Positions 1-64,000 of a stretch of 64,000 nucleotides of DNA are shown in pieces. The notes under the pieces were generated by a model. The model was not told where the DNA came from and did no database searches. It saw only the letters and a program-made list of their open reading frames with translations. Positions within the stretch are counted from its first letter, which is position 1; each line of letters opens with the position of its first letter. A program made the translations under genes and the position numbers. This DNA is from Natronococcus sp. AD-5 (GTDB taxonomy: Archaea; Halobacteriota; Halobacteria; Halobacteriales; Natrialbaceae), in the NCBI RefSeq assembly GCF_030734285.1, contig NZ_CP132294.1:3844001-3908000 (forward strand), in the 5' to 3' direction.

Positions 1-3000
1 CTCGAGCCCCGCCTGAGCGAGTTCGCCGATAGCCTGTCGTACCTGGCCGACCGCCCGCCATCGGTCCTCGCGACCGCGATGGTCGAGTCGCTGGACCTCG
101 CGAGCCATCGGCTGGACGCCTGGTGGACGTCACTGTCGACCCGGCGGCTGGCCGAACTGCGCGACCGACAGGCCCACTGGGAACCGACCGTGGACGGGTA
201 CGACGAGTGGGTGATCGACGGAGATCGATCCAGCGGCGATGACGGGCCGGCGGACGCGGGTGACGGCGAGGGCGCTGCCACCAGCGACGACGAGAGGGCC
301 ACCGATCGTCTCGACGGCGCGGAGCCGTCGTCACCAGGGATCCACGTCGGCGCGTACGGGTTCGTCGAGGACCTCGCCGCCGATCCACCCGAGACGGACG
401 GCGAGTACGTCCACGCCCCGTCGCTCCAGCACGCGACGACGGCCTCGCTGCTGCGCAGTGGCTACCTCGCCCACGCCGACGACTCGATGGAAGATGCGCT
501 CACAGTCGACCTCTCCGCCGACCGGGTCCGTGAGGCCCTCGGGCTCGTCTACGGCGTCCGCGACGGGCAGTCCCTCGGTGAGCAACTCGGGTACCGGTTC
601 GAGCGGGGCCTGGTGGATCACACGGTCGCGGACGGGGCCGAAGTGAACGTCAGGCAGTACCGCAACGCCTTCCGCGAGGCGTTTCCCGCCGGGCAGCCTT
701 CGAACTCGGCGGACACGACGGCCGACGCGGAGGCAGCTGCCGTCACCGGGGACCCGGGAGACGCCGCCACGAGGGACGTCGTCGACGGGTACGCGCTCGT
801 TCGCGAGTGGGAGGAGTATCCCTTCGGCCGCAACGATCTCCCCTCGCAGGACGGCGACGAGTTCGCGGTCCTCCAGTCTATCGTCTCCGAACTCGCCGAC
901 GCGCTCGACGCCGTCGGGGACCTGCTCACGGCCGAGAGCGTCCACCAGCTCGGAAAGGGAAACTTCGAGCGCACCGCCGCGTCCGTGGACGCGCTCGCGG
1001 CAGGAACGACACCGCCGAACCCGGACGTCGTCCGGACGCCGCGAGACGGGATCGGCGTCACGCACCGCTCTGTCGTCCTCTTTGGCGACCCCAGGACCCA
1101 GACGACATCCGCCGAGTGGCCGACGTCGACCCCGGTTCCGATCACCGACTACCCTGCCGGTCACCGACAAGTCGACCCGGACGCCGCCGCCGACGCCGGC
1201 CCGTCCAGTGTGGATGGAAGCGCGGAGGGGGCATCGGCCGTCTTCCAGGTCCGCAGCGAGGCCGAGCCCGCGCTGGACGCCTGGATCGGCGACGTGCTCC
1301 CCGCGCCGGCCGACGTCGAGTTCCGTGCCACGTACCGATGGCCGATCGCGGACGACGAGACGACCATCGACACCGACGACGGAACTCCCGGGCCACAGCA
1401 CGTGGTCGACCGGACGGTCACCCTAGACGAACTGGCTCTGGGCCCGCTCGATCTCCTCGCCCTGGGCGAGGCCGGGGACCGAGCGGCCGGCTCCGAATTC
1501 GAGGCGCGTGCTGCCTACTACCTGCGCCGCGACCGGCCCGCGAACGACCCGCCGATCCCGGCTGACGCGACGGTCGAGGTCGCCACCACGGAGACCGGAC
1601 GGGACGACGCCGTCCCGGTCGCCGACCTCCTCGCGGCCGTCCGGAGTCTCCGGGAGCTTGTCTTCGAGGGGCGAGCGGTGGACGGGACCGACCTGGCCCA
1701 CCCGCCGAGCGCGACGGATCCCGGGTACACCCAGGAGTGCCTCGAGGCACTTCGCGACCGGGCAGACGCTGCCGAGGCGACGCTCGCGTCGGTTCGAGCC
1801 GGCCTCGAGAACCGCCTCGCGGTCCTCAACCCGCCCGGCGAGGTCGGTTCGCTCCTCTCGCAGCTCGACGACGTCGCGACCGCCACCGACGCGTTCGTCG
1901 ACCGGGTGCCCGTCGATCGGCTCGTCGACGCGTCGGGCGACCTGACGGGTGACCTCGAGGCCGACCTCGAAACGCTGGCCGGGCGTCTCGCAGACCGTGA
2001 CCGGACGAGAACGGCCCCCGACGAGCAGGTCCTCGTCACTTCGGCACCGGCGCAGACGGTCAACGGACAGCTCCGCGTGCGGGCGTCCTCGCCGGTCGAC
2101 CCGGGTGGCACCCGCCCTGTCGAGTCCGAACGCGGGGAATCCGGGTTACCGGCCGCCGGCCGCCACCGACGCCTGCGTGCGCTCGCGGAGATCGAGGGGT
2201 TCGACTCACTGCTCGCCGAGACGCCCGCGGAGGCAGACCTACGTGCCCACGAAGGCACCGAGGGGACAGCGTCCGGCGAGCCGGTTCCAGATCGATTCCG
2301 GAACGCCGACGTCGTGGTCCTGGTCTGGTCGCGGCCCACCAGTCGCTGGTTCGAACGTGGCGTGACGACGACCAGCGACGAACGAGGCGTGTTCGACGTC
2401 ACCGTCGACTTCTCCGACGTCGAGCCGGGCACGTCGTTTGCCGTCGTCGCGGCCGTCGAGGGCGAGGTAGCGTTCGCCGAGCACGGGCGGGTCGTCGACG
2501 ACGGCGACCGGCGAGAGACGGCCGCCGACGGCGTGGACTCGCGGACTATCGACGCGACGAACTCCCGGAGGATCGACGGGCTCGCCGACGCCGCGCCGCT
2601 GCTCGCGCGACTCCTGTGGCTCGACGAGCAGCGAACCCACCTGGCGGTCGGCGACGGAGCGGACTCGACCGCAGACGACCTCGCCACCGCACTCGGCGCT
2701 ACCCGGTGGCAGTCTGCCCGCGAGGAACGCGACCTGTTCGATCCGTCGTGGTCGACGCTCACCCGGTCCGACCTGGCGGCGACCGACGCGCTGCTCGAAC
2801 TGGCGGCCGTCGATCCGACCGACACGGACGCTGCAGTCGCGGCCCTGTTCGACGGGCTGGACGGCATGGGAGTGACGAGGGCACTGGCCGTCGCCGGCGA
2901 CGCGACGGCACCGGACTCGCCTCACGTTCAGGTACGCCAGCGGGAGTTCGAGCGCGCCGTTCGCAACCGAATCCGGCGGTACCTGTCCAATCCCGTGGCG

Positions 3001-4572
3001 TTCAACCGCGAGGTCGACGAGGCGCTGCTCGGGTACTCGCCTGTGGCGGCGCTATCGATCGCTCGGACGGACGATCCGGTGCGACTCGCCGGCTACCTGC
3101 GGGTCTTCCTCGATCAGCCCGCGATGGTCGTCTTCGGCCTCGGCGAGCACGTCGACGAGCCCCACAGGCTCCTCGCCGCGATCGGCGCGTGGCTCTACCG
3201 GGCGAATCGGGCGACCGAATCGCCGGATGCTGACGCAGTCGTCGACGCCCTGGGAGAACTGGCCGACGCCGTCGCGGAGATGCCGAGCCTGGACGGGCTG
3301 TTTGCGATCTTCGAACGCGAGCAGGCAGACGACGACACGGGGGACCCCCCGGCCCACCGGCGATCGTTCGCCCGCCTGCTCGGACAGCTCGGGGACGACC
3401 TCGCGGAGTCCCCGCCGGCGGTTCCCGAGGCGGCGGACGAGCGCGCAGCGGCCGAAGGGGCCTTCGCCGACGCCGTCACGGACTATCAGCGGGCCCTCGC
3501 CGATACCGTCGTCCCGCTCCGGACAGCGAGCGCGGCGGCTGCCGAGCCAGCCGCCGCGGCCACGGCGTTTCGCCACGGCGTCCTCGAGTCGGCTCGCGTT
3601 CCCCTCGTTCACGCGTCGTACTTCGGCGTCTACGGGAGCACGCCGCAGTCGGCGACAGGCGGGACCGCGGCCGACGAGGCGACGCTTCGCTCGCAGCTCG
3701 GTCGTGTCAGAGACCGTGTCGACGACCGGCTGGCAGCGGCTGCCGAGGTAGCGCCCGGCGGGACCGACTCGATCGACAGGGCCGTCCGCTCCCAGGCGAC
3801 GCGGCTCCGCGCACTCTTCGGGGACGAGTTCGTCGTGCTCCCCCCGTTTGTACCCTCAGACGGCACGGAATTGGGTAGGACCTTCGGGAACGAGCGACTC
3901 CTGGACGCGGGATCGCCCCTGGCCGCGGAGACCTGGCTCCAGCGGGTCGCACAGGTCCACGATCGGCAGGCGACCTTCAGAGAGGCACTCTCCGCGGCCG
4001 AGGCGCTCTCCGGCCGGCTCGTCAGGGATCTCACGGTCGGACAGCTGCCACACCGGCCGGGAGACGACTGGGTGGGGATCGACGGCGTCACGCCCGAGCC
4101 CGGTCAGCTCTCGCTCGTCGCGCAGTTCGGCCGCGACCTCCACCCGACGGACCTCGCCGGGCCGATCTGCGGGCTCTTCGTGGACGACCACGTCGAGCAG
4201 GTTCCCACGGAGACGGAGACGACGGGCCTGGCGATCAACTACGACGAGCCGGACAACCGCGCGCCGCAGTCGATCCTGCTCGCCGTTCCGCCGGCGGCCG
4301 GTGCGTGGACGATCGACGACCTCGAATCGGCCATCCGCGAGACGATCCGGCTGTCGAAGTTCCGCGCGGTCGACCTCGAGGACCTCCCCCACTTCGGGCA
4401 CCTCCTGCCGATGCTGGCGTTCGCGTACAACACCGGATCGCCCCCCGAGACGCCGTCGATCGACTTCGAGACCCTCGTGACGGGGGGTCTGGCCCGCCCG
4501 CAGACCGTCGCCCCCTCCTATCGGGTGTTCTCGGACTACGACCTTCACCGACGCAACGGCGGTGATCGGTGA
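1..4572 (+). CDS. Giant acidic protein of unknown function, 5' end outside window
   Basis: The reading frame is open from base 1, so the true start probably lies upstream; the first in-frame ATG is at 79. More than 1,500 residues are present. Near the N-terminus are the motifs LDLASHRLDAW and SLQHATTASLLRSGYLAHA, which I associate with large uncharacterised proteins found in scattered bacteria and haloarchaea. A beta-sandwich-like stretch around residues 740-810 (after the ATG at 79) resembles a carboxypeptidase-regulatory or big-type domain. The rest is Ala/Asp/Glu-rich with helical segments. There is no signal peptide or membrane segment. The stop overlaps the next start by one base (TGATG), so the two genes are translationally coupled. 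Codon use is extremely GC-rich, unlike the region after 7.4 kb. A structural or scaffold role is possible but only a guess. Confidence 0.85.
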   Translation, partial: LEPRLSEFADSLSYLADRPPSVLATAMVESLDLASHRLDAWWTSLSTRRLAELRDRQAHWEPTVDGYDEWVIDGDRSSGDDGPADAGDGEGAATSDDERATDRLDGAEPSSPGIHVGAYGFVEDLAADPPETDGEYVHAPSLQHATTASLLRSGYLAHADDSMEDALTVDLSADRVREALGLVYGVRDGQSLGEQLGYRFERGLVDHTVADGAEVNVRQYRNAFREAFPAGQPSNSADTTADAEAAAVTGDPGDAATRDVVDGYALVREWEEYPFGRNDLPSQDGDEFAVLQSIVSELADALDAVGDLLTAESVHQLGKGNFERTAASVDALAAGTTPPNPDVVRTPRDGIGVTHRSVVLFGDPRTQTTSAEWPTSTPVPITDYPAGHRQVDPDAAADAGPSSVDGSAEGASAVFQVRSEAEPALDAWIGDVLPAPADVEFRATYRWPIADDETTIDTDDGTPGPQHVVDRTVTLDELALGPLDLLALGEAGDRAAGSEFEARAAYYLRRDRPANDPPIPADATVEVATTETGRDDAVPVADLLAAVRSLRELVFEGRAVDGTDLAHPPSATDPGYTQECLEALRDRADAAEATLASVRAGLENRLAVLNPPGEVGSLLSQLDDVATATDAFVDRVPVDRLVDASGDLTGDLEADLETLAGRLADRDRTRTAPDEQVLVTSAPAQTVNGQLRVRASSPVDPGGTRPVESERGESGLPAAGRHRRLRALAEIEGFDSLLAETPAEADLRAHEGTEGTASGEPVPDRFRNADVVVLVWSRPTSRWFERGVTTTSDERGVFDVTVDFSDVEPGTSFAVVAAVEGEVAFAEHGRVVDDGDRRETAADGVDSRTIDATNSRRIDGLADAAPLLARLLWLDEQRTHLAVGDGADSTADDLATALGATRWQSAREERDLFDPSWSTLTRSDLAATDALLELAAVDPTDTDAAVAALFDGLDGMGVTRALAVAGDATAPDSPHVQVRQREFERAVRNRIRRYLSNPVAFNREVDEALLGYSPVAALSIARTDDPVRLAGYLRVFLDQPAMVVFGLGEHVDEPHRLLAAIGAWLYRANRATESPDADAVVDALGELADAVAEMPSLDGLFAIFEREQADDDTGDPPAHRRSFARLLGQLGDDLAESPPAVPEAADERAAAEGAFADAVTDYQRALADTVVPLRTASAAAAEPAAAATAFRHGVLESARVPLVHASYFGVYGSTPQSATGGTAADEATLRSQLGRVRDRVDDRLAAAAEVAPGGTDSIDRAVRSQATRLRALFGDEFVVLPPFVPSDGTELGRTFGNERLLDAGSPLAAETWLQRVAQVHDRQATFREALSAAEALSGRLVRDLTVGQLPHRPGDDWVGIDGVTPEPGQLSLVAQFGRDLHPTDLAGPICGLFVDDHVEQVPTETETTGLAINYDEPDNRAPQSILLAVPPAAGAWTIDDLESAIRETIRLSKFRAVDLEDLPHFGHLLPMLAFAYNTGSPPETPSIDFETLVTGGLARPQTVAPSYRVFSDYDLHRRNGGDR

Positions 4573-7331
4573 TGACCGTCCCGCGCTCGTTCACCCACTG
4601 GACACGGCTCGAACCCCGACCCCGAAACGGGGAACTGACCGACGCGCTACGGGCCCAGGTTCGGGATCCCCTGTGGTTGCTCACCCGGCAGTGGCAGCTC
4701 GCGGAGTTCCACGGGGACGACGCCGGCTCCCCCGTGCGCGCCGACGCGCACGTCGACCACGATCACCTCCGTCGCTACGATCTCGGCCCGCGGGATCGAG
4801 GGGAAGAGGGATGTGGACCGCGGGAGTACGCCGGCGAACCGCTGGAGGCGCTCGTCGAACGCGAACCGGTCCTGAGGGGCGAGGACGCGCCGCCCGCGCG
4901 GCTCAGGGCCGAGGCGGGCCAGTACTTCCTGCGGCTCCTCGCTGCATACGGGTACGACCCCGGGGACGGTACCCCGGCCGCCGATGACTTCCCCGGGGAC
5001 CTCCTGTTGACCGAGGTCGAGGGGGAGCTTGACGCCGACGGCCGCGCGTTCGAGCGCGTGATGGCCGACCGCGTGCTCGACGGGCAGGCCGTCTACGACG
5101 CCGTCGCGCGGGCGGTGTCGAACCTCGCTGCCGTCGGAGACGGTGCCAGCCCGACGGTCGCGGACGAGGCCGCCCTCCCGCTCCCGACCGACGGCCGCAG
5201 GACAGTGGCGTTCGACAGCGCCGTCGTGGATTTCGTCGACTACTATCGCTCCCTGTTCGACGAGCCCAACGCGGCGGCTCCGTCCGCCTGGCGACCGGAA
5301 CGGATGGAGTACGCGTTCGCGGTCGCGACCGGGGAAGGCGAGGCGGAGACCGTGTTCGAAGCCCCGGCGTTCGACGGCGGACACCTCGACTGGTACGCGT
5401 TCTCAGTGGATCCCGATCGGTCGCTGGCGTCCCCGGCCGACGCCGAGGGCGGTGACGACCGGACCGAGGACCTCGGTGGAGACGGGGACGCGAACTACGG
5501 GGACGACGGGCCACAGACCGAGACCACGGTCAGCACAGTTCCGACGCGGGCGAGGTTTCCCGGGATGCCAGCCACGCGCTGGTGGGAATTCGAGGACGCC
5601 GCCGTCACGCTCGGCGAGGTGGCGGGCGCCGGCGCGAGCCTCCCCCGGTTGCTCCTCCTCGAGTTCGCCGTTCAGTACGGCAACAACTGGTTTCTCGTCC
5701 CCGTCGAGACGCCCGTCGGATCGCTCTCGCGAGTCACCTCGCTGTCGGTCACCGACTCGTTCGGCTGCAGCCAGTCGGTCGAACCCGCGGTGGCGCGGAC
5801 CGACGACTGGAACGCGTTCGCGTTTCCCTTGCCGGACGCCGACGAGCCCGGGCTGTTCGTCCCGCCGACGCTCCCCACGTCGGCCGAGTCCGGCCCGGTC
5901 GAGCGCGTCGTCCTCGCCAGGGACGAACTGGCGAACCTCGCGTGGGGGATCGAGCACCTCGTCGAGGGGCCGGTCGGTGATCCCATCGACCGGGACGCGT
6001 TCGACCGGCCGTCGCTTCGGATCGACGACGTCTCGCCGGCTTCCGAGGGCGACGTGGCGACGGAGTTCGTCGACTTCGAGAACCGCGGCGATGACGAACT
6101 CGACCTCTCGGGCTGGACGGTCCGACGGGTGAGCGACGGGGAGGCGTCGACCGTCTTCACCTTCGAGGACGAGGCCCTCCCGCCGAACGGCAGGCTCCGA
6201 CTCCACACCGGTAGTCAAGCGAGCGCCGCGGTGGACGGTGAGCGACGCGATCTGTACTGCGAGCGCAACGACCCCATCTGGGCCGACGCCGACGCCTTGA
6301 GCGTCACTGACGAGTCCGACGGAACCCCGAAACACGTCGCGTTCGAGCGGTTGAAACGGCCCAGCGACGCCGTCGCCGACTACCGCCTCTCGACGGACGT
6401 CGCCGACCACTGGTTCCCCCTTACAGTCGATCCGACCGGGCCGACGGACTACCGACTGACGCTCGCCCGACTGATCGACGCCGATCACCTCGGCGTGGAT
6501 CCGGCCCACCTTCCCGCGCCCCAGGGCGAGATTCTGGATCCCGACGCCGGGCTACTCGGGGATGGCGAGGACGCCCTCGGGCTCCCGGAAGAGGAGGTTA
6601 CCCGTGGCGGCACGGAGGTGACTCGCCGCTATCGGCTCTCGGCCTGGCACACCGGGCGTTCGCACCTCTGGACCGGCCGTCGCGTCTGGACGGGCCGCGG
6701 CGAATCGTCGAGCGACCTCAGGTTCGACGTTCTGGAGGAGCGGACCGACTCCGTCGGTTCCGTCGTCAAGGACGAGGAAGACGGGGACCGCGACCGTGAA
6801 GATGGAGACGGCGACCAGGAGGATGGGGACGGCGACGAGAGAGACGGAGACGCGGACCGTGGAGACGGAGACGAAGATGGAGACCGAGACGACGAGCCCC
6901 ACCCGCCGCGAGAGACGACCCTCGGGCTGCCCGAGACCGTCCTTGCCGCGTTGGCGTACCTCCTCGGGTGGCTCTCGGGGATCGCCGTGTTGCTCGTCGA
7001 GCGCGAGAGCGAATCCGTCCGCTTTCACGCCGCACAGAGCGTCGTCGTCTTCGGCGCGCTCTTCGCGACGAGAATCCTCCTCCTGGTCATTGAAGTGGTC
7101 GTCTTCCTCCTGTATTACCCCGCCTATCCGACCGGCTTCTACTACCCCGGCGGGCCCGCAGACTGGTCGACCTACCTCACGCTCTCATGGGTCATCCGCC
7201 AGCTCGTCCTCGTGTACTGGCTCGTCGTGGCGATCGCCTGGATCGCGCTCGTCGTGTGGACCTATCGGGGGAACGATCCACGCGTTCCCGGGGCCGCACG
7301 GGTCGCAGACGCGCTGGTCGGACGCTCGTGA
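4572..7331 (+). CDS. Large protein with lamin-tail-like domain and C-terminal DUF4870-like membrane domain
   Basis: This protein of about 919 residues starts at the ATG at 4572; a GTG sits one codon upstream. The N-terminus contains RDPLWLLTRQWQLAEFHGDDAGSP, written here only as a landmark motif (key words RDPLWLL and RQWQLAEF), typical of a family of large uncharacterised proteins. Around residues 475-580 is a lamin-tail-like beta-sandwich (EFVDFENRGDDELDLSGW). A low-complexity Asp/Glu/Arg/Gly linker follows at about 735-780. The last 140 residues hold several hydrophobic helices with the signature LAYLLGWLSGIAVLLVE and RFHAAQS, matching the DUF4870/Tic20-like membrane family. The architecture suggests a large cytosolic or surface part anchored by a C-terminal membrane module. 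It is coupled to the upstream giant gene. The molecular role is unknown. Confidence 0.85.
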   Translation: MTVPRSFTHWTRLEPRPRNGELTDALRAQVRDPLWLLTRQWQLAEFHGDDAGSPVRADAHVDHDHLRRYDLGPRDRGEEGCGPREYAGEPLEALVEREPVLRGEDAPPARLRAEAGQYFLRLLAAYGYDPGDGTPAADDFPGDLLLTEVEGELDADGRAFERVMADRVLDGQAVYDAVARAVSNLAAVGDGASPTVADEAALPLPTDGRRTVAFDSAVVDFVDYYRSLFDEPNAAAPSAWRPERMEYAFAVATGEGEAETVFEAPAFDGGHLDWYAFSVDPDRSLASPADAEGGDDRTEDLGGDGDANYGDDGPQTETTVSTVPTRARFPGMPATRWWEFEDAAVTLGEVAGAGASLPRLLLLEFAVQYGNNWFLVPVETPVGSLSRVTSLSVTDSFGCSQSVEPAVARTDDWNAFAFPLPDADEPGLFVPPTLPTSAESGPVERVVLARDELANLAWGIEHLVEGPVGDPIDRDAFDRPSLRIDDVSPASEGDVATEFVDFENRGDDELDLSGWTVRRVSDGEASTVFTFEDEALPPNGRLRLHTGSQASAAVDGERRDLYCERNDPIWADADALSVTDESDGTPKHVAFERLKRPSDAVADYRLSTDVADHWFPLTVDPTGPTDYRLTLARLIDADHLGVDPAHLPAPQGEILDPDAGLLGDGEDALGLPEEEVTRGGTEVTRRYRLSAWHTGRSHLWTGRRVWTGRGESSSDLRFDVLEERTDSVGSVVKDEEDGDRDREDGDGDQEDGDGDERDGDADRGDGDEDGDRDDEPHPPRETTLGLPETVLAALAYLLGWLSGIAVLLVERESESVRFHAAQSVVVFGALFATRILLLVIEVVVFLLYYPAYPTGFYYPGGPADWSTYLTLSWVIRQLVLVYWLVVAIAWIALVVWTYRGNDPRVPGAARVADALVGRS

Positions 7332-7449
7332 TCGCGTCGAACATCCGAGTAGCCCCGTGCGCCGCGCCGTCGACGGTGGCCGCCACCGGGCCCACGGGCC
7401 GGGCGACGACGTCGACGGCACGACTCGGGTGGAGGCACGGAGATCGGTG

Positions 7450-7729
7450 GATTGAAGCCGGATTCCCGTTCGAGCACTTTGGAGATCCACCGCTCCGTGA
7501 ATTCGTCCGGGAATTTCGGATTTTCCTTTTGAAGGAATTCCCGAACTTGGTCCTGAGTCTTTGGTGGTACTAATCGTTTTGCGCGCTCTCGAATTTTCTC
7601 CTCAGAAGGGTTCTCACACTCCAACACATAGACGAAGTGATTACTGGAATCAGGAGTCCGTCTGTCGATATATGAGTTGAGGTCATCCTCAGAAGCAGGC
7701 AGTTTAATTCCAGTAGTACGACCAGGCAC
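7450..7729 (-). pseudogene. Truncated gene, possibly the N-terminal part of a GIY-YIG-type protein
   Basis: The frame starts at a GTG at 7729 and reads a normal haloarchaeal-looking protein for about 90 residues, including HFVYVLECENPSEEK, the type of strand that opens GIY-YIG nuclease domains. After about position 7450 it runs into Arg/Pro/Gly low complexity on the antisense of GC-rich sequence. The gene therefore appears cut off where the GC-rich block begins. The GIY-YIG assignment is tentative because the catalytic half is absent. Confidence 0.45.
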
Positions 7730-8315
7730 CCGTCAAGGACCGTCGCAACGCGCTCGGACGGATGGGTTGAGTCACGTCTCGGCGGCCGTTCGTTACGTCG
7801 CCCCGTCCCAGGAATTAACAGCCTCTTAAAATAGCCGTCCCCGTTCCCGAGGCTGACGTGGCGAGCGGCTCGCCACCTCAGACAGCCCAACCTATACTAG
7901 AGTCACAGGTGACCTTGCCCAACCCCGCTGGTCAGCGAGCCCATATATCGACCGATTAAATCGGAACGACGGGGGTCTGTCGATAGTTCAATTCAGGTCG
8001 ATATGACGGCCCTTACTGAGGTTGAAACTAGTGGTTTGACTACCGTCAGTTTATGGATCCATCTTCCCAGGTGCTGATGAAGACACCGACGATCTGATAG
8101 AAATGGCGTGCGAGAGATAGAGGATATATCCATCAAGGCAAGTCGCTTTATTTCGAGTTGGCGGGTCTGAACTACCTGGAAGGGAATGTGCGAACTGAGC
8201 AACCAAACCGTTCCATCCAAACAGATACTTGATTAGTGGAGATAATAGTTTTATATCATACCAACTGTTATCCATCCCCAGCCTGTAAGTCTCTTACCCC
8301 AGTCGTGGGAGCCTA
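7730..8315. other. Gene-free stretch
   Basis: No convincing coding frame was seen on either strand. GC content falls relative to the first 7.4 kb. The last 70 bases hold an AT-rich TATA-like stretch (tttatat near 8250) that probably serves the gene starting at 8316. Confidence 0.5.
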
Positions 8316-8924
8316 ATGAACATTCATAACAACGAACTAACTGTAGAGGTATACGTCCGTCCGGATGAGTTGGTAGAGCCAATCGACACCAAAATCGACA
8401 CGTTACGCCAGCTCGACTCAGCGGATCATATCGACAACCTGTTGCTGCACGCGTGGCCGGGGGCAATCACGCTCACGGACCAAACACCCTACAGCGACGC
8501 AATAGATGCGTTTGAACAGATGGAAGCGTGGGCCGATGAACACGGAGTCAGCATCCAACCGCCGTTCACCGTTCGGACTACCACGTCCACTTTTACGAAC
8601 GAAACACAGACCAAGCTTCAGACCCCAATGATGTGCCTTGCTGTGTATGCCGGAGAGCAATTGGCGAACGTCTTCCCGCACTCTCGGGGTGACGATCACC
8701 ACGGAGTCATGGACGCGATTGCAGCCCTCAGAACAGATGATATCGAGTTGTTCCCGTTCGCTCCTGATTCAGCTGCACCGCCTCCGAGCCACTGTCTGGA
8801 GTGCGATACTCTACTAACAACCGTACAGGGGCTTGGAATATGCCAAGACTGTGATCGAATCGAAATCGGCACCACGCCACGCCGCGAGCGAGGTCAGCAG
8901 TCTCGGCTTACGCTTCGGCCGTAA
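8316..8924 (+). CDS. Haloarchaeal zinc-ribbon protein, paralogue of the 13022 gene
   Basis: The product is 202 residues. Residues 1-140 form a mixed alpha/beta domain (motifs EPIDTKIDTLRQL, EQMEAWADEHGVSIQPPF, MMCLAVYAGEQLANVFP) that is clearly shared with the protein encoded at 13022-13888. A C-terminal zinc ribbon has CLEC about 15 residues before CQDC. Unlike the longer paralogue it lacks the C-terminal winged helix and ends in an Arg-rich tail. Proteins with this N-terminal domain are common and poorly characterised in haloarchaea, often annotated as HTH-domain proteins. A regulatory role is likely, but the ligand and target are unknown. Confidence 0.75.
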   Translation: MNIHNNELTVEVYVRPDELVEPIDTKIDTLRQLDSADHIDNLLLHAWPGAITLTDQTPYSDAIDAFEQMEAWADEHGVSIQPPFTVRTTTSTFTNETQTKLQTPMMCLAVYAGEQLANVFPHSRGDDHHGVMDAIAALRTDDIELFPFAPDSAAPPPSHCLECDTLLTTVQGLGICQDCDRIEIGTTPRRERGQQSRLTLRP

Positions 8925-9153
8925 GTTGAGAGCGTTATTTTCTCCGTTAACAGTTCCTGCAATTTGTCGCTTAATAGGTGCCCTATACTGACCGATCCGA
9001 TGCTTCGTGATCTTCGGAAATCCTGTGCAAGATACGCGCCTTCTATTCAGCAGAGCCTGACCGAACTACTGAATCCCCGTCAGGAGTGGCATACTGAATA
9101 GAGCGGAAGGGGGCAGTCAAACGTATTTATGCGCAGGGGTGGCAGCGTGGCTC

Positions 9154-9486
9154 ATGCCTACAATCGAATTCGAGGGTGAAACGATCGAAGCCAATACCGG
9201 TGACAACCTCCGTCGAGCACTCCTCGATGCCGGGCTTACCCCTCATAACGGGAAAGCACACTACACGAACTGTCGCGGCAACGGGATCTGCGGAACGTGT
9301 GCTGTGGAAATTGTAGAGGGCGAGGTCGCTGCACCCACAGAGAAAGAGCTCCGCCGTCTCAAACTCCCACCTCACAATCTCGACTCCGGACTCCGGTTAG
9401 CGTGTCAACTCCCGGTCGAAGATGACCTCGTCGTTCGAAAACACTCGGGCTACTGGGGCCAGAAAATCGAATACGATGATTCGTGA
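9154..9486 (+). CDS. [2Fe-2S] ferredoxin
   Basis: The chosen start is the ATG at 9154 (MPTIEF). It follows a TATA-like tatttatg about 30 bp upstream, which fits a leaderless transcript. An in-frame ATG at 9139 adds five residues and is less likely. The 110-residue product is a plant-type [2Fe-2S] ferredoxin. The cluster ligands are visible as NCRGNGICGTC (C-x5-C-x2-C) and a later LACQL cysteine. It lacks the long N-terminal acidic extension of the main haloarchaeal ferredoxin. It would carry single electrons in the cytosol; no redox partner is encoded nearby. Confidence 0.9.
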   Translation: MPTIEFEGETIEANTGDNLRRALLDAGLTPHNGKAHYTNCRGNGICGTCAVEIVEGEVAAPTEKELRRLKLPPHNLDSGLRLACQLPVEDDLVVRKHSGYWGQKIEYDDS

Positions 9487-9550
9487 CTGTTATGGGTCGT
9501 TCGCGCTGTGTATGCAGCAGAGGCAACAAAAATCGGAAGTAGACTGTTAG

Positions 9551-10255
9551 TTATCGGTGATGTGCTTGCCGGAGTGCATCGGCGGTCGCCGTTCCAGAAA
9601 TCCGGATGTATTTCTGGGCAGTGGCGAGATCGCTCCACCCCATCAATGCCTGAAGCGGGACTGGCGCAACTCCCTGATAGGCGTGATAGCTCGCGGCTGT
9701 TGCTCGCAAACAGTGTGGGTAGACACGTCCTCGGAGATCAGCAGACTCGGCTGCTTCGTTCACCCGCCTATTGATCGTCGAGCGCGAATGTGGGAACGAA
9801 TCGTAGCGATTGGCGAACCGTTCGATGCACAATTCGAGACGTAACGACAGGTCAAAGGGAATCGCCCGTGCGGAGGAGACCGTCTTTGGATGCCACCGAG
9901 CCTCTACTGCCTCGTCCTCAGTGAGGTCATCACAGTGGCTTGCTTCTTGAGCGGCTTGGCGACGACAGTATCCACAGGAACACGGCTCGTGCTGTGGAAT
10001 CTGGAGAAGCTTCCGATCCCAGTCGAACCACTCGGTATTGAGGTGGGAAATCTCCCCCGCCCGCAATCCGAGCTGACCTGCTACCAGACAGATGAACCGC
10101 GCTTGGAAATCACGGGGACTGGGTAACTCCGAGCAGGCTTCGAGTAGCAACTCGAACTCTCGGTCGGTGAGTACATCTTCGTGAGAATGTCGTGTCGTCA
10201 ACGCTCGTCGATGTCGCTTCGCCCATGTTGATGACTCAGACTGATGCTGTGTCAT
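9551..10255 (-). CDS. Tyrosine recombinase/integrase, apparently intact catalytic domain
   Basis: The ATG at 10255 (MTQHQSES) gives 234 residues; a longer frame reaches 10351 but begins in non-conserved sequence. All catalytic residues are visible: Arg in GLRAGEI, His and Arg in HCLRAT, Trp in MGWSD and the nucleophile Tyr in AQKYIRIS. A Cys-rich insertion (CSCGYCRRQ) lies between the first Arg and the His-x-x-Arg motif. The usual N-terminal core-binding domain is absent, so this is a short catalytic-domain integrase. It is the only full-length integrase in the window and belongs to a different subfamily from the decayed copies elsewhere. No flanking att repeat was recognised. Confidence 0.85.
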   Translation of the reverse strand: MTQHQSESSTWAKRHRRALTTRHSHEDVLTDREFELLLEACSELPSPRDFQARFICLVAGQLGLRAGEISHLNTEWFDWDRKLLQIPQHEPCSCGYCRRQAAQEASHCDDLTEDEAVEARWHPKTVSSARAIPFDLSLRLELCIERFANRYDSFPHSRSTINRRVNEAAESADLRGRVYPHCLRATAASYHAYQGVAPVPLQALMGWSDLATAQKYIRISGTATADALRQAHHR

Positions 10256-10396
10256 TACAGCCAGAGGTGTGCGCGGTTCCCGGAGAAACAATTCAAAATT
10301 GAGATTGTTTAGCGGTGCTGAATATAGAGGTTGTATCCAGCAGAGCGACACCTACAGATGATACCTTTATCGCCTGTTTTCACGTTACTCGGATGA

Positions 10397-11047
10397 ATGA
10401 GCGAGAATCAGACGGACGAAACGACCGGTACGCTTGTTGTTGGAACGTTCCTCACGCTGGACGGCGTGATGCAGGCACCGGGTGGTCCTGACGAGGACCG
10501 TGACGGTGGATTCAAGCACGGCGGGTGGTCGGTCAACTACTGGGATGAAAAGATGGGTGAGATCATGGACGGCCAGTTCGCTGAGATCGACACACTACTG
10601 CTCGGCCGCAAGACGTACGAAATCTTCGCCGCGCACTGGCCCACCGTCGACGGCGACGATGATCCCGTGGCGGCAAAACTGAACAGTATGCCCAAGTACG
10701 TCGCCTCGAGGAGCCTCGAGACGGTGGAGTGGAACAACTCGATGCTCCTTGCAGGGGATGTCGCTGAAGCCGTCGCGGATCTCAAGGAGGAATCTGGCGG
10801 CGAGATCCTGGTGCAAGGAAGCGGCGACTTGATCCAGACCTTGCTGCAGCACGATCTCATCGACGAGTTCCGCCTCTGGATCTTCCCGCTGGTCCTCGGG
10901 ACCGGTAAGCGGCTGTTCGGGGACGGGACGGTCCCTGCGGCCCTCCAGCTGACGGACGTGGAAACCTCAAGCACTGGCGTGCAGATCCTCCGATATAAGC
11001 GGGCGGGTGAGATCGACTACGGGTCGTTCGCGCTGGAGGACCAATGA
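10397..11047 (+). CDS. Dihydrofolate reductase-like (RibD C-terminal domain) protein
   Basis: The 216-residue product has the fold signature of the YyaP/RibD-C family: TFLTLDGVMQAPGG at the start, LLGRKTYEIFAAHWP in the middle, and ILVQGSGDLIQTLLQHDLIDEFRLWIFPLVLGTGKRLF written as separate motifs (VQGSGDL, DEFRLW, GTGKRLF). It likely binds NADPH and reduces an unknown substrate. ATG codons occur at 10393 (out of frame) and 10397. It opens a same-strand trio with a VOC protein and an SRPBCC pseudogene, an arrangement of small stress or metabolite enzymes. Confidence 0.88.
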   Translation: MSENQTDETTGTLVVGTFLTLDGVMQAPGGPDEDRDGGFKHGGWSVNYWDEKMGEIMDGQFAEIDTLLLGRKTYEIFAAHWPTVDGDDDPVAAKLNSMPKYVASRSLETVEWNNSMLLAGDVAEAVADLKEESGGEILVQGSGDLIQTLLQHDLIDEFRLWIFPLVLGTGKRLFGDGTVPAALQLTDVETSSTGVQILRYKRAGEIDYGSFALEDQ

Positions 11048-11105
11048 CACAGATGATGTCCAGATTTCCCATTCGTCTCTTCATCTGCGGGCGCTACCAG
11101 GGGGC

Positions 11106-11531
11106 ATGCCGATGAAGTCGCGTATTCGAGTGATTACGCTCGGCGTCGCCGACCTGGAGCGGTCGGTCCAGTTTTACGAAGATGGTCTAGGGCTTCCGCT
11201 CCAGGGTATATTCGGGAACGACGCGGACGAGAGCACGGTCGCATTCTTCGACGTCAACGAGGACATGATCCTTGCGCTGTACCCTAGGGAGTGGTTAGCC
11301 AAGGACGCGAAGGTCAAACCCGGAGAACAGGGTGGCGCGGCCTTCTCTATCGGCCAGACCGTCGCATCCAAGGACGAGGTGGACGCGGTCATCGACCAAG
11401 CAGCCAATGCCGGTGCGACCCTTCCAGAGCCGCCGCGTGACCGAGTCTGGGGTGGGTACTCGGGGTATTTCCAAGACCCCGATGAGCACCTCTGGGAGAT
11501 CGTCTGGAACCCCGACTTACCTGAGAGCTGA
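11106..11531 (+). CDS. VOC family (glyoxalase/bleomycin-resistance-like) protein
   Basis: The start at 11106 (MPMKSRIRVITLGV) is chosen because conserved VOC sequence begins there; the open frame extends further upstream without homology. The 141-residue product shows the paired beta-alpha-beta units of the vicinal oxygen chelate fold: LGVADLERSVQFYEDGLGLPL at the first and GYFQDPDEHLWEIVWNP at the second. Glu and His positions typical of metal binding are present (DEHLWEI). It follows the reductase-like gene by about 60 bp and probably shares its transcript. Confidence 0.87.
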   Translation: MPMKSRIRVITLGVADLERSVQFYEDGLGLPLQGIFGNDADESTVAFFDVNEDMILALYPREWLAKDAKVKPGEQGGAAFSIGQTVASKDEVDAVIDQAANAGATLPEPPRDRVWGGYSGYFQDPDEHLWEIVWNPDLPES

Positions 11532-11721
11532 CCCGGTGCTCGGAGGCCGCCTCCTATGTACAACCGGTGAACCTTCGACGGCCTCGCAATCACTCCTCGC
11601 GGCCGCTGGACGGTAGGGAAACGGCCCTCCTACGCCGTGCGAACGTTGGGTGGCCGTACTGGAAAGTTGAGAAAATATTCATTCCGTTATACCCCCTAGT
11701 AATGAGGTGGTGGAGACACGC

Positions 11722-12171
11722 ATGGAAACACTGTACTTCACAATTGACATCAACGCCCCACAAGAAACGGTCTGGAACACGATGCTCGGGGAGGAGACCT
11801 CTCGAGAGTGGTTGGAGGTATTCGCCCCCGGCTCTTACTTTATGGGCGATTGGAGTGAAGGAAGCAAATTGCTCTTTCTCGCTCCTGATGAGACAGGCGA
11901 GATAGAGGGTATGGTGTGTCGAATATGAGAAAGCCGACCGCACGAGGTTCTCTCCATCGAGTATATTGGTGTTGTAGTAGATGGTGTTGAAGACACCTCG
12001 AGTGAAGAAGCCAAGGAGTGGGCAGGCGCTGGTGAAACGTACACTTTCACCGACTTGGGTAGCAAAACTCGGGTAGAAGTTGAGATGGATACTACCGAAG
12101 AGGACGCGGAATGGTTCCAAGACACCTGGCCGGAAGCTCTGCACAAACTCAAAGAGCTGGCTGAGAACTGA
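11722..12171 (+). pseudogene. SRPBCC/AHSA1-like gene broken by one in-frame TGA
   Basis: From the ATG at 11722 the frame reads METLYFTIDINAPQETVW, a typical SRPBCC/AHSA1 start, up to GMVCRI. A TGA at 11926-11928 follows. The same frame then continues with ESRPHEVLSIEYIGVVVDG and on to LHKLKELAEN, stopping at 12171, giving a normal family length of about 149 codons. No frameshift is needed; only one codon is wrong. A CGA-to-TGA change would explain it. The gene is third in the reductase/VOC/SRPBCC trio. Confidence 0.8.
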
Positions 12172-12289
12172 CCTATCGGTGATGTTTTTGTCACAATCAC
12201 CGTGACGATTTCGCGGAATTGTCGCTCCTAATATCTGGGGCTGAAAGGAATTATGACGTTGCTATCGACAGCTTACGACAACCACGAGA

Positions 12290-12710
12290 TCAAACTTCAC
12301 ACAGCCATTTCAGGGCAGATTGGCCGCTGTTCGTCGAGAGGGCCGACGGAATCACACCGTATTGCCGCTGTAACTCGAGGGGTTCGTCCGCGGATGGATC
12401 GGCGCCATCCGGGAGTGTGCTGTATAGTGACGGCGCGTGACTCGTCATGAAGACCGGCCAGTCCGACGACGGTAGCTCGAGGGCTTGTTCGAGCCGTTCG
12501 ATCAGGCTGTGAACGTGCGGCGGGAATTGAGCCTTTTCGTGTTGCTGGTTCTTCCCGAAGGCAATTATCTGGTTGTTCTCGAGATCGACACCCTTCCAGT
12601 GAAGTCTATTCTGTCGATCGTCCCGTGGATCGCTCAGGACTTCACTGGCTCGAACCCCTGGGTAGGTGATCAAAACGACCCACGAAGCCCGCTACGATAT
12701 CAAAGCGGAG
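12290..12710 (-). pseudogene. Integrase remnant, middle part (family A)
   Basis: The frame reads TYPGVRASEVLSDPRDDRQN, then DLENNQIIAFGKNQQHEKAQ, then SDWPVFMTSHAPSLYSTLPD. These are the central catalytic-domain motifs of a haloarchaeal tyrosine recombinase family, here called family A, found again at 61.0-61.7 kb. The C-terminal His-x-x-Arg and Tyr motifs are missing. Upstream (higher coordinates) the frame is interrupted around 12690-12710. It lies on the same strand as, and collinear with, the N-terminal fragment at 13879-14196. Confidence 0.75.
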
Positions 12711-13021
12711 AGCGTCGCCGTCGATCGCAGCCGGCTCAGTGTTGTATAGGGTGTGGCCTCGAAGCGTTATCTTTCCTGCAGCAATTCGGCGGACAAAATG
12801 TATTTATGTATCCATAAAACGGAAGAATTCTAACGTAAGTGTTAGCTTTATACGCGATTCCATCAAACGATCAAGTAGGGTTGGAGCAGTAGACGAAGTC
12901 TTCTCGGGCGGTTCATCGGTGTAGAGAAACCACCGATGATCGGTCAAGAAAGATAGAAAACAACGAGTAGACACCCGAAAACCGCCAACAAACCACCGTA
13001 CCAGTACCGAGGTGAGACTAC

Positions 13022-13888
13022 ATGAGTTCCAAGAATCAATTACGTCCAACCGAACTCGCCGTTACCTGCCACGTCCGCGCACCACTCCTCCTGGAGCCGG
13101 TCGATTCCAAGGTTGAGACGCTGCAACGCTGCGAGGAGAACGGACAAATCGACGCGCTCCGTCTCCAGAGCTGGCCCGACGAGGTTTCGCTCGAACCAGA
13201 GACTCCGGATCAGGAGGTTATCGATCGCTTCAAGCAATTCGAACAGTGGGCAGACGCCCACGGCGTAAGCGTTCGCCCACCGTTCCGGATCAGGACAGTA
13301 ACGTCGCTTGTGGACGATGAGCCAAAACGTGTCCTTGTCACACCGCTACTCTGTCTCGCGTTCTACTACGATAACCAGTTGGTCGGAGTGTATCCTTACT
13401 CGGATGGCGAATCCACGTATACTTCAACAGAGGTGATTGCTGAGCTCACAACTGGAGCAGTCCCGACGCCGATCAACCAACTGTCTGCACCCGCCGCTTC
13501 TTCAACCGAGGACACCACCGAATCGCTCGCTACAAACGGGCTGGACTCTGCCGATCGAAAACGAGTACTCACCCCGTCCTCGTGTCCTCACTGTGATGGC
13601 GCGCTCGTCAACGTACAGGGGATACTGGCGTGTGACTCGTGCAAGTGGAACGATGGCTGTCTCGACGAACTCGAGTCATCTGGTGCGAAGCTGGTCTATT
13701 TATCGCTCACCGACAGCCCGAAATCGGTTGACACGCTCAAAACCGCGCTCGATCTCAAAATGGGGACGGTCTACGGTCTCCTTCGAACACTAGTAGAGCG
13801 TGGTCTCGTCGAACAAACGAAAACGAACAAGTATCGAGTCTCTCAGCACGAATTGGGTGAGGAGACCCGACGGCACGCTCAACATTGA
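13022..13888 (+). CDS. Zinc-ribbon winged-helix regulator, longer paralogue of the 8316 gene
   Basis: The ATG at 13022 is preceded by a good Shine-Dalgarno-like gaggtga. The 288-residue product has three parts. Residues 1-140 are the same domain as in the 8316 protein (EPVDSKVETLQ, FEQWADAHGVSVRPPF). A zinc ribbon with CPHC and CDSC follows at about 192-216. A winged-helix domain at about 225-280 (LKTALDLKMGTVYGLLRTLVERGLVEQTKTNKYRV, quoted here as VYGLLRTL and RGLVEQ) suggests DNA binding. The gene sits between two collinear integrase fragments on the opposite strand, as if it had been inserted there. Confidence 0.8.
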   Translation: MSSKNQLRPTELAVTCHVRAPLLLEPVDSKVETLQRCEENGQIDALRLQSWPDEVSLEPETPDQEVIDRFKQFEQWADAHGVSVRPPFRIRTVTSLVDDEPKRVLVTPLLCLAFYYDNQLVGVYPYSDGESTYTSTEVIAELTTGAVPTPINQLSAPAASSTEDTTESLATNGLDSADRKRVLTPSSCPHCDGALVNVQGILACDSCKWNDGCLDELESSGAKLVYLSLTDSPKSVDTLKTALDLKMGTVYGLLRTLVERGLVEQTKTNKYRVSQHELGEETRRHAQH

Positions 13889-14196
13889 CCTTGCTCACGC
13901 TGTTCTTTTGACCAGAACTGTATCTCTCGAGTCGGTGTGCCTTCGGGAAGGTACCCCTCGACACGTTCAGTGTCCGCGGGATTCGTGTCGGGCAGTTCGT
14001 CGCGCATGCAAAACGAGAGGAACGCCCGGACGTACGCAAAGTACGTGTTCGCGGTTGAGCCGGCGATTTCCTCGTTACGGTAGCGGTCGGCGAGGCGAAG
14101 GCTGAACTGGCGGAGGCCTCTCGACTCACGCTCGTCAACGCGTTCGATTCCCTCGCGCTTACAGAACTTTTCGAAGACTCGGAGCGGTGGTTCCAT
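13879..14196 (-). pseudogene. Integrase remnant, N-terminal core-binding domain (family A)
   Basis: The frame starts MEPPLRVFEKFCKREG and includes LADRYRNEEIAGSTANTYF and LSFCMRDEL, the SAM-like core-binding domain of a tyrosine recombinase, ending at FWSKEQREQ before a spurious stop. The catalytic domain is absent here. Its missing middle part is found on the same strand at 12290-12710, beyond the inserted 13022 gene. The 3' end overlaps the end of that gene by ten bases. Confidence 0.75.
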
Positions 14197-14349
14197 GCTC
14201 GAGCGGTCTCCCGCTGCACCGGTGACACGGTGGCGGTGATAACCGAAGGACTACTCAGGCGAAGATTTCGATGAGCGCTATCTTCTACCGGCACTGGTCG
14301 ATTCGTTCCGTGAATCTGTTTTCTGGTTGTGAGGCCGGTAACGCGGGTA

Positions 14350-15144
14350 TCATTCAGCCGATGCGAGCTGTTCACCAGTCGCGGACAACTCCTTGCTTGC
14401 GTTTGCTACTGCCACAGCCCGTTCACTACTGAGCTCGACGGTTTCAACGTCTTCGTGGTAGCGAATCAGCCCTTCATCGGCAAGTTTCGGGAGACGGACA
14501 TGAATTAAATCAACGTACACGTTCTGCGTGTCCGTTCCTTCGTTAGCTGCTATTTGTTCAGCGATCGTCTCAATACCGAGTGGGTTCTCCGCTAACTGTA
14601 ACGCCCACACGACGTACCACGACCGAGTATCGGCTGCCAGTTCTGCGAAGGTCTGTGCCTCGGCAGAGAGCGGTTCAACACCTTCTTCGATTAGACGACG
14701 TTCCTGACCAGTGCCGATAGCCGCGGTAAGATACTGCCGCTCTGTCGAAATTGCCGAAAAGAGGGCAACGAACCCTCCACCGAGAGCTCCGAGAATGATG
14801 AGCAACCAAGGATCGATTACGGTCGCGCCACCGAACCGTTCGGCGGAGCTGTATCCAAACAGGAGCACTGCTGCAACGACGGCGCCAATGAGGCACCATT
14901 TTGCGATATTCCACTCCTTCTCTTTCGACATTTGAGACGCTGCAATCCAGTAGCCGCCGTACACGATAGCTGCCGCTGGAAGACTAACAAGCGCCAATTC
15001 GGTTGTCCATACCGTTAGTGGTTCCGGATGCGTCATTACGTATGCGAGCCCGGAAGCGCCTAACAACACGCCGACGAACGTTACAAGCCACGATGCTGAG
15101 TCATATTGTATGCTCGAATCGTGCTGAGTGATGGATTTTCCCAT
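14350..15144 (-). CDS. Membrane protein with C-terminal winged-helix-like domain
   Basis: The 264-residue product has four predicted transmembrane helices in its first 140 residues (WLVTFVGVLLGASGLAYVM; LALVSLPAAAIVYGGYWIA; CLIGAVVAAVLLFGYSS; WLLIILGALGGGFVALFSA). A cytosolic domain of about 110 residues follows, with an HTH-like pattern (ETIAEQIAANE, VYVDLIHVRLPKLADEGLIRY, shown as separate motifs). It resembles the haloarchaeal DUF7344-type winged helix. The membrane part resembles that of the histidine kinase at 24392 (shared GAYW/GGYW, WCLIG and ALGGG-like motifs), suggesting a common haloarchaeal sensor module. A membrane-tethered regulator is inferred. Confidence 0.78.
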   Translation of the reverse strand: MGKSITQHDSSIQYDSASWLVTFVGVLLGASGLAYVMTHPEPLTVWTTELALVSLPAAAIVYGGYWIAASQMSKEKEWNIAKWCLIGAVVAAVLLFGYSSAERFGGATVIDPWLLIILGALGGGFVALFSAISTERQYLTAAIGTGQERRLIEEGVEPLSAEAQTFAELAADTRSWYVVWALQLAENPLGIETIAEQIAANEGTDTQNVYVDLIHVRLPKLADEGLIRYHEDVETVELSSERAVAVANASKELSATGEQLASAE

Positions 15145-15925
15145 GAACGTTTATGACGATCAATCGCCTATCCTCAAAGCTCTTCTTTTAAATATGGACT
15201 GACTATCGAGAGTGATTGAAATTCTAAAAGGGTGGTATCCTCATTCCGCTCTCTCTTCTGGGCCGTATATAACCCTCTACGCGTCTTCTGACGCCTTAGA
15301 GCCGTTCTATCCGAATAATACTACACAATTCGTACGGATGGTGTAGGACGCCAATTGGCTTGTATTTCTTGACGATAAAACTAACATAAATTTATAGTAG
15401 TGGGGATCGGAGGTATTACTGTCCTGGGGTTTGTTGTCATCAGAAACCCTGACCATCCCTGGGACGCCTGCACCATACGATGCGGTTCTCAGGGTCGTGG
15501 TCCTGACCCCACGGCCCGCCATTCCATTCGACACACGGCTATAGTTCTCTGTCTGCTCTCTATCACTATCCACGTAGACAACGACCTTTGAGTGGTTAGT
15601 AATTAGGCATCTTCCGGTTGCTGTATGACCATCACAGGACGAATCTCGACTGGCCAATCGTGTCCGCCTTTGACCGTTTTGATGTTGGCTATCCTGCGGG
15701 CCGAGACGAATTCAAAAAGTAGTTCCAAGTGGCGGAGATCTCGGCGGCTACCGTCTGGGTCTCATCATACCAAATATCTTATTTCTGATATATAATGCCA
15801 AGAGCTGATAAATTTGGTTAACACGATACGTTTTTGAAGATAGCCTGTCCGTTTTCCTGCTCATGATTCTCTCCTGTTGCATACTTGTTATTGGTCGGAA
15901 ATCGAATTCAGTTCAGTACTCGCGC
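15145..15925. other. Gene-free stretch
   Basis: No credible gene was found. Short open frames lack homology and haloarchaeal codon bias. The stretch holds AT-rich segments that may contain the promoter of the membrane protein on the left. Confidence 0.4.
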
Positions 15926-16255
15926 ATGGCACCCAAATGGGACTCACAGGGTCAATGCAAGGCCTTCGACAATTTCTTGGGGGACCTTGCTTTCATCACA
16001 GCCCCAGACGCAACTGCTGTTCTCGATTGTCATGATCCAAATTCAGAGAGAATCACGGATTTGCTTGGATATCGTTCTGACCCGACATCTGGACTTGCGT
16101 ACCGGGTGCTGACATTTGAGTACGAGGATGATATAGGTGAGACCTTGCTGTTTCGGTTGTTCAGTCCCGACCGGGTGCAAGAGGCCACTATCGGTACGGG
16201 ATGGACAGTTGAAGACATCTCGCGTAACTCAGGTGAGAACTCCTACTACTACTAA
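15926..16255 (+). CDS. Small hypothetical protein
   Basis: The frame can start at 15863, but the ATG at 15926 (MAPKWDSQGQC) gives a more typical haloarchaeal composition. The 109-residue product contains AFDNFLGDLAFITAPDATAV and LTFEYEDDIGETLLFRLFSP. It is moderately acidic, with no signal peptide or membrane segment. I do not recognise the family. The composition is plausible for a real gene but there is no supporting context. Confidence 0.45.
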   Translation: MAPKWDSQGQCKAFDNFLGDLAFITAPDATAVLDCHDPNSERITDLLGYRSDPTSGLAYRVLTFEYEDDIGETLLFRLFSPDRVQEATIGTGWTVEDISRNSGENSYYY

Positions 16256-16676
16256 GTGGCGCTCACAAAGAAATAGTGTAACCTCATTGTTCAGTTCACA
16301 TCCTTATGTAACACTCATTCTCTCCCTGCTGTCATAGCTCACCTCGGGACAGCTTCGGTATGAAACCCGAGTAAGTAGCGGACTCCATCGTTATCCCTTT
16401 CTCAGCCAGTTTTCTTTGTGGAGCATCGACCAGAAGTTGAGCCGTGAAGAAAGTGGCCAAAGCCTTAGGCAACAATTTGGATGCTGTGTCTAACAAACGT
16501 ATCTGTCAGACGTCTGTGCGACGCATTTCAAGTGGAGAACGCTGATACAGAATTATTCACCCGCAGTGTCGCCCTCTGACAATGAGTGTACGCAGTCGAA
16601 ATGATCGTTCATCGATCCACAGTGCCTGCTTGCAGAACAAGTACACGGAACAATCCATTCGACGAGTGAAGTTCCA
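16256..16676. other. Gene-free stretch
   Basis: No coding frame or recognisable mobile-element end was identified between the small hypothetical gene and the MFS transporter. Confidence 0.4.
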
Positions 16677-17873
16677 TTAGCGAACCTCTGTCGGGAGAAC
16701 GCGAACAAGAGTGCTTGCTGTGAGCAAAATAAGACAAGTACTCAGTAATACGACAAGCATGCTAAACGCGATAATCCAGCCATATTCAGTGATGAGAACG
16801 CCAACAACATACCCGCCGAGCGCTCCAATCAACAAATAAATCGTCCGCACGAGACCGAACCCGACCCCCCGTTCCGTATCGGCGAGTTGATCCATGAACC
16901 GCGATTGGACTGGCGCTCCCCATGTCATTGCCACGCCGATGAGAAATACAGCGCCAACAAGCACTGGAATCGCGAGGTCCTGTGTCAATAGACCATATCC
17001 GACGATGCCTGCGATTAAGAGTACCGCTGTCACTGGGTCACGACCTATACGATCGGAAAGCCGTCCCGAGACGGGTTGAAGGAGGGCAACCACTGCAAAA
17101 TACAGCGCATACAAGGTTCCTGCTGCTGCAGTCGACAATCCGTGATGCTGCTGGAGAATCGCGGGCAAGAATGTGAATGAGGCAACTTCGACAAATTGAA
17201 TGAGGCTCGCCACCACCGTCGTACTCACGACTCCCGGGCGAGTTAAGACATCTGCGAGTCGCTGTGGCGAAATCTGCTTATACAACGCTGTTTCGGGGTT
17301 GCTCGGAGGTGTCGGCCGCATGTACACCAGGAGCCCAGCAAGAACCGGAATGAGGATGAGCCCCACCGCAAACAACCCAACTCGCCAGCTGAAGTAGAGT
17401 CCGAGAAACCCAACGATGACGGGAGCAACGACTCCTGCTACCTGACCACTGATTCGATAGATCCCGATTGCTTGCCCAATCTGGTCGTAGAACTCATCGA
17501 GGAGCGCCGTTGATGGCGTATAGTACAAACCACTGCCAATACCGACGACTACCATGAGTGGAAGAAACACGAGATAGGTGGGCGCGAACGCCAGAAAGAG
17601 CGTACTCGCACAGGTGAGGATAACTGCCCACAACAGAAGCATTCGTTCACCATATCGATCACTCAAAATACCGCTGGGGAGTTGAGCGAGCGCGGACATC
17701 GTCGACAGCCCAGTAAAGGCTAATCCAAACAGGCTCATCGTCATTCCAAGCGATACAACAATCTCGGGCGCAAGCGTGCTCAGAGTGACTTGACCAATCC
17801 GGGAGCCGAAATATACGGCCATGCATAACCCGAGAACGGTCGTGCGATACTGCCATTGCGAAGAGAGGCCCAT
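16677..17873 (-). CDS. Major facilitator superfamily transporter
   Basis: The start at 17873 (MGLSSQWQYR) is preferred over the longer frame to 17915, because the first membrane helix follows directly. The 398-residue product has about twelve hydrophobic helices. The MFS cytoplasmic loop motif between helices 2 and 3 is visible as GILSDRYGERMLLLW, and its repeat in the second half as GRLSDRIGRDPVTAVL. Length and topology fit a drug or metabolite efflux carrier of the cytoplasmic membrane. The substrate cannot be read from the sequence. It is convergent with nothing and probably monocistronic. Confidence 0.9.
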   Translation of the reverse strand: MGLSSQWQYRTTVLGLCMAVYFGSRIGQVTLSTLAPEIVVSLGMTMSLFGLAFTGLSTMSALAQLPSGILSDRYGERMLLLWAVILTCASTLFLAFAPTYLVFLPLMVVVGIGSGLYYTPSTALLDEFYDQIGQAIGIYRISGQVAGVVAPVIVGFLGLYFSWRVGLFAVGLILIPVLAGLLVYMRPTPPSNPETALYKQISPQRLADVLTRPGVVSTTVVASLIQFVEVASFTFLPAILQQHHGLSTAAAGTLYALYFAVVALLQPVSGRLSDRIGRDPVTAVLLIAGIVGYGLLTQDLAIPVLVGAVFLIGVAMTWGAPVQSRFMDQLADTERGVGFGLVRTIYLLIGALGGYVVGVLITEYGWIIAFSMLVVLLSTCLILLTASTLVRVLPTEVR

Positions 17874-17993
17874 TACGGGTTGGTTCTCGATCACGATTCG
17901 CACCGATAAACACACTGGATTGACCTCGAGGTTGATAGAACGTCTATTCCAAGGTTGGGCTTACTGGTGTACTCGATTGGTCGCTGTTCTGGT

Positions 17994-20108
17994 TCATTGA
18001 AAACCGAGAAGACTTGCGTCGGTCTGGTCTGCAAGGTACTCTCGGATATCCGATTCTCGCCATCCAACCGGCGAAACTACACTTTCAGCTGCCCGTACAA
18101 GCAGATCCGCGTAGAATTCAGGATCGTACCTCTCTGGCATCTCGTGTGCAAGTGCCACCCGGTCGCGTGATTGTTTGTCGTCGTCGACGACCACATACGC
18201 GATATTCTCGCCCGGGTATTTTTCGAGCCCATCGGCGGCCGCACGCTCGAGCGCAGCGACGTTTCGTGTGGCCTGGGAATACGCATCGCGATGTTTCGAA
18301 ACACGGTTATCAATAACTAGTTCTTGTGGATCGACGTCGCCGCGACGGATCGCTGCCAGTTGGCGATGAAGCCTCTCACAAACTGCTTCCGGCGTTCGAT
18401 GCCGATCAAGTACTTCGATTAGGTCCTTCTGAGCGTTTTCAATAAACGGTGGGGTCGATCGCTGTCGAATCTCGATTCCCCGATATTTGTACCGCCTTTC
18501 AGGATCGGTCGCGTCCACACGTGCTCCGAAATACTTTGTTAGCGCACCGCTCTTCTCCATTCGCAGTGGCACGAACGCAACCCACTCAAATTCGTCTTCA
18601 TACTCGAGTCGAATTCCAATGCGATCGGAGATCTCCGACGCAAGCTCATGCAAAGATGTTTGCGCAGTACCGTCCATTGGCGTGACCCAGATCGAATCGA
18701 CGATCCCGTGGACGACATGCCACCCGTTCCGCTCGAAGACGTCTTTCGCATTCAGTAGGATTTTACGCGCGTAAGCGTTGATCGCCTCGTGGCACTCAAT
18801 CCGGCCAAATTTTGCATTACTGAATCCCTGGTAGCCAAAGCAGCTTACGAGAATCCATTTGATGGCGTCCGATTTTCCCTCGAGTTCACGTCGCCGTTCT
18901 GGATCGTCTGTCTCGCGAAGTTCGGCTTTGATTGCATCCCGATCTTCGATCAACGGGCGTAGAACATCGGGTAAGTAGCCCGGTTCATCACAGACTGCAT
19001 ACCCGAGTCCGGGGACATCTTCCCGTTCGCGGTGACACTCACATCGAACCGTCTCAGGCGAGAGATTGCGTGTTACAATGATATTCGGGTACAGCGAGCT
19101 GAAATCGAGCTCGTGAACATCCTCGTGGAAGCCGACATCAGGCGAGAAAATGAATCCTCCACGATCGGCATCGTGCAATTGACGCGCGCTTTTGAACAAT
19201 TCGTGTCGCCACGAATTCCAGGGGGTCAGCACATTCTGTCGTTGTGTCTCGCGAATTTGGATCGCAGTCAAGAGATTGCCGATACTGGCCCAGGCGGCTT
19301 CTTGGAGTGGCTTCCACGATCGCTCGACCATATCAAGCAGTCCAGAAAAGCCTGCCTTGTGCCAGAGGAACGTATTGGACTCGTCAATGATCGCTCGTCC
19401 CGGAAGGTTATAGCGAGCTGGTGAGTGGCCAACTCGCCCGTAGCTCTCGTATGTCGATCGACCAGCAAGCTGTTGGTAGCCGGGTCGCCGTCCTAACTGA
19501 TACTCGCTACAGTCACATGGCGCCGCGTCGAACAGCTTTGGAACGATGGCGGCAGAACTCAGAACAAGAACATCCGGATCAGCCATTCCGATTCGCGCAG
19601 CGACAGCTTCAGCAACCTCCGTCGGTGTACCCTCTACTGTATCATCGCCGATCGTGAGGGCGCAGATTCCCTTCTCGTGGGCGAGTTCCGTCTCTGGTGC
19701 ATCGATGCGAAGCGTTTTTGGAGTCCGTGCTGGAGACGGATCAGCACCTGTTTCCAGACAGTATCGAAATTCCCACGAGAAATCCACGTTGTAGCATTTG
19801 TACGTGCCCGGAACATCCCAGCTACGAAGGTCCGACGCGACCGAGGTGACGTCCGAAATATCGTCCGCGTCGATTCGAAGGACTGGTTCGGAGTCGTGTC
19901 GCCAGCCGATTCGCCACTCTTCGATCTCCGTTCGGACCACCTCGGTTAACCGGGCGACGAATCCCCTGATCTCTACGAGATCATCTCGAGAGGGCGCTGA
20001 AATATACAAACTCGGGGTATAGTCATCGACGTACTCACAGGTTGTTCCATCCTCGGTGAGCGACCACAGTAGGATGTCCCCGTCGAGATAATCGATTTTA
20101 TAGGGCAT
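17994..20108 (-). CDS. polB2: Divergent family-B DNA polymerase, PolB2 (Dpo2-like)
   Basis: The ATG at 20108 (MPYKIDYLDGD) gives 704 residues; the longer open frame upstream overlaps the preceding gene. Polymerase motif A is intact (DFSSLYPNI, Asp near 335). Motif B is altered (KWILVSCFGYQG against KxxxNSxYG). Motif C reads HGIVDSIWV where active enzymes have YGDTDS, so the first of the paired aspartates is replaced by Ile. The N-terminal exonuclease region lacks recognisable DIE and NxxxFD motifs. These features match the archaeal PolB2 class, whose crenarchaeal member Dpo2 is DNA-damage-inducible and implicated in lesion bypass. It begins two bases after the small upstream gene, in an operon with a RecA-like gene. 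Confidence 0.85.
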   Translation of the reverse strand: MPYKIDYLDGDILLWSLTEDGTTCEYVDDYTPSLYISAPSRDDLVEIRGFVARLTEVVRTEIEEWRIGWRHDSEPVLRIDADDISDVTSVASDLRSWDVPGTYKCYNVDFSWEFRYCLETGADPSPARTPKTLRIDAPETELAHEKGICALTIGDDTVEGTPTEVAEAVAARIGMADPDVLVLSSAAIVPKLFDAAPCDCSEYQLGRRPGYQQLAGRSTYESYGRVGHSPARYNLPGRAIIDESNTFLWHKAGFSGLLDMVERSWKPLQEAAWASIGNLLTAIQIRETQRQNVLTPWNSWRHELFKSARQLHDADRGGFIFSPDVGFHEDVHELDFSSLYPNIIVTRNLSPETVRCECHREREDVPGLGYAVCDEPGYLPDVLRPLIEDRDAIKAELRETDDPERRRELEGKSDAIKWILVSCFGYQGFSNAKFGRIECHEAINAYARKILLNAKDVFERNGWHVVHGIVDSIWVTPMDGTAQTSLHELASEISDRIGIRLEYEDEFEWVAFVPLRMEKSGALTKYFGARVDATDPERRYKYRGIEIRQRSTPPFIENAQKDLIEVLDRHRTPEAVCERLHRQLAAIRRGDVDPQELVIDNRVSKHRDAYSQATRNVAALERAAADGLEKYPGENIAYVVVDDDKQSRDRVALAHEMPERYDPEFYADLLVRAAESVVSPVGWRESDIREYLADQTDASLLGFQ

Positions 20109-20110
20109 CG

Positions 20111-20395
20111 CTATCCTGAATTCGACTTCGGTTGCTCGAGTTCGGCCTCGAGGGTACAGACGCGCTCTTGCAGTTCTACGAGGCGAGTCTCCTGCTCGAG
20201 AGCAATAGAGAAGAGAACAGGATACAAGGGGTCCGGATGGTTGAGTTGGCCGCCAGCGTCGGCGTGCTCGCGAGCATAGGACAGCAACTGGTCGAAGTGC
20301 TGCTGGTCCTGAGAGCGGAGTGCACGCCGGTACGATTGCCACTCGTTCTCGAGGCCGCGAAGCACATTTCTGAATGTCGGATTAGTTCGTCCCAT
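20111..20395 (-). CDS. Small helical protein of the PolB2 operon
   Basis: The 94-residue product is mostly helical, with SYRRALRSQDQQHFDQLLSY in the middle and a coiled-coil-like end (LEQETRLVELQERVCTLEAELE, key heptad Leu/Val positions). It has no catalytic motif. Its start overlaps the end of the RecA-like gene by 14 bases and its stop lies just before the polymerase start. Archaeal PolB2 operons typically include a small protein between a RecA-like gene and the polymerase, so it is probably a partner or assembly factor. I do not recognise the family itself. Confidence 0.75.
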   Translation of the reverse strand: MGRTNPTFRNVLRGLENEWQSYRRALRSQDQQHFDQLLSYAREHADAGGQLNHPDPLYPVLFSIALEQETRLVELQERVCTLEAELEQPKSNSG

Positions 20396-21089
20396 ACGTC
20401 ACCCCCGCAGCCGATTCACAGCCGTCGGTGCTAACAGCATGAAGTGGCTGCCGTGCTTCCAGAATACGCTGCCAGAAGGCGAACGTCGTCTGTACCATCC
20501 CGTTCCCCACGGGATAAACGAGCGTCTCGAACCCGTCGCTTGCAAATCGCGGTCCGTGAGGCGTATCTGTAACCTCAATCACAGTATCAGCGACTCTCGC
20601 TACGGGCGCACTGAACTCGTCATCCTGCACTCGAGTGAGCACTACTGGAACAGTACATCGGCGCGCAATCCCGGCGAGTTTCGCGACGGCTCGAACAAGA
20701 AGCGCGGACGCTTCCTGCGTCGAGAGGTTGCCGTCTGGACTCCGGTAAAGACCATCCAATGCCGGTGCGACCACGAGTGGCGCGTCCCTGCTGCTCAAGA
20801 GTTCGTCCGCGAGATCGTCGACGAGAGCAAAGTGCTGAAACGGTGTGAATGCTCGAGCAACCTGAATCCGGTCGAGCATCTGTCTACTGGGTGCGAGTCT
20901 CGAGAGGGACTGTGTCTGGATGTGTTCGAACACGTCGATCCATCGCGCCGTCGTCTCGTTTAGCAATAAGTGATCGAGAATCAGCGCTTGTAGTGGAGCC
21001 GTCGACTGTTCGTCGAGCTCGAGGAGGTTCACACCCGCTGTAAGCGACGGGAGTTCTGGGATGCGGTCTCGGGTTCTACTCGGTTGCAT
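20382..21089 (-). CDS. RecA/RadA-superfamily paralogue lacking Walker A
   Basis: The ATG at 21089 (MQPSRTRDRIPELPSL) gives 235 residues; the open frame to 21116 starts only at a TTG. The layout follows a RecA/RadA core: GVNLLELDEQ stands where the Walker A loop would be, ARWIDVFEHI matches the second strand, IQVARAFTPFQHFALVDDL matches the RadA NVYVARAY-like motif, and APLVVAPALDGLYR matches the Walker B strand without its aspartate pair. Both nucleotide-binding motifs are therefore degenerate. Such inactive RecA-like proteins accompany PolB2 in archaea. It probably acts as a DNA-binding or polymerase accessory subunit. It is the first gene of the operon. Confidence 0.75.
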   Translation of the reverse strand: MQPSRTRDRIPELPSLTAGVNLLELDEQSTAPLQALILDHLLLNETTARWIDVFEHIQTQSLSRLAPSRQMLDRIQVARAFTPFQHFALVDDLADELLSSRDAPLVVAPALDGLYRSPDGNLSTQEASALLVRAVAKLAGIARRCTVPVVLTRVQDDEFSAPVARVADTVIEVTDTPHGPRFASDGFETLVYPVGNGMVQTTFAFWQRILEARQPLHAVSTDGCESAAGVTYGTN

Positions 21090-21134
21090 ATTTCCCGATT
21101 CCAGGGAGATCGCCAAAAGCGAGCGCGTGGTGTT

Positions 21135-21149
21135 TCTGGAAGTTCCAGA
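21135..21149. promoter_or_regulatory. Perfect palindrome upstream of the PolB2 operon
   Basis: The sequence TCTGGAAGTTCCAGA is a perfect 15-base palindrome with a central G. It lies 46-60 bases before the operon start codon at 21089, just upstream of where a TATA box would sit for a leaderless transcript. A 12-base core (TTCTGGAAGTTC) recurs upstream of the Orc1/Cdc6 gene at 22299-22315. The position suits an activator or repressor site. Confidence 0.6.
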
Positions 21150-21240
21150 TACTGCTTTAGGAAAGATCGCGGCGAGTACGGCAGGCTATGTCGGGCAACG
21201 GCGATTTCCAGAACCCAACTCGAGCAGCCGGATCGACTCA

Positions 21241-22245
21241 CTATTCAAGAATTCGATAGGTTCGATCTCGACTCGTTCCGTCGGCGGCGATCAGGTTGTA
21301 GTGGGCCATCTTCGTCAGATAGTTCCGGACTGTCCGATCGGATTTCGGATCCTCGACGCGCTGTTGATACGTTTCGTAAAGAGAACTCGGCTCAATTTCT
21401 TCGTGTTCTTCGATAATATCGTAGAGAACTCGCTGGTGGTGGATCAGCGTCTCTATGCTCTTTTGCCGAACCTCCTCACGACCGGCAGGGATTGCCATTT
21501 CAATGTGGTCGCCTGTAATGCGATCCGCTGTCGCCCGGTCTGCACGTCGCGCTGCACTCCGTAGAATACTGAGCGCGATTCGCGCGTCGCCCGCGGCCAC
21601 ATCTGCAATCCAGCGAAGTTGATCATCTTGGATTGCGTTTTCGACGAGTCCCCAGCGGGCTCGAGCGGCCATAATCGAGACGAGTTCATCGTCGTGGTAT
21701 GCGTCGAATCGAATCCGTTCACTACCCGTCAGCCGGCTCGTCAATCGCTCATCTACTGTTCGGAGGATTGCCTCTTCACGGTTCGCAATCAAGATCATGC
21801 TGAACTGCGGGAGTTCGTGAAGATGGTAGAGCAAGCTCGTGTCCTCCAACTGGTCTACCTCGTCGAGGACGACGACACAAGGCGGGCCATCGTATTGACG
21901 GAGTCGTTCGAAGAGCTCATCGCGGGGTGTCGACTGGCGATGGATATCAAGTGTTTGGCCGAGTCCCTCGAGTATTCGGTGGAGCGCGCGAAATCGAGAA
22001 TAGTGCTGCCAGCAGTTGACATACTGGAATTCGGCATCGAGGACTTCTTGGCGAAGCTGATCGCCCATATACTTCGCAACGCAGGTCTTTCCAACGCCGC
22101 TCGGCCCGTGCATGATAGCCGTCTCAGGCGTTTCGCCGTCGGCAATCGGAGCGAGAGTTTCTGAGAGGTATGTGGTTTCGGCGTCTCGATGCTCAAGGTC
22201 CCCGGGAACGAACTCTTGGCGGAGGACTCGAGCATCCGTGATCAT
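21241..22245 (-). CDS. Orc1/Cdc6-family AAA+ ATPase, possible regulator of the PolB2 operon
   Basis: The ATG at 22245 (MITDARVLRQEF) has a TATA box (TTTTATACTA) 29-38 bases upstream, fitting a leaderless mRNA. The 334-residue product has Walker A GPSGVGKT near residue 48, Walker B VVVLDEVDQ near 125, a sensor-like LIANREEAI and an arginine-rich lid, then a C-terminal winged helix from about 255. It is shorter than typical replication initiators of about 400 residues. No origin-like repeats were seen beside it. It is directly upstream of the PolB2 operon and both share a promoter motif. In Sulfolobus an Orc paralogue (Orc1-2) activates damage-response genes, so a similar regulatory role is plausible. 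Confidence 0.88.
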   Translation of the reverse strand: MITDARVLRQEFVPGDLEHRDAETTYLSETLAPIADGETPETAIMHGPSGVGKTCVAKYMGDQLRQEVLDAEFQYVNCWQHYSRFRALHRILEGLGQTLDIHRQSTPRDELFERLRQYDGPPCVVVLDEVDQLEDTSLLYHLHELPQFSMILIANREEAILRTVDERLTSRLTGSERIRFDAYHDDELVSIMAARARWGLVENAIQDDQLRWIADVAAGDARIALSILRSAARRADRATADRITGDHIEMAIPAGREEVRQKSIETLIHHQRVLYDIIEEHEEIEPSSLYETYQQRVEDPKSDRTVRNYLTKMAHYNLIAADGTSRDRTYRILE

Positions 22246-22273
22246 CCGTGCTATCAGAGTTATTCATCCGATG

Positions 22274-22283
22274 TAGTATAAAA
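22274..22283 (-). promoter_or_regulatory. TATA box of the Orc1/Cdc6 gene
   Basis: On the minus strand the sequence reads TTTTATACTA, 29-38 bases before the ATG at 22245, at the distance expected for a haloarchaeal leaderless promoter. Confidence 0.6.
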
Positions 22284-22298
22284 TGGTCACGGGGTCGT

Positions 22299-22318
22299 TT
22301 CCAGAACTTCCAGAAGGC
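22299..22318. promoter_or_regulatory. Repeated TTCTGGAA motif upstream of the Orc1/Cdc6 gene
   Basis: On the minus strand the sequence holds TTCTGGAAGTTCTGGAA, a tandem of TTCTGGAA. It shares the core TTCTGGAAGTTC with the palindrome before the PolB2 operon. It lies about 16-35 bases upstream of the TATA box, which is an activator-like position. Confidence 0.5.
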
Positions 22319-22639
22319 ATCACACAACTATGCCTGACCGTGATCGACTCACAACCAAAACCTCTCGACGACCAGCTGTGCAGAGAGAATCGAAGTCGGT
22401 CTGCTACACTTGCTGTAAAAGGCGGAGTGGGAGTCCCCGCCTCTTCCGTCAGTGCATGGTGGTACGAGGGTGGGGATTACCGCGATGGGTGTAGGGACAG
22501 CACTTGGCGTGGCCACGTGCCGGTAGAAACACGTGACATCTACTTATCCGGCCGCATTTCATATTAACTGGCGAGGCCGCTCCCACTGTGTGGGAATGAC
22601 ACAGTAGGGACTTTTGAGGAAGACGTAGACCAAATTATT

Positions 22640-23095
22640 CGCCGCTCTCGAGGAGATCGTCAACCGCTTTCGCGGTCTCACCGGCCCGGATATCCTAGTA
22701 GGACTCGTCAGTGACGTCCATCGATATGTGCCGGAACGATTTCTATGCGACCGCCGCGTGACCTTCTTGTACAACTCATGACCCAGTCCACGGCGTGCAC
22801 CGTGGGGTTTCAGGTACTCGCCGTTTGCAGGATCGTACTCACGGTCGTCGTAGGCCGTGTTGAGTTGCACCGAGAGCCGTTTCAGGACTGATCAAGTGCT
22901 ATTTATCGACAGGCTGGCGTCAGGACCTCATGCTCATGTAGAAGCTCATTGATTGACGCTCGCCAGAGCATCGTCTCGACATGAGCATCGGAGAACTCCG
23001 CCTCGAGCTCCCGTCGCTTTGACGGGTAGTGGTTGGTCGGGAAGACCGGCCACTCGTCGGTCGGCGGCTCAAGGCCACAGCGCTCGGTGCCGAGT
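22640..23095 (-). pseudogene. Integrase remnant, C-terminal half, frameshifted
   Basis: Reading leftward on the minus strand: PTDEWPVFPTNHYPSKR, then a degraded stretch with INELLHEHEV, then VLKRLSVQLNTAYDD-like sequence, GEYLKPHGARRGLGHELYKK, and, after frame changes, SFRHISMDVTDESY and AVDDLLESGE. These are successive motifs of the C-terminal half of a haloarchaeal tyrosine recombinase. At least two frameshifts and internal stops are present. It abuts the broken transposase at about 23100. Confidence 0.7.
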
Positions 23096-23109
23096 ATCTA
23101 TTAACACAC

Positions 23110-24235
23110 GATCGACCTGAATGAGTTCCTGCGCGGAATCTAGCAGATCCATGACGATCTTACGGTGGCTCTCTCCCTTTCGAATCGGCCGAGCGTCTAG
23201 GACTAACGGAACGGCTTTCCCAACCAACTGTACGGTCGCCCACTGGTAGGCGTACTCACCATCTTTCGTACCGAGAATCTCGTCCGCGTGGCCCGTTCAA
23301 TCGCCTGTGAACGGCTCTGCCTCGGTCGTATCGATTGCAACAAGTCCAGCATGGTGGAAAGTATCTGTCTCCGACACTTGGTCGATAAGCCGCTGCAACG
23401 CCTCCTGGTACATTTCGCGAATCGACTCGATCGAGAGACCACGGATATGCGCTCGATGAGCGTGTCCCAATGGCGTCCGATCCCGCCGTGAGTCATAGAG
23501 GAAACTACGTGCACCTTCGTTCGCTGCCAGATTCTCTCGCAGCCCGAGGTACGTCTGGAGATCCCAGAACGCGTTTGAATGAATCTCACAGCTGTCTCCG
23601 CGATCGAACGAGAACGCCGGATAGGCGACATGACTCACTTGTTCAGTAATCTCGTCTGCATGAGTGAGCACGCTGTCATCGGTAGGACTGGTTTCTTCAG
23701 GACTCTCAGAGGTACGAAGGGGTTCTCTGGGAACGTTGTTGCCTTCCCTATTGGCGTTGATGAGGATGAGTCGTGCGCTCTTCTTGATCGTCTCCTGCAG
23801 ATCAGGTGAGAACCGGCAGTGCCATGTCCGCCAGAGCGTTGATTGATCAGGAGGCGTCTCGAAGCCAAGCTGCTGTCGGATCATTGGCCGCCGTTTGAGA
23901 TGCTTGAGGAGCGCTGTTTCGTGATCCCAACCGTAGGCTTCTTTCAGCAGAAATATCCGTGTCAGCATGCACATTTCGTATGTTGCTGGCTCGTCGTACT
24001 GATCATGCGGAGACAGATCAACGTATTCCAACGGGAGTTCGCAAATGAACTCGTCAACCGAGTTGTGAGCTTCGTGAGCAAACCAGACCGATGCAACAGT
24101 TTGAATATCTTCTTCGAGGCCGCCGAGCGATCTTCGGTCGTACAACTGTGTCGTGTCGTACGCTGGCCACTCTCGGTACGAATCCGTTGCGATCGTTCGA
24201 AAGACATTGCGTCGCGAAGCCTGCGTCGAGGCCAT
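23110..24235 (-). mobile_element. Decayed DDE transposase (ISH-type), in-frame TGA and 3' truncation
   Basis: The frame starts at 24235 (MASTQASRRNVFRTIA) and encodes 312 residues to EPFTGD, then meets a TGA at 23297-23299. The same frame continues with TGHADEILGTKDGEYAYQW, VQLVGKAVPLVLDARP and QVDRVLIDT before breaking off at about 23110. Transposases of this haloarchaeal kind read GDRTGHEDEI here, so the stop replaces an Arg codon. The first catalytic Asp (VAIDTTEAEPF) and the second (VLID) remain; the C-terminal Glu region is gone. Terminal inverted repeats were not identified. Confidence 0.75.
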
Positions 24236-24391
24236 TGGTCGAACGCTTCTAACTCGAGCGCAAGAGCCTATCTATACTGATCAGTACAGATCAAGTAGAT
24301 AACGGAGTAGCAATCGACCCTTCTGAGAGCTGTCAAGAGCGGCGTGCTGAGTCCCAACAGTGCTTTATCCTTGTACTTCACAGACAATACA

Positions 24392-26392
24392 ATGGTATAC
24401 TGGCGACATCTTGTGTCTACAATCGGAGAGAGACAGATAATCGGCGCTCTTGGGGTGCTCTACGTCGTATTTGCTGCTCTCCGGATCTTTATTGGGTTCA
24501 ATAGTGGTGAACCGATCAGTAGCATTGTTATCATAATCCTGTCGGTCGCCGTTCCCGGCTTCCTTCTCCTGTATGGCGCATATTGGCTTCCTCAGAGCGA
24601 TATCAACACTGAGTTCCACGCTGACATCGCTGGCTGGTGTCTCATCGGATTTGGATCAATGGCGAGTCTGCTCATCTTATTTCAGCTCCAACCCGAAAGT
24701 GGTATCTCTGAACCACTGACCGGGATCCCGATTCTCACGGCACTGGGTAGCGTCGGCGGTCTCGGTGTTGGTATCTATGATGGTCGAGCTAAGACGCAAA
24801 CTCGACAACTCAAGCGGCGAACCAGCCAGCAAGAGACGGTAGCAGAGCTCGGTCAATTTGCGCTCGAAACTGACGACCTCGACGCCCTCATGCATGAAGC
24901 GGCCCGCAAGGTCACAGATGCACTCGACAATGACTCCTGCGAAGTGCTCGACCTCGACGCTGAGAACGAGGAACTGCTACTCCGCCAAGGCGTCGGTTGG
25001 AAAGACGGAATTATAGGAGAGACGACAGTCTCCTCCGTCGAAACGAACTCACAGGCAGCGTATACACTGGCTAATAATCACCCGATCGTTGTCGACGACC
25101 TCAAGACGGAGACACGGTTTAGCGGGCCAGAATTGCTGACAAGCCACGACGCCCGCAGCGGTATCACCACTATCGTTGGACCGTTCGCTGAGCCGTGGGG
25201 GATTTTGGGGACACACGATACCGACCGGCAAGAATTCACCAAGGAGGACGTTAACTTCGTCCAAAGTGTCGCCAACGTTCTCGCGGAGGCGATCGAGCGC
25301 ACAGAAAAGGAACGCCAATTGAGGGAACGGAAGGCACAACTGGATGTAGCGACCGATGCTGCGTCGATCGGGATCTGGACGTGGGATATCCAAGAGGACG
25401 TTGTTACTGTGGACGAGTCTCTCGCGGAGACGTATGCGATGGACCCGGAAGGTGCTCCTATGAAGGACTTCTCCGAACCGATCTACGAAAACGACACGAA
25501 GAAGATGTATGAGGAACTCGAGCGAGCCGTCGAGGAGACGGGCGAACTCAATACCGAGTACCGAATCGAAGGTGCGACCAGTGACATCGCCTGGGTCGAA
25601 GCTCGAGGAAAGGTCGAATACGATGATGGCGAGCCGGTCCGATTACACGGTACAGTTACCGATATCACCGAACGCAAAGCACGGGAGCAACGATTAGAAC
25701 AACTGGTCGCTGAGCTCGAAGAATCGAACGAACGACTCGAACAGTTCGCCTATGCTGCCTCACACGACCTGCAAGAGCCGTTGCGGATGATCTCGTCGTA
25801 CCTCAAACTCATTGATAGCCGCTACGAGCTTGATGAGGAGGGTGAAGAGTTTTTCGAGTTCGCCGTGGACGGAGCCGAGCGGATGCGATCGATGATCGAC
25901 GGGCTCCTCCAGTACTCCCGTGTCGAAACACAGGGCGACCCATTAGAGCCAGTCGACCTGGAAGATATTTTTGAGGATGTACGCGAGAACCTACAGGTGA
26001 CAATCGAGGAGAATGACGCGACGATCGAGGCAGAGCCGCTTCCGCGTGTTCAAGGCGACCCTGACCAGTTGCGGCAGGTGTTTCAGAATCTGCTCGACAA
26101 CGCCATTAGGTATAGCGACGGCCAGCCGACGGTTCACGTAACCGCAGAGCGGAACGGCACAGATTGGATCGTCTCCATCGAGGACGAGGGAATCGGGATC
26201 GACCCAGAAGAACAGAAGCAGATCTTTGAAGTGTTCCAGCGAGGCCACAGTCGTAGCGATGGTAACGGTACTGGAATTGGTCTTGCGCTCTGCGACCGGA
26301 TTATCGAGCGTCACGGCGGTGAGATTTGGGTCGACTCCGAACTGGACGAGGGATCGACGTTCTCGTTTATACTTCCGGCTGCCGATACGTAA
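24392..26392 (+). CDS. Membrane sensor histidine kinase with GAF and PAS domains
   Basis: The ATG at 24392 (MVYWRHLVSTIG) has a TATA-like ctttatcc about 30 bases upstream and is preferred over the longer frame from 24344. The 666-residue protein has four transmembrane helices in residues 15-130, a GAF domain at about 150-300 (DALMHEAARKVTDAL, VDDLKTETRFSG), a PAS/PAC domain at about 315-435 (SIGIWTWDIQEDVVTVDES, RLHGTVTDITERK), HisKA with the phospho-acceptor His near 458 (AASHDLQEPLRMI), and HATPase_c with NLLDNAIRYS, DEGIGI and GTGIGLAL. It lacks a receiver domain and no response regulator is adjacent. Confidence 0.93.
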   Translation: MVYWRHLVSTIGERQIIGALGVLYVVFAALRIFIGFNSGEPISSIVIIILSVAVPGFLLLYGAYWLPQSDINTEFHADIAGWCLIGFGSMASLLILFQLQPESGISEPLTGIPILTALGSVGGLGVGIYDGRAKTQTRQLKRRTSQQETVAELGQFALETDDLDALMHEAARKVTDALDNDSCEVLDLDAENEELLLRQGVGWKDGIIGETTVSSVETNSQAAYTLANNHPIVVDDLKTETRFSGPELLTSHDARSGITTIVGPFAEPWGILGTHDTDRQEFTKEDVNFVQSVANVLAEAIERTEKERQLRERKAQLDVATDAASIGIWTWDIQEDVVTVDESLAETYAMDPEGAPMKDFSEPIYENDTKKMYEELERAVEETGELNTEYRIEGATSDIAWVEARGKVEYDDGEPVRLHGTVTDITERKAREQRLEQLVAELEESNERLEQFAYAASHDLQEPLRMISSYLKLIDSRYELDEEGEEFFEFAVDGAERMRSMIDGLLQYSRVETQGDPLEPVDLEDIFEDVRENLQVTIEENDATIEAEPLPRVQGDPDQLRQVFQNLLDNAIRYSDGQPTVHVTAERNGTDWIVSIEDEGIGIDPEEQKQIFEVFQRGHSRSDGNGTGIGLALCDRIIERHGGEIWVDSELDEGSTFSFILPAADT

Positions 26393-26697
26393 ACGGCTTG
26401 TACTGACCGATCACTCTTCTTCACAAATCGGCTCTTCGTCCGGGCTACATTCGCACTGTGTATTCAGCACGACTCTCTCAACACCTCTATTACTTGATGA
26501 AAGAGACGGCGTTAGGTTCACACTCTCTATGTATCGGCTATTCTAGTGAGGGTTCCTGAAATGAAGTGACGAGATAGATGTACCCCATATGTATTGGGCG
26601 ACGTAGTCTCAACTTCTGTGGACGTCTATTCCTAGATACTATCCTTCCGAAAACGAACGTCTGACAAGCTATATCTGGTCAACAGGAAATCAAAGGG
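26393..26697. other. Gene-free stretch
   Basis: Nothing recognisable was found between the histidine kinase and the zinc-finger microprotein remnant. Confidence 0.4.
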
Positions 26698-26890
26698 TCA
26701 CTGGTCGTCTTCTACGTCCTCGTCGCCCTCATCACGAGATCTCGCTGCTCGACCAGCCTCGGTGTCGGGCCAGTCGTCCCGCTGGTACTCCCCGGCGTGT
26801 TCGGTGTTGATGTGCTCAGCGAGCTTCGGCAGCGCCGCCAGCGGTGAACGAGCAGTCGTCGGGAGACGGACACTCGTATACTCGAGTCAT
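26698..26890 (-). pseudogene. C2H2-like zinc-finger microprotein, frameshifted
   Basis: From the ATG at 26890 the frame reads MTRVYECPSPDDCSFTAGGA. A one-base shift then leads to LAEHINTEHAGEYQRDDWPD and an acidic tail (DEGDEDVEDDQ) ending in a stop at 26698. Together they give a C-x5-C...H-x4-H finger, a common haloarchaeal small-protein type. The total span of 193 bases is one more than a multiple of three, consistent with a single-base insertion. Confidence 0.6.
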
Positions 26891-26930
26891 CGTTTGAGGA
26901 CAAGAAACTCAGGCGATAAAGACGTCCGGG

Positions 26931-27104
26931 CTATTCCTCAGGGAGACCGTCAGGGGTATCGATAGAGCGGTAAATTTGTGAGCGTAGTTCAGATACTCGT
27001 TCTTCCTCGAGGATATCTTCAGCCTCAAGTTCTTCAAGAATACTGATTATCGCATCACAGAGCAGCTCTGGGTTATCGATGCGGGAACTGTGTTCATCGT
27101 CCAT
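26931..27104 (-). CDS. Small acidic protein, 57 residues
   Basis: The ATG at 27104 opens a frame reading MDDEHSSRIDNPELLCDAI, then LEELEAEDILEEERVSELR and RSIDTPDGLPEE to a TAG. The product is acidic and predicted helical, with no zinc motif. Composition and third-position bias fit a real haloarchaeal gene. I do not recognise the family. It lies in a run of small minus-strand genes. Confidence 0.6.
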   Translation of the reverse strand: MDDEHSSRIDNPELLCDAIISILEELEAEDILEEERVSELRSQIYRSIDTPDGLPEE

Positions 27105-27202
27105 ACTGCATTATTCCCATCGAAGGTATTCAACAACCGGGTGTAACAGCCGTTTAGGCTTTTGATCGAAATTGCGTTTTGTATCAAATTACACTAAACA
27201 CT

Positions 27203-27340
27203 ATGTCGAAATCACGATGATTCTGGTGTTGTAAAGAGTGTGATCTCCGATACGTTACTAAAGGATTACACAAGCCCCGAGGTTGCAAAATCTGCGGTCT
27301 ACGACGATTTGAGAAGGTGGTCAACAAGTTTGACAAATAG
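27203..27340 (+). pseudogene. Zinc-ribbon microprotein with in-frame TGA
   Basis: ATG TCG AAA TCA CGA is followed by TGA at 27218-27220, then the same frame reads FWCCKECDLRYVTKG, PRGCKICGLRRFEKVV and ends NKFDK at a TAG. The two CxxC pairs form a zinc ribbon of about 45 residues. Only one codon is disrupted. Either the gene is dead, or translation starts elsewhere. Confidence 0.45.
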
Positions 27341-27353
27341 GGACGCCTACCGC

Positions 27354-27491
27354 TCACTTCTCATCCGGGATTTTGACCTTGTATCGGCAGTCCCGGTTCG
27401 GGCAGTTCGTGTACGCACCCCGTGGCATGGAACCGGAGTACGTCCAGACGTGATTGCAGTTGTGGCAGCGGATACGGATTCCATCGGACAT
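27354..27491 (-). CDS. Zinc-ribbon microprotein, 45 residues
   Basis: The ATG at 27491 opens MSDGIRIRCHNCNHVWTYSG, continuing SMPRGAYTNCPNRDCRYKVK and ending IPDEK. Two zinc knuckles (CHNC and CPNRDC) and aromatic residues between them match haloarchaeal zinc-finger microproteins, which bind a zinc ion and often have regulatory roles. It was missed by length-based gene finding. It converges with the broken zinc ribbon on the other strand. Confidence 0.7.
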   Translation of the reverse strand: MSDGIRIRCHNCNHVWTYSGSMPRGAYTNCPNRDCRYKVKIPDEK

Positions 27492-27583
27492 CAATGTGTA
27501 GTACTACATTTTCTCGTATAGAAGTGCCGGCTAAATCTCACTACTAATTTCGCCCACTCCATGGGCTCAAGAAGTCGTCCGGT

Positions 27584-27814
27584 CTATCTACCAGGCCAGT
27601 ACCGGTGAATCCATCTCCAGTACCGGTTAGTAATGAAAGGGCAGGCAACGAGGACAGCAGTGGCTACAGTAAGACCGATTGTTCCAATCCCGGACGTCGC
27701 GATCAGCGCACCAAAGAAACCTGCTAAAACGGTATACTGAACTTGGAGAACCGATTTTCGTCGTTTTTCTCGAGGGGATTCTTCAGGCGCTGAAAACTGC
27801 TTTCTACTACCCAT
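27584..27814 (-). CDS. Small membrane protein with two transmembrane segments
   Basis: The 76-residue product has a charged N-terminus (ESPREKRRKSVLQ), two hydrophobic segments (TVLAGFFGALIATSGIG and TIGLTVATAVLVACPFI) and a basic aromatic end (NRYWRWIHRYWPGR). The ATG at 27814 begins 27 bases after the end of the zinc-ribbon gene on the same strand, so co-transcription is likely. The family is not recognised. Confidence 0.65.
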   Translation of the reverse strand: MGSRKQFSAPEESPREKRRKSVLQVQYTVLAGFFGALIATSGIGTIGLTVATAVLVACPFITNRYWRWIHRYWPGR

Positions 27815-27840
27815 GGTTAACTCGTGCCTCTGATTGATCG

Positions 27841-28057
27841 CTACTCATCGGTATCATCCTCGTGTCGGTCTTCGACCCAGACGTCTACACCGATAGCTTC
27901 AGGAAGCGCATTCTCGACGACGAGAACCAGAGGTGCGTCACATTTTGGACAGTCGAACGGTGATCGGATTGCATCATCCGAGATGTCGGCCATCACCTCT
28001 CCGGAGCTCGCCGCAACGCGGGCATGTGAGTTCGCCAGTGTCGTGAAGCGCAGTCAT
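27841..28057 (-). pseudogene. Two-knuckle zinc protein, frameshifted
   Basis: The ATG at 28057 overlaps the stop of the upstream gene (TCATGA). It reads MTALHDTGELTCPRCGELR, then a one-base shift is needed to join MADISDDAIRSPFDCPKCDA, VVENALPEAIGVDVWVEDR and a stop at 27841. The two CPxC pairs belong to one zinc-binding unit, so the shift looks like damage. A shorter intact frame of 50 residues starts at 27993 but keeps only one CPxC pair. Confidence 0.55.
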
Positions 28058-28176
28058 GATTCTTGTTCTTCCGATAGGTCGTGCCAGCCCGTGAACTTAC
28101 CCCAGCCGATGCTGCAAGTCTCGCACTCCGTGAACTCACACGTCGGCTCTCCGCTGGCAGTCATTCCGTGAGACAT
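28054..28176 (-). CDS. Cys-rich microprotein, 40 residues
   Basis: The ATG at 28176 opens MSHGMTASGEPTCEFTECET, then CSIGWGKFTGWHDLSEEQES. Three cysteines are visible; an upstream in-frame ATG at 28185 adds MKR. The stop overlaps the next start by four bases, the usual sign of translational coupling. It probably binds zinc with help of the neighbouring His. Function is unknown. Confidence 0.5.
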   Translation of the reverse strand: MSHGMTASGEPTCEFTECETCSIGWGKFTGWHDLSEEQES

Positions 28177-29072
28177 TCGTTTCATCCGACGGCCGCACTC
28201 GGGATCGAGCCGCGTTGGAATAGGTGAAAAGAGGCGCATAGACAGCGCCCGGCTCGAGGTAGTACCAGACGAACAGTGGTGAGACACAGCTGGCCATCAG
28301 ACCAGCGACGCGGTCTCGGAAATTACACACCATGTGGCCGCCTTGCGCGGTCGGAGGAACCCCATCACGCCAAGAGTTGGCACCCCACCGGAAGTGAAGT
28401 GGCCTCCACCAAGGCTGCGTAAACCGGAAAAAGAAACCCATTCATCGCGGGCGACAGATCGTCGATCCCTGGCCAATAACCGGGATTGACGGTCGGTGAT
28501 CGACACGCCCGCCATACTCACGTATCAAGGGTTGCAGCGGCCGATATAGGCATGGTTTTAGACGAACTCTTGGGGGGGTCGAAGGGTCCAATGGTACATT
28601 CAGTGAGAGTAGTTACCTCTGGTTTCAGACGAACCCTTGTGGGTCTCGTGGTAGTTTCGCGGCTGGTCGTGGAGTGGGTCGAACTCCGAATCAGAGGGTC
28701 CAGTCATTGGTGTATTCTGGCGATAGACGGCCTCTCAAGGTGTCGCAGGGTAGGATGTCGGTATCGAATGGAGGGGAAATCCCCAGGCAAACGTCCGCCC
28801 GCTGCTTACGGACGGGGGCTCGGCGATCCCGAGGACGTCATCCCATACGTTGCGTCACTCGGTCGTCTATCGAATTATTCAGGTCGAGGACGGTCGCTTC
28901 GAAGATATCCAGCTCCGCTTACGCCACGCAAACCGCTAGACGATGGACCAAATCTATAGCCATCAGGAACCTCGGTAGAAGCCCATCTTGCAACAAGAAA
29001 TAGCGAACCAGAAGTACTCGCCCATTTTCACGTTCTGTCTGAAGGGATGACACAACTAAGCCTGTTGGAAGC
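28177..29072. other. Gene-poor stretch
   Basis: No convincing gene was found on either strand. Open frames such as those on the plus strand near 28486-28959 lack haloarchaeal composition and known motifs. A low-GC promoter-like segment is present just before 29073. Confidence 0.4.
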
Positions 29073-29552
29073 ATGAAATGGGGTATGGTGTCATGGGAAC
29101 TCATTGACAGGATTTCGATCGGTGAAGATCAAGATACTATCTCTGATGTTCATTCAGATATTTTGGAGATAGAATCAGAACTATTGGACGAAAGAAGCGA
29201 CGTGCTAGAGGCAGACGAATTAGAAGAAATAAGTGGTGAACAGTGGACCAATATTGACGACCTCACATCCTCGCTTTCACTGCGCCGAGAACAACTGTAT
29301 CGTAGGTTAGCAGTGAAAGCGCGTGTGTATCAAGTATACAGCTTTCTAATCCTCGTCTTCGCAGGAATCTTCCTTGTCGCTAATGTGGCTGGTATAGACA
29401 CAGGGGTCTTCTGGTACTTGTATGGTGGAATTCTTTCTACAGTGCTGGTTGCGACCAGCGTCCTTTCTTATCGCCGTCTATACTCTACAGTATATCTAAC
29501 ACCTGAACGACTAGATGAGAGTCATGAGGTGGATAATCGGGGAGGCCAATGA
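29073..29552 (+). CDS. Membrane protein, first gene of a coupled pair
   Basis: The 159-residue product starts MKWGMVSWELIDRIS (an alternative ATG at 29085 is possible). An acidic, coiled-coil-like region (EIESELLDERSDVLEADEL) covers residues 30-80. Two transmembrane helices follow at about 93-140 (FLILVFAGIFLVANVAG, WYLYGGILSTVLVATSVL). Its stop overlaps the next start (ATGA). GC content is lower than the neighbours, a sign of separate acquisition. I do not recognise the family. Confidence 0.7.
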   Translation: MKWGMVSWELIDRISIGEDQDTISDVHSDILEIESELLDERSDVLEADELEEISGEQWTNIDDLTSSLSLRREQLYRRLAVKARVYQVYSFLILVFAGIFLVANVAGIDTGVFWYLYGGILSTVLVATSVLSYRRLYSTVYLTPERLDESHEVDNRGGQ

Positions 29553-30028
29553 AACCTCAGACACGACTACTCATCGGGGCCCTCCTTGAGCAATTAGGAG
29601 CAATCACCGGCGGGTTCTCAGGCTTCGCCGGCCTCGTGATTGCAGCCCAAAATTGGCCGCAGGGGTTCCCCCCTCTCGCAATAGCTCTCATTTTGCTTGG
29701 AACAGTACTTACAGTGCTTTCAAAGACGTTCTTCTCGAACGCTTGGATTGATCTAGCGGACAAAGAACGGGAAAAACAAGCGGAGCTTGTGAAGCTAGCA
29801 GAGACAAAACAAGCAACAGAGGAACGTGCAGAAGCGAGACGAGAAAAGAGAGAAAAAGAAGCAGAGAAATTGCTCCCCACGGCTTCTCGAGAAGTCCTTA
29901 CTGCCAGAAATCTCTTTAAAAGCTCTTGGATAGATGCCAATCAACTAAGATACTATTATCCTGAGTTTTTCGATGAGCCAGATATTACTTTCAACGAAGC
30001 TTGGGAGATTATACAGGAGGTAGAGTAA
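29549..30028 (+). CDS. Membrane protein with cytoplasmic coiled coil, second gene of the pair
   Basis: The 159-residue product has two hydrophobic helices in the first 65 residues (GGFSGFAGLVIAAQNW; LAIALILLGTVLTVLSK), then a long charged coiled coil at about 75-115 (DKEREKQAELVKLAET, EERAEARREKREKEAEK), and a tail with YYYPEFFDEPDITFNEAWE. It overlaps the preceding gene by four bases. The shared layout suggests the two proteins act as a membrane complex. Their role is unknown. Confidence 0.72.
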   Translation: MKPQTRLLIGALLEQLGAITGGFSGFAGLVIAAQNWPQGFPPLAIALILLGTVLTVLSKTFFSNAWIDLADKEREKQAELVKLAETKQATEERAEARREKREKEAEKLLPTASREVLTARNLFKSSWIDANQLRYYYPEFFDEPDITFNEAWEIIQEVE

Positions 30029-30127
30029 CTGTCTGATGAGAATTTATATCAGCTGCATACGTTTGCGCAAACGCATACGCAAATGGCAGACACCACCAAC
30101 CCAGTCACGACCTTCCTCAAGAAGGGA
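30027..30127 (+). repeat. Duplicate of the parA promoter and first codons
   Basis: This segment closely copies 30598-30698: the same gtctgatgagaatttatat stretch, the same palindrome, the same ATGGCAGAC start and TTCCTC-AAGGG region of parA. After about 15 codons the similarity ends and the frame is not ParA-like. It is the 5' remnant of a second parA. Confidence 0.8.
30060..30073. promoter_or_regulatory. Palindromic operator CGTTTGCGCAAACG, remnant copy
   Basis: This is a perfect 14-base palindrome located between a TATA-like tttatat and an ATG, identical to the one before the intact parA. Confidence 0.65.
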
Positions 30128-30597
30128 AAATTCGTCATCCAGCCGCGCTACTCAAACAGCCATACAACCTCACTGGGGGTAATTTATGATACCGCGGCCC
30201 CCCGTTCTCAGAGAGCAATTGGTCAAAACATGCTGGTAGTCACGCTAACTCGCCTAAAAGCTCTCTAATTCACAGACACAATCCTGACACTCAATATTCC
30301 TTCGTCACCTGACTCCGAGTGCCCGAAAGGGCACACACCGCAGGGCCTCCGAGCGATCCGATCAAATGGGCTGGACATAGGAGGCCCTATCCCCCTGCAC
30401 CCTTCGCAACCCCACTCACCCACCGTTCACCCACCACCCGTCTCTTTGAACCCAATCACGAAACCACAGGGGCCTAGACAGTAGTAGGGCGTGCTTCGTG
30501 ACGAAGACTAGCTACTCAAGAGACGGAGGATGTAGCGCTTGTTCAAGCCGTTGAGTCGAGTCGTGTCATCTCAATCTATTCACCAGTAGTGAAAAAT
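30128..30597. other. Gene-free stretch between the two parA starts
   Basis: No gene was found. The stretch includes a perfect hairpin at 30319-30334 (GTGCCC, loop GAAA, GGGCAC), whose loop fits the GNRA tetraloop rule. It may be a terminator or a small structured RNA element; nothing else supports a function. Confidence 0.4.
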
Positions 30598-30630
30598 AAC
30601 TGTCTGACGAGAATTTATATCACCCGTGTA

Positions 30631-30644
30631 CGTTTGCGCAAACG
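30631..30644. promoter_or_regulatory. Palindromic operator CGTTTGCGCAAACG of parA
   Basis: The perfect 14-base palindrome lies 10 bases before the parA ATG (30654) and just after the TATA-like tttatat at 30614-30620. A repressor bound here would block transcription, which is the usual way Par proteins control their own synthesis. Related TTTGCG half-motifs recur in the iterons downstream of the partner gene. Confidence 0.65.
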
Positions 30645-30653
30645 CATACGCAA

Positions 30654-31514
30654 ATGGCAGACAGCACCAATCGAGCCGCGACCTTCCTCGATAAGGGAGG
30701 CACCGGCAAGACGACCTCGGCAGCGCATCTCGGCGTCGCACTCGCCGACGAAGGAGAGGATGTCCTCCTCGTCGATCTCGCTGGGAAGCAGGGCGACCTG
30801 GCGAAGCACTTCGGCGTCTGGGACGACGTCCAGCAACAGATCGACAACGACGATGACTGGCCAAACATTTCGACGGTGTTCGCCGAAGAATGGAATCAGA
30901 TCGCGTCGAAGCTCGGCGACGCGGCTGTCGAGAGCCTGATCATCGAGACCGAGGAAGGGATCGACCTGATCCCTGCTCACCCTGGCCTCGACTCCCTCGA
31001 TGCGGATCTCGGAAATATCGATGACGCACGCGAGCGCTACTCGCGACTCGAGCAGTTCCTCGACGAGTACATCGACGGCCGGTACGATACCGTGCTCATC
31101 GATCTGCCCGGGCTCACGAACAACGTCTCCTACAACGGATTGTGGGCGACGCGAAACGTGATCGCACCCGTCGAGATGGGACCGTTCGAAAGTGAGCAAG
31201 CGGCAGCCTTAGAGCGTGACCTCGAGAAGATCGCCGACCGGTTCAACGTCGACGTCGAGCTTGCGATGGTGCTCCCGAACAAGGTCGACACGCGGACCAA
31301 CCTCGCGAGCGAGTACCTGAATGGATTCGGCGAGGAGTACACCGACGCGATCGCGCCGGCGCACATCCCCGTGAGTCAAGACATCCGCAACGCCGCCGAC
31401 GAAGGACAGACCGTATTTGCACTCGAAGAACCGTCGACGACTGCTGAACGCGCACGTGACGCGTTTCTCCACAATGCCACCGAACTCCAGCGACGACTGG
31501 GTGACGTTCAATGA
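30654..31514 (+). CDS. parA: ParA-family partition ATPase
   Basis: The 286-residue product has the deviant Walker A motif KGGTGKTT at residues 14-21, a Walker A' aspartate region (VLLVDLAGKQGDLAKHFG) and Walker B-like TVLIDLPGLTNN. These identify a ParA/MinD-type ATPase that moves plasmid copies apart during division. The usual opening strand is short, with Walker A very close to the start. The stop overlaps the partner gene start (ATGA). An operator palindrome precedes the gene. Confidence 0.92.
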   Translation: MADSTNRAATFLDKGGTGKTTSAAHLGVALADEGEDVLLVDLAGKQGDLAKHFGVWDDVQQQIDNDDDWPNISTVFAEEWNQIASKLGDAAVESLIIETEEGIDLIPAHPGLDSLDADLGNIDDARERYSRLEQFLDEYIDGRYDTVLIDLPGLTNNVSYNGLWATRNVIAPVEMGPFESEQAAALERDLEKIADRFNVDVELAMVLPNKVDTRTNLASEYLNGFGEEYTDAIAPAHIPVSQDIRNAADEGQTVFALEEPSTTAERARDAFLHNATELQRRLGDVQ

Positions 31515-31897
31515 GCGACGATCTTGACCTCGAGGAACTTCGGGAGAAAACAGAACGCGGGGATCGGACCGACGAGGACAAAACCAGCTCTGACCAGGAC
31601 TTCGTTGACGAACTCGTCGAGGCCCTCGATGCGGTCGACCGTGGTGACCGGCCGAAGACAATTGCAGTACGTGACCAGCCAATCGCAGCCCTCCTGGCAG
31701 CTCTCGACGAGAGTGACGAGCGGATGCAAGACGTCGGCCAGTCACTCGAGGAGTCACTCGGCCGAGACCCATCTGACGAATTTGATCGAAGTGAGATCGT
31801 CCGACTGGCGTTCCGAGTTGGTCTCGAGACGGCAGCTCCAGAACGGATGGATCAACTCAGCGACGCAATTGGAGAATACGCCAAGCAGAACATCTAA
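31511..31897 (+). CDS. Small ParA partner protein (ParB-like/CopG-like)
   Basis: The 128-residue product is acidic at the N-terminus (LEELREKTERGDRTDED), where a ParA-stimulating peptide would be expected. Its C-terminal 35 residues (RSEIVRLAFRVGLETAAPER) look like a ribbon-helix-helix DNA-binding domain. It overlaps parA by four bases. Iterated TTTGCG/TTTTCG motifs lie directly after its stop and are good candidates for its centromere. The centromere-binding role is inferred from position; the sequence is not a classical ParB. Confidence 0.72.
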   Translation: MSDDLDLEELREKTERGDRTDEDKTSSDQDFVDELVEALDAVDRGDRPKTIAVRDQPIAALLAALDESDERMQDVGQSLEESLGRDPSDEFDRSEIVRLAFRVGLETAAPERMDQLSDAIGEYAKQNI

Positions 31898-31902
31898 CAG
31901 AG

Positions 31903-31958
31903 CCGTTTGCAGAGCTGTTTGCGTTTTCGTTTACACAGATTTGTGTTTGCGCTCGCGT
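31903..31958. repeat. TTTGCG/TTTTCG iterons after the partner gene, putative centromere
   Basis: Several half-sites (gtttgcag, gtttgcg, gttttcg, gtttac, gtttgcg) occur in 56 bases. They resemble halves of the parA operator CGTTTGCGCAAACG. A partition centromere beside the par genes is the likely role. Confidence 0.55.
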
Positions 31959-32041
31959 TCACCGTGTGCGTAGAACAGTGCCCCATACAATAGTATCATG
32001 GCGAACCACGAGATCGCAACAACGACGAGAAGCGTGCTCAT
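31931..32041 (-). CDS. Single-span membrane microprotein, 36 residues
   Basis: The ATG at 32041 opens MSTLLVVVAISWFAMILLYG, then ALFYAHGERERKHKSV. It has one strongly hydrophobic helix followed by a basic tail. A TATA-like ctaataaaaat lies about 25-35 bases upstream, as expected for a leaderless gene. Its 3' end overlaps the putative centromere iterons. No family is recognised. Confidence 0.45.
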   Translation of the reverse strand: MSTLLVVVAISWFAMILLYGALFYAHGERERKHKSV

Positions 32042-32194
32042 TTGACTGAATATCAGGAAAATTTTTATTAGGTGTTTCGCCATTTCTGATTCGTCATTAT
32101 CTACAGCGGTAGCAAACTCCAGTTCGGTGAACCATTGTCATATCCATCTTCGTATCTTTCGTGTCACAGTCGGTGTTGGGGCCACCATCAGCAG

Positions 32195-32305
32195 CGAAGC
32201 GAGATCGTCTGGCTGGCGTTCCGGGTCGGTCTCGAGTCGGCAACTCCAGAACGGATGGAGAAACTCAGCGACGCAATCGGGAAGCACACCCAACAGAATA
32301 TCTAA
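32195..32305 (+). pseudogene. 3' remnant of a second ParA-partner gene
   Basis: The frame reads SEIVWLAFRVGLESATPERM, then EKLSDAIGKHTQQNI and a stop, closely matching the last 35 residues of the intact partner protein. The upstream part of the gene is missing. With the parA 5' remnant at 30027-30127 it frames the intact par locus. Confidence 0.75.
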
Positions 32306-32307
32306 CA

Positions 32308-32380
32308 AGGTTGTTTGCGGTACTGTTTTCGCATTCGTTTACGATATTGTTTGCGTTTTCGTTTTCGGTTTCGCAAATGC
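32308..32380. repeat. Second TTTGCG/TTTTCG iteron cluster
   Basis: The stretch contains gtttgcgg, gttttcgc, cgtttacg, gtttgcgttttcg and gtttcgcaaatg, following the partner remnant exactly as the first cluster follows the intact partner gene. Confidence 0.55.
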
Positions 32381-32793
32381 CCCACCCGAGCGTTGACGGG
32401 TGCAGTATGGGAGAAGAAAGATCACCTTAAGAAGAACTCCAATCACAATTCACCATCTGATATGTGCATAGTTATCACACTATGTGCGAAAGGGATCGTG
32501 AGGGTGCGAACCCACCACAAGACACGCGCTCCAATACGGCACTTAGCGTTGACACACCTGGCACCCTCACAAGCCCACTTCCGGAATCCCGGAAGTGGAT
32601 CCTTGTACCAGGGCAATAAGCAAAATGATAGTGATTCTCATGAAAGTTTACCGCATACCGTCCCCCAATGACATCAATAATGATGTTGGTTTGACCAAGA
32701 TAGTCAAGAAGTGCACGGTCACCGAGTGGATCTTGGTTAGTGGGCGATAGATCGTCGGATTCGGTATTTCCCGTCACCCTCTCCGATTCTAGA
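32381..32793. other. Gene-free stretch with an inverted repeat
   Basis: No gene was recognised. A perfect inverted repeat CACTTCCGG-AATC-CCGGAAGTG lies at 32576-32597 and could form a hairpin. It sits downstream of the minus-strand initiator gene and may act as its terminator. Confidence 0.4.
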
Positions 32794-33993
32794 CTAGTCT
32801 GAAAGGGCTTCTAACACGATGTCTGTCCCGCGCATGAGCCGGTGTTCGAGATAACTCCCCTCGCTGTGTCCGCCGCCCGTGTGTCGAGATTCAGTGACCC
32901 CGAGAAACGATTGCTCTTTCAGCAGTCGATACACGCGATCCTGGCTCAGCGGGTCACTGCCTTCAGCCACTGCAATACTCTGATACACCTGGTAGATTTC
33001 GTGCGTCGCGAACGCATCTCCTTCGCGGTTCTCAGTGAGCTTCGCCAGCGCACGAAGGAGGTATTTGACGTGCGGTGTGGATCCCGAGACGAGTTCCTGA
33101 AACCGCTGGATCTCCGCCTTTTGTTGGCCACGCTCGACGTGGGCTTCAGTGACGTGGTTGTCATTTTGGCGCTCAGCCAGCTCACCTGCTTTCTGAAGGA
33201 TGTTGATCGCTTTCCGTGCATCCCCATGTTCACGAGCCGCGAGTGCAGCGACTTTCGGAATCACGCCGTCTTTGAGAACGCCTTGTTTGAACGCGTCTCG
33301 ACGATTCTCGAGGATGGACCGGAGTTGATCGGCGTCGTACGGTTGAAAGATAATGTCCTCGTCCTGGAGGCTGGAGTCAATGCGTTCGCTGAGCCGATCT
33401 CGAAATTCGATTTTGTTACTGATAGAGATGACCCAGAGATAGCAGCCTGTCTTCCCGGTTTCTTCTGCTCGCGAGAGCTGCATAAGGACGTCCTCGTCAC
33501 GGAGAATATCGATCTCGTCGAGGAGCACAACACAGATATCACGGGTCTCGAGAAGATCCCAGAGATAACGGTAGTATTCACTTGCGCCAATCCCTTGGTT
33601 TGGAATGTTCGGTGCCGACTCGGTTTCATCGGCCAGTTGAGTCGTGATTTCACGAGCGACGCGAGTTTCCGTATCGGCGTCCGAACAATCGACATAGACA
33701 GAACTGAACTTGACGTCGTTCGCGATCGCCCGCTGCCGTGCCCGCTGTGTGACGTGACGTGCGACGAGTGATTTGCCAGTCCCCGTTTTGCCGTAGATAA
33801 CGATGTTTGAGGGTGGGCCGCCATCGATCGCGGGACCGAGGGCCTGCCCGACGTTCTGCAGTTCCGTGTCTCGACCCACGATACGATCGCGTTCAGGGAC
33901 GTGACCAACACGTAAGAGTTCGCGTCGATTGAAGATATCACCAGTTGCAAAGAGGTCGTCTTCAGAGAAGTCGTTGAGATTGCGATTCGACAT
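32794..33993 (-). CDS. Orc1/Cdc6-family replication initiator
   Basis: The 399-residue product has full family length. It contains an N-terminal leader (LLRVGHVPERDRIVGRDTEL), Walker A YGKTGTGKS near residue 72, Walker B VVLLDEIDIL near 158, sensor 1 VISISNKI, the sensor 2 region HGDARKAINIL and a C-terminal winged helix (EIYQVYQSIAVAEG, RVYRLLKEQSFLGV). It binds origin recognition boxes and loads the helicase. Its start faces the repeat-rich AT-rich region at 34.1-35.2 kb, the usual arrangement for a haloarchaeal plasmid origin. Confidence 0.93.
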   Translation of the reverse strand: MSNRNLNDFSEDDLFATGDIFNRRELLRVGHVPERDRIVGRDTELQNVGQALGPAIDGGPPSNIVIYGKTGTGKSLVARHVTQRARQRAIANDVKFSSVYVDCSDADTETRVAREITTQLADETESAPNIPNQGIGASEYYRYLWDLLETRDICVVLLDEIDILRDEDVLMQLSRAEETGKTGCYLWVISISNKIEFRDRLSERIDSSLQDEDIIFQPYDADQLRSILENRRDAFKQGVLKDGVIPKVAALAAREHGDARKAINILQKAGELAERQNDNHVTEAHVERGQQKAEIQRFQELVSGSTPHVKYLLRALAKLTENREGDAFATHEIYQVYQSIAVAEGSDPLSQDRVYRLLKEQSFLGVTESRHTGGGHSEGSYLEHRLMRGTDIVLEALSD

Positions 33994-34113
33994 AACTGAC
34001 GTATCTTAGCGAGGGCGTATAAAAGTACGGGACCCGACACCGAGTGAAAACCGTGATCTTGGACCTATTAGACTCTCTCTCTCTCGCGAATGTCGAATGA
34101 GAATGTGGCTGAG

Positions 34114-34137
34114 CACACACCCCTCGCAACGAGTGAA
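34114..34137 (-). repeat. Origin box copy 1 (inverted)
   Basis: Read on the minus strand this is a 24-base sequence beginning TTCACTCGTTGCGAGGGG and ending TGTGTG. It is identical to 34411-34434 in opposite orientation, so the two boxes face each other across the AT-rich core. It is a candidate Orc-binding box. Confidence 0.7.
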
Positions 34138-34240
34138 AACAGAATCTAACGTCAGGACACTACTCAGGATGAATCCTTAGAAGTATATGAACAACCAGGA
34201 GTCTAATATCTGATCAGCAGTCTCGAGTCTTCTATACCGG

Positions 34241-34302
34241 TTTTCTATATATATATATATATATATATATATTACCTATACAGTAAAATATATAATAATA
34301 CG
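34241..34302. other. AT-rich core of the putative origin
   Basis: The segment is almost purely A and T, with an uninterrupted TA repeat from about 34246 to 34272. It is bracketed by the inverted boxes. It is the likely DNA-unwinding element. Confidence 0.65.
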
Positions 34303-34410
34303 GTGAGATTAGCGAGAAGACAGCCTCTAGAGGATGAATCCTAAACTGGAGTTGTGAGGCTGATCTCACTGCAGTTCTGAACATATTTCAGGTTTGGACA
34401 TTATTCCATC

Positions 34411-34434
34411 TTCACTCGTTGCGAGGGGTGTGTG
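34411..34434 (+). repeat. Origin box copy 2
   Basis: The 24 bases are identical to copy 1 in inverse orientation. Further right, 34511-34534 is a near copy in the same orientation (TTCACTCGTTACGAGGGGCG), and 34612-34636 a weaker one. The last two are each preceded by a palindrome, GTCTGACGCACGTCAGAC and GTCTGAACGCGTCAGAC. Confidence 0.7.
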
Positions 34435-34807
34435 TGTTCCAGATTCTGTTCTGTCTTTATACTGAAAAACCCCCGAATTCTGCCGTCTGACGCACGTCAG
34501 ACGCCGCATCTTCACTCGTTACGAGGGGCGTGTTCCAAACCTCCCTCTCTCTCTATATTCATAATGCAGAATCAGCGAATACCGGCGTCTGAACGCGTCA
34601 GACACCCTTTCTTCACCGGTGTGAGGGGTCCCCTCCAATATCCTCGTTCCCTTTGCTATCACCTCGGAACTGCTCGAAGCCACATTCATGCTTCATGTAG
34701 GGAACCATCACACCTCGAACAACCCGGGGGATATGTGAAATCTGGTGTCTCAACGGTTTGTTGGGACACATGCAGCCCGGTGTGGCGGGTATCCAAATCT
34801 CTTCTGT

Positions 34808-35209
34808 AGACCCACCACCGGTTCAATCGTTTCATTGTCTCAGGACACACCCCTCATTCAAACGTTTCAAAGCGAAGATCGGGACACACCACTGATTCAA
34901 ATGTTATTCCGCACGATAGTAGGGTAGACCGTTCGAAAACTCGTGGAATGAGGGGGCACCTCCTCGTTGAGTTGTCCATCACGAAAGCAATCCTCGTGAA
35001 GCGCCTCGGGGTCACGCCTTGAGGTACTCGCCCTGCTCATTTGTAGACACACCACCCGTTCAAACGTTTCTCACCTTGACGGGAAAGATCGCGCGCTCAA
35101 TCACCGATTCACGGCTCCTTACACAGTTGATTCCGCTTTTGTTCAAGAGAACGATTGAACGAGTGGTGTCTCCTTTTACTTGAGAACGTTTGAACAGGGG
35201 TGTGTCTAG
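34808..35209. repeat. Second iteron family of the origin region
   Basis: Units related to ACACACCACCCGTTCAAACG followed by TTTC occur at about 34808, 34843, 34881 and 35043 in direct orientation, and inverted at about 35147 and 35182. The core TTCAAACGTTT recurs in most. A further copy lies at 36519. These differ from the TTCACTCG boxes, so two binding systems may coexist. Confidence 0.65.
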
Positions 35210-35311
35210 ACGGTCGACTTTCGTTCACAAACTACTCGTAAAAAGTAGGGAGCTTACTCAACCTATCCGAACATTATCTAAATCAAAAATGAATGTTCAT
35301 ATATCTTGAAC

Positions 35312-35884
35312 ATGAACTACACGTTCATGATCGTTGCCATACTTGGCCACCGGCTCACCTCACCGACGATTCATCCGGAGTTACAACAGCGGGTCGAGAC
35401 CGGGATCGACGCGCTGCGCGCTACCGATGCGTCGTACTTGTTCTGCAGTGGAGGGCAGGGGAACGAGGCAATCGCGCGTACAGAGAGTGAGGTCATGCAG
35501 GAGTACGCCCTTTCCCAGGACGTCGACGAGGAGCGCATTCTCACAGAGGATGAGTCAGTCGACACGATCGGGAACGCATACTACACTCGACGACTTCTCG
35601 CCGACCATGGAATCGACCCCGAAACAATCGTGCTCGTCACTTCCGATTACCACATGGAACGAGCGCTCTACGTCTTCGAGCAGTGTTTCGGTGACGCTGT
35701 CACTCTCGACCCCAAGATGTGTGAGACATCAATCACCGATGTACTGAGTTACGACGAACGGCGACTCGAGCGAACGCGCGACTTTTTCGAGCCAGTCGCG
35801 CCCGGTGATCTCGAGATGATTGAACAACGGTTAGTCGACGAACACGATTGCTATACCCGGGAGCAGATTCCACCACGTCCATAG
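35312..35884 (+). CDS. YdcF-like (DUF218) family protein
   Basis: The ATG at 35312 (MNYTFMIVAILGHR) gives 190 residues. The DUF218 pattern is visible: LFCSGGQGNEAIARTESEVM near residue 48, a middle ILTEDESVDTIGNAYYTRRL, and VLVTSDYHMERALYVFE near 112. These correspond to the conserved G-G, E-S-x-x-T and S-x-x-H-x-x-R motifs. The bacterial members are linked to envelope or S-adenosylmethionine-related functions, but no reaction is established. There is no signal peptide, so this form is cytosolic. Confidence 0.85.
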   Translation: MNYTFMIVAILGHRLTSPTIHPELQQRVETGIDALRATDASYLFCSGGQGNEAIARTESEVMQEYALSQDVDEERILTEDESVDTIGNAYYTRRLLADHGIDPETIVLVTSDYHMERALYVFEQCFGDAVTLDPKMCETSITDVLSYDERRLERTRDFFEPVAPGDLEMIEQRLVDEHDCYTREQIPPRP

Positions 35885-36173
35885 TTTCCGATCAGTTGGA
35901 ACTGGGTCTCTCCGACGTTCTCCTCTATTTGATCAGTTCCCAAAGGTATAATATCGTGACTTACACAAATTCGTATGAGTTTGATCGGAGAGTGGAGGCC
36001 GACGTGAGGATGTGATATGTCCTCTCTGGCGTCAGAAAGTCCTGAAGGGGTAGAAGAGATCCCGGCGTGCAATGGCGACTCGACACCTGCGCACGGGTGG
36101 CGAATGGACTCAGGCGCCAAGATGAGGACGTCACGAACCGATACACCACTCTTCCCGCAATCTCAATCGAAAT

Positions 36174-36326
36174 ATGGCCAAACAAAAACAGAAACCGTCG
36201 ACTGAGGGGGAGGGGACTACCAGGAGATATCCACGCGGCCACTGTCAAGAGTGTGGCGAGCCGCTTCGCTTTGAGCCATGTCTCAATTGTATCGAGCTTG
36301 ATCGACTCCGCGAAGAGGACTTATGA
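36174..36326 (+). CDS. Zinc-ribbon microprotein, 50 residues
   Basis: The ATG at 36174 opens MAKQKQKPSTEGEGTTRRYP, then RGHCQECGEPLRFEPCLNCI and ELDRLREEDL. Two CxxC pairs (CQEC and CLNC) make a zinc ribbon and the N-terminus is basic. It was missed by length-based gene finding. Microproteins of this type are common in haloarchaea, mostly with unknown function. Confidence 0.6.
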   Translation: MAKQKQKPSTEGEGTTRRYPRGHCQECGEPLRFEPCLNCIELDRLREEDL

Positions 36327-37038
36327 GGCGTCGCGTGGCGCTAGTTCTCCTCGCAATCTGATGCTATGACCATCGGCGGTGAGACGGGCTCGCTCGCCTC
36401 CCATTCTAGTATGCTTTTCAGCTCGCCGGCGGCAAGATCACGCGCTGACTGATATAGTCTCTCACAGCCGGATACATGAAAACCGGTGTGTAGGTGGGGG
36501 AGTATCCTACCAAATCCCGTAGACGCACCACCCGTTCAAACGTTTCTCAACCCGACGGGAGAGATACTGTGCTCAATAACCGATTTATCGGTTTTCACAC
36601 GGGTGATCTCGCTTTTGTACCGGGCAGTCCCTTGACTAGCAAAGTCAATCTACCCATCGGATAGTCATATACAATACCGGTATTATAGAGCAGAATGCCC
36701 TCACTGCAGGAAATTGGAGAACGGGGGGGTCTCCAAGATGGTCTGCTGGGTACGTCCTAGACGTTGGAATCGTGGTCTCTAGGACAATTCATGATAGGAG
36801 TTCTAAAATTCATAAATGTATTGGTATTCTCAGCATCTTCCGGTCATTCCGAAAACTAATAATTGATCATTCAGTACGTATACTGACAAACCTAGTCGCC
36901 AGTATCAAAATTGTGGCCTTACTGTCACTCTAGAAGAGTCCATTCGACTATAAATTCACCCTGTAGCTGCCAGAATTAACCACTTCATCTTTGTTGAACT
37001 CTACTTTTACCGTCAGCAGCGTTAAGGACTGTCGAGAG
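36327..37038. other. Gene-free stretch with a copied origin iteron
   Basis: No gene was recognised. At 36519-36620 about 100 bases copy the origin segment 35043-35150: the iteron, a following gacggga-agat stretch, and a later cgcttttgt. The remaining sequence is low in GC. Confidence 0.5.
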
Positions 37039-37254
37039 TTATTCGTGGCTGCTTGCGTCCTTGGCGCACTCTTTACACGGCCGGTAGAGCCCGTTGAATA
37101 CGGACAAGGGCTTTTCAAGCACCTCGCCGCGGCTTTTGAGTCGGGAGCAGTCGCGATTCGTATAGTAGACGTCGGTAGTGGTGCTGCGGGTGATCAGTAC
37201 AGTGGTATTTTTGCCGCCGGTACTCGTGGCGGCTTTTGGCCCGGGGTGACTCAT
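37039..37254 (-). CDS. Small metal-binding protein with Ada-like cysteine motif
   Basis: The 71-residue product ends with DVYYTNRDCSRLKSRGEVLE and LYRPCKECAKDASSHE. The pattern Y-x-T-x-x-D-C ... C-x-x-C resembles a short treble-clef-like module found in haloarchaeal proteins and in Ada N-termini, where the last CxxC and the earlier Cys hold zinc. The N-terminal 25 residues are low complexity. The start at 37254 is the only in-frame ATG near. Confidence 0.55.
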   Translation of the reverse strand: MSHPGPKAATSTGGKNTTVLITRSTTTDVYYTNRDCSRLKSRGEVLEKPLSVFNGLYRPCKECAKDASSHE

Positions 37255-37926
37255 TGAAACGATTCTGAGAATCGCTTACAAGTGAGGTACCATCTGCTTT
37301 GTGACTCTGGACACAGGCTCCGGTTTTTTCGTTCATGACTGTGTCGTCTGGTTCGCCGGGAAGGTGCCATGCTTCCCCCGTTTCGATAGTTTCATCCAGC
37401 AGGAACAGGAATCGAAACTGATCGCTTGATCGCTGGTTCTTGAAGTGCAGCACTCAGTAATTGCCACACGATACTCACTGTCGGAAAGACAACGTCCCGC
37501 ATCGAGAGGGAAACCGTTCCAGTCCCTACCCGGAAGCGGTCCTCCCGATGCGGCACTTCGTGACAAGCGTCCTTTTCCGCGATCAGGACGCGTTGTGGGT
37601 CGCCCCACATCGGAGGGGTGTGACCCAGTCGCAATCAATCTTCCTATCGTGACCTTCTGAACCGAATAACATTCAGCAAAAGTTTCTATACACACGCGTA
37701 TGCGATACTAACCCGATTAAGCACGGCGGTTTCTACTGATCTAATCATATCTGATTCCGTATCTATAAACACACAAGACTTATACCGGACCCGGAAGGAC
37801 AATCGAAGTACCCCTATCCGGGAGGCCGGTTGGTCCGTGACGAGATGTCAACGGATGCCGGATCGTCTCCCCTGAATCGCACGCTAATCAAGCAGACAAC
37901 AACAAAACGCAGACAACTTAAACATA
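37255..37926. promoter_or_regulatory. Gene-free stretch carrying the S-layer gene promoter and long leader
   Basis: No convincing gene lies here; the minus-strand frames near 37333-37695 are doubtful. A TATA-like TTATAC at 37780-37785 predicts transcription start near 37808, giving a leader of about 118 bases before the S-layer start. Long leaders are unusual in haloarchaea but are known for highly expressed S-layer genes. The leader contains an out-of-frame ATG at 37845. Confidence 0.5.
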
Positions 37927-40908
37927 ATGAGCAAAACCACAACCTACCGCGAAAAGGGACGTGCAGTGTTCCTGGCCGCGCTTATGGTCATGTCTGTCTT
38001 CGCCATGTCCGCAGCGTTTGCGGGCGGGGCGGCGGCAAGCCATGATGAAGGTGAGGATATAGTATTCAATGACCAAGCTATTGGAGAGGATCCGAACGGC
38101 GATGAAGTCTTCTTCATCGAAGGTGTAACAGCACACAGCGGTCAACATCTGGTAGTCACTGCCAGTGATGGGACTGAAGTCTTGTCGACTCAGTTCGAAC
38201 AAGATGTTAGTGATGTAGGATTCCTGGTTTCGGCTAGCGCAGCAGACGACTACACTGCTAACATCTACGCTGACGATGGTGGTAGTCCTGATACCGCAGC
38301 TTCGCAGGCATCTGCGACTGCCTCCGTCTACGATGCGTCCATTTCCGTCAGTAACCAAGATTACGTGGGCGACACGGTCGATCAGATCAACGTTGATACT
38401 GCTGACCTGCTCGACGGCGGACAGGACGATACTTCGTTCGACGTCGTTATCACTGACGATGACGACACGGAACTTGGCAGTGCAACGGGCCTGACGGGCG
38501 AAAATGACGATGTGGTCGTTGACGTTTCCTCGCTTGATGAGGAAACGGACGTCACCGCGACGATCGAAGTTGGCAGTTCGGCCCTTCAGACATTTGATGG
38601 CGACGAAGTTGCCAATGTCGATGATTCGGCCACCATGACGCCTGGCGCCGAACCAGACGAGACTGTTGCAGCTTCCAGCCTTGATGGCAACCTCTACTGG
38701 GACGGTCAGCAGGTGCTCGTGACTGGCCTAGACGAGCAGGAAGACGTCCAGCTTCGTGAAGACCAGGGTAGCAGTGGTTCCTCTCTCGTTGAGGAACTCG
38801 CTACGGACTCGAACGGCGAAGTCGTAGTCGACACCAGCGGCCTGGAGGGTGACTACTTCCTCCGCGGCCCTGCTACCTCCAGTCTGTCCAACGGTGAAAC
38901 GGATTCCTTTGAGGTCTCGGCTCAGTCCCTTGACGCTGAATTCGGTGCAGACACTGTCGAGAACGACAACACGGTCGACCTCGAACTTGACTCTAACCGT
39001 GGTACCTACTCGCTGAATGTCAACTCTGACGACCTCAGCGACGAGGACCTCGCTGACATCTTCGGAGACAACTTCGACGTTGACCAGAACTCCGTCGACG
39101 ACGATGACGATGATGGCATCACGCTCGTGGACGTCAACGACGGCACCTACGAAGCGGACTTCACCGGCATCGACACCGGTGAATACGCTCTCAACTTTGG
39201 ATCGACCGACACGTCCGCTGAAGCAAGCGCAAGTGTCGAAGTGATCGAAGCGGCTGAGGGTGACCTCGAATTCAGCGACTCTGACGTCATTGAGACGCTC
39301 AGTAACACCGCTGAGTTCACGGTCGAACTCGAGAACACCAACACGGCCTTCGTCCGCGTTGGCACGATCGAGGACACGAACTACGAGGTTTTCCTCGAAC
39401 TCGAAGACGGTAACGAGGACGGCGAAGTCACTGTCCAGATGGACACGACCGCCGCACACAACGATCTCGCAAACGCCTACACGGCGGCTGACGAAGACGA
39501 CGACGTGAGCGTTGACACTGTTGTTGACACCACGTCCAACCCGATTGAGGCTGGCGAGTACCCGCTCTCGGTCTCGACGACCAGCGGTGAATCCTTCGAC
39601 GACAACGAGGAGGACACCGCCTTCCTGATCCTCGAGGACCGCGAGGGTCTCGACGAGGACGACCTCAGTACGTACACCGCACCGGTGGACGCTGAGTTCG
39701 ACCTCGACGACGACGAGACGTTCGCAGACCTCGACGTGACCGTCACCGAGACGGACGCAATCGCCAACGGCGACCAGCTGCTGGCCGTCCTCGAGACGGA
39801 CAGTCTCCACACCTACTTCGATGACGCTGATGACTTCAGCGACGTTAACAACGCTCTTAACGATGAGGGCGATCTCAACCTGATTATCGAAGAGGAAGAC
39901 TCGTCACCAAACGCTGATCCGATTACGTGGGCCACTGACTCGGACGCCGACTTCGACAACGACATCTCCGAGTACATTACGATCGTCGATGCGAACCAGT
40001 CCGAGGGCACCGTTATCTTCCTCGTTGACTACGAAGCGATCAACGAGGACGAAACCATCGATGACCTCTCGGAGGATCAGAGCTACGACGTGACCTTCTC
40101 GATCGCACACGATTCCGAGTACGCGACTGAGGAAGCTGCGGAGAACGAAGAGGACGAAGAAGCAGCCGCCTCGTTCGACCTCGACGAGCGTGAGTTCTCG
40201 CTCGACGACAGCAACGCGGAGCTGCCCGCGTCCGAGAATGCAACCGTGACCGGCGAGACCAACGTCGCGCCCGGTACGGAAGTCTCCGACCGCGTCCGCT
40301 CCTCCGGTAACTTCACGATGTCCGGTGACACGGAAGTTGCCGCTGACGGCTCCTTCGCGATTGAGCACGACCTCAGCGAGGCCGACGCAGGTATGTCGTA
40401 TACCATCACCGTCGATGAAGCCGGTGGTCTGAGTGATGACCTCGCAGGCGCACTCGTCGAAGACGACTCCCCTGAGACCTACGACCTCGACGTAACCGTT
40501 GAGGACGAGGACGGGAACGCTCTCGATGCTGAAGTGACGGTCGACGGCGAGTCCGACTGGGGCCAGATCGAGAACGGTACGTACACCGTCACCGCTGACG
40601 CTGACGGCTACGAGTCCGCTTCCGAGGACGTCACCATCGACGGTGACGACGAGAGTGTCACGCTGACGCTCGAAGAGGAAGAGGCGAACGGCGGTAACGG
40701 TGGCAACGGTGGCAACGGTGGCGCCGACGATGACGGCAGCACCGACGACGACAGCACTGACGACGACAGCACCGACGACGACAGCACCGACGACGACAGC
40801 ACTGACGACGACGAGTCGTCTGACGACCGTACGCCCGGCTTCGGTGTCGGCGTTGCTCTCGTCGCGCTGCTCGCCGCCGCCATGCTGGCGCTCCGCCGTC
40901 AGGACTAA
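37927..40908 (+). CDS. csg: S-layer glycoprotein with PGF-CTERM anchor
   Basis: The 993-residue product begins with the haloarchaeal surface-glycoprotein signal (YREKGRAVFLAALMVMSVFA, cleavage likely before GGAAASHD). The body is strongly acidic and built of beta-rich repeats, with several N-glycosylation sequons (NFTMS, NATVT, NGTYT, NQSEG). A carboxypeptidase-regulatory-like domain near 855-915 contains YTVTADADGYESASEDV. Then comes a Gly/Asn stretch and a five-fold DDDST repeat, a likely O-glycosylated stalk. The end TPGFGVGVALVALLAAAMLA plus LRRQD is the PGF-CTERM signal cut by archaeosortase A and lipid-anchored. It would form the main cell-wall lattice. Confidence 0.92.
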   Translation: MSKTTTYREKGRAVFLAALMVMSVFAMSAAFAGGAAASHDEGEDIVFNDQAIGEDPNGDEVFFIEGVTAHSGQHLVVTASDGTEVLSTQFEQDVSDVGFLVSASAADDYTANIYADDGGSPDTAASQASATASVYDASISVSNQDYVGDTVDQINVDTADLLDGGQDDTSFDVVITDDDDTELGSATGLTGENDDVVVDVSSLDEETDVTATIEVGSSALQTFDGDEVANVDDSATMTPGAEPDETVAASSLDGNLYWDGQQVLVTGLDEQEDVQLREDQGSSGSSLVEELATDSNGEVVVDTSGLEGDYFLRGPATSSLSNGETDSFEVSAQSLDAEFGADTVENDNTVDLELDSNRGTYSLNVNSDDLSDEDLADIFGDNFDVDQNSVDDDDDDGITLVDVNDGTYEADFTGIDTGEYALNFGSTDTSAEASASVEVIEAAEGDLEFSDSDVIETLSNTAEFTVELENTNTAFVRVGTIEDTNYEVFLELEDGNEDGEVTVQMDTTAAHNDLANAYTAADEDDDVSVDTVVDTTSNPIEAGEYPLSVSTTSGESFDDNEEDTAFLILEDREGLDEDDLSTYTAPVDAEFDLDDDETFADLDVTVTETDAIANGDQLLAVLETDSLHTYFDDADDFSDVNNALNDEGDLNLIIEEEDSSPNADPITWATDSDADFDNDISEYITIVDANQSEGTVIFLVDYEAINEDETIDDLSEDQSYDVTFSIAHDSEYATEEAAENEEDEEAAASFDLDEREFSLDDSNAELPASENATVTGETNVAPGTEVSDRVRSSGNFTMSGDTEVAADGSFAIEHDLSEADAGMSYTITVDEAGGLSDDLAGALVEDDSPETYDLDVTVEDEDGNALDAEVTVDGESDWGQIENGTYTVTADADGYESASEDVTIDGDDESVTLTLEEEEANGGNGGNGGNGGADDDGSTDDDSTDDDSTDDDSTDDDSTDDDESSDDRTPGFGVGVALVALLAAAMLALRRQD

Positions 40909-40922
40909 CCGCTAACTAACTA

Positions 40923-40937
40923 CCGGATTTCATCCGG
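40923..40937. terminator. Short inverted repeat after the S-layer gene
   Basis: CCGGAT-TTC-ATCCGG lies 15 bases after the stop codon and is followed by pyrimidine-rich sequence (gcctttctttc). It is a candidate terminator or processing hairpin. Confidence 0.4.
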
Positions 40938-41028
40938 CCCTTGCGACATTCCGCCTTTCTTTCAGATGCTACCCAGCCAGCTACAGCAGTCGGAGTAGAT
41001 ACTGGCAGGGCAGATCAGACACTTTCAC

Positions 41029-41688
41029 GTGATTTGTTGCTCAAAAGTGCGACTAACTGTGACCAAGCTTTACGATAAACTCACTGAGCGACCACGAACA
41101 AAAATCAATACTGGCGGGTTATCCTACGAGGAACGAACCGAGCTGCGGCAGATCAAGGTCACGCGATCATCGGATACCACGAACACGGGAGGCGGGGGCG
41201 GATTCACGACTGTCTACTACCTCAAGGGCGACGATCGCCGCGCAGCCGAGGTCTTCGTCGAGGAGAATCGCAGCCAGCTTGAGGGGATCGACTTCTCGAA
41301 GAAAAACGTTGTCCAGCAAGGCGTCTCGCGCGAAGTGTATGACTGGATTCTGCATTACTACGGGGAACGCGATCTCGAGAAATACGAGTCGGTCATCCGG
41401 GAAGTACGACCCGATGGCCCAACCTGGGTGATCAGCCGACAGCACTACGACGATTATCCACAGCGACGGTATTCGATCGGTGAGACACCATCCGTTCGTA
41501 TCGACCAGCTCTCGCTCGAGGAGCTGTACGAGTCCTTCGATGACGCGATCACAATGACCGAACTCGAAGCCCACGACGCGATCGAAGGAGATTCCCGATA
41601 TGTCTTAGAGTACTACCGCGTTGCCGATGGGTTCGCCTGTGATCCAGTCTCGATTGATGGTGGAATGGCGATCCAAAAACGCGAGTAG
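41029..41688 (+). CDS. Hypothetical haloarchaeal protein
   Basis: The frame gives 219 residues from the ATG at 41029; a GTG at 41059 (VTKLYDKLTERPRT) begins the conserved-looking part. The product has an N-terminal YEERTELRQIKVTRS, a Gly-rich loop (NTGGGGGFTTVYYLKGDD), and helical C-terminal half (REVYDWILHYYGERDLEKY, LSLEELYESFDDAITM). No signal peptide, membrane helix or known catalytic motif was seen. I do not recognise the family. Confidence 0.65.
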   Translation: MICCSKVRLTVTKLYDKLTERPRTKINTGGLSYEERTELRQIKVTRSSDTTNTGGGGGFTTVYYLKGDDRRAAEVFVEENRSQLEGIDFSKKNVVQQGVSREVYDWILHYYGERDLEKYESVIREVRPDGPTWVISRQHYDDYPQRRYSIGETPSVRIDQLSLEELYESFDDAITMTELEAHDAIEGDSRYVLEYYRVADGFACDPVSIDGGMAIQKRE

Positions 41689-41868
41689 TGGTGTTGCTGT
41701 TGTTCTTTATCTACTGGCTCAGCACCGATCATTGGTCGTTCAGGGACGAGCAATCACTTCACGCTCACCAACGTGGTAGTCTCGGCCCTGTCGTTCGATC
41801 CCTAACATCCTATCGTATGGTATCCGTGGCGCGATGCTTCGACTGAATGCCGGTATCTAAGTGCTCAC

Positions 41869-41888
41869 TGGACGCAACGTTGCGTCCA
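41869..41888. repeat. Perfect 20-base palindrome
   Basis: TGGACGCAACGTTGCGTCCA is a perfect palindrome with no spacer, located in a non-coding stretch. It is long enough to be an operator or recombination site. No second copy was noticed. Confidence 0.6.
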
Positions 41889-42008
41889 CGTCTGATTGGA
41901 TTGCGGTTCAAGAGAGACCGCGGCGATCAAATAGGCACTCATTCTAAGCGATTGTTCCATAAAACTGATTATCTGGTAATTGAATGGATTGAATAGCTCG
42001 AGTACTGC

Positions 42009-42125
42009 TCGAGCACCGGATAATACGGCCGTACAAATGGCTGGGCCGGATACCACTGGCCCCGTCCGAACATAGTTTGATCCGCACCGCGAACGGTCGC
42101 AACCTTCCGCGACCCACAGCGGTCT
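42009..42125 (+). repeat. Repeat A, left copy flanking the pilin cluster
   Basis: About 117 bases match 47881-47994 at roughly three quarters identity in the same orientation. Shared landmarks include cggata-tacggcc, caaatgg, ctggcccc, gtcgaacat and accttccgcgaccca-agcggtct. The two copies bracket the pilin-like gene cluster. Confidence 0.65.
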
Positions 42126-42454
42126 TCGAGTATGTAGCCAGCAAAACTAGTGTACTATTGTCGCCGAGAGGGATGACTCACGAACGAGCGTTATGCGGCC
42201 GCTGACAAGGCCGTCAGTACGTTCCGGTCGTAGCTCTTTTCGCACTAGTCCTCTGGTTGTAGTCGGACGAGTGAAATGGTGTCTTCGATAGGGGATATCG
42301 GTCCTCTCAAGAGAATGTGCGCCGATACAGGACCGAAAATCGATGATGTGGTTCCTTCGAACGGCACAATATCAACTTGACAAGATTACCTCGGCACTAC
42401 ATTGGCAGCGAGAGTGATCAGGGAGATATCACGCAATGGGATATATCTCAACGC

Positions 42455-42781
42455 TCAACTGAATATCCCTCGTTTCTCCCAGTAGAGATACAATATGAAC
42501 GTTGCTGTCCCACTGATTAGCTCGGAAAGCGTGTTCACTGTCATCGAGGTCAGTACTACGGGGTCGTCCAGCCCAGAGAGATGTCCGTTCAGTGCGTACT
42601 CAATGGCGAATATTGAGTGATTGAGGTCAGCAGCGAGAAATCCCCCGATGAATGAGATTCCAACCGTAGCGATCCAGAAGACTGGTTGGCGTTCTTCTTC
42701 TCTGGATGCGTCAGAGTACATCCACCAGGTAGCGGCTAAGGGTGCTGCAATTGGAAGCAAGAGAAGGGACACTGTATTCAT
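42455..42781 (-). CDS. Small membrane protein, three transmembrane helices
   Basis: The ATG at 42781 (MNTVSLLLLPIAAPLAA) gives 108 residues, and the first helix starts directly after it. Further hydrophobic segments are VFWIATVGISFIGGFLA and LISGTATFILYLYW. The charged loop DASREEERQ lies between helices 1 and 2. No family is recognised. It lies divergently from the first pilin-like gene. Confidence 0.65.
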   Translation of the reverse strand: MNTVSLLLLPIAAPLAATWWMYSDASREEERQPVFWIATVGISFIGGFLAADLNHSIFAIEYALNGHLSGLDDPVVLTSMTVNTLSELISGTATFILYLYWEKRGIFS

Positions 42782-42874
42782 GATATCTGACTCTCGAACT
42801 CTCACTATATAATACTAATTCTATGAATAAGATCCACCGATATCATTTTATGCTCGGAATGAGATTCATGAATA

Positions 42875-44170
42875 ATGACTATTCAACCTGGAGAGCAGTT
42901 TCTTCTGGGAGACCGAGGACAGTCAGAAGTTCTTGGAATTGTTCTTTTGTTAGGATTTACTATCCTCTCTGCGACTTCACTTTTCGTTGTTGGAATCGAT
43001 GCCGTTGACAGCCACCAGGAAACGACGGAAGTAGGCGTCGCAGAGAACGAATTAGCTCTTCTCGGTTCAAAAGTCTCTGAAGTAGCACTCGGCGATTCAG
43101 CAGTCCAAGCGGTTACTGTCGATAATACCGGTGGATCCTACGAAGTACAAGAAGATGTTGGATCCATCGAGATCATACACGTTGATCGAGAAGGAAACGG
43201 AAACGAGGAGCCGATTGACGAGTTTTCGTTAGGGGAAGTCACATACACAAACGGTGATAATCGAGTTGCATATCAGGGCGGTGGAGTCTGGAAACAGCAA
43301 AATGGACGAACATCAATGGTGTCACCGCCGGAATTCCACTACCGACACGGCACACTGACGCTTCCCGTCGTTAACGTCGCAGGCGAAGATCAGGCTTCAG
43401 GGAAGTCTACCATTGTTGCCCAGCGATCGAGTGATACCACTCGAGTCTATCCAAATCCAGACCGAACCTATGATGACGGCACAACAGAATATGTGAACCC
43501 AATTGAGGAGGGGAAGATCAAAGTTGTTGTTCAGAGTGAATATTATATGGGTTGGAAGAAATACTTTGAAGACCGAACTGAAGGCGATGTCACCTATGAT
43601 TCTGAAGATCAGACTGCTAGCGTAGAGCTGACTTCGTTTGGAGACCAGGGTCTAACAGACTTAGTCAACGGCGAGTCGATAAATATCCGAGCAGCCGATG
43701 ATGAAGACCCAATGGACGATTTCACTCTCACGCTCGCTGGTGATGGATCCTCGAGCTTGAACAATCTCGATTGGACTCTTACAATTGACGGAACTGAGGC
43801 CGTCCATCTTCATGCGAAAGGCAGCGGTGATGTGAGCGTAACAATTGACGATCCTGATTCGGATGGTGAGTGGAAGGCAACAAATGTCTACGAAATCGAA
43901 GACGGGAATCCAGATACCGTCGAAATAGATCTTATGAGCGAGGCAATCGCAGAGCACTCTGATACCGACGATGAGAAACAGATCGGCGAGGCATTTAATG
44001 ATCTTATCGAAGCAGAGGGTGGTGAAGTTGACCTAACCGTTGAAGATAGCCCTGGTAAGCAGCGGGTAGACCATAGCGAATCGATGGCAGAGATCTACTA
44101 TGAGGGTGACGGGAGCGTTATTACGTATCTACAGATTACAGAAAACGACGTCAAAGTAAAATTCAACTGA
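42875..44170 (+). CDS. Pilin-like secreted protein (DUF7289-like)
   Basis: The 431-residue product has a class III prepilin-like N-terminus: a short charged leader (GDRGQSEVLG) directly before a hydrophobic helix (IVLLLGFTILSATSLFVVG). This is the site cleaved by the archaeal prepilin peptidase PibD. The remainder is an acidic beta-rich exterior domain with little similarity to known enzymes. RGQSEVLG-type proteins are widespread in haloarchaea in clusters of the kind seen here. The 3' end overlaps the convergent operon by eight bases. Confidence 0.8.
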   Translation: MTIQPGEQFLLGDRGQSEVLGIVLLLGFTILSATSLFVVGIDAVDSHQETTEVGVAENELALLGSKVSEVALGDSAVQAVTVDNTGGSYEVQEDVGSIEIIHVDREGNGNEEPIDEFSLGEVTYTNGDNRVAYQGGGVWKQQNGRTSMVSPPEFHYRHGTLTLPVVNVAGEDQASGKSTIVAQRSSDTTRVYPNPDRTYDDGTTEYVNPIEEGKIKVVVQSEYYMGWKKYFEDRTEGDVTYDSEDQTASVELTSFGDQGLTDLVNGESINIRAADDEDPMDDFTLTLAGDGSSSLNNLDWTLTIDGTEAVHLHAKGSGDVSVTIDDPDSDGEWKATNVYEIEDGNPDTVEIDLMSEAIAEHSDTDDEKQIGEAFNDLIEAEGGEVDLTVEDSPGKQRVDHSESMAEIYYEGDGSVITYLQITENDVKVKFN

Positions 44171-44921
44171 ATTCTCCAGAGAGACGTGTTTCTGGGATGT
44201 ACAGCTCGCTGGTTGTATACGGATCACAGGTCACTGAAGATCTCTCATCTGAGATCTCATTGGTCTCACAATCTAACTCATCGTGTGTCTCTAAATATCC
44301 CTCCCAAGTAGTGGCACGAGCTGATTCAGTGACGACCTCAATCTCGATTTCATAGGTATCTGCAGTTATATTCTGATAGAACCGGGGGGTTCGTTGCTCA
44401 GTCCGAACGAGAACCGTCTCTGACCCCCCTATCGAAAGATACTGATCAGAGCCACTAATTGACGTGTGTGGCAGCACAGTTCTTTCAGTGTCGACTTTGA
44501 AGCCCGGTTCGGTGACCATTCGACTCTCTTGATCTGTTTCGCGGAATAGCGCGCCATTCGAATAGACTACTTTCGAACCGTGTTCTGATTCGTAGACAAT
44601 CGGTTCTCCTTCCATTAGATAGACTTGTTCTGTGCCTCCGTCTGGAGTAACGCTCACGGTAAATTCCTCTTCAGCTCCGAAATACAGATCAGCACTCGAA
44701 ACTCGAATCTCTGTGGATCGGCCAACCGCACGGTCGCTTGCCTGATCGTCAATATTCCCAGCGAGGATTTCGAATGCTGCTTCGGCGTTGTTGATCTGCT
44801 CTCTGTCTCGAGAGTCAGCCAACGTGGATGTCCCGACAACTACGATCGTACTTGCGACCAGTACAACCATCCCGAAGAGGATGACATACCCAACTAGTTC
44901 GCTAACTGCGCGATCATCCAT
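44163..44921 (-). CDS. Pilin-like secreted protein, last gene of the operon (DUF7289-like)
   Basis: The ATG at 44921 (MDDRAVSELVGYVILFG) gives 252 residues and overlaps the preceding gene by eight bases. The leader DDRAVSELVG before a long hydrophobic helix (VILFGMVVLVASTIVVVG) resembles prepilin signals. The exterior domain carries PFAM-unrecognised beta sequence and two cysteines near the end (DCETNE, VTCDPY) that may pair. It closes a five-gene operon. Confidence 0.78.
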   Translation of the reverse strand: MDDRAVSELVGYVILFGMVVLVASTIVVVGTSTLADSRDREQINNAEAAFEILAGNIDDQASDRAVGRSTEIRVSSADLYFGAEEEFTVSVTPDGGTEQVYLMEGEPIVYESEHGSKVVYSNGALFRETDQESRMVTEPGFKVDTERTVLPHTSISGSDQYLSIGGSETVLVRTEQRTPRFYQNITADTYEIEIEVVTESARATTWEGYLETHDELDCETNEISDERSSVTCDPYTTSELYIPETRLSGEFS

Positions 44922-45357
44922 TTGAAACCACCAACTTATCAGCGCTAGAGTCATAGCTGATTTCAAGTGTTCCCCCGCTAAGCTGAGTTTCTTCGATCTG
45001 GGTCGTAGTCACAACTTTTGTTTCGACTGTAACGCCTGTCTCTGGCCCCTCAAGAGTGAGTATGGTTGGATCATTACCTTCGATAGCAACCATATAGCGT
45101 CCCTCACTGACCGTCTGTGGTGAATTCGATGTAACCGTGAGTTCCTTGGTTTCACTCTCAGTTTGGGCAAGTCGATCGGCAGTCTGGAGATCCGCTGCCA
45201 TCCGCTCTCCGATCACGTCTAATTCTTCCTGGACGGCTCGTTCCTGTTGTGATTCCAGTAATCCACCAGCGGCGATCGATACGCCAGTAACAACGACAAT
45301 GGTAACGGCCAGGAGAAGCGAATAACTAAGCACATTTGAGAGTGCTCTGTCAGTCAT
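44914..45357 (-). CDS. Pilin-like secreted protein (DUF7266-like)
   Basis: The 147-residue product begins MTDRALSNVLSYSLLLAVTI, a prepilin-like leader with a long hydrophobic helix, then a helical stalk (ESQQERAVQEELDVIGERM) typical of pilin N-domains and a small beta domain. It overlaps the preceding gene by four bases (ATGA). It is the fourth gene of the operon. Confidence 0.78.
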   Translation of the reverse strand: MTDRALSNVLSYSLLLAVTIVVVTGVSIAAGGLLESQQERAVQEELDVIGERMAADLQTADRLAQTESETKELTVTSNSPQTVSEGRYMVAIEGNDPTILTLEGPETGVTVETKVVTTTQIEETQLSGGTLEISYDSSADKLVVSNG

Positions 45358-46346
45358 AGTTTCCCCGGTGCGACACGAATTACTGATTCGTACTCGATCT
45401 GGGATCCCTCGTATCGGAACTCGATGTCTGCAGAGTAGATTCCAGAGACGGCATACGGATCCCCACCACCAGGCCCATTGAATTTCTCTGAGTTCTCTAA
45501 GGCTGGATTGTCAACTGTAAGTTCGTATTCTCCTTCAATCTGGTCTGAATTTTCATAAGAAATGCTGTAGGACGAGTCAAGATTGGATGCAAAAACTGCA
45601 GCTTCACAAGATTCACCGCTTACCGTCGATGCTGAGAAGTTTATAGTCGGATTTGACTCATCGATATCACACTTTGCGATAATATCAGACCCATCTTCTG
45701 CTGCTAGTACATTATTTCCTGTATCCTCGTCATGATAGATGTGAGCATTCCAGACATTGCTGTCGGATTCCGCTGCTATATGAAACGCACTAAGCGTATC
45801 TAACTCTGAAGCATCTGGATTGTTCGCGGTCTGATGCACATCAGTGACTTTGACCACGTAGTTTCGGGCATTGTCTTCCTCTCGGACGACCTCCCAAGAT
45901 GGATCTGCTTCTCCATCCGCACTTTCGAACGTACCAGGTGATGTCTGCCGAATTTGGACACCGTTCGTCGTCTCGAGGTTCTGTATCTCGCTGTAATCGC
46001 CGTCATGAACTACATACTGGTTGGCTTGCTCATACCATTCGATAATCTCAACTTCGAGATCGTCAGCCAATGCATTATGATTGTCTTGAGAATCCGAATT
46101 TTGATTGATCTCAATCATGAGATCTTCTGCAGCAACCGTCAGCGATTTTTCTGTCTTGACTGGGTCTCCGCCGCCGATATCACTCCCTCTCGTTCCCAAG
46201 TTCTCTGCATAGATCACGCTATTCAGCAACACAGCGAGGATCACCAATGTGACCGCAAGCATGAGTCCAGTGAGGACGAGTAACTGGCCTCGGTCTGATT
46301 GATCACGGTCCTGCTCATAGCGACTGAATGGGCTTACATCCGCCAT
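45354..46346 (-). CDS. Pilin-like secreted protein (DUF7261-like)
   Basis: The 330-residue product has an N-terminal leader ending QSDRGQLLVLTGLMLAVTLV, then IYAENLGTRGSDIGG, a pattern I recognise from a haloarchaeal family annotated DUF7261. The exterior domain is acidic, with two or three cysteines (AKCDID, GESCEA) and Asn-rich stretches carrying possible glycosylation sites. It overlaps the preceding gene by 13 bases. It is the largest member of the operon. Confidence 0.8.
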   Translation of the reverse strand: MADVSPFSRYEQDRDQSDRGQLLVLTGLMLAVTLVILAVLLNSVIYAENLGTRGSDIGGGDPVKTEKSLTVAAEDLMIEINQNSDSQDNHNALADDLEVEIIEWYEQANQYVVHDGDYSEIQNLETTNGVQIRQTSPGTFESADGEADPSWEVVREEDNARNYVVKVTDVHQTANNPDASELDTLSAFHIAAESDSNVWNAHIYHDEDTGNNVLAAEDGSDIIAKCDIDESNPTINFSASTVSGESCEAAVFASNLDSSYSISYENSDQIEGEYELTVDNPALENSEKFNGPGGGDPYAVSGIYSADIEFRYEGSQIEYESVIRVAPGKL

Positions 46347-46927
46347 ACTATCAACTCAATTTCAACAACGTTGTATAATTCGCCACTCCCTTCATCCGAA
46401 ATATAGAAGTTGTGTTCGTTATTCTGAAGCTCTTCTCCAGTATCGTCTTCATTTTCATCGTAGAAACTGTCTGAATCGTAGAGCGTAATTTTCTGAGTCG
46501 CTGTAACCGACTGATCGGTTGGTTCACCCTGATTGACAACCACCCAAGAACGGGTCTCCCCATCGTCCATATAGTTCACACGCAAATTGTAGGCGATCCC
46601 ACGATCAGTGAACGATGTTTTCAGCTCTTTACCTAATGTAAGACTCTCTGGCATATCATTGTGATAGAGTCCTTCTTTACTGGAGTCATGATATTCATAA
46701 TTCACGTGATCCCAGTATAGCACCGCAGATTTGAGCGATCCATCTTCTGCAGTTGCTTCGAGTAGATCGTGTGCAACTGCCTCTTGTTGATTTTCAATGT
46801 GCTGACTCGAGGTACTCTCTGTCATTGGCGTCACAGCAGAAACCTGCAGTGCAAATGTGAGACTCATTATCAGCAAGATTGCAGCAAATATCCCTTCTAG
46901 CGCGTGAATCTGTCCTCTATCCCTCAT
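46334..46927 (-). CDS. Pilin-like secreted protein (DUF7288-like)
   Basis: The ATG at 46927 overlaps the preceding stop by one base; a GTG lies one codon earlier. The 197-residue product opens MRDRGQIHALEGIFAAILLI, a short charged leader before a hydrophobic helix. The exterior part contains SSQHIENQQEAVAHDLLEA and a beta-rich end. The same opening is seen in a family annotated DUF7288. Confidence 0.78.
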   Translation of the reverse strand: MRDRGQIHALEGIFAAILLIMSLTFALQVSAVTPMTESTSSQHIENQQEAVAHDLLEATAEDGSLKSAVLYWDHVNYEYHDSSKEGLYHNDMPESLTLGKELKTSFTDRGIAYNLRVNYMDDGETRSWVVVNQGEPTDQSVTATQKITLYDSDSFYDENEDDTGEELQNNEHNFYISDEGSGELYNVVEIELIVWRM

Positions 46928-47364
46928 CACCAGACCCTCACGTACAACCAGTGTAATTTGTTATCTTTCGACACTTTTCGTTGGGTGATTGTCACTTGAT
47001 TATTGTCATCTGGATAATTGGGACCAACTTCGTAGTCTACCACTGGCCCCTCTATTTCCACATGAACACGCATGTGCTCGTCAGCTCCGATAGAGGAATA
47101 GAGTTCGTCGTTATTCTGATCGAAAAACTCGTCTGCTTTGGTTGTGTTCAACTCTGCCGTTGCTGGCGAATCTACGAGCTTCGATTCTGAAAGATAATCT
47201 GCTGTCCGATCAGCGAATAGCGGATCGGCAGATTGCCCCTCACTGAAGGGGGTTATCAACCCAGGAGCCATCATAAATATAAATACGACTGCCATGATGA
47301 ATATGGAAAATCCTAGCATGAAGTCAAATGGCGTCTGACCACGGTCGATTTGATCATACCTCAT
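46927..47364 (-). CDS. Pilin-like secreted protein, first gene of the operon (DUF7287-like)
   Basis: The 145-residue product opens MRYDQIDRGQTPFDFMLGFS, then IFIMAVVFIFMMAPGLITPF: a charged leader with RGQTPFDF and a hydrophobic helix, as in a haloarchaeal family annotated DUF7287. It starts the five-gene minus-strand operon with tightly overlapping ends. An AT-rich stretch upstream (47365-47450) holds the promoter. The five proteins probably assemble into, or prime, a surface filament. Confidence 0.78.
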   Translation of the reverse strand: MRYDQIDRGQTPFDFMLGFSIFIMAVVFIFMMAPGLITPFSEGQSADPLFADRTADYLSESKLVDSPATAELNTTKADEFFDQNNDELYSSIGADEHMRVHVEIEGPVVDYEVGPNYPDDNNQVTITQRKVSKDNKLHWLYVRVW

Positions 47365-47546
47365 GTATTCAATCTCGAATGAAATTCACTATTGATTGAT
47401 TATCCTCTCCGTATAAATCATTTTCACATCATTTAGTAAGGTATTTGAAATGAACGGTGATATGTGACCCCTTCGTACAAGCTCGACGTAGAGATGCGTT
47501 ACGGAGATGTACGTACAGACTTAGGGCAAGCATTAACTTCCAGGTC

Positions 47547-47810
47547 GCCGACGCGCTGGTATCGGGAGTGCCGCTTGACGCCGGCCAGACGACCCGCTGC
47601 GATCACTGCGGGCAGACCCTCCGGCCGAACGATTCTGTTAAGGTGCTCGTGTTGCTCGAAGGCGACGACATCGTGATCGCGGCGACACGGTGCATCCACT
47701 GTGCTCGAGGAGCGCTTCGAGACGAGACCGCGCGTGTGTGCTGGCTCGCCCGCGAGTGATCCTCGGCGGCGCTGAAGTCGTGGATCGGTCGAAGTGATAG
47801 ACTCAGGCCG
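47547..47810 (+). pseudogene. Zinc-finger protein remnant
   Basis: The frame contains QTTRCDHCGQTLRPNDSVKV, then IVIAATRCIHCARGALRDE and CWLARE before a stop at 47757. A frame change then gives RVILGGAEVVDRSK and a stop near 47803. The same ending (RVILSGASVVDRTG) occurs at 56820-56936. This is a Cys-rich haloarchaeal family whose N-terminus and linker are damaged here. Confidence 0.55.
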
Positions 47811-47880
47811 ACGACTCTCGTAGATCGATCCGCAAAACTGATTGTCACGTACTACTAGGAGTCGCGTAACTCGGTCACTC

Positions 47881-47994
47881 GCTCAAGTATCGGATAGTAC
47901 GGCCACCAAATGGCCGGGCAGGGTATCTGGCCCCAAGTCGAACATTGTCATCTGCACCATGAACTGTCGTACCTTCCGCGACCCATAGCGGTCT
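47881..47994 (+). repeat. Repeat A, right copy flanking the pilin cluster
   Basis: About 114 bases match 42009-42125 in the same orientation, including the conserved ending accttccgcgaccca-agcggtct. It lies just after the 3' end of the type IV pilin gene. Confidence 0.65.
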
Positions 47995-48046
47995 CAGAAT
48001 AGTATTCTCTAGCAACCGCAATAGTACCAAAAAAACTGTGATTGCG

Positions 48047-48499
48047 TTAGCTGAAGTCCCAGTCTTCTTCGCCTATGATACTCTCTTCTCCGCCATCACC
48101 AACCGCGATGATGTTGATGCTGCCAGTGGTCTTTAGTCCAGGGTCGTCCGAATCTGCAACCACTTCGCTACTGCCTACGTCGTCAAGACTAGTTAGCTCA
48201 ATCTCATCAACGTCGGCGCCACCACTATCATCAAGATCGCCACGGATGTAGAACGTAGCAGCATTCCCTCCATCTTCCAAAGTGAATTCAATGTTGTCAT
48301 TAGAGGCGTCTATCTCCGTTCCGACAACTGCATTCACCGGACCATCACCCATACTGTCACCCATATCCAGCACGAATGCGGCGATCACGGCCGCGAGAAT
48401 TACAGTTATAGCCACCATAAGGATGACGCCTATAACCGGCGATACAGCTCGTTCCTGATCGTTACCGACCAGCTTATTACGAATGATTTTCAGATCCAT
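48047..48499 (-). CDS. Archaeal type IV pilin (PilA-like)
   Basis: The 150-residue product starts MDLKIIRNKLVGNDQERAVS, followed by PVIGVILMVAITVILAAVIA. ERAVSPVIG is the conserved haloarchaeal pilin motif, cut by PibD before the hydrophobic helix. The mature domain is small and acidic (TEIDASNDNIEFTLEDGG). Pilins of this form build adhesion pili on the haloarchaeal surface. It is a single gene, divergent from the DNA-binding protein gene to its right. Confidence 0.9.
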   Translation of the reverse strand: MDLKIIRNKLVGNDQERAVSPVIGVILMVAITVILAAVIAAFVLDMGDSMGDGPVNAVVGTEIDASNDNIEFTLEDGGNAATFYIRGDLDDSGGADVDEIELTSLDDVGSSEVVADSDDPGLKTTGSINIIAVGDGGEESIIGEEDWDFS

Positions 48500-48822
48500 T
48501 GCTTATCATGCACCTGATCGGTCGCAAGGATTATCGCCCCTGGTCTGAAACCAGACATACGCGTCTGGGGGATTGGGACACCCTTCCCACCCAGCGCCGA
48601 TCCATCCTTCCGCCGTCGATTTGGTGCTAATCTAGCAACGCAACTGGTTGCATATATACTTATGGTATCGTGAAAATCAAGACTTTTGATAAGGGTTTCA
48701 GACTTGATAATCAGTCGTGTATAGAACTTCTACAGTACACCCTTGAACCCGAAGCCCTCTACCGGTTTTCCAGACTCGACAAAATAATAACACCAAAGCG
48801 ACTGGAGCTATACCAACGACCA

Positions 48823-49608
48823 ATGACAGACCTCGTGAACGAACAAGTTCTCGCGCACACCTACGACGGGGGATCCTACCCCGATGCCTGGGAAGCCGTC
48901 GAACAGTACCGGCGTGCAACCAGATACGCCTCAAAACACAACACGAAATCCGGAGCAACGGCCTCGGCGCTGGACCTGCCGCGATCGCGACTCCGCACCT
49001 GGATCGACGAGGATGGCGCACCAGACGCGATGCGGGCGATCGAAACCGCGCGTGATCATGGCTGGCTCAACTGCGAGTACGACGACTCGGAGTTTGCGGG
49101 CCTGAACGCACTCGTCGCGAACGTTCTCTCTGGTGGATCGATCACCGAGCGACACTATCGACCGATGTTTACGATCAATCACCGCGGCGAGGACTCACAC
49201 ATCTTCGACGCCCTCGAACTCGCGAACGTTCCCTACGAGGTCGTCGATGATCGTGACGGCCGCGCCGACGAGGCCCGCCCAAGCGACGGTGGCACCGTGC
49301 TGGGTCGTGTACTCGCGGTCCTTGGCGCACCGGTCGGCCCGAAAGCCGACCAGCGACTCGAGCTACCGGCGTATCTCGAGGGCGCTCCTGAGGACGTTCG
49401 TGAGACATTCGTGTACTCTTACCTCGAGAACCGGGCAATCCCGCACGAGGGCAAAGATACGCTCACGATCCGCGAGGAGCGAAATCGGGAATATCTCAAG
49501 GACCTTACACAGCTCATCAATGACGTTACTGGCGGTGGTGTCCAACTCGGTGACCGTGATATCGTCATCTCATCGAGTATCGCGCGCGAACTCGGAACAA
49601 TTCGATAG
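48823..49608 (+). CDS. HTH protein with WhiA/LAGLIDADG-like C-terminal half
   Basis: The ATG at 48823 (MTDLVNEQVLAHTYDGG) gives 261 residues; the open frame extends to 48670 without recognisable sequence. Residues 20-75 form a helix-turn-helix (YASKHNTKSGATASALDLPR, SRLRTWIDE). The second half has repeats like GTVLGRVLAVLGAPVGPK and YSYLENRAIPHEGKDTLTI, resembling the LAGLIDADG-type fold of WhiA-like proteins but without the acidic catalytic motif. It probably binds DNA without cutting it. It lies divergent to the pilin gene, so it may regulate it. Confidence 0.65.
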   Translation: MTDLVNEQVLAHTYDGGSYPDAWEAVEQYRRATRYASKHNTKSGATASALDLPRSRLRTWIDEDGAPDAMRAIETARDHGWLNCEYDDSEFAGLNALVANVLSGGSITERHYRPMFTINHRGEDSHIFDALELANVPYEVVDDRDGRADEARPSDGGTVLGRVLAVLGAPVGPKADQRLELPAYLEGAPEDVRETFVYSYLENRAIPHEGKDTLTIREERNREYLKDLTQLINDVTGGGVQLGDRDIVISSSIARELGTIR

Positions 49609-49715
49609 TGGTTTAGCGTGTTCTCAGTCTGATTCGATCTTGATTTCGTGTTCAGCGACGTTGAGATACATCACTTCAGCAGAGTTATACTGATACGAGA
49701 AAATCAATCTCTATA

Positions 49716-50033
49716 ATGAGTAATCAAGAAATATCCTCTGAGAATTCGAACAATGAATTAGAGGAGAAATCGGAAGGTGTAGAGCTGAATTACGAGGAAT
49801 CGTTCAATTCTGTTCCAACAAGAACTGTGTCTGGTGTTATCGCTCGAAGTAATGATACTGACCCGACGGATGATGTTGCCCTCCAAACTCGAAGATTGCT
49901 AAATCCAGATACACTTGAAGTGGCCGACAATCGCATCGGCTTGATTGTAACTCTCAACGGTGGTAAAGAGAAAACAACCGTTGTACTCTCCGATGAGGAT
50001 CTTGAGGATCTCGCATCCATAACCGGCGAATAA
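49716..50033 (+). CDS. Small acidic hypothetical protein
   Basis: The 105-residue product has an Asn/Glu-rich start (SSENSNNELEEKSEGVELN) and a beta-rich second half (VADNRIGLIVTLNGGKEKT, VVLSDEDLEDLASI). No membrane helix or catalytic motif was seen. Base composition is more AT-rich than the neighbours. The family is not recognised, but codon use fits a real gene. Confidence 0.6.
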   Translation: MSNQEISSENSNNELEEKSEGVELNYEESFNSVPTRTVSGVIARSNDTDPTDDVALQTRRLLNPDTLEVADNRIGLIVTLNGGKEKTTVVLSDEDLEDLASITGE

Positions 50034-50267
50034 TCGCGGATAACCCAATCGCGATTAGTTGAATGTAGTGAGTCCGTTTGTTCAGGAATACCAAAAGAAA
50101 CCATGCAGCGACAGCACTCACACCCCCTGTGCGGGAAGAAATTCGTGTAGACCTTCGTCAAGACCCGTGAGAAAGGTAGGAGCCAGTGAGTCTGTCCACC
50201 ACTCGTCACAAAGACCGATCATCGACGACATCAAGCATGAGGGCCCACTCTAAACACGCTCTGGAAA

Positions 50268-50440
50268 TCACTTGGTTGTCGACAGCTCGCATTCCGTACC
50301 GGCGATGGTGAACTCATCGTAATAAGTATCGATGATCGATGGTTCCATTGTCGGCGTTATATGCCTGAGACCGGCGGCTCGCACTTTCGTTTCAGCGTCG
50401 AAGCGCTCAAGTAAATTCTCCTTGAGGAATTCGACGTGTA
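50268..50440 (-). pseudogene. Duplicated C-terminal fragment of the Tat-secreted protein at 51329
   Basis: The frame reads EFLKENLLERFDAETKVRAA, then GLRHITPTMEPSIIDTYYDE and FTIAGTECELSTTK. It matches residues 185-240 of the protein encoded at 51329-52054 almost residue for residue. The rest of the gene copy is missing. It begins right after the end of the 50456 gene. Confidence 0.75.
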
Positions 50441-50455
50441 TTCCCAAGACAGCCG

Positions 50456-50725
50456 TCACTCATCACTATCGCCGAATGCCGATTCGGAGATATATTTAAT
50501 ACTCTCGAAACGACTCTCGAAGTCAGATTCGGTTTTCGACTCGTACTCGATCAGGCGATCAGCGGTGATCGTCCGAATGTCTCGCCCATCAGCCTGGAAT
50601 CGAACGAGACTGTTTAATACTTCGACATTGTCACAGCGAATCCACTCGTTCTTTTCTCGTGTGTGACCGTCTGGATGTCCACCGAGGAGCGTTACCTTGT
50701 ACCCGGCGTGTGTGTCGTCAGTCAT
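50456..50725 (-). CDS. Small hypothetical protein, 89 residues
   Basis: The product starts MTDDTHAGYKVTLLGGHPDG and has a beta-rich first half (WIRCDNVEVLNSLVRFQADG) and a helical, acidic end (ESDFESRFESIKYISESAF). An AT-rich promoter-like stretch lies upstream (50740-50770). The composition fits a real haloarchaeal gene of unknown family. Confidence 0.6.
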   Translation of the reverse strand: MTDDTHAGYKVTLLGGHPDGHTREKNEWIRCDNVEVLNSLVRFQADGRDIRTITADRLIEYESKTESDFESRFESIKYISESAFGDSDE

Positions 50726-50986
50726 CGTTATCTCCCCTACTTAAACACTCAAGTTTATTTATATAATTCTCCCTTAGATTATTGAATACTCCAAGGTGGC
50801 CCTTTTCTTTGACACGCTGTTAAAATCTTTCAGTTCGTGGTGCCCTGTCTTCAGCATATTTCGAGGTGGAGCCTTCGACCTCAAGGAGCAAGCGTGGCGA
50901 GCGAATAGGTCGGGGAGTACACAACAGACGAAATGAACTCTCACACCAGTGAGTGTTACCAGCGGTGAACTAGCAGATCAAACAGA

Positions 50987-51110
50987 TCACTCGTTCTCGA
51001 AGACCTCGGCAGTCTTCTCGGCCAGTTCGCTGGCCTCGATATGAGCGTACATCTCCGAAGTGGTCCGCGGGCCGGGGTGTCGAACACTCGCTGTGCTGCT
51101 GCCGCGCCGT
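50987..51110 (-). pseudogene. Integrase remnant, extreme C-terminus (family A)
   Basis: The frame reads SVRHPGPRTTSEMYAHIEAS, then ELAEKTAEVFENE and a stop. The intact form at 61 kb ends RITSQMYAHIKASELAEETAEVFENE (motifs MYAHI, ASELAE, EVFENE). The Tyr in MYAHI is the catalytic tyrosine. Upstream sequence (AAAAQRV) continues in another frame, showing a frameshift. Confidence 0.75.
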
Positions 51111-51328
51111 GCTCGCTCTCCGTGAGAAACGAATCGTACGTATCTCGAAGACCTGAACTGTCGCCGTGTACCGACGCCTCGTTCATATATGGGACAAAAA
51201 GTGCGGCGCGATCTATGGAAAACCCTGTCCTCACCGAGCCGCCTTCGGCGGCGAGTAGTGCGGGCTAGTTCACAAGAGACGGTTCGAATTCAGGGGACAC
51301 CGACTCCGGTATCCCCTCGTCACCTTCG

Positions 51329-52054
51329 TCACTCGGTCGTCGGCAACTCGTACTCCGTACTGGCGACGGTGAATCCATCATAATAGGTATCGATGGTCGA
51401 TGGTTCCATCGTCGGCGTTCCATGCCCGAGACCGGCAGCTCGCACTCTCGTTTCGGCGTCGAAGCTCTCGAGCAGGTTCTCCTCGAGGAATTCGATGTTG
51501 CTCGCGTCCATCGCCGTGGCGTTCTTACGGGTAATGTGCAGCCGCTTCCAGGGTTGGTCGCTTCCGGGGAGATCGCTCTCACCAGTGAGTTCAGGCGTCA
51601 CATCGCGTGTATACCAGCCCCCAGTCCGATCGTCGTCTTTCGTCCGAAAAACGAGTTCCATCCCCTTTCCACGGCCGGAAAGCACGAGACAGACCTCGTT
51701 TGGGGTCATACTGGTATTGTCTGCGCCCACATAATAGTCATAAGCCAACCCATCGGTGACGAGATCCTCGAGTGTCAGCTTTGCAGGCGTGAGATTCTGG
51801 AGCGAGACTGCATAGTCTTTCGTAGCATTGCCCTGTGAAGTTGCCTGGAGCACAGAATCTCGTTTACCTGCAGGATCCGCTGTCGACACGAACTGGACGT
51901 GATCCGTGCCATCGCCATCGACATCGAACGTGCGTGATAATGCCGCCGAAATCGGTTGCTCGAGCACATCTGTATTACTGTTGACTCCCGCGCCGCCGAC
52001 TGCTGCGATGGCGCCGGTTCCAAGGAACGATCGACGTGTTATTTTTCCCGACAT
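51329..52054 (-). CDS. Tat-secreted protein of unknown function
   Basis: The 241-residue product starts MSGKITRRSFLGTGAIAAVG, a clear twin-arginine signal. The mature part is beta-rich (AYDYYVGADNTSMTPNEV, GMELVFRTKDDDRTGGWYT, FTVASTEYELPTTE), suggesting a jelly-roll or lectin-like domain at the cell surface. There is no lipobox cysteine. A partial copy of its C-terminus lies at 50268-50440. The family is not recognised. An AT-rich promoter region lies just upstream. Confidence 0.75.
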   Translation of the reverse strand: MSGKITRRSFLGTGAIAAVGGAGVNSNTDVLEQPISAALSRTFDVDGDGTDHVQFVSTADPAGKRDSVLQATSQGNATKDYAVSLQNLTPAKLTLEDLVTDGLAYDYYVGADNTSMTPNEVCLVLSGRGKGMELVFRTKDDDRTGGWYTRDVTPELTGESDLPGSDQPWKRLHITRKNATAMDASNIEFLEENLLESFDAETRVRAAGLGHGTPTMEPSTIDTYYDGFTVASTEYELPTTE

Positions 52055-53086
52055 TCATTTATTCCTTATTTTACCCACAGTTAAATATTTCTACAGAGCT
52101 ATTTTTTCAGATAGAGTTGACGATTTGGTGTATCAGTGGCTCTATCCCGCTTCTACAGCCATCAACCATATTTGGTTTTTCTGACCTATTCTATATCTAC
52201 TCAATTTGTGTCTTTTTGATAGATTCTTCTCCCGTTATAATTCAGAAGTTTGCCATCTCGCTCACCGGATTGAGACCAACTGAGACCGGAAGATCACATT
52301 CCCTTTTTTATTAGTAGACTGCATTCAATCACTGAGAAGATATTATATATTTATGGCTGTATAGATTGAGGAATAAACGCGGGGCAGCGTATAGTGATGA
52401 GGTGCTTGTCCCGACAGACTTGCATAGGCGTGGACATCAGCTCCGAAGCCCACCCCACTTCGGGGCCTTTCAGTGAAATCAAGTCTCTAAATTCATAGCT
52501 TGATTGACCGAGTGCCACTATGATCACAAAATCCTCTTGCTGAGTCGTGTACATCGGCCGGGGCGTCGCTCGATCTTTGGATAGAAACCTATGAGTCGCT
52601 GGAGTAGTCACCGACAGTCCAAGCTACGGAATGTAAAACACGAGAGAACGGCTTCCCGTCATAGCTCCACTTTGTTGCCAGAACCACTTAAAGAACGAAT
52701 GCGGATTCACTCAAGCAGCGGAACTCATAGTTACCCCACGAATTGAACTGAAGAGTAGAACTATGGGTTGACTCTAACTTGTCGGTTTCCCCTGCAGCGT
52801 TGACCAACAGCGAGTCTTCGACGCCTCAAGTGTGAGTTAACAAGTTTAATTACCGAGCCTCTTTTCCATATCAGTAGTATATTAATTTCTCATACTACCA
52901 TCACGATGAATAAACTAACAATAGCATTTAACAAGTACCCTATGGAAGAGTGAGACCGGTGAGAGGGAGGATTGCCGAAGGAGGTTAGCGTGGTGTGTCA
53001 AGAATCGCTCTCCCCGATCGATCCTTCCCCTCCCGCATCAGAGAAGATGATTTACCCTATATAAGAAATATGATTCTGGTTTGTTT
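52055..53086. other. AT-rich gene-free stretch
   Basis: About 1 kb shows no coding bias on either strand. The first 300 bases are markedly AT-rich and contain the promoter of the Tat-secreted protein. No mobile-element ends were recognised. Confidence 0.45.
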
Positions 53087-53300
53087 TTAGATGATAAACT
53101 CGTCGCAGTCTTCGAGCAGGTACTGCTTGGTGATCTTCCGCTTCTCTCCCGGCTCGAGGCTTGAGGTAGTCGCCATCAACAGAGACTTCGGCGTCGCACA
53201 GCCGTTTCAGGACAGTTCGGCCGCCGTTCGTCGAGAGAGACGGCGGGACCACACCGTGTTGCCGCTGTAACTCGAGGGGGTCACCCTCTGACGCGTCCGC
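53087..53300 (-). pseudogene. Integrase remnant, middle-to-C-terminal part (family A), fused to another tail
   Basis: The frame reads DPLELQRQHGVVPPSLSTNG, then GRTVLKRLCDAEVSVDGDYLK, matching PLELQRKHRVVPPSLSSNGG in the 61 kb copy. After YLK the similarity ends and a different frame reads EPGEKRKITKQYLLEDCDEF to a TAA, the tail of some unrelated gene. Confidence 0.65.
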
Positions 53301-54147
53301 TTTCTCCGGGTGGAGTCAGTCGATCTAGCTCGTCTCCTCAAGTTCATCACAAGTACTTCTAGAATCGGAAAGCGAGCATCTGTTTCGAGTTGAAGCAGCC
53401 ACTGCTAGTAGCGATTAGGAAGGTAGCCAATCCGACAGCAGCGATCGTGTGTCCGATAGTGTAGGGTGGGGTCGGCGAGTTGTGCTGCTATCGGTCTGGG
53501 GGAAAGGGGTGGTGATCATAAACTGGCGTAGTTGCGGGCCGTGCCAGCAGAGCCACCTCCCTTTGTGTGCTACGATCGGACATTGATCGGTACAACGAGC
53601 CAACAATCCGATTTTCGCTTTACTGATTGTAGACGCTTCCACAGGTCGCGTCCACATTCGATGACATGGTATGGCATACCAAGAAGGTGTACTATCATAC
53701 AATTTTTGCAGGTTTCTACCAACATCATACATGAGCAACGATACCGGAGGTGAGCCGGTGAGTGCATATGCGACGATGGGAATCCACTCGTCTGTCGATC
53801 TGTTCTGTGATCTCTGATCGAGATCCAAGAATAACTCTAAGACGGACACACAGAAAGGTACACTTGCGTCCTAAGACGCCGCATGAGATTGTGGGGCCAA
53901 CTACCACCTACCGCCCACGACCTCATGCGCTTCCTTTTGGAAGCAGTTTGGACTTTTCGCGCAAGGGACTAAACCATATTGGGACAAGACCTCACCACAG
54001 TGCGTGCAATGTTTCTACTTTTCGATGGGAGGGTGGCACGTTGGTAATTCACTTTTCGCATCATACCGATCCGATCACTAGGACCCTGTTTCAATCCAGA
54101 AATCTTGATGAATGGTTTAATCATCTCGTCGTGGCCAGACGAATCTA
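53301..54147. other. Gene-free stretch
   Basis: No convincing gene was seen. Frames such as the minus-strand one at 53415-53849 have poor haloarchaeal composition and no known motif. Decayed mobile DNA is possible. Confidence 0.4.
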
Positions 54148-54579
54148 ATGGCACGAGAGACTACACGGCGGCGGATTCTTCAGATGACCGGTGGAGCACT
54201 TCTCATTGGGTTTGGAGGCGCACCTGCAAGCGCACAAGAAAACGGTGAACCTCTCGAGGCTGATACGCAGATCGAATTTGAGGCCCAGACCCAGGGCTGG
54301 GTTGGCATTGAGCCCGAAGAGATCGAAGATGACGAAAATCCGAAACTCACGCTTCAGGAAGGTGAATCGTACGAGATCGGTTGGGTAGAAGGCGACGGCG
54401 CGGGTCACACTATCGCGCTCGTCGACGATGACGACGAAGTGGTTGACGACTATGAGACCGAAGTGGCAACCGAAGGCGGTGACGATCAATTCATTGAGTT
54501 CGAGGCGACCGATGAGATCGCCGAGTACATCTGTCAGGTGCATCCAGAGACAATGCGCGGCGAAATCGACGTCCAGTAG
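54148..54579 (+). CDS. Halocyanin-like type 1 copper protein
   Basis: The 143-residue product starts MARETTRRRILQMTGGALLI, a twin-arginine signal, with cleavage likely after ASA. The cupredoxin copper site is visible: His in GAGHTIALV near residue 92, then Cys and His in YICQVHPETM near 130, with Met completing the site. It carries electrons at the outer face of the membrane. There is no lipobox Cys, so unlike classic halocyanin it may be soluble or anchored by the uncleaved signal. It is monocistronic. Confidence 0.87.
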   Translation: MARETTRRRILQMTGGALLIGFGGAPASAQENGEPLEADTQIEFEAQTQGWVGIEPEEIEDDENPKLTLQEGESYEIGWVEGDGAGHTIALVDDDDEVVDDYETEVATEGGDDQFIEFEATDEIAEYICQVHPETMRGEIDVQ

Positions 54580-54736
54580 ACGCGCGCAAGATACGAGGTA
54601 TCAATTCGCATTGATTCAGTCCTGTAGTCGGCTCATCGGAGTTCCAACTCCGACATTTCGTTTCTGAATAACCTTGAATAGCAGCCGGATCAGCATGGTC
54701 GGCGATGATCGGTGTCGTATACAGTAATTGCAACAA

Positions 54737-55180
54737 TCACCCTCCGGTGCCGTCGGGGACGACAGTGAATCCGAGCGTACGGAAATCCTTGGGGTCGAAT
54801 GTAAACACGTGCTCGATATCGTATTCGTGAGCCAGCGCGCCGCCGAGATGATCGAAGAAGACGATCTCCTGGTCGTCGTACTGAACGAAGCGGTCATGCG
54901 CCGCGTCAAACGTTGCTCCGGTCACGGGAACCACGTTAACAGTCTCTGAGGCTCGAATCTCCTCGAGAGTCGATACAGCGTGCTGGTGATCCTTTCGATA
55001 GAGGATGACAGTCGCGAGTTCGGCAAGGACGTAGCGGCTCGTGAACACCGGCCCATACTCACCGGACTAAATCTTCTCGAATACAGCCGTTGCTCGAGCG
55101 TGGTTGGTGTCGTTCTCTACATATGCCGCGTAAAACCCGCCTGTATCGACGTATAGTGGGGTTGGGGTGACCTGACTCAT
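54737..55180 (-). pseudogene. PIN-domain toxin (VapC-like) broken by an in-frame TAG
   Basis: The ATG at 55180 reads MSQVTPTPLYVDTGGFYAAY and continues to AVFEKI, then TAG at 55067-55069. The same frame goes on SGEYGPVFTSRYVLAELATV to a stop at 54737, a full PIN domain of about 147 codons. The first acidic residue (YVDTGGF), the conserved Glu (VLAELAT) and the last Asp (VFFDHLG) are all present. PIN toxins cut RNA. A CAG-to-TAG change is the simplest cause. A shorter frame beginning inside lacks the first Asp. Confidence 0.78.
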
Positions 55181-55554
55181 GCAGATCCGGACGTCCCGTC
55201 ACCGTAGAGAATTTCGTCGATGTTCTCAGAGGTATCGTCCGGTTCTCCCGCTTCGAAGGTCTCACGGTCGAATATCGGATCGTCGGGATTGACGTCGCGA
55301 ATCGTTGCCTCAGCCACCTGGCTGGCCTCGTCAGAGAGCCACCAGACGACAGCTCGGCCGCCGACTTTCGCTTTTTCGAGCAGTCCCTCATCGGCAAGCT
55401 GCTGGAGTCGTCGATAGGCCTGCGAACGGTCGAAATCGAACTGCTCTGCGACCGACTGTGCTGTCTGGATCGGCTGGTTTTCGCGTACGATGAACGCGAG
55501 AATCTCTTCGTCCGTTACTGTCGGGGAGTACTCCCCTCGATCATTTCGACTCAT
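55177..55554 (-). CDS. Winged-helix antitoxin-like DNA-binding protein
   Basis: The ATG at 55554 (MSRNDRGEYSPTVTDEE) gives 125 residues. A winged-helix domain covers residues 12-80 (AQSVAEQFDFDRSQAYRRLQ, QLADEGLLEKAKVGGRAVVW). The acidic tail (VNPDDPIFDRETFEAGEPDD) is the part expected to cap the toxin. Its stop overlaps the toxin start (ATGA). Twin palindromes just upstream are likely its operator. The toxin is disabled, so the antitoxin is now solitary. Confidence 0.82.
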   Translation of the reverse strand: MSRNDRGEYSPTVTDEEILAFIVRENQPIQTAQSVAEQFDFDRSQAYRRLQQLADEGLLEKAKVGGRAVVWWLSDEASQVAEATIRDVNPDDPIFDRETFEAGEPDDTSENIDEILYGDGTSGSA

Positions 55555-55560
55555 ACTCTT

Positions 55561-55602
55561 CACTACGTAGTGCACACAGTTATGGCGGTGCACTACGTAG
55601 TG
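55561..55602. promoter_or_regulatory. Twin palindromic operators of the toxin-antitoxin operon
   Basis: CACTACGTAGTG occurs at 55561-55572 and 55591-55602, each a perfect 12-base palindrome, with starts 30 bases apart, about three helix turns. They lie 7-48 bases upstream of the antitoxin ATG. This suits cooperative binding by antitoxin dimers. Confidence 0.75.
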
Positions 55603-55676
55603 TGCCGATGGGCCGCATTGACGGTGATGTTACTGCAGATTTTGAGGACACAGATCACCGAGATACATACATTATA

Positions 55677-55790
55677 GCTACGAGTTCGACACGTTCGAGG
55701 AGTTGCGCTGCGCCGACCGTGAGGAACTCAAGGCCGTCTACGGTATCGGTGAGAGTATCGCTGAGGTCGTGCTCGATCGGGCTTGGTTAC
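55677..55790 (+). pseudogene. Helix-hairpin-helix gene remnant
   Basis: The frame reads YEFDTFEELRCADREELKAV, then YGIGESIAEVVLDRAW. The pattern of Phe-Glu-Leu and Gly-Ile-Gly matches a helix-hairpin-helix DNA-binding unit. No complete gene surrounds it; sequence on both sides is out of frame or low complexity. Confidence 0.45.
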
Positions 55791-56100
55791 CGAACCCGAT
55801 CGAGCACAGTTGTGCAGCGCGCACGTTTCGCTACCAGCCTATCGAAACGGTACGTGGCGGGGAAGGGCGGGTAGGTGGGTGGGTGTTGGGTGCTGGTATC
55901 GAGTCGGGATTGCGAGCGGGTGTCGGAGTATCGCCGCATGTCAAATAGTGACACACGACATTAATCAATTTAGTAGTGTTTCCTGTTAAGCATCAAGCTT
56001 GCAGTGGTGAGGCTATCAATCGATGAGTAACCTCCGTCGGGTGAACATCCTCAGGGTTCCGATCGCCTGCATCACAGCAACACTGGCTGGTGTCTCTGCA

Positions 56101-56724
56101 TCAGATTCCTGTTCGATAACCATCGACTTGCCCCTGTGGGTTGAGGTCTCCCGCTTCATCGCTAAACGCATGAAACAATGCTCGGTAATCCGCATCTGTA
56201 AACTGAGATAGTAACTCTTGGAGTTCGTCTTCACACTCGGAAAGGCGCTCCTCCAATTCAAGGAACTCTGGATCAGTCTGTGATTCAGCGGTGTTCTTGT
56301 GGGCTTCAGTGGCAGCCTGTTTTGAGAGGAGGGAAAGGTACTCTTGGAGGTATTCATTGTATTGCATTCGACTCCATAACCCATTCACAGTCTCGTGCAA
56401 CTCATCTTCGGCCACAGGCTTCTCGAGGCAAGCATCAAACCCACGTTCAAGAATGTCGAAATTTGGTTTTCGGCTCGTAAGAAGTACACTACCGCAGTCT
56501 GGATTTCGCTTTTGGACCGTAGTATGCATGTCTTCAATAGAGATATCTGGCATACGCCGATCGAACAATAGAATATCGACCGTCTTATCGAGATGGTCAA
56601 GTGCCTCTGTTCCACCAGCTGTCTCCACAGTGTACGTGTTGGACAGTCGTTCTGTAGATAGATCTATTAAATCTTGGCTGGATGAGATGATTAATACTGA
56701 CGGATCTTGTGGCTCTATCTTCAT
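56101..56724 (-). CDS. HalX-domain response regulator
   Basis: The 207-residue product has an N-terminal receiver domain (VLIISSSQDLIDLSTERL), with the phospho-acceptor Asp near residue 55 in ILLFDRRMPDIS and a conserved Lys in CLEKPV near 109. A coiled-coil HalX domain follows at about 115-185 (YNEYLQEYLSLLSKQAATEA, ELEERLSECEDELQELL). HalX regulators are haloarchaeal output proteins without a classic DNA-binding domain. No histidine kinase is adjacent; the one at 24392 is a possible partner. Confidence 0.87.
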   Translation of the reverse strand: MKIEPQDPSVLIISSSQDLIDLSTERLSNTYTVETAGGTEALDHLDKTVDILLFDRRMPDISIEDMHTTVQKRNPDCGSVLLTSRKPNFDILERGFDACLEKPVAEDELHETVNGLWSRMQYNEYLQEYLSLLSKQAATEAHKNTAESQTDPEFLELEERLSECEDELQELLSQFTDADYRALFHAFSDEAGDLNPQGQVDGYRTGI

Positions 56725-56819
56725 TCTATACCAATATAGTTTGGAGAAGGATTTATATTCTTCCGTGGAGGAAATTCTTGGTTAGGACTAATTCCACCCA
56801 TCTTATAGTAGGATCTGAC

Positions 56820-56936
56820 GGTTCTTGGTGTCGTGCCTGTTGGCTTGTTCCCAGGACGGTCGTCGGCGAGGTCGGCGGCGCGGGACGCTCGCGGGTGATC
56901 CTCAGCGGCGCGTCGGTCGTGGACCGGACTGGGTAA
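56820..56936 (+). pseudogene. C-terminal remnant of a zinc-finger family protein
   Basis: The frame reads WCRACWLVPRTVVGEVGGAG, then RSRVILSGASVVDRTG and a stop. The ending matches RVILGGAEVVDRSK at 47 kb, so both are ends of the same family. The Cys-rich N-terminal part is absent. Confidence 0.45.
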
Positions 56937-56975
56937 CGTATTTACTGCCTTGAAGCTTGCCCCGGGGCACTTGGC

Positions 56976-58109
56976 CTACTTTCGCTCTGAAAACCAAATG
57001 GTTCGACGAGTTATCTTTTTAATATGACGAGTGAGACAAGAGCCTTCCCGAATGCGGACGTAGTCAAGGGGCGTACCGATTTTGACGACTGCGACCATCA
57101 AACAGATCATACCATTCAACACGATGATTGCCAACCACGGATGTATGTCGTGAAGTGCAACCACAAGCGATGGTGGGAGTAACGCTACGTATCGGCGCTC
57201 TCCCACGGTTCGATCGATCGATCCTTCTTCACTCGGTGTATCGATTTGCATCGTCACTTCGTCGCTTGAGAATGGTCCAAGAAGGGACGTCCGTTCATCA
57301 ACGGTTACACCGTCTTCGACGGGATCGTGAACAACGATCACTGGAGTGATCCCGTTGTTGTCGATCTCATGGCTCATCGCTGCAGGATCACCCAGTTCGA
57401 CAACCAGTGGATCGTCAGAATCGCTCATTTCGGTTGCAAGGACTGTATACTGGGTCGTTCCAGACGGGATGACCATCGCAAGCGTTGCAGCGAGCAAGAA
57501 GATTACTACTGCGATGATCAGGATCCCACGGACGCTGTAACTGGACCGGCTGGGTGTGCGTTCGCGTTTCGCCGCCGGTACTCGCCCGCGATCAAGTGCC
57601 CAGCTAGCGCCCATGATAAGGAGTCCGAGCAATAACAAGGGAATCGCGGTGCCGTCGAACGGCGTCTCCGCCATTGTCCCCTTGGTCGCCTCAATAGTCG
57701 TTCCGAGGTGCGGAATCGTGACTGGGTCGTCGCCGATGGTGAATGCCTGCGCAACGATCTTGTCCTCGTCGACGTGGGGTTCGCCGCCGGCCTGGTCGGT
57801 GACTACATTGGCGTCCCCTCTAGTGACGTACCCGTTTTCGGTCTTCTCAACGATACGGTGGGTCGTTAATCCGCCGTCGCCGATCTGTTCGGCCTCGAAT
57901 ATTACTATGTCACCTGATTCGGGTGAACCTGCCAGCGCGGACGGGGCCACAATAAAGCCATCCCCCTCCTCAATGGTCGGTTCCATACTGTCGGAATAGA
58001 CATAACTGACAAGGATAGGTTGGCCGAGTGCGACTCCAAGGAGTGACGCTGCGATGAGGCAGAGAATAATACCGTAACAAATCCCTTGTAGTGGCCTCAA
58101 TTGACGCAT
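56976..58109 (-). CDS. Signal peptidase I (SipW/S26B type) with a C-terminal membrane extension
   Basis: The start at 58109 (MRQLRPLQGICYG) gives 377 residues. A hydrophobic anchor precedes the catalytic Ser41 in VYSDSMEPTIEEGD. His84 in LTTHRIVE replaces the bacterial Lys, as in ER and archaeal type enzymes. TRGDANVV and DEDKIVAQ follow. After a helix near 160-178 there is a second half with further helices and a beta domain that normal peptidases lack. It lies next to camelysin-like genes, which are the likely substrates, as SipW processes TasA in Bacillus. Confidence 0.87.
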   Translation of the reverse strand: MRQLRPLQGICYGIILCLIAASLLGVALGQPILVSYVYSDSMEPTIEEGDGFIVAPSALAGSPESGDIVIFEAEQIGDGGLTTHRIVEKTENGYVTRGDANVVTDQAGGEPHVDEDKIVAQAFTIGDDPVTIPHLGTTIEATKGTMAETPFDGTAIPLLLLGLLIMGASWALDRGRVPAAKRERTPSRSSYSVRGILIIAVVIFLLAATLAMVIPSGTTQYTVLATEMSDSDDPLVVELGDPAAMSHEIDNNGITPVIVVHDPVEDGVTVDERTSLLGPFSSDEVTMQIDTPSEEGSIDRTVGERRYVALLPPSLVVALHDIHPWLAIIVLNGMICLMVAVVKIGTPLDYVRIREGSCLTRHIKKITRRTIWFSERK

Positions 58110-58240
58110 TGACGTATAGTTCAATTATGTTCGAATGATTAGAACAACATCTATCGCTATCTGTATCGATGGTTGTATCCTCTGCGAGGCCGGTATCATA
58201 AAAATGTGGATGTTACGCTGTCAGTGACCGAAGTGGGCTA

Positions 58241-58870
58241 TTAGACGTCGCTCGCTTCGGCAGTGATCGTAACGGTATCGACATCGGCTACACTCGTGTC
58301 ATCTGGTGTCCGAACGAGTAAAACGACATTTGCAGATTTGGGTTCTGGGGGGGAAACTGTGTCATCTGCAGTCGGGAATAGTTCTATTGTAGTTGTTTGG
58401 TCAGTAGCTCCGGCAGGGCCAAGCGATGCTGTATTCGCTCCCCATTCACCTTCTACAAAGAGTTCGACAATTCCAGCACCATCATCATCTACACTCACTA
58501 GGACTTCTCGATCTCCATCATTGGAAATCTGGAATGCTGAATCGGTGACTGAGGTTGGGGAGTCCATATCATCAACTGCACCGATTGCCGTTGTTGCATT
58601 AGCATTCACACCACTTCCATCTGCACTACCAAGAGTCTCATCAAGAGTCACTTGCAGCAGATTGTTTTGAGTACCTCCGTCGAAATCAATAGCATTGGTA
58701 TTTGCGGTGATATCTCCAGCGCTGAGCGACAGATATGCAGTACTGTCTCCCTCAACTGCGATATCGAAGCTCCTGTCGACATCAGTCTGCGTAAATGCAC
58801 CTGAACCAAGCGCTGCGCCGCCCGTTGCTATCGCACCGCCAATTCCTAGTGTGAACCTTCTTCTATTCAT
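58241..58870 (-). CDS. TasA/camelysin-like secreted protein (DUF1102-like)
   Basis: The 209-residue product starts MNRRRFTLGIGGAIATGGAA, a Tat-like signal, then LGSGAFTQTDVDRSFDIAVE, the hallmark opening of haloarchaeal DUF1102 proteins. The mature domain is an acidic beta-sandwich (AYLSLSAGDITANTNAID, FQISNDGDREVLVSVDDD). Related proteins form surface fibres in Bacillus (TasA) and in archaea. It lies next to the signal peptidase on the same strand and is probably its substrate. Confidence 0.82.
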   Translation of the reverse strand: MNRRRFTLGIGGAIATGGAALGSGAFTQTDVDRSFDIAVEGDSTAYLSLSAGDITANTNAIDFDGGTQNNLLQVTLDETLGSADGSGVNANATTAIGAVDDMDSPTSVTDSAFQISNDGDREVLVSVDDDGAGIVELFVEGEWGANTASLGPAGATDQTTTIELFPTADDTVSPPEPKSANVVLLVRTPDDTSVADVDTVTITAEASDV

Positions 58871-59044
58871 GACTTTCTGCTTTTTGAGAATAACCAGCCA
58901 TAGATAAATGTTGTGTTTGTTTCACCTAACTAAATTGTTACTGATTTTTCATTTCTCCACAAAGTAAAGCCACGTGATTGATATAGTCGTGTTCTCATAT
59001 GGGGATAGACGCGGATGCCCCCCACGAAGTCGCCGTTAGAGTCG

Positions 59045-59539
59045 ATGTCAATAACTACCGCTCTGAAGAGCCTCGGCGCTATCCTCGTCCTCGCCAGTAT
59101 ACTCTCGCTCGTGCTCGGCTCCGGTGGCTTTGCGGTCACTGATGCTGACCGCAACACTGCCGTGGCCGTGGCGGAGGACGAGAATGGTCACCTTGGAATT
59201 ATTGACAATACCGAAGATAAGCATCTTACTTTAGATGGTGGTGACGACAATGTGGCTATCTATCTGCTCACTGACTATACCGGCGAATTCGAAATAGAGG
59301 AGATTAATTCGGAGTTTGTTCGGTTTGGGGATAACGAGAGCGTAGAACTGACTACATCTGTCGAGGAAAATACATCAAGTGACCACGACTGGGAAGTGCT
59401 GTTGGAATGTGGCTCTGAAAAGAACCTTAATGATGAGGACTACATTACAATGAATATCTCTGGCTCAAGCGCGCTATCGATCTCAGCACCGGAACGCACG
59501 ACATCGAAACCGGTTCAAGTCGAGTGTGATGGGACATGA
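59045..59539 (+). CDS. Second TasA/camelysin-like secreted protein
   Basis: The start at 59045 (MSITTALKSLGAILVLASIL) gives 164 residues and is preferred over 59015. A Sec-type signal is followed by GSGGFAVTDADRNTAVAVAE, the same family opening as in the 58241 protein. The mature part is acidic beta sequence (YLLTDYTGEFEIEEINSEF) with two cysteines (LLECGSE, VQVECDG). It overlaps the next gene by four bases (ATGA), so both are made together. Confidence 0.78.
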   Translation: MSITTALKSLGAILVLASILSLVLGSGGFAVTDADRNTAVAVAEDENGHLGIIDNTEDKHLTLDGGDDNVAIYLLTDYTGEFEIEEINSEFVRFGDNESVELTTSVEENTSSDHDWEVLLECGSEKNLNDEDYITMNISGSSALSISAPERTTSKPVQVECDGT

Positions 59540-60780
59540 CGGATCGGCCGGCGACGCTCGACCATCTCCGAAATCGCTGTGCTAACCATGTGACTGTGGT
59601 CATTATAGCGCTGCTTACGCTCACTCTTCTAAGCGGCTGGCTCGTCTACACGGCACACATCGCACCGCCGATTGACACCGAAGTACGCGAGACAGGCTCG
59701 ATAGAGGTGGAACACTCGTTCGAACACAGTGCGGTCGTTGAACGCGAGAACCCGATTTTTCCGGTTGGTGAACCGCTCGAGAACCGCGACAGATACTTTA
59801 CTGACTTGAACCCGACGTTGGACGGCGACTACGTGTACACAGTCGATGCTGGCGACGCAACGAATGTGAGCGTCGAAACCGAATTTGGACTTCAGTTGCG
59901 AGCCGTGGGAGACAATACCGAATACTGGCAGGAATTCGAGTCCATCCAAACAGAACAGTTGACTGTGGATGAACAGAGTGAGGATCAGCTCCACTTTTCC
60001 GTCAATGTGAGCGGCGCTGAAAATCGAGTCGAAGAAATCGAACGCGGTATGGGTGGATCAGTCGGAACGACTGAAATTGCCGTTGTGGCGAATACGACTG
60101 TCTCCGGGACTATTGGTAGCAAGGACGTCGAAGAGACGGAAACCCACGCGCTGCGTATCGAACCCGACGATGCAACCTATCGCGTCTATCCAGATGGAAC
60201 AGACGATATGCGGGTAACCGTAACCGAGCCTGTTCCCGTCGCCGAGGAGTATGGCCTCGCTCGAACCTACGGATCAATCCTACTGTTTTTGTTGTCAGGT
60301 ACAGCAACGGCAGTCCTCGGGTGGCGTCACCACCAGGGGACATTGCGTCCACCGTCGGATGTTCGCGATACCATTGAACGACAAGATACCCGACGTGCGC
60401 TTGACGATTGGATCACTGTAGGACAATTTCCGTCAGAGCACAACCACACGGCGGTCAAGGTCAATTCTCTTGAAGGACTGATCGACATTGCGATGGATGC
60501 CAACGGTCGAGCGATTGAAGACATCAATCGGGAAATCTACTTTGTTGTTATGAACGGTACTATCTACATACTTGAGCCTGAAGAACCACCAGAAGAAGCG
60601 CCAGTACAAACGGACGAAAGGAAAACAGACAAGAGTGACACGACAACGTGCGATGCCGATACAGATACCCAAGACGGGAGTATAGCAAACGACTGGTCTG
60701 ATATGGCTTCTAGCGAAACCCAAGATTCAGATTTTGAATTCAGATTCCATGATGGGGATGAATTCAGGGACCAAGAGTAA
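59536..60780 (+). CDS. Membrane protein of the DUF5305 type
   Basis: The 414-residue product has an N-terminal transmembrane helix (VTVVIIALLTLTLLSGWLV), a large exterior beta domain (residues 50-230, with ENPIFPVGEPLENRDRYF and LDGDYVYTV), a second helix near 240-258 (TYGSILLFLLSGTATAVLG) and an acidic cytosolic tail with IDIAMDANGRAIEDINREIY. This layout matches proteins annotated DUF5305, which usually accompany S26 signal peptidases and camelysin-like proteins. It may hold or export the fibre subunits. It is coupled to the upstream gene. Confidence 0.8.
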   Translation: MTDRPATLDHLRNRCANHVTVVIIALLTLTLLSGWLVYTAHIAPPIDTEVRETGSIEVEHSFEHSAVVERENPIFPVGEPLENRDRYFTDLNPTLDGDYVYTVDAGDATNVSVETEFGLQLRAVGDNTEYWQEFESIQTEQLTVDEQSEDQLHFSVNVSGAENRVEEIERGMGGSVGTTEIAVVANTTVSGTIGSKDVEETETHALRIEPDDATYRVYPDGTDDMRVTVTEPVPVAEEYGLARTYGSILLFLLSGTATAVLGWRHHQGTLRPPSDVRDTIERQDTRRALDDWITVGQFPSEHNHTAVKVNSLEGLIDIAMDANGRAIEDINREIYFVVMNGTIYILEPEEPPEEAPVQTDERKTDKSDTTTCDADTDTQDGSIANDWSDMASSETQDSDFEFRFHDGDEFRDQE

Positions 60781-61013
60781 CCGGGATACCTGGGTTACGT
60801 GATGACTGCCTCGATACCTGTTGTAATGTATGACAGACAATTGAGAACCTCAAGCTCACGGACGTGCTGGTCTCTAGAGTCCCCTTCTGCCTACGGTCCC
60901 TCCCCCATAATCTCGAGACGGGACACCGAGTTTCCGGAGTGTCGCTAACGACGGGAGAGTACGACATCCCTCGGCGCGTGCGCGCGAACAAGTGTGATAA
61001 AATCTGCTGGCGA

Positions 61014-61690
61014 CTACTCGTTCTCGAAGACCTCAGCAGTCTCCTCGGCTAGTTCACTCGCCTTGATATGAGCGTACATCTGTGAGGTAATCCGCGGGTC
61101 GGCGTGATGGAGCACTCGCTGTGCTGCCGCCGCGCCGCGCTTGCGACAGATGGATTCATCGACGCCACGTCTCGCCCCGTGCGGTTTCAGGTAGTCACCT
61201 TCGACGTCGATCTCAGCGTCGTCGCACAGCCGTTTCAGGACGGAGCGGCCGCCGTTCGACGAAAGCGACGGTGGGACCACCCTATGTTTTCGCTGTAATT
61301 CAAGGGGGACGCCCGCGGATGTATCGATGTTGTCTAGAAGGGTGCTGTACAGCGACGGTGCGTGACTCGAGACGAAGACCGGCCACTCCGGGGTCACCGG
61401 CCCGAGAGCTGTCTCGAGCCGCTCGAGCGGTCTGTGTGCTTGCGGCAGAAGTTGGGCTTCCTCGCGCTGTTGGTTCTTCCCCCAAAACGATTAGCTGGTT
61501 GTTCTCGAGATCGACATCCTTCCACTGCAGCCCATTCCGGCAGTCGTCTCGAGGATCACTGAGAACTCCGCCGCCACGAACCCAGAATACGCGAGCGCGC
61601 GATCGCGGAGTTCCTCAAGCGCATTGAATCCCTTCTTGTCGACGGCCTCGTGCACGCGTTGATCTATTCGAATCAGCTACGTGCCTGGTA
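61014..61690 (-). pseudogene. Integrase remnant, most complete family A copy, frameshifted
   Basis: Reading leftward: IRIDQRVHEAVDKKGFNALE and LRDRALAYSGF, then after a frame change VLSDPRDDC..NGLQWK and ENNQLIVLG. An extra G in the run GTTTTGGGGGAAG near 61483 shifts the frame, which resumes with PEWPVFVSSHAPSLYSTLLD, then YLKPHGARRGVDES, VLHHADPRITSQMYAHI and EVFENE at the stop. The His-x-x-Arg and Tyr motifs survive but the N-terminal 100 residues and the frame do not. Confidence 0.78.
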
Positions 61691-62083
61691 TTGATTCGAC
61701 ACGACGGTCGTGATTCGGACTGGATAGATTTCTACAGGTTAAGCAGGGCAAGTGCTTGAGGCTTGACCCCAATGCAGTTTTCTGCTGCGATAGTCAATCG
61801 GCCGATCGTCCGTGTCCAGAAGGAGCGGATAGGTCCTCTGTTTGGAAGGCAGTCGCAAATTGGTGCCCTTGGCGGGTGAGATCCTTGATGAAGAGCGAGA
61901 TATTCACCGGACTATTGTTGCGCTACGCGCGAACCCTCTATTAAGTGTCCCCAAGGGGACAGAGTTAAAAAATTACACCGCTCCGCCCTACTTCCGCATA
62001 GCAGGGTTCCAGGTAAGATTCTCACATATCTACTCCTGAAGTTGCCAATTTCAAAATCGGTCACTTAATAGCAATAAATAAGA
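61691..62083. other. Gene-poor stretch with a possible gene fragment
   Basis: The frame at 61842-62039 on the plus strand reads LAGEILDEERDIHRTIVALR, then ANPLLSVPKGTELKNYTAPP and YFRIAGFQVRFSHIYS. It looks coding but has no recognised family and may be a fragment. Nothing else was seen. Confidence 0.35.
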
Positions 62084-63400
62084 TTATCCCTCTCTTTCTT
62101 GCCTTAAATATGGGTCTTCTTGAATATCTATTTCAGCTCCACCTAAACTGGTGTTAATAGCTTTGCTCAATAGCCGCTCTGAAAACCCAGCCAAGAAGGT
62201 AAGGAGTAATACAGTACCTACAGTTATCGTCTCAACTGAAATGGTAAGGAGACCACTATCAAGGAACATGAATACTATAAGACCAGCTGCTATACCAAGT
62301 ACCATACGAGCATATGCTAACTTTTCTAAAGCAAGTGTCTCGCTAGGGTAGCTTGCGTTGGGAGAAAGCCCACGAAGCGAGAAAAGACCACTAATTGATG
62401 CTCCTAGAAGGGCGAAAAGAACAACTGCGATGTAAATTGAAGGCCCATGCGCTGATGATAGCGGCCCCAGAGCTTCCCATACATTATAACTAGGAGAAAT
62501 TCCAACTTGATTCAAAAGTGTGTCATATAATCCTTCAAAAACTGGGATCATAGCTGGAAGAGTGATATAATATATAACCAATGATATCATGCTAATTATA
62601 CTACCTCCTAGAAATGCATTAAATTGACCAGCAAGTTTGTTATATGTTTCAGATCTATGGATGAGTGTATCGTCCATAATTTCCCATGCTTGCATTACGT
62701 CAGATAATTCTATATTATCTTTAATCTCATCACTTCCTTTTTTAGTCAGGAGATCACGAATATGATGATACTGCCAACTTGTAGTGTCTAGTTCGTTCTG
62801 CGCTTGATTCACTAGCTTGCTTACTTCTGATTCTAAGAATGATTTTTTATAATCATCACCAGAATATTTATATTTCAGGAAACGAATCTCTCGCTTCGCG
62901 GCCGATAGACCTCGTTGTATTACTGGAATACCCCGATGACCTTCCTGAAATCCCCAATTAGCGACTAGATAATGTGTATATATCGCCGACATATGTGGGT
63001 TTTTGTTCGCATAATCAATTTTAGCACGTGTCTCTAAATCAATTGGAGTAGGATCAAAATCATCACTCTCTAATTCACCGCGAACCATATCAAAATAATC
63101 ACCACTACCAATATATTCGCTATCTGACCGTTCATTATATATCTGGTTCATCAACTGTCGATACTGGTTATCTATATATTCATACTCCCAAGCAAGTTTT
63201 GGCGAGACTTTTAATCGGGTCCCGAACTCAGGAGGTGCAACTCCTGTATTTGCAGCCTGCGTAGACTCAGGAGTAATTTCGTCCAAACTATCTGCCGAAT
63301 ATTCAGCATCAATAGGCGGTGTTCTCTTACCTCTACCAAGGATTTGTTTGACAGTTGTTACCACTCTACTCATAATATTCACTACTCGACTATAGGCCAA
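62084..63400 (-). CDS. AT-rich membrane protein of unknown function
   Basis: The frame gives 438 residues from 63400; an ATG at 63373 (MSRVVTTVKQILGR) is also possible. The first 240 residues are cytosolic and helical (WEYEYIDNQYRQLMNQIY, YANKNPHMSAIYTHYLVAN, KYSGDDYKKSFLESEVSKL). Four transmembrane helices occupy the rest (IISMISLVIYYITLPAMIP; IYIAVVLFALLGASISGLF; MVLGIAAGLIVFMFLD; ITVGTVLLLTFLAGF). GC content is far below the haloarchaeal norm, a strong sign of recent transfer from a virus or AT-rich element. The family is not recognised. Confidence 0.72.
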   Translation of the reverse strand: MAYSRVVNIMSRVVTTVKQILGRGKRTPPIDAEYSADSLDEITPESTQAANTGVAPPEFGTRLKVSPKLAWEYEYIDNQYRQLMNQIYNERSDSEYIGSGDYFDMVRGELESDDFDPTPIDLETRAKIDYANKNPHMSAIYTHYLVANWGFQEGHRGIPVIQRGLSAAKREIRFLKYKYSGDDYKKSFLESEVSKLVNQAQNELDTTSWQYHHIRDLLTKKGSDEIKDNIELSDVMQAWEIMDDTLIHRSETYNKLAGQFNAFLGGSIISMISLVIYYITLPAMIPVFEGLYDTLLNQVGISPSYNVWEALGPLSSAHGPSIYIAVVLFALLGASISGLFSLRGLSPNASYPSETLALEKLAYARMVLGIAAGLIVFMFLDSGLLTISVETITVGTVLLLTFLAGFSERLLSKAINTSLGGAEIDIQEDPYLRQEREG

Positions 63401-63885
63401 ATAGTTATCTCACTAACAGATGATTTGTTATTCAACTTCACCATGATTCTAAAAATAATAGTTGACACAAAGAGAATGTCTGGAATAAAATACATGTTAG
63501 TGCCAGTTATTCTAATGACCGTATTCTGGCATAAATACATGAAAATCATATATTAGGAAAATATCTATAGGTAATACATTGATAAATCCAGTTCTACAAA
63601 TATACACACGAAACCCGAGATCTCGTGCGTACATTCAGAGAAATCCGATTTTGTAAAGAGAGGAGACGGCTCCTGTAGTATTCATACGTTCTGTAATTGA
63701 TATTGAGATAACATATGGCTATAGGCGAGATCGTTCCTGATTCATGTATACGTGGACAGAAATCTGGTCTGTTTAGGATGCTGTTCTTAGATCATTTGTA
63801 GCAGCAAACTTTAATCCATCCCTATCAAAGCTTTAGTGTGGATTCGCACAGCTCTGTCATCACTCAATATTGATCTGATATCAAG
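63401..63885. other. AT-rich gene-free stretch
   Basis: No convincing gene was found. The sequence continues the low-GC character of the adjacent membrane-protein gene. The small plus-strand frame at 63344-63556 is not supported. Confidence 0.4.
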
Positions 63886-64000
63886 TTACCTCTCAGAATC
63901 TCTCTCGTAGTTTTCGCAAACAGTTGTACGGAGTTCTTCGAGAAGTTCTGGATGGTGCTCTTCAAGAATGCTAATATCTCGATCCAATTCTTCATCAATT
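63886..64000 (-). CDS. 3' end of a gene cut by the window edge
   Basis: On the minus strand the frame enters at the right edge and reads IDEELDRDISILEEHHPELL, then EELRTTVCENYERDSER and a TAA at 63886. The acidic helical composition is that of a real haloarchaeal protein end. The product cannot be named. Confidence 0.5.
   Translation of the reverse strand, partial: IDEELDRDISILEEHHPELLEELRTTVCENYERDSER

Follow-up and report, generated by a model that had tools for sequence, protein, structure and literature searches.

An ORB-like promoter element shared by an orc1/cdc6 gene and the adjacent PolB2 operon in haloarchaea

In the 64 kb stretch of Natronococcus sp. AD-5 DNA analysed here (the window), a gene for an Orc1/Cdc6-family protein precedes a PolB2 operon on the same strand. 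This raises the question of whether the Orc protein controls its neighbours, and through which DNA element it would do so.

Gene content and linkage of the PolB2 locus

A minus-strand operon of a RecA-like gene, a small gene and a family-B polymerase gene, preceded by an Orc1/Cdc6 gene, had been recognized in a sequence-only reading of the locus, and profile, fold and coordinate evidence agree with this (Table 1). The Orc protein scores above the TIGR02928 cut-off across its whole length (187.8 bits) and is one of about 11 full-length TIGR02928 gene products in the genome. It contains the Pfam domains AAA and Cdc6_lid, alignment shows Walker A (GPSGVGKT) and Walker B (LDEVDQ) both intact, and among PDB chains Cdc6-1 is the closest. 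The iRadA product matches Pfam Rad51 weakly (E 0.002), but its AlphaFold model (pLDDT 80) retrieves RadA, Rad51 and Dmc1 with Foldseek (E 1e-11), and the Walker A GKT is lost in the alignment. PolB2 scores 1047.8 bits with the subfamily profile NF004418 (cut-off 692) and 2.5e-33 with Pfam DNA_pol_B; its motif C reads HGIVDS and not YGDTDS, and HGIVDS[ILV]W is present in 125 of 133 PolB2 homologues. The MGRT motif of PPB2 has been described previously (PMC11791011), and it begins 105 of 149 PPB2 homologues from the fetched loci. The iRadA, PPB2 and PolB2 genes overlap or abut, and all lie on the minus strand with orc. The ATG start of iRadA at 21089 agrees with the promoter, and the TTG at 21116 given by the ORF tool is an unlikely start. 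The module region is 48–57% GC and adjoins DNA of 72% GC; no match to PolB2 was found in viral contigs searched for its source.

Table 1. Genes and predicted promoter features of the orc-PolB2 module, in window coordinates
Feature	Position	Strand	Description
PolB2 (Dpo2-type) family-B DNA polymerase	17994..20108	minus	704 aa; HGIVDS, first Asp of DxD replaced
PPB2 (arCOG07300-type) small protein	20111..20395	minus	94 aa; N-terminal MGRT
iRadA	20382..21089	minus	Inactivated RadA/Rad51-fold protein, 235 aa; Walker A lysine absent
TATA-like position, iRadA operon	21112..21124	minus	GCTCGCTTTTGGC; operator offset as in orthologous promoters
Predicted operator, iRadA-PPB2-PolB2 operon	21125..21151	minus	TATCTGGAACTTCCAGAAACACCACGC
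Extra isolated half-site between orc and iRadA	21206..21213		TTCCAGAA / TTCTGGAA
orc	21241..22245	minus	Orc1/Cdc6-family AAA+ protein with winged helix, 334 aa; candidate regulator
TATA-like box of orc	22275..22285	minus	CATTTTATACT, from sequence
orc operator (predicted)	22291..22316	minus	CTTCTGGAAGTTCTGGAAACGACCCC; direct tandem of TCTGGAA, 9-bp period

The earlier reading knew of no dedicated Orc regulator described beside a haloarchaeal PolB2 operon; however, the gene linkage is already known, having been published in 2007, 2014 and 2025. Linkage of polB2 to an Orc5-clade gene is conserved in Halobacterium and Haloarcula according to the available text of Berquist 2007 (PMC1906834), and both polB2 and the linked orc are non-essential in Halobacterium NRC-1. 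The arrangement is described there as divergent, whereas the window genes share a strand, and that text names no regulatory element and leaves the function unknown. Makarova 2014 (PMC4104785) finds an arORC2 gene near PolB2 in many euryarchaea; Timinskas 2025 (PMC11791011) reports orc1/cdc6 enriched beside archaeal polB2, relates this to the damage response and suggests an Orc regulator. Both describe the same iRadA-PPB2-PolB2 set with orc1/cdc6 nearby; in the available text of either no promoter element or operator is named, and the word 'promoter' has no match in that of 2025.

In a sample of 60 PolB2 loci picked by PolB2 similarity alone, iRadA and PPB2 are both present at 58, and the gene order orc-iRadA-PPB2-PolB2, on one strand and with this Orc subfamily, is found at 31, such that conservation of the Orc beside PolB2 operons holds. 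An adjacent orc is absent at 27 of the 60, and the description of the module as self-contained was too strong; these operons need a trans-acting reader because they have no adjacent Orc, and several operons of this kind still carry the promoter element described below. At two loci (L009 and L010) PolB2 is gone, with orc and both operators kept.

A conserved element in both promoters

An exact copy of TTCTGGAAGTTC occurs at 21134–21145 (plus strand) and 22304–22315 (minus strand) and nowhere else in the 64 kb. There is thus one copy per promoter, in line with the earlier observation of a core upstream of the TATA position in both units (a palindrome at 21135 and a tandem at 22299). At 21135 the two half-sites are inverted (TCTGGAA-G-TTCCAGA), at 22299 they form a direct tandem, and a TATA-like sequence lies just downstream of the element in both promoters. 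Under the promoter models described below, the orc operator reaches 26.9 bits (orc-promoter model) and the operon operator 23.3 bits (iRadA-promoter model) or 14.9 bits (orc-promoter model); these two are the only sites above 9 bits in the window. Genome-wide statements on the element rest on pattern matching: the orc promoter is the only one with an exact TCYGGAA tandem, and allowing one mismatch adds only the iRadA site. The remaining tandem matches are inside coding frames or have no clear promoter context, and we rejected a large regulon in this genome. Loose matches to the motif (up to two mismatches) number 12 in the window with 5.3 expected, a weak excess that was dropped as evidence and replaced by conservation. 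Among 20,000 pairs of 150-bp stretches taken at random, 88 share a 12-mer; the window alone is insufficient to rule on a chance origin of the shared element, and it is the conservation across haloarchaea that decides the matter.

Motif models built de novo and separately from 79 non-redundant iRadA promoters and 71 orc promoters converge on the core CGGAAAC-nAC, located ~18 bp upstream of the TATA box. With dinucleotide shuffles as background, each model predicts the other promoter set with an AUC of 0.94–0.99, and with 423 regions upstream of other genes it does so at 0.97–0.995. In an alignment of 72 non-redundant iRadA promoters, 70 have upstream half-sites. The genes are conserved, and so is the element, in an equivalent position in the two promoters. 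Its absence from orthologous promoters would have counted against the earlier reading, and it is present there upstream of both units at a fixed offset from TATA. Compact modules have the element as a tandem, GGAA-9 bp-GGAA, and the promoters of expanded, plasmid-type modules differ from each other (a single TTCCGGAA versus TGAA-8-GGAA). Within a module both promoters use a matching operator spelling in 26 of 31 instances (Fisher p 0.0002), but this agreement goes back to a single change on the Orc tree and is not independent evidence of coevolution; coevolution of spelling and Orc was discarded as dependent on phylogeny. We found no description of this promoter element.

The Orc protein as candidate regulator

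Elsewhere in the genome, the origin boxes (ORB arrays) at other orc genes have CGGAAAC or TGAAAC cores, and the core of the promoter element is similar to the first of these. A repeat counter finds 4–8 copies at each of six sister orc genes used as positive controls (L295–L300), but neither an ORB array nor a G-string on either side of the window orc. The upstream regions of the window-Orc subfamily have no arrays clearly above shuffles, and the inverted ORB repeats with a G-string that mark an origin-linked initiator are absent from the window orc. Because the core is common to the ORB arrays at sister orc genes, an Orc-type protein is the probable reader, and the window Orc is the likely binder. 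The combination of an ORB-like core and no origin array strengthens the earlier proposal that the linked Orc-like ATPase regulates the operon, a role that remains predicted from sequence.

Our preferred explanation, to which we assign a probability of about 0.6, is that the Orc is a dedicated, autoregulated and non-initiator regulator of the PolB2 mutasome, with damage or replication stress switching both units. The window would then contain an accessory translesion-polymerase module in which iRadA, PPB2 and PolB2 form a putative PolB2 mutasome. The Orc would bind ORB-like operators (CGGAAAC/TCTGGAAAC core, 9-bp-period tandem) that lie immediately before BRE/TATA in the orc promoter and the operon promoter, and replication stress or DNA damage would alter its ATP state, which would switch orc and the operon together. 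Archaeal activators have their sites upstream of TATA. The element likewise lies a short way upstream of TATA, a position shared with Sulfolobus, which suggests that the effect of the Orc is activation; DNA damage is the probable signal. Speaking against this explanation are the 27 PolB2 operons with no orc next to them, the unlike promoters of the expanded modules and the lack of any mention of polB2, orc or cdc6 in the Halobacterium UV studies discussed below.

An account of opposite sign, which overlaps the preferred one, is that the element is a repressor site and the Orc represses both units until released on damage, as LexA does. The tandem is immediately beside BRE/TATA and compatible with blocking of TBP/TFB, and in bacteria the gene in the equivalent position next to polB2 is lexA (PMC11791011, available text), but the sites lie upstream of TATA and cover neither it nor the start, as with Orc1-2, and we consider repression rather unlikely. 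In the bacterial SOS arrangement, too, this polymerase set has a regulator gene next to it, although LexA and its operator are unrelated to the window Orc and the element.

It is also unlikely that the element is read by an unlinked transcription factor, such as a haloarchaeal damage-response regulator, with orc a member of the regulon and the linkage arising from joint function or transfer. This would accommodate the 27 operons without an adjacent Orc, several of which keep the element, as well as its presence in other genomes at SNJ2-type integrases and at a 193-aa gene elsewhere. However, the element carries the core of Orc-binding ORBs, orc and the two operators persist without PolB2, and a trans-acting Orc is on hand in most genomes because they usually encode many. 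A role for the Orc as initiator of a low-GC island or former plasmid, with the element as an origin part or a site of initiator autoregulation and the PolB2 copy as a by-product, is very unlikely: the GC content, the ORB-like core, the frequency of the subfamily on haloarchaeal plasmids (101 records) and the essential Halobacterium orc2 of a related clade (PMC1906834, available text) favour it, but arrays are missing at the window orc, do not rise clearly above shuffles in its subfamily and are found by the same test at sister genes, and the element has a fixed TATA offset and is present also in the operon promoter, which is not an origin.

Known damage responses and provirus integrases

The mode of action of the Orc is best read as resembling that of Sulfolobus Orc1-2, likewise an Orc1/Cdc6-family non-initiator (a status that for the window Orc derives from the absent origin array), which controls its own promoter and those of the damage response (PMC9738581). 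Both have a short element at their own and at other promoters, here that of the operon, and the Sulfolobus PolB2-iRadA-PPB2 operon is among the damage-induced genes (PMC9738581, PMC11791011), its induction being transcriptional in the available text of the latter. There are three departures. First, the window orc is physically linked to the PolB2 operon. Second, the Sulfolobus DDRE is ANTTTC and not a tandem of CGGAAAC/TCTGGAA with a 9-bp period; the reverse complement at the window orc site reads CGTTTC, one mismatch from ANTTTC. Third, the Orc1-2 regulon, which includes Dpo2/PolB2, is unlike the situation in this genome, with two promoter sites and no global regulon. The Halobacterium UV-B motif TTTCACTTTCA (PMC2556686) also contains a repeat and lies upstream of TATA at damage-induced genes including radA1, but its sequence and gene set differ from those of the window element; two studies of UV exposure in Halobacterium, one of them the source of this motif, mention neither polB2, orc nor cdc6 in the available main text.

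For the control of damage-inducible mutagenesis, Sulfolobus Orc1-2 is the best-studied archaeal example. A conserved, precisely placed ORB-like operator at orc and the PolB2 operon points to a candidate counterpart in haloarchaea that can be tested, with tractable genetics available in Haloferax, Halobacterium and Haloarcula; the polB2 gene of Haloferax volcanii is HVO_A0065. The findings suggest that an origin-binding protein may have been recruited to switch on an SOS-like response, and a suggested route from one to the other is that the binding box moved from origin to promoter.

The element is also present upstream of SNJ2-type provirus integrases in Natrialbaceae, which offers a handle on provirus induction; the integrase regions of SNJ2, HRPV9, HHPV4 and Halfgib1 have no convincing element (the best, in HHPV4, scores 8.7 bits). 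We tentatively raise the possibility of a haloarchaeal SOS-like system built from a replication-origin protein, in which non-initiator Orcs would read ORB-like tandems at their own gene, the PolB2 mutasome and the SNJ2-type integrases of Natrialbaceae, placing a mutagenic polymerase and provirus excision under one signal. Orc clades with distinct spellings (the window Orc with TCTGGAA, the chromosomal paralogue with TCGGAA) might then act as insulated copies within a genome. The element is also found upstream of an Orc cassette without PolB2.

Module genes and their linkage to orc

The 5.17 Mb haloarchaeal genome consists of two contigs, and the same orc gene is present in one same-genus genome (G248), the genus including Natronococcus amylolyticus. 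GC content is 71–72% over the first 6 kb of the window, 65% at 6–8 kb and mostly 48–57% from 8 kb on, which places the module within island-like DNA. The fall from ~72% to ~53% occurs between 6000 and 8000, the lower values persist to near the window end, and this part, which also carries IS-type genes, is apparently an island or integrated plasmid. The module is accessory, since a class-wide search found no PolB2 match at E 1e-60 in six same-genus genomes.

Profile searches place the orc product in TIGR02928, while iRadA has only a weak match to Pfam Rad51. The AlphaFold model of iRadA (20 homologues, pLDDT 80) matches RadA/Rad51/Dmc1 structures (E 1e-11), and the Walker A GKT is absent in an alignment with homologues, in keeping with the inactivated RadA of Makarova 2014 (PMC4104785) and Timinskas 2025 (PMC11791011). 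PPB2 has the N-terminal MGRT that the latter names as conserved, and PolB2 scores 1048 bits to NF004418 and has HGIVDS in motif C, as do 125 of 133 homologues.

Among 60 PolB2 loci chosen by PolB2 similarity only, iRadA and PPB2 are present in order in 58, and 31 have an Orc of the same subfamily (≥40% identity) on the same strand within ~5.4 kb upstream, with orc–operon gaps of 78 bp to 3.8 kb. The gene order proposed in the sequence-only reading thus recurs, but its statement that no dedicated Orc regulator beside a haloarchaeal PolB2 operon had been described is contradicted by accounts of the linkage from 2007 (Berquist, PMC1906834), 2014 (Makarova, PMC4104785) and 2025 (Timinskas, PMC11791011), the last already tying the Orc neighbour to the damage response. 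The gene module itself is known; for a shared conserved ORB-like operator we found no description in the literature searched here. Two loci, L009 and L010, encode an Orc 90–91% identical to the window Orc and have lost PolB2 while retaining both operators, which argues that Orc and the two operators act as a unit; in L009 the second operator is now upstream of a gene for a 126-aa coiled-coil protein.

Coordinates of module genes, predicted operators and related features
Feature	Location	Remarks
orc	22245-21241	minus strand
iRadA	21089-20382	minus strand
PPB2	20395-20111	minus strand
PolB2	20108-17994	minus strand
orc tandem operator	22291-22316	TTCTGGAAGTTCTGGAAACGACCCC
Operon tandem operator	21125-21151	TCTGGAACTTCCAGAAACACCAC
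IS-type gene	23297-24235	DUF772
Second window orc	32836-33936	403-codon frame; inverted ORB-like repeats TTTTCACTCGTTGCG upstream
Second operator behind orc	L009:7095	iRadA-PPB2-PolB2 absent
Second operator behind orc	L010:7097	iRadA-PPB2-PolB2 absent
53% Orc paralogue	G000:C1:120-1174 (L002/L286)	chromosomal; same genome; own tandem operator, TCGGAA spelling
Further orc	G000:C2:1020825-1021922 (L295/L008)	ORB-like arrays both sides; followed by pieces of a decayed PolB2 (identity 41% and 36%)

A shared promoter element

The exact 12-mer first noted as a core common to the orc and operon promoters is in both and nowhere else in the window. Expectation-maximisation on non-redundant haloarchaeal upstream regions, run separately for iRadA (n=79) and orc (n=71), gave the consensuses Aa.t.CGGAAaCgaC.Cgcc...GCTTA and TtcCGGAAAC.ACCCggTtaCGtTTaT, respectively, with log-likelihood ratios for real and shuffled input of 827 vs 98 and 1253 vs 166. 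Both contain CGGAAAC-n-AC, with the BRE/TATA 18 bp later. Each model recognises the other promoter class, with AUC 0.94–0.99 against dinucleotide shuffles and 0.97–0.995 when the background is 423 regions lying upstream of other genes in these loci, and this holds with the TATA columns omitted. The shared motif at the module is thus confirmed, and it extends to orthologous promoters. The sequence-only interpretation is partly supported: the gene module and its conserved shared element are real, regulation of the operon by the linked Orc is a hypothesis, and the novelty claimed for the linkage does not stand.

In close modules (gaps up to ~1.6 kb) both promoters mostly have a tandem GGAA-9-GGAA; L064 and L264, at gaps of 1.0–1.1 kb, are among the exceptions. 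Expanded, often plasmid-type modules have a single palindrome, TTCCGGAA, at orc and TGAA-8-GGAA or GGAA-8-GGAA at the operon. Such single-site orc promoters fall in a single Orc clade with 100/100 support, where one tandem row is also found; a few other single-site calls lie outside it, including L011, which adjoins the window Orc on the tree. For 26 of 31 modules the operator is spelled alike at the two promoters, but we rejected this agreement as independent coevolution since it reflects a single change on the Orc tree.

An Orc-family protein as the putative reader

Elsewhere in this genome, six orc genes have neighbouring arrays of 4–8 repeats, many with G-strings (ORB-like), and the core in several array families is CGGAAAC/CGGAAAT or CTGAAAC. 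The promoter element thus resembles an ORB core that has been transferred to a promoter, in most cases as a doubled copy and without an origin array, and an Orc-family protein is therefore its most likely reader. No repeat array was found on either side of the window orc, so an initiator role for its product is unlikely; the upstream regions tested for its subfamily likewise gave no arrays clearly above shuffles. The region of the second window orc is a candidate origin of the island.

In the mechanism we propose, Orc-ATP would occupy the tandem beside BRE/TATA both at its own promoter and at that of the operon. A change of Orc state under replication stress or damage would then induce the two units, and the raised level of PolB2 mutasome would serve translesion synthesis. 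There is precedent in Sulfolobus, where Orc1-2 binds ANTTTC elements at its own and other damage-response promoters (PMC9738581) and PolB2 operons are damage-induced (PMC11791011); the window orc element reads CGTTTC on the opposite strand, one mismatch from ANTTTC, a resemblance only. Activation and repression by the predicted Orc binding are alike compatible with the data here. The main text of two Halobacterium UV papers does not mention orc or polB2, and one (PMC2556686) gives a different motif; damage induction in haloarchaea is therefore hypothetical. With the shared operator, what was a correlation between neighbouring genes becomes a regulatory hypothesis that can be tested.

Specificity and wider occurrence

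The two module operators are the only sites above 9 bits in the window. Genome-wide, TCYGGAANNTCYGGAA with ≤1 mismatch has 22 matches (5 for a reversed control), and those located in promoters are at orc and iRadA only. Among the other Orc genes checked in the genome, the element is present only at the 53% paralogue (C1:182), spelled TCGGAAATTTCGGAA; one further orc (C2:1020825) has a weak 13-bit match, and together with the PolB2 pieces that follow it is apparently the relic of a second module.

Class-wide, TCGGAAN{2,3}TCGGAAANNNCC has 78 matches in 55 of 381 genomes, and one for a reversed control. The tandem TCGGAA element is upstream of other orc genes and, in many Natrialbaceae genomes, of tyrosine integrases (PF00589) that are relatives of the SNJ2-type betapleolipovirus integrases; at the five integrase loci that were scored, the iRadA model gives it 14.6–29.9 bits. 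If the integrase element is Orc-dependent, provirus excision would be tied to the same switch as the PolB2 module. At the integrase loci (L190, L194, L197, L200, L202, L207, L212 and similar) it lies ~220 bp or more upstream of the gene, with a TATA-like sequence. In L188, L193, L195 and L199 this tandem element is directly upstream of a gene for a 192–193-aa protein without a Pfam match. The Natrinema virus SNJ2 (L316) also has an Orc1/Cdc6-superfamily gene of its own, close to the integrase operon.
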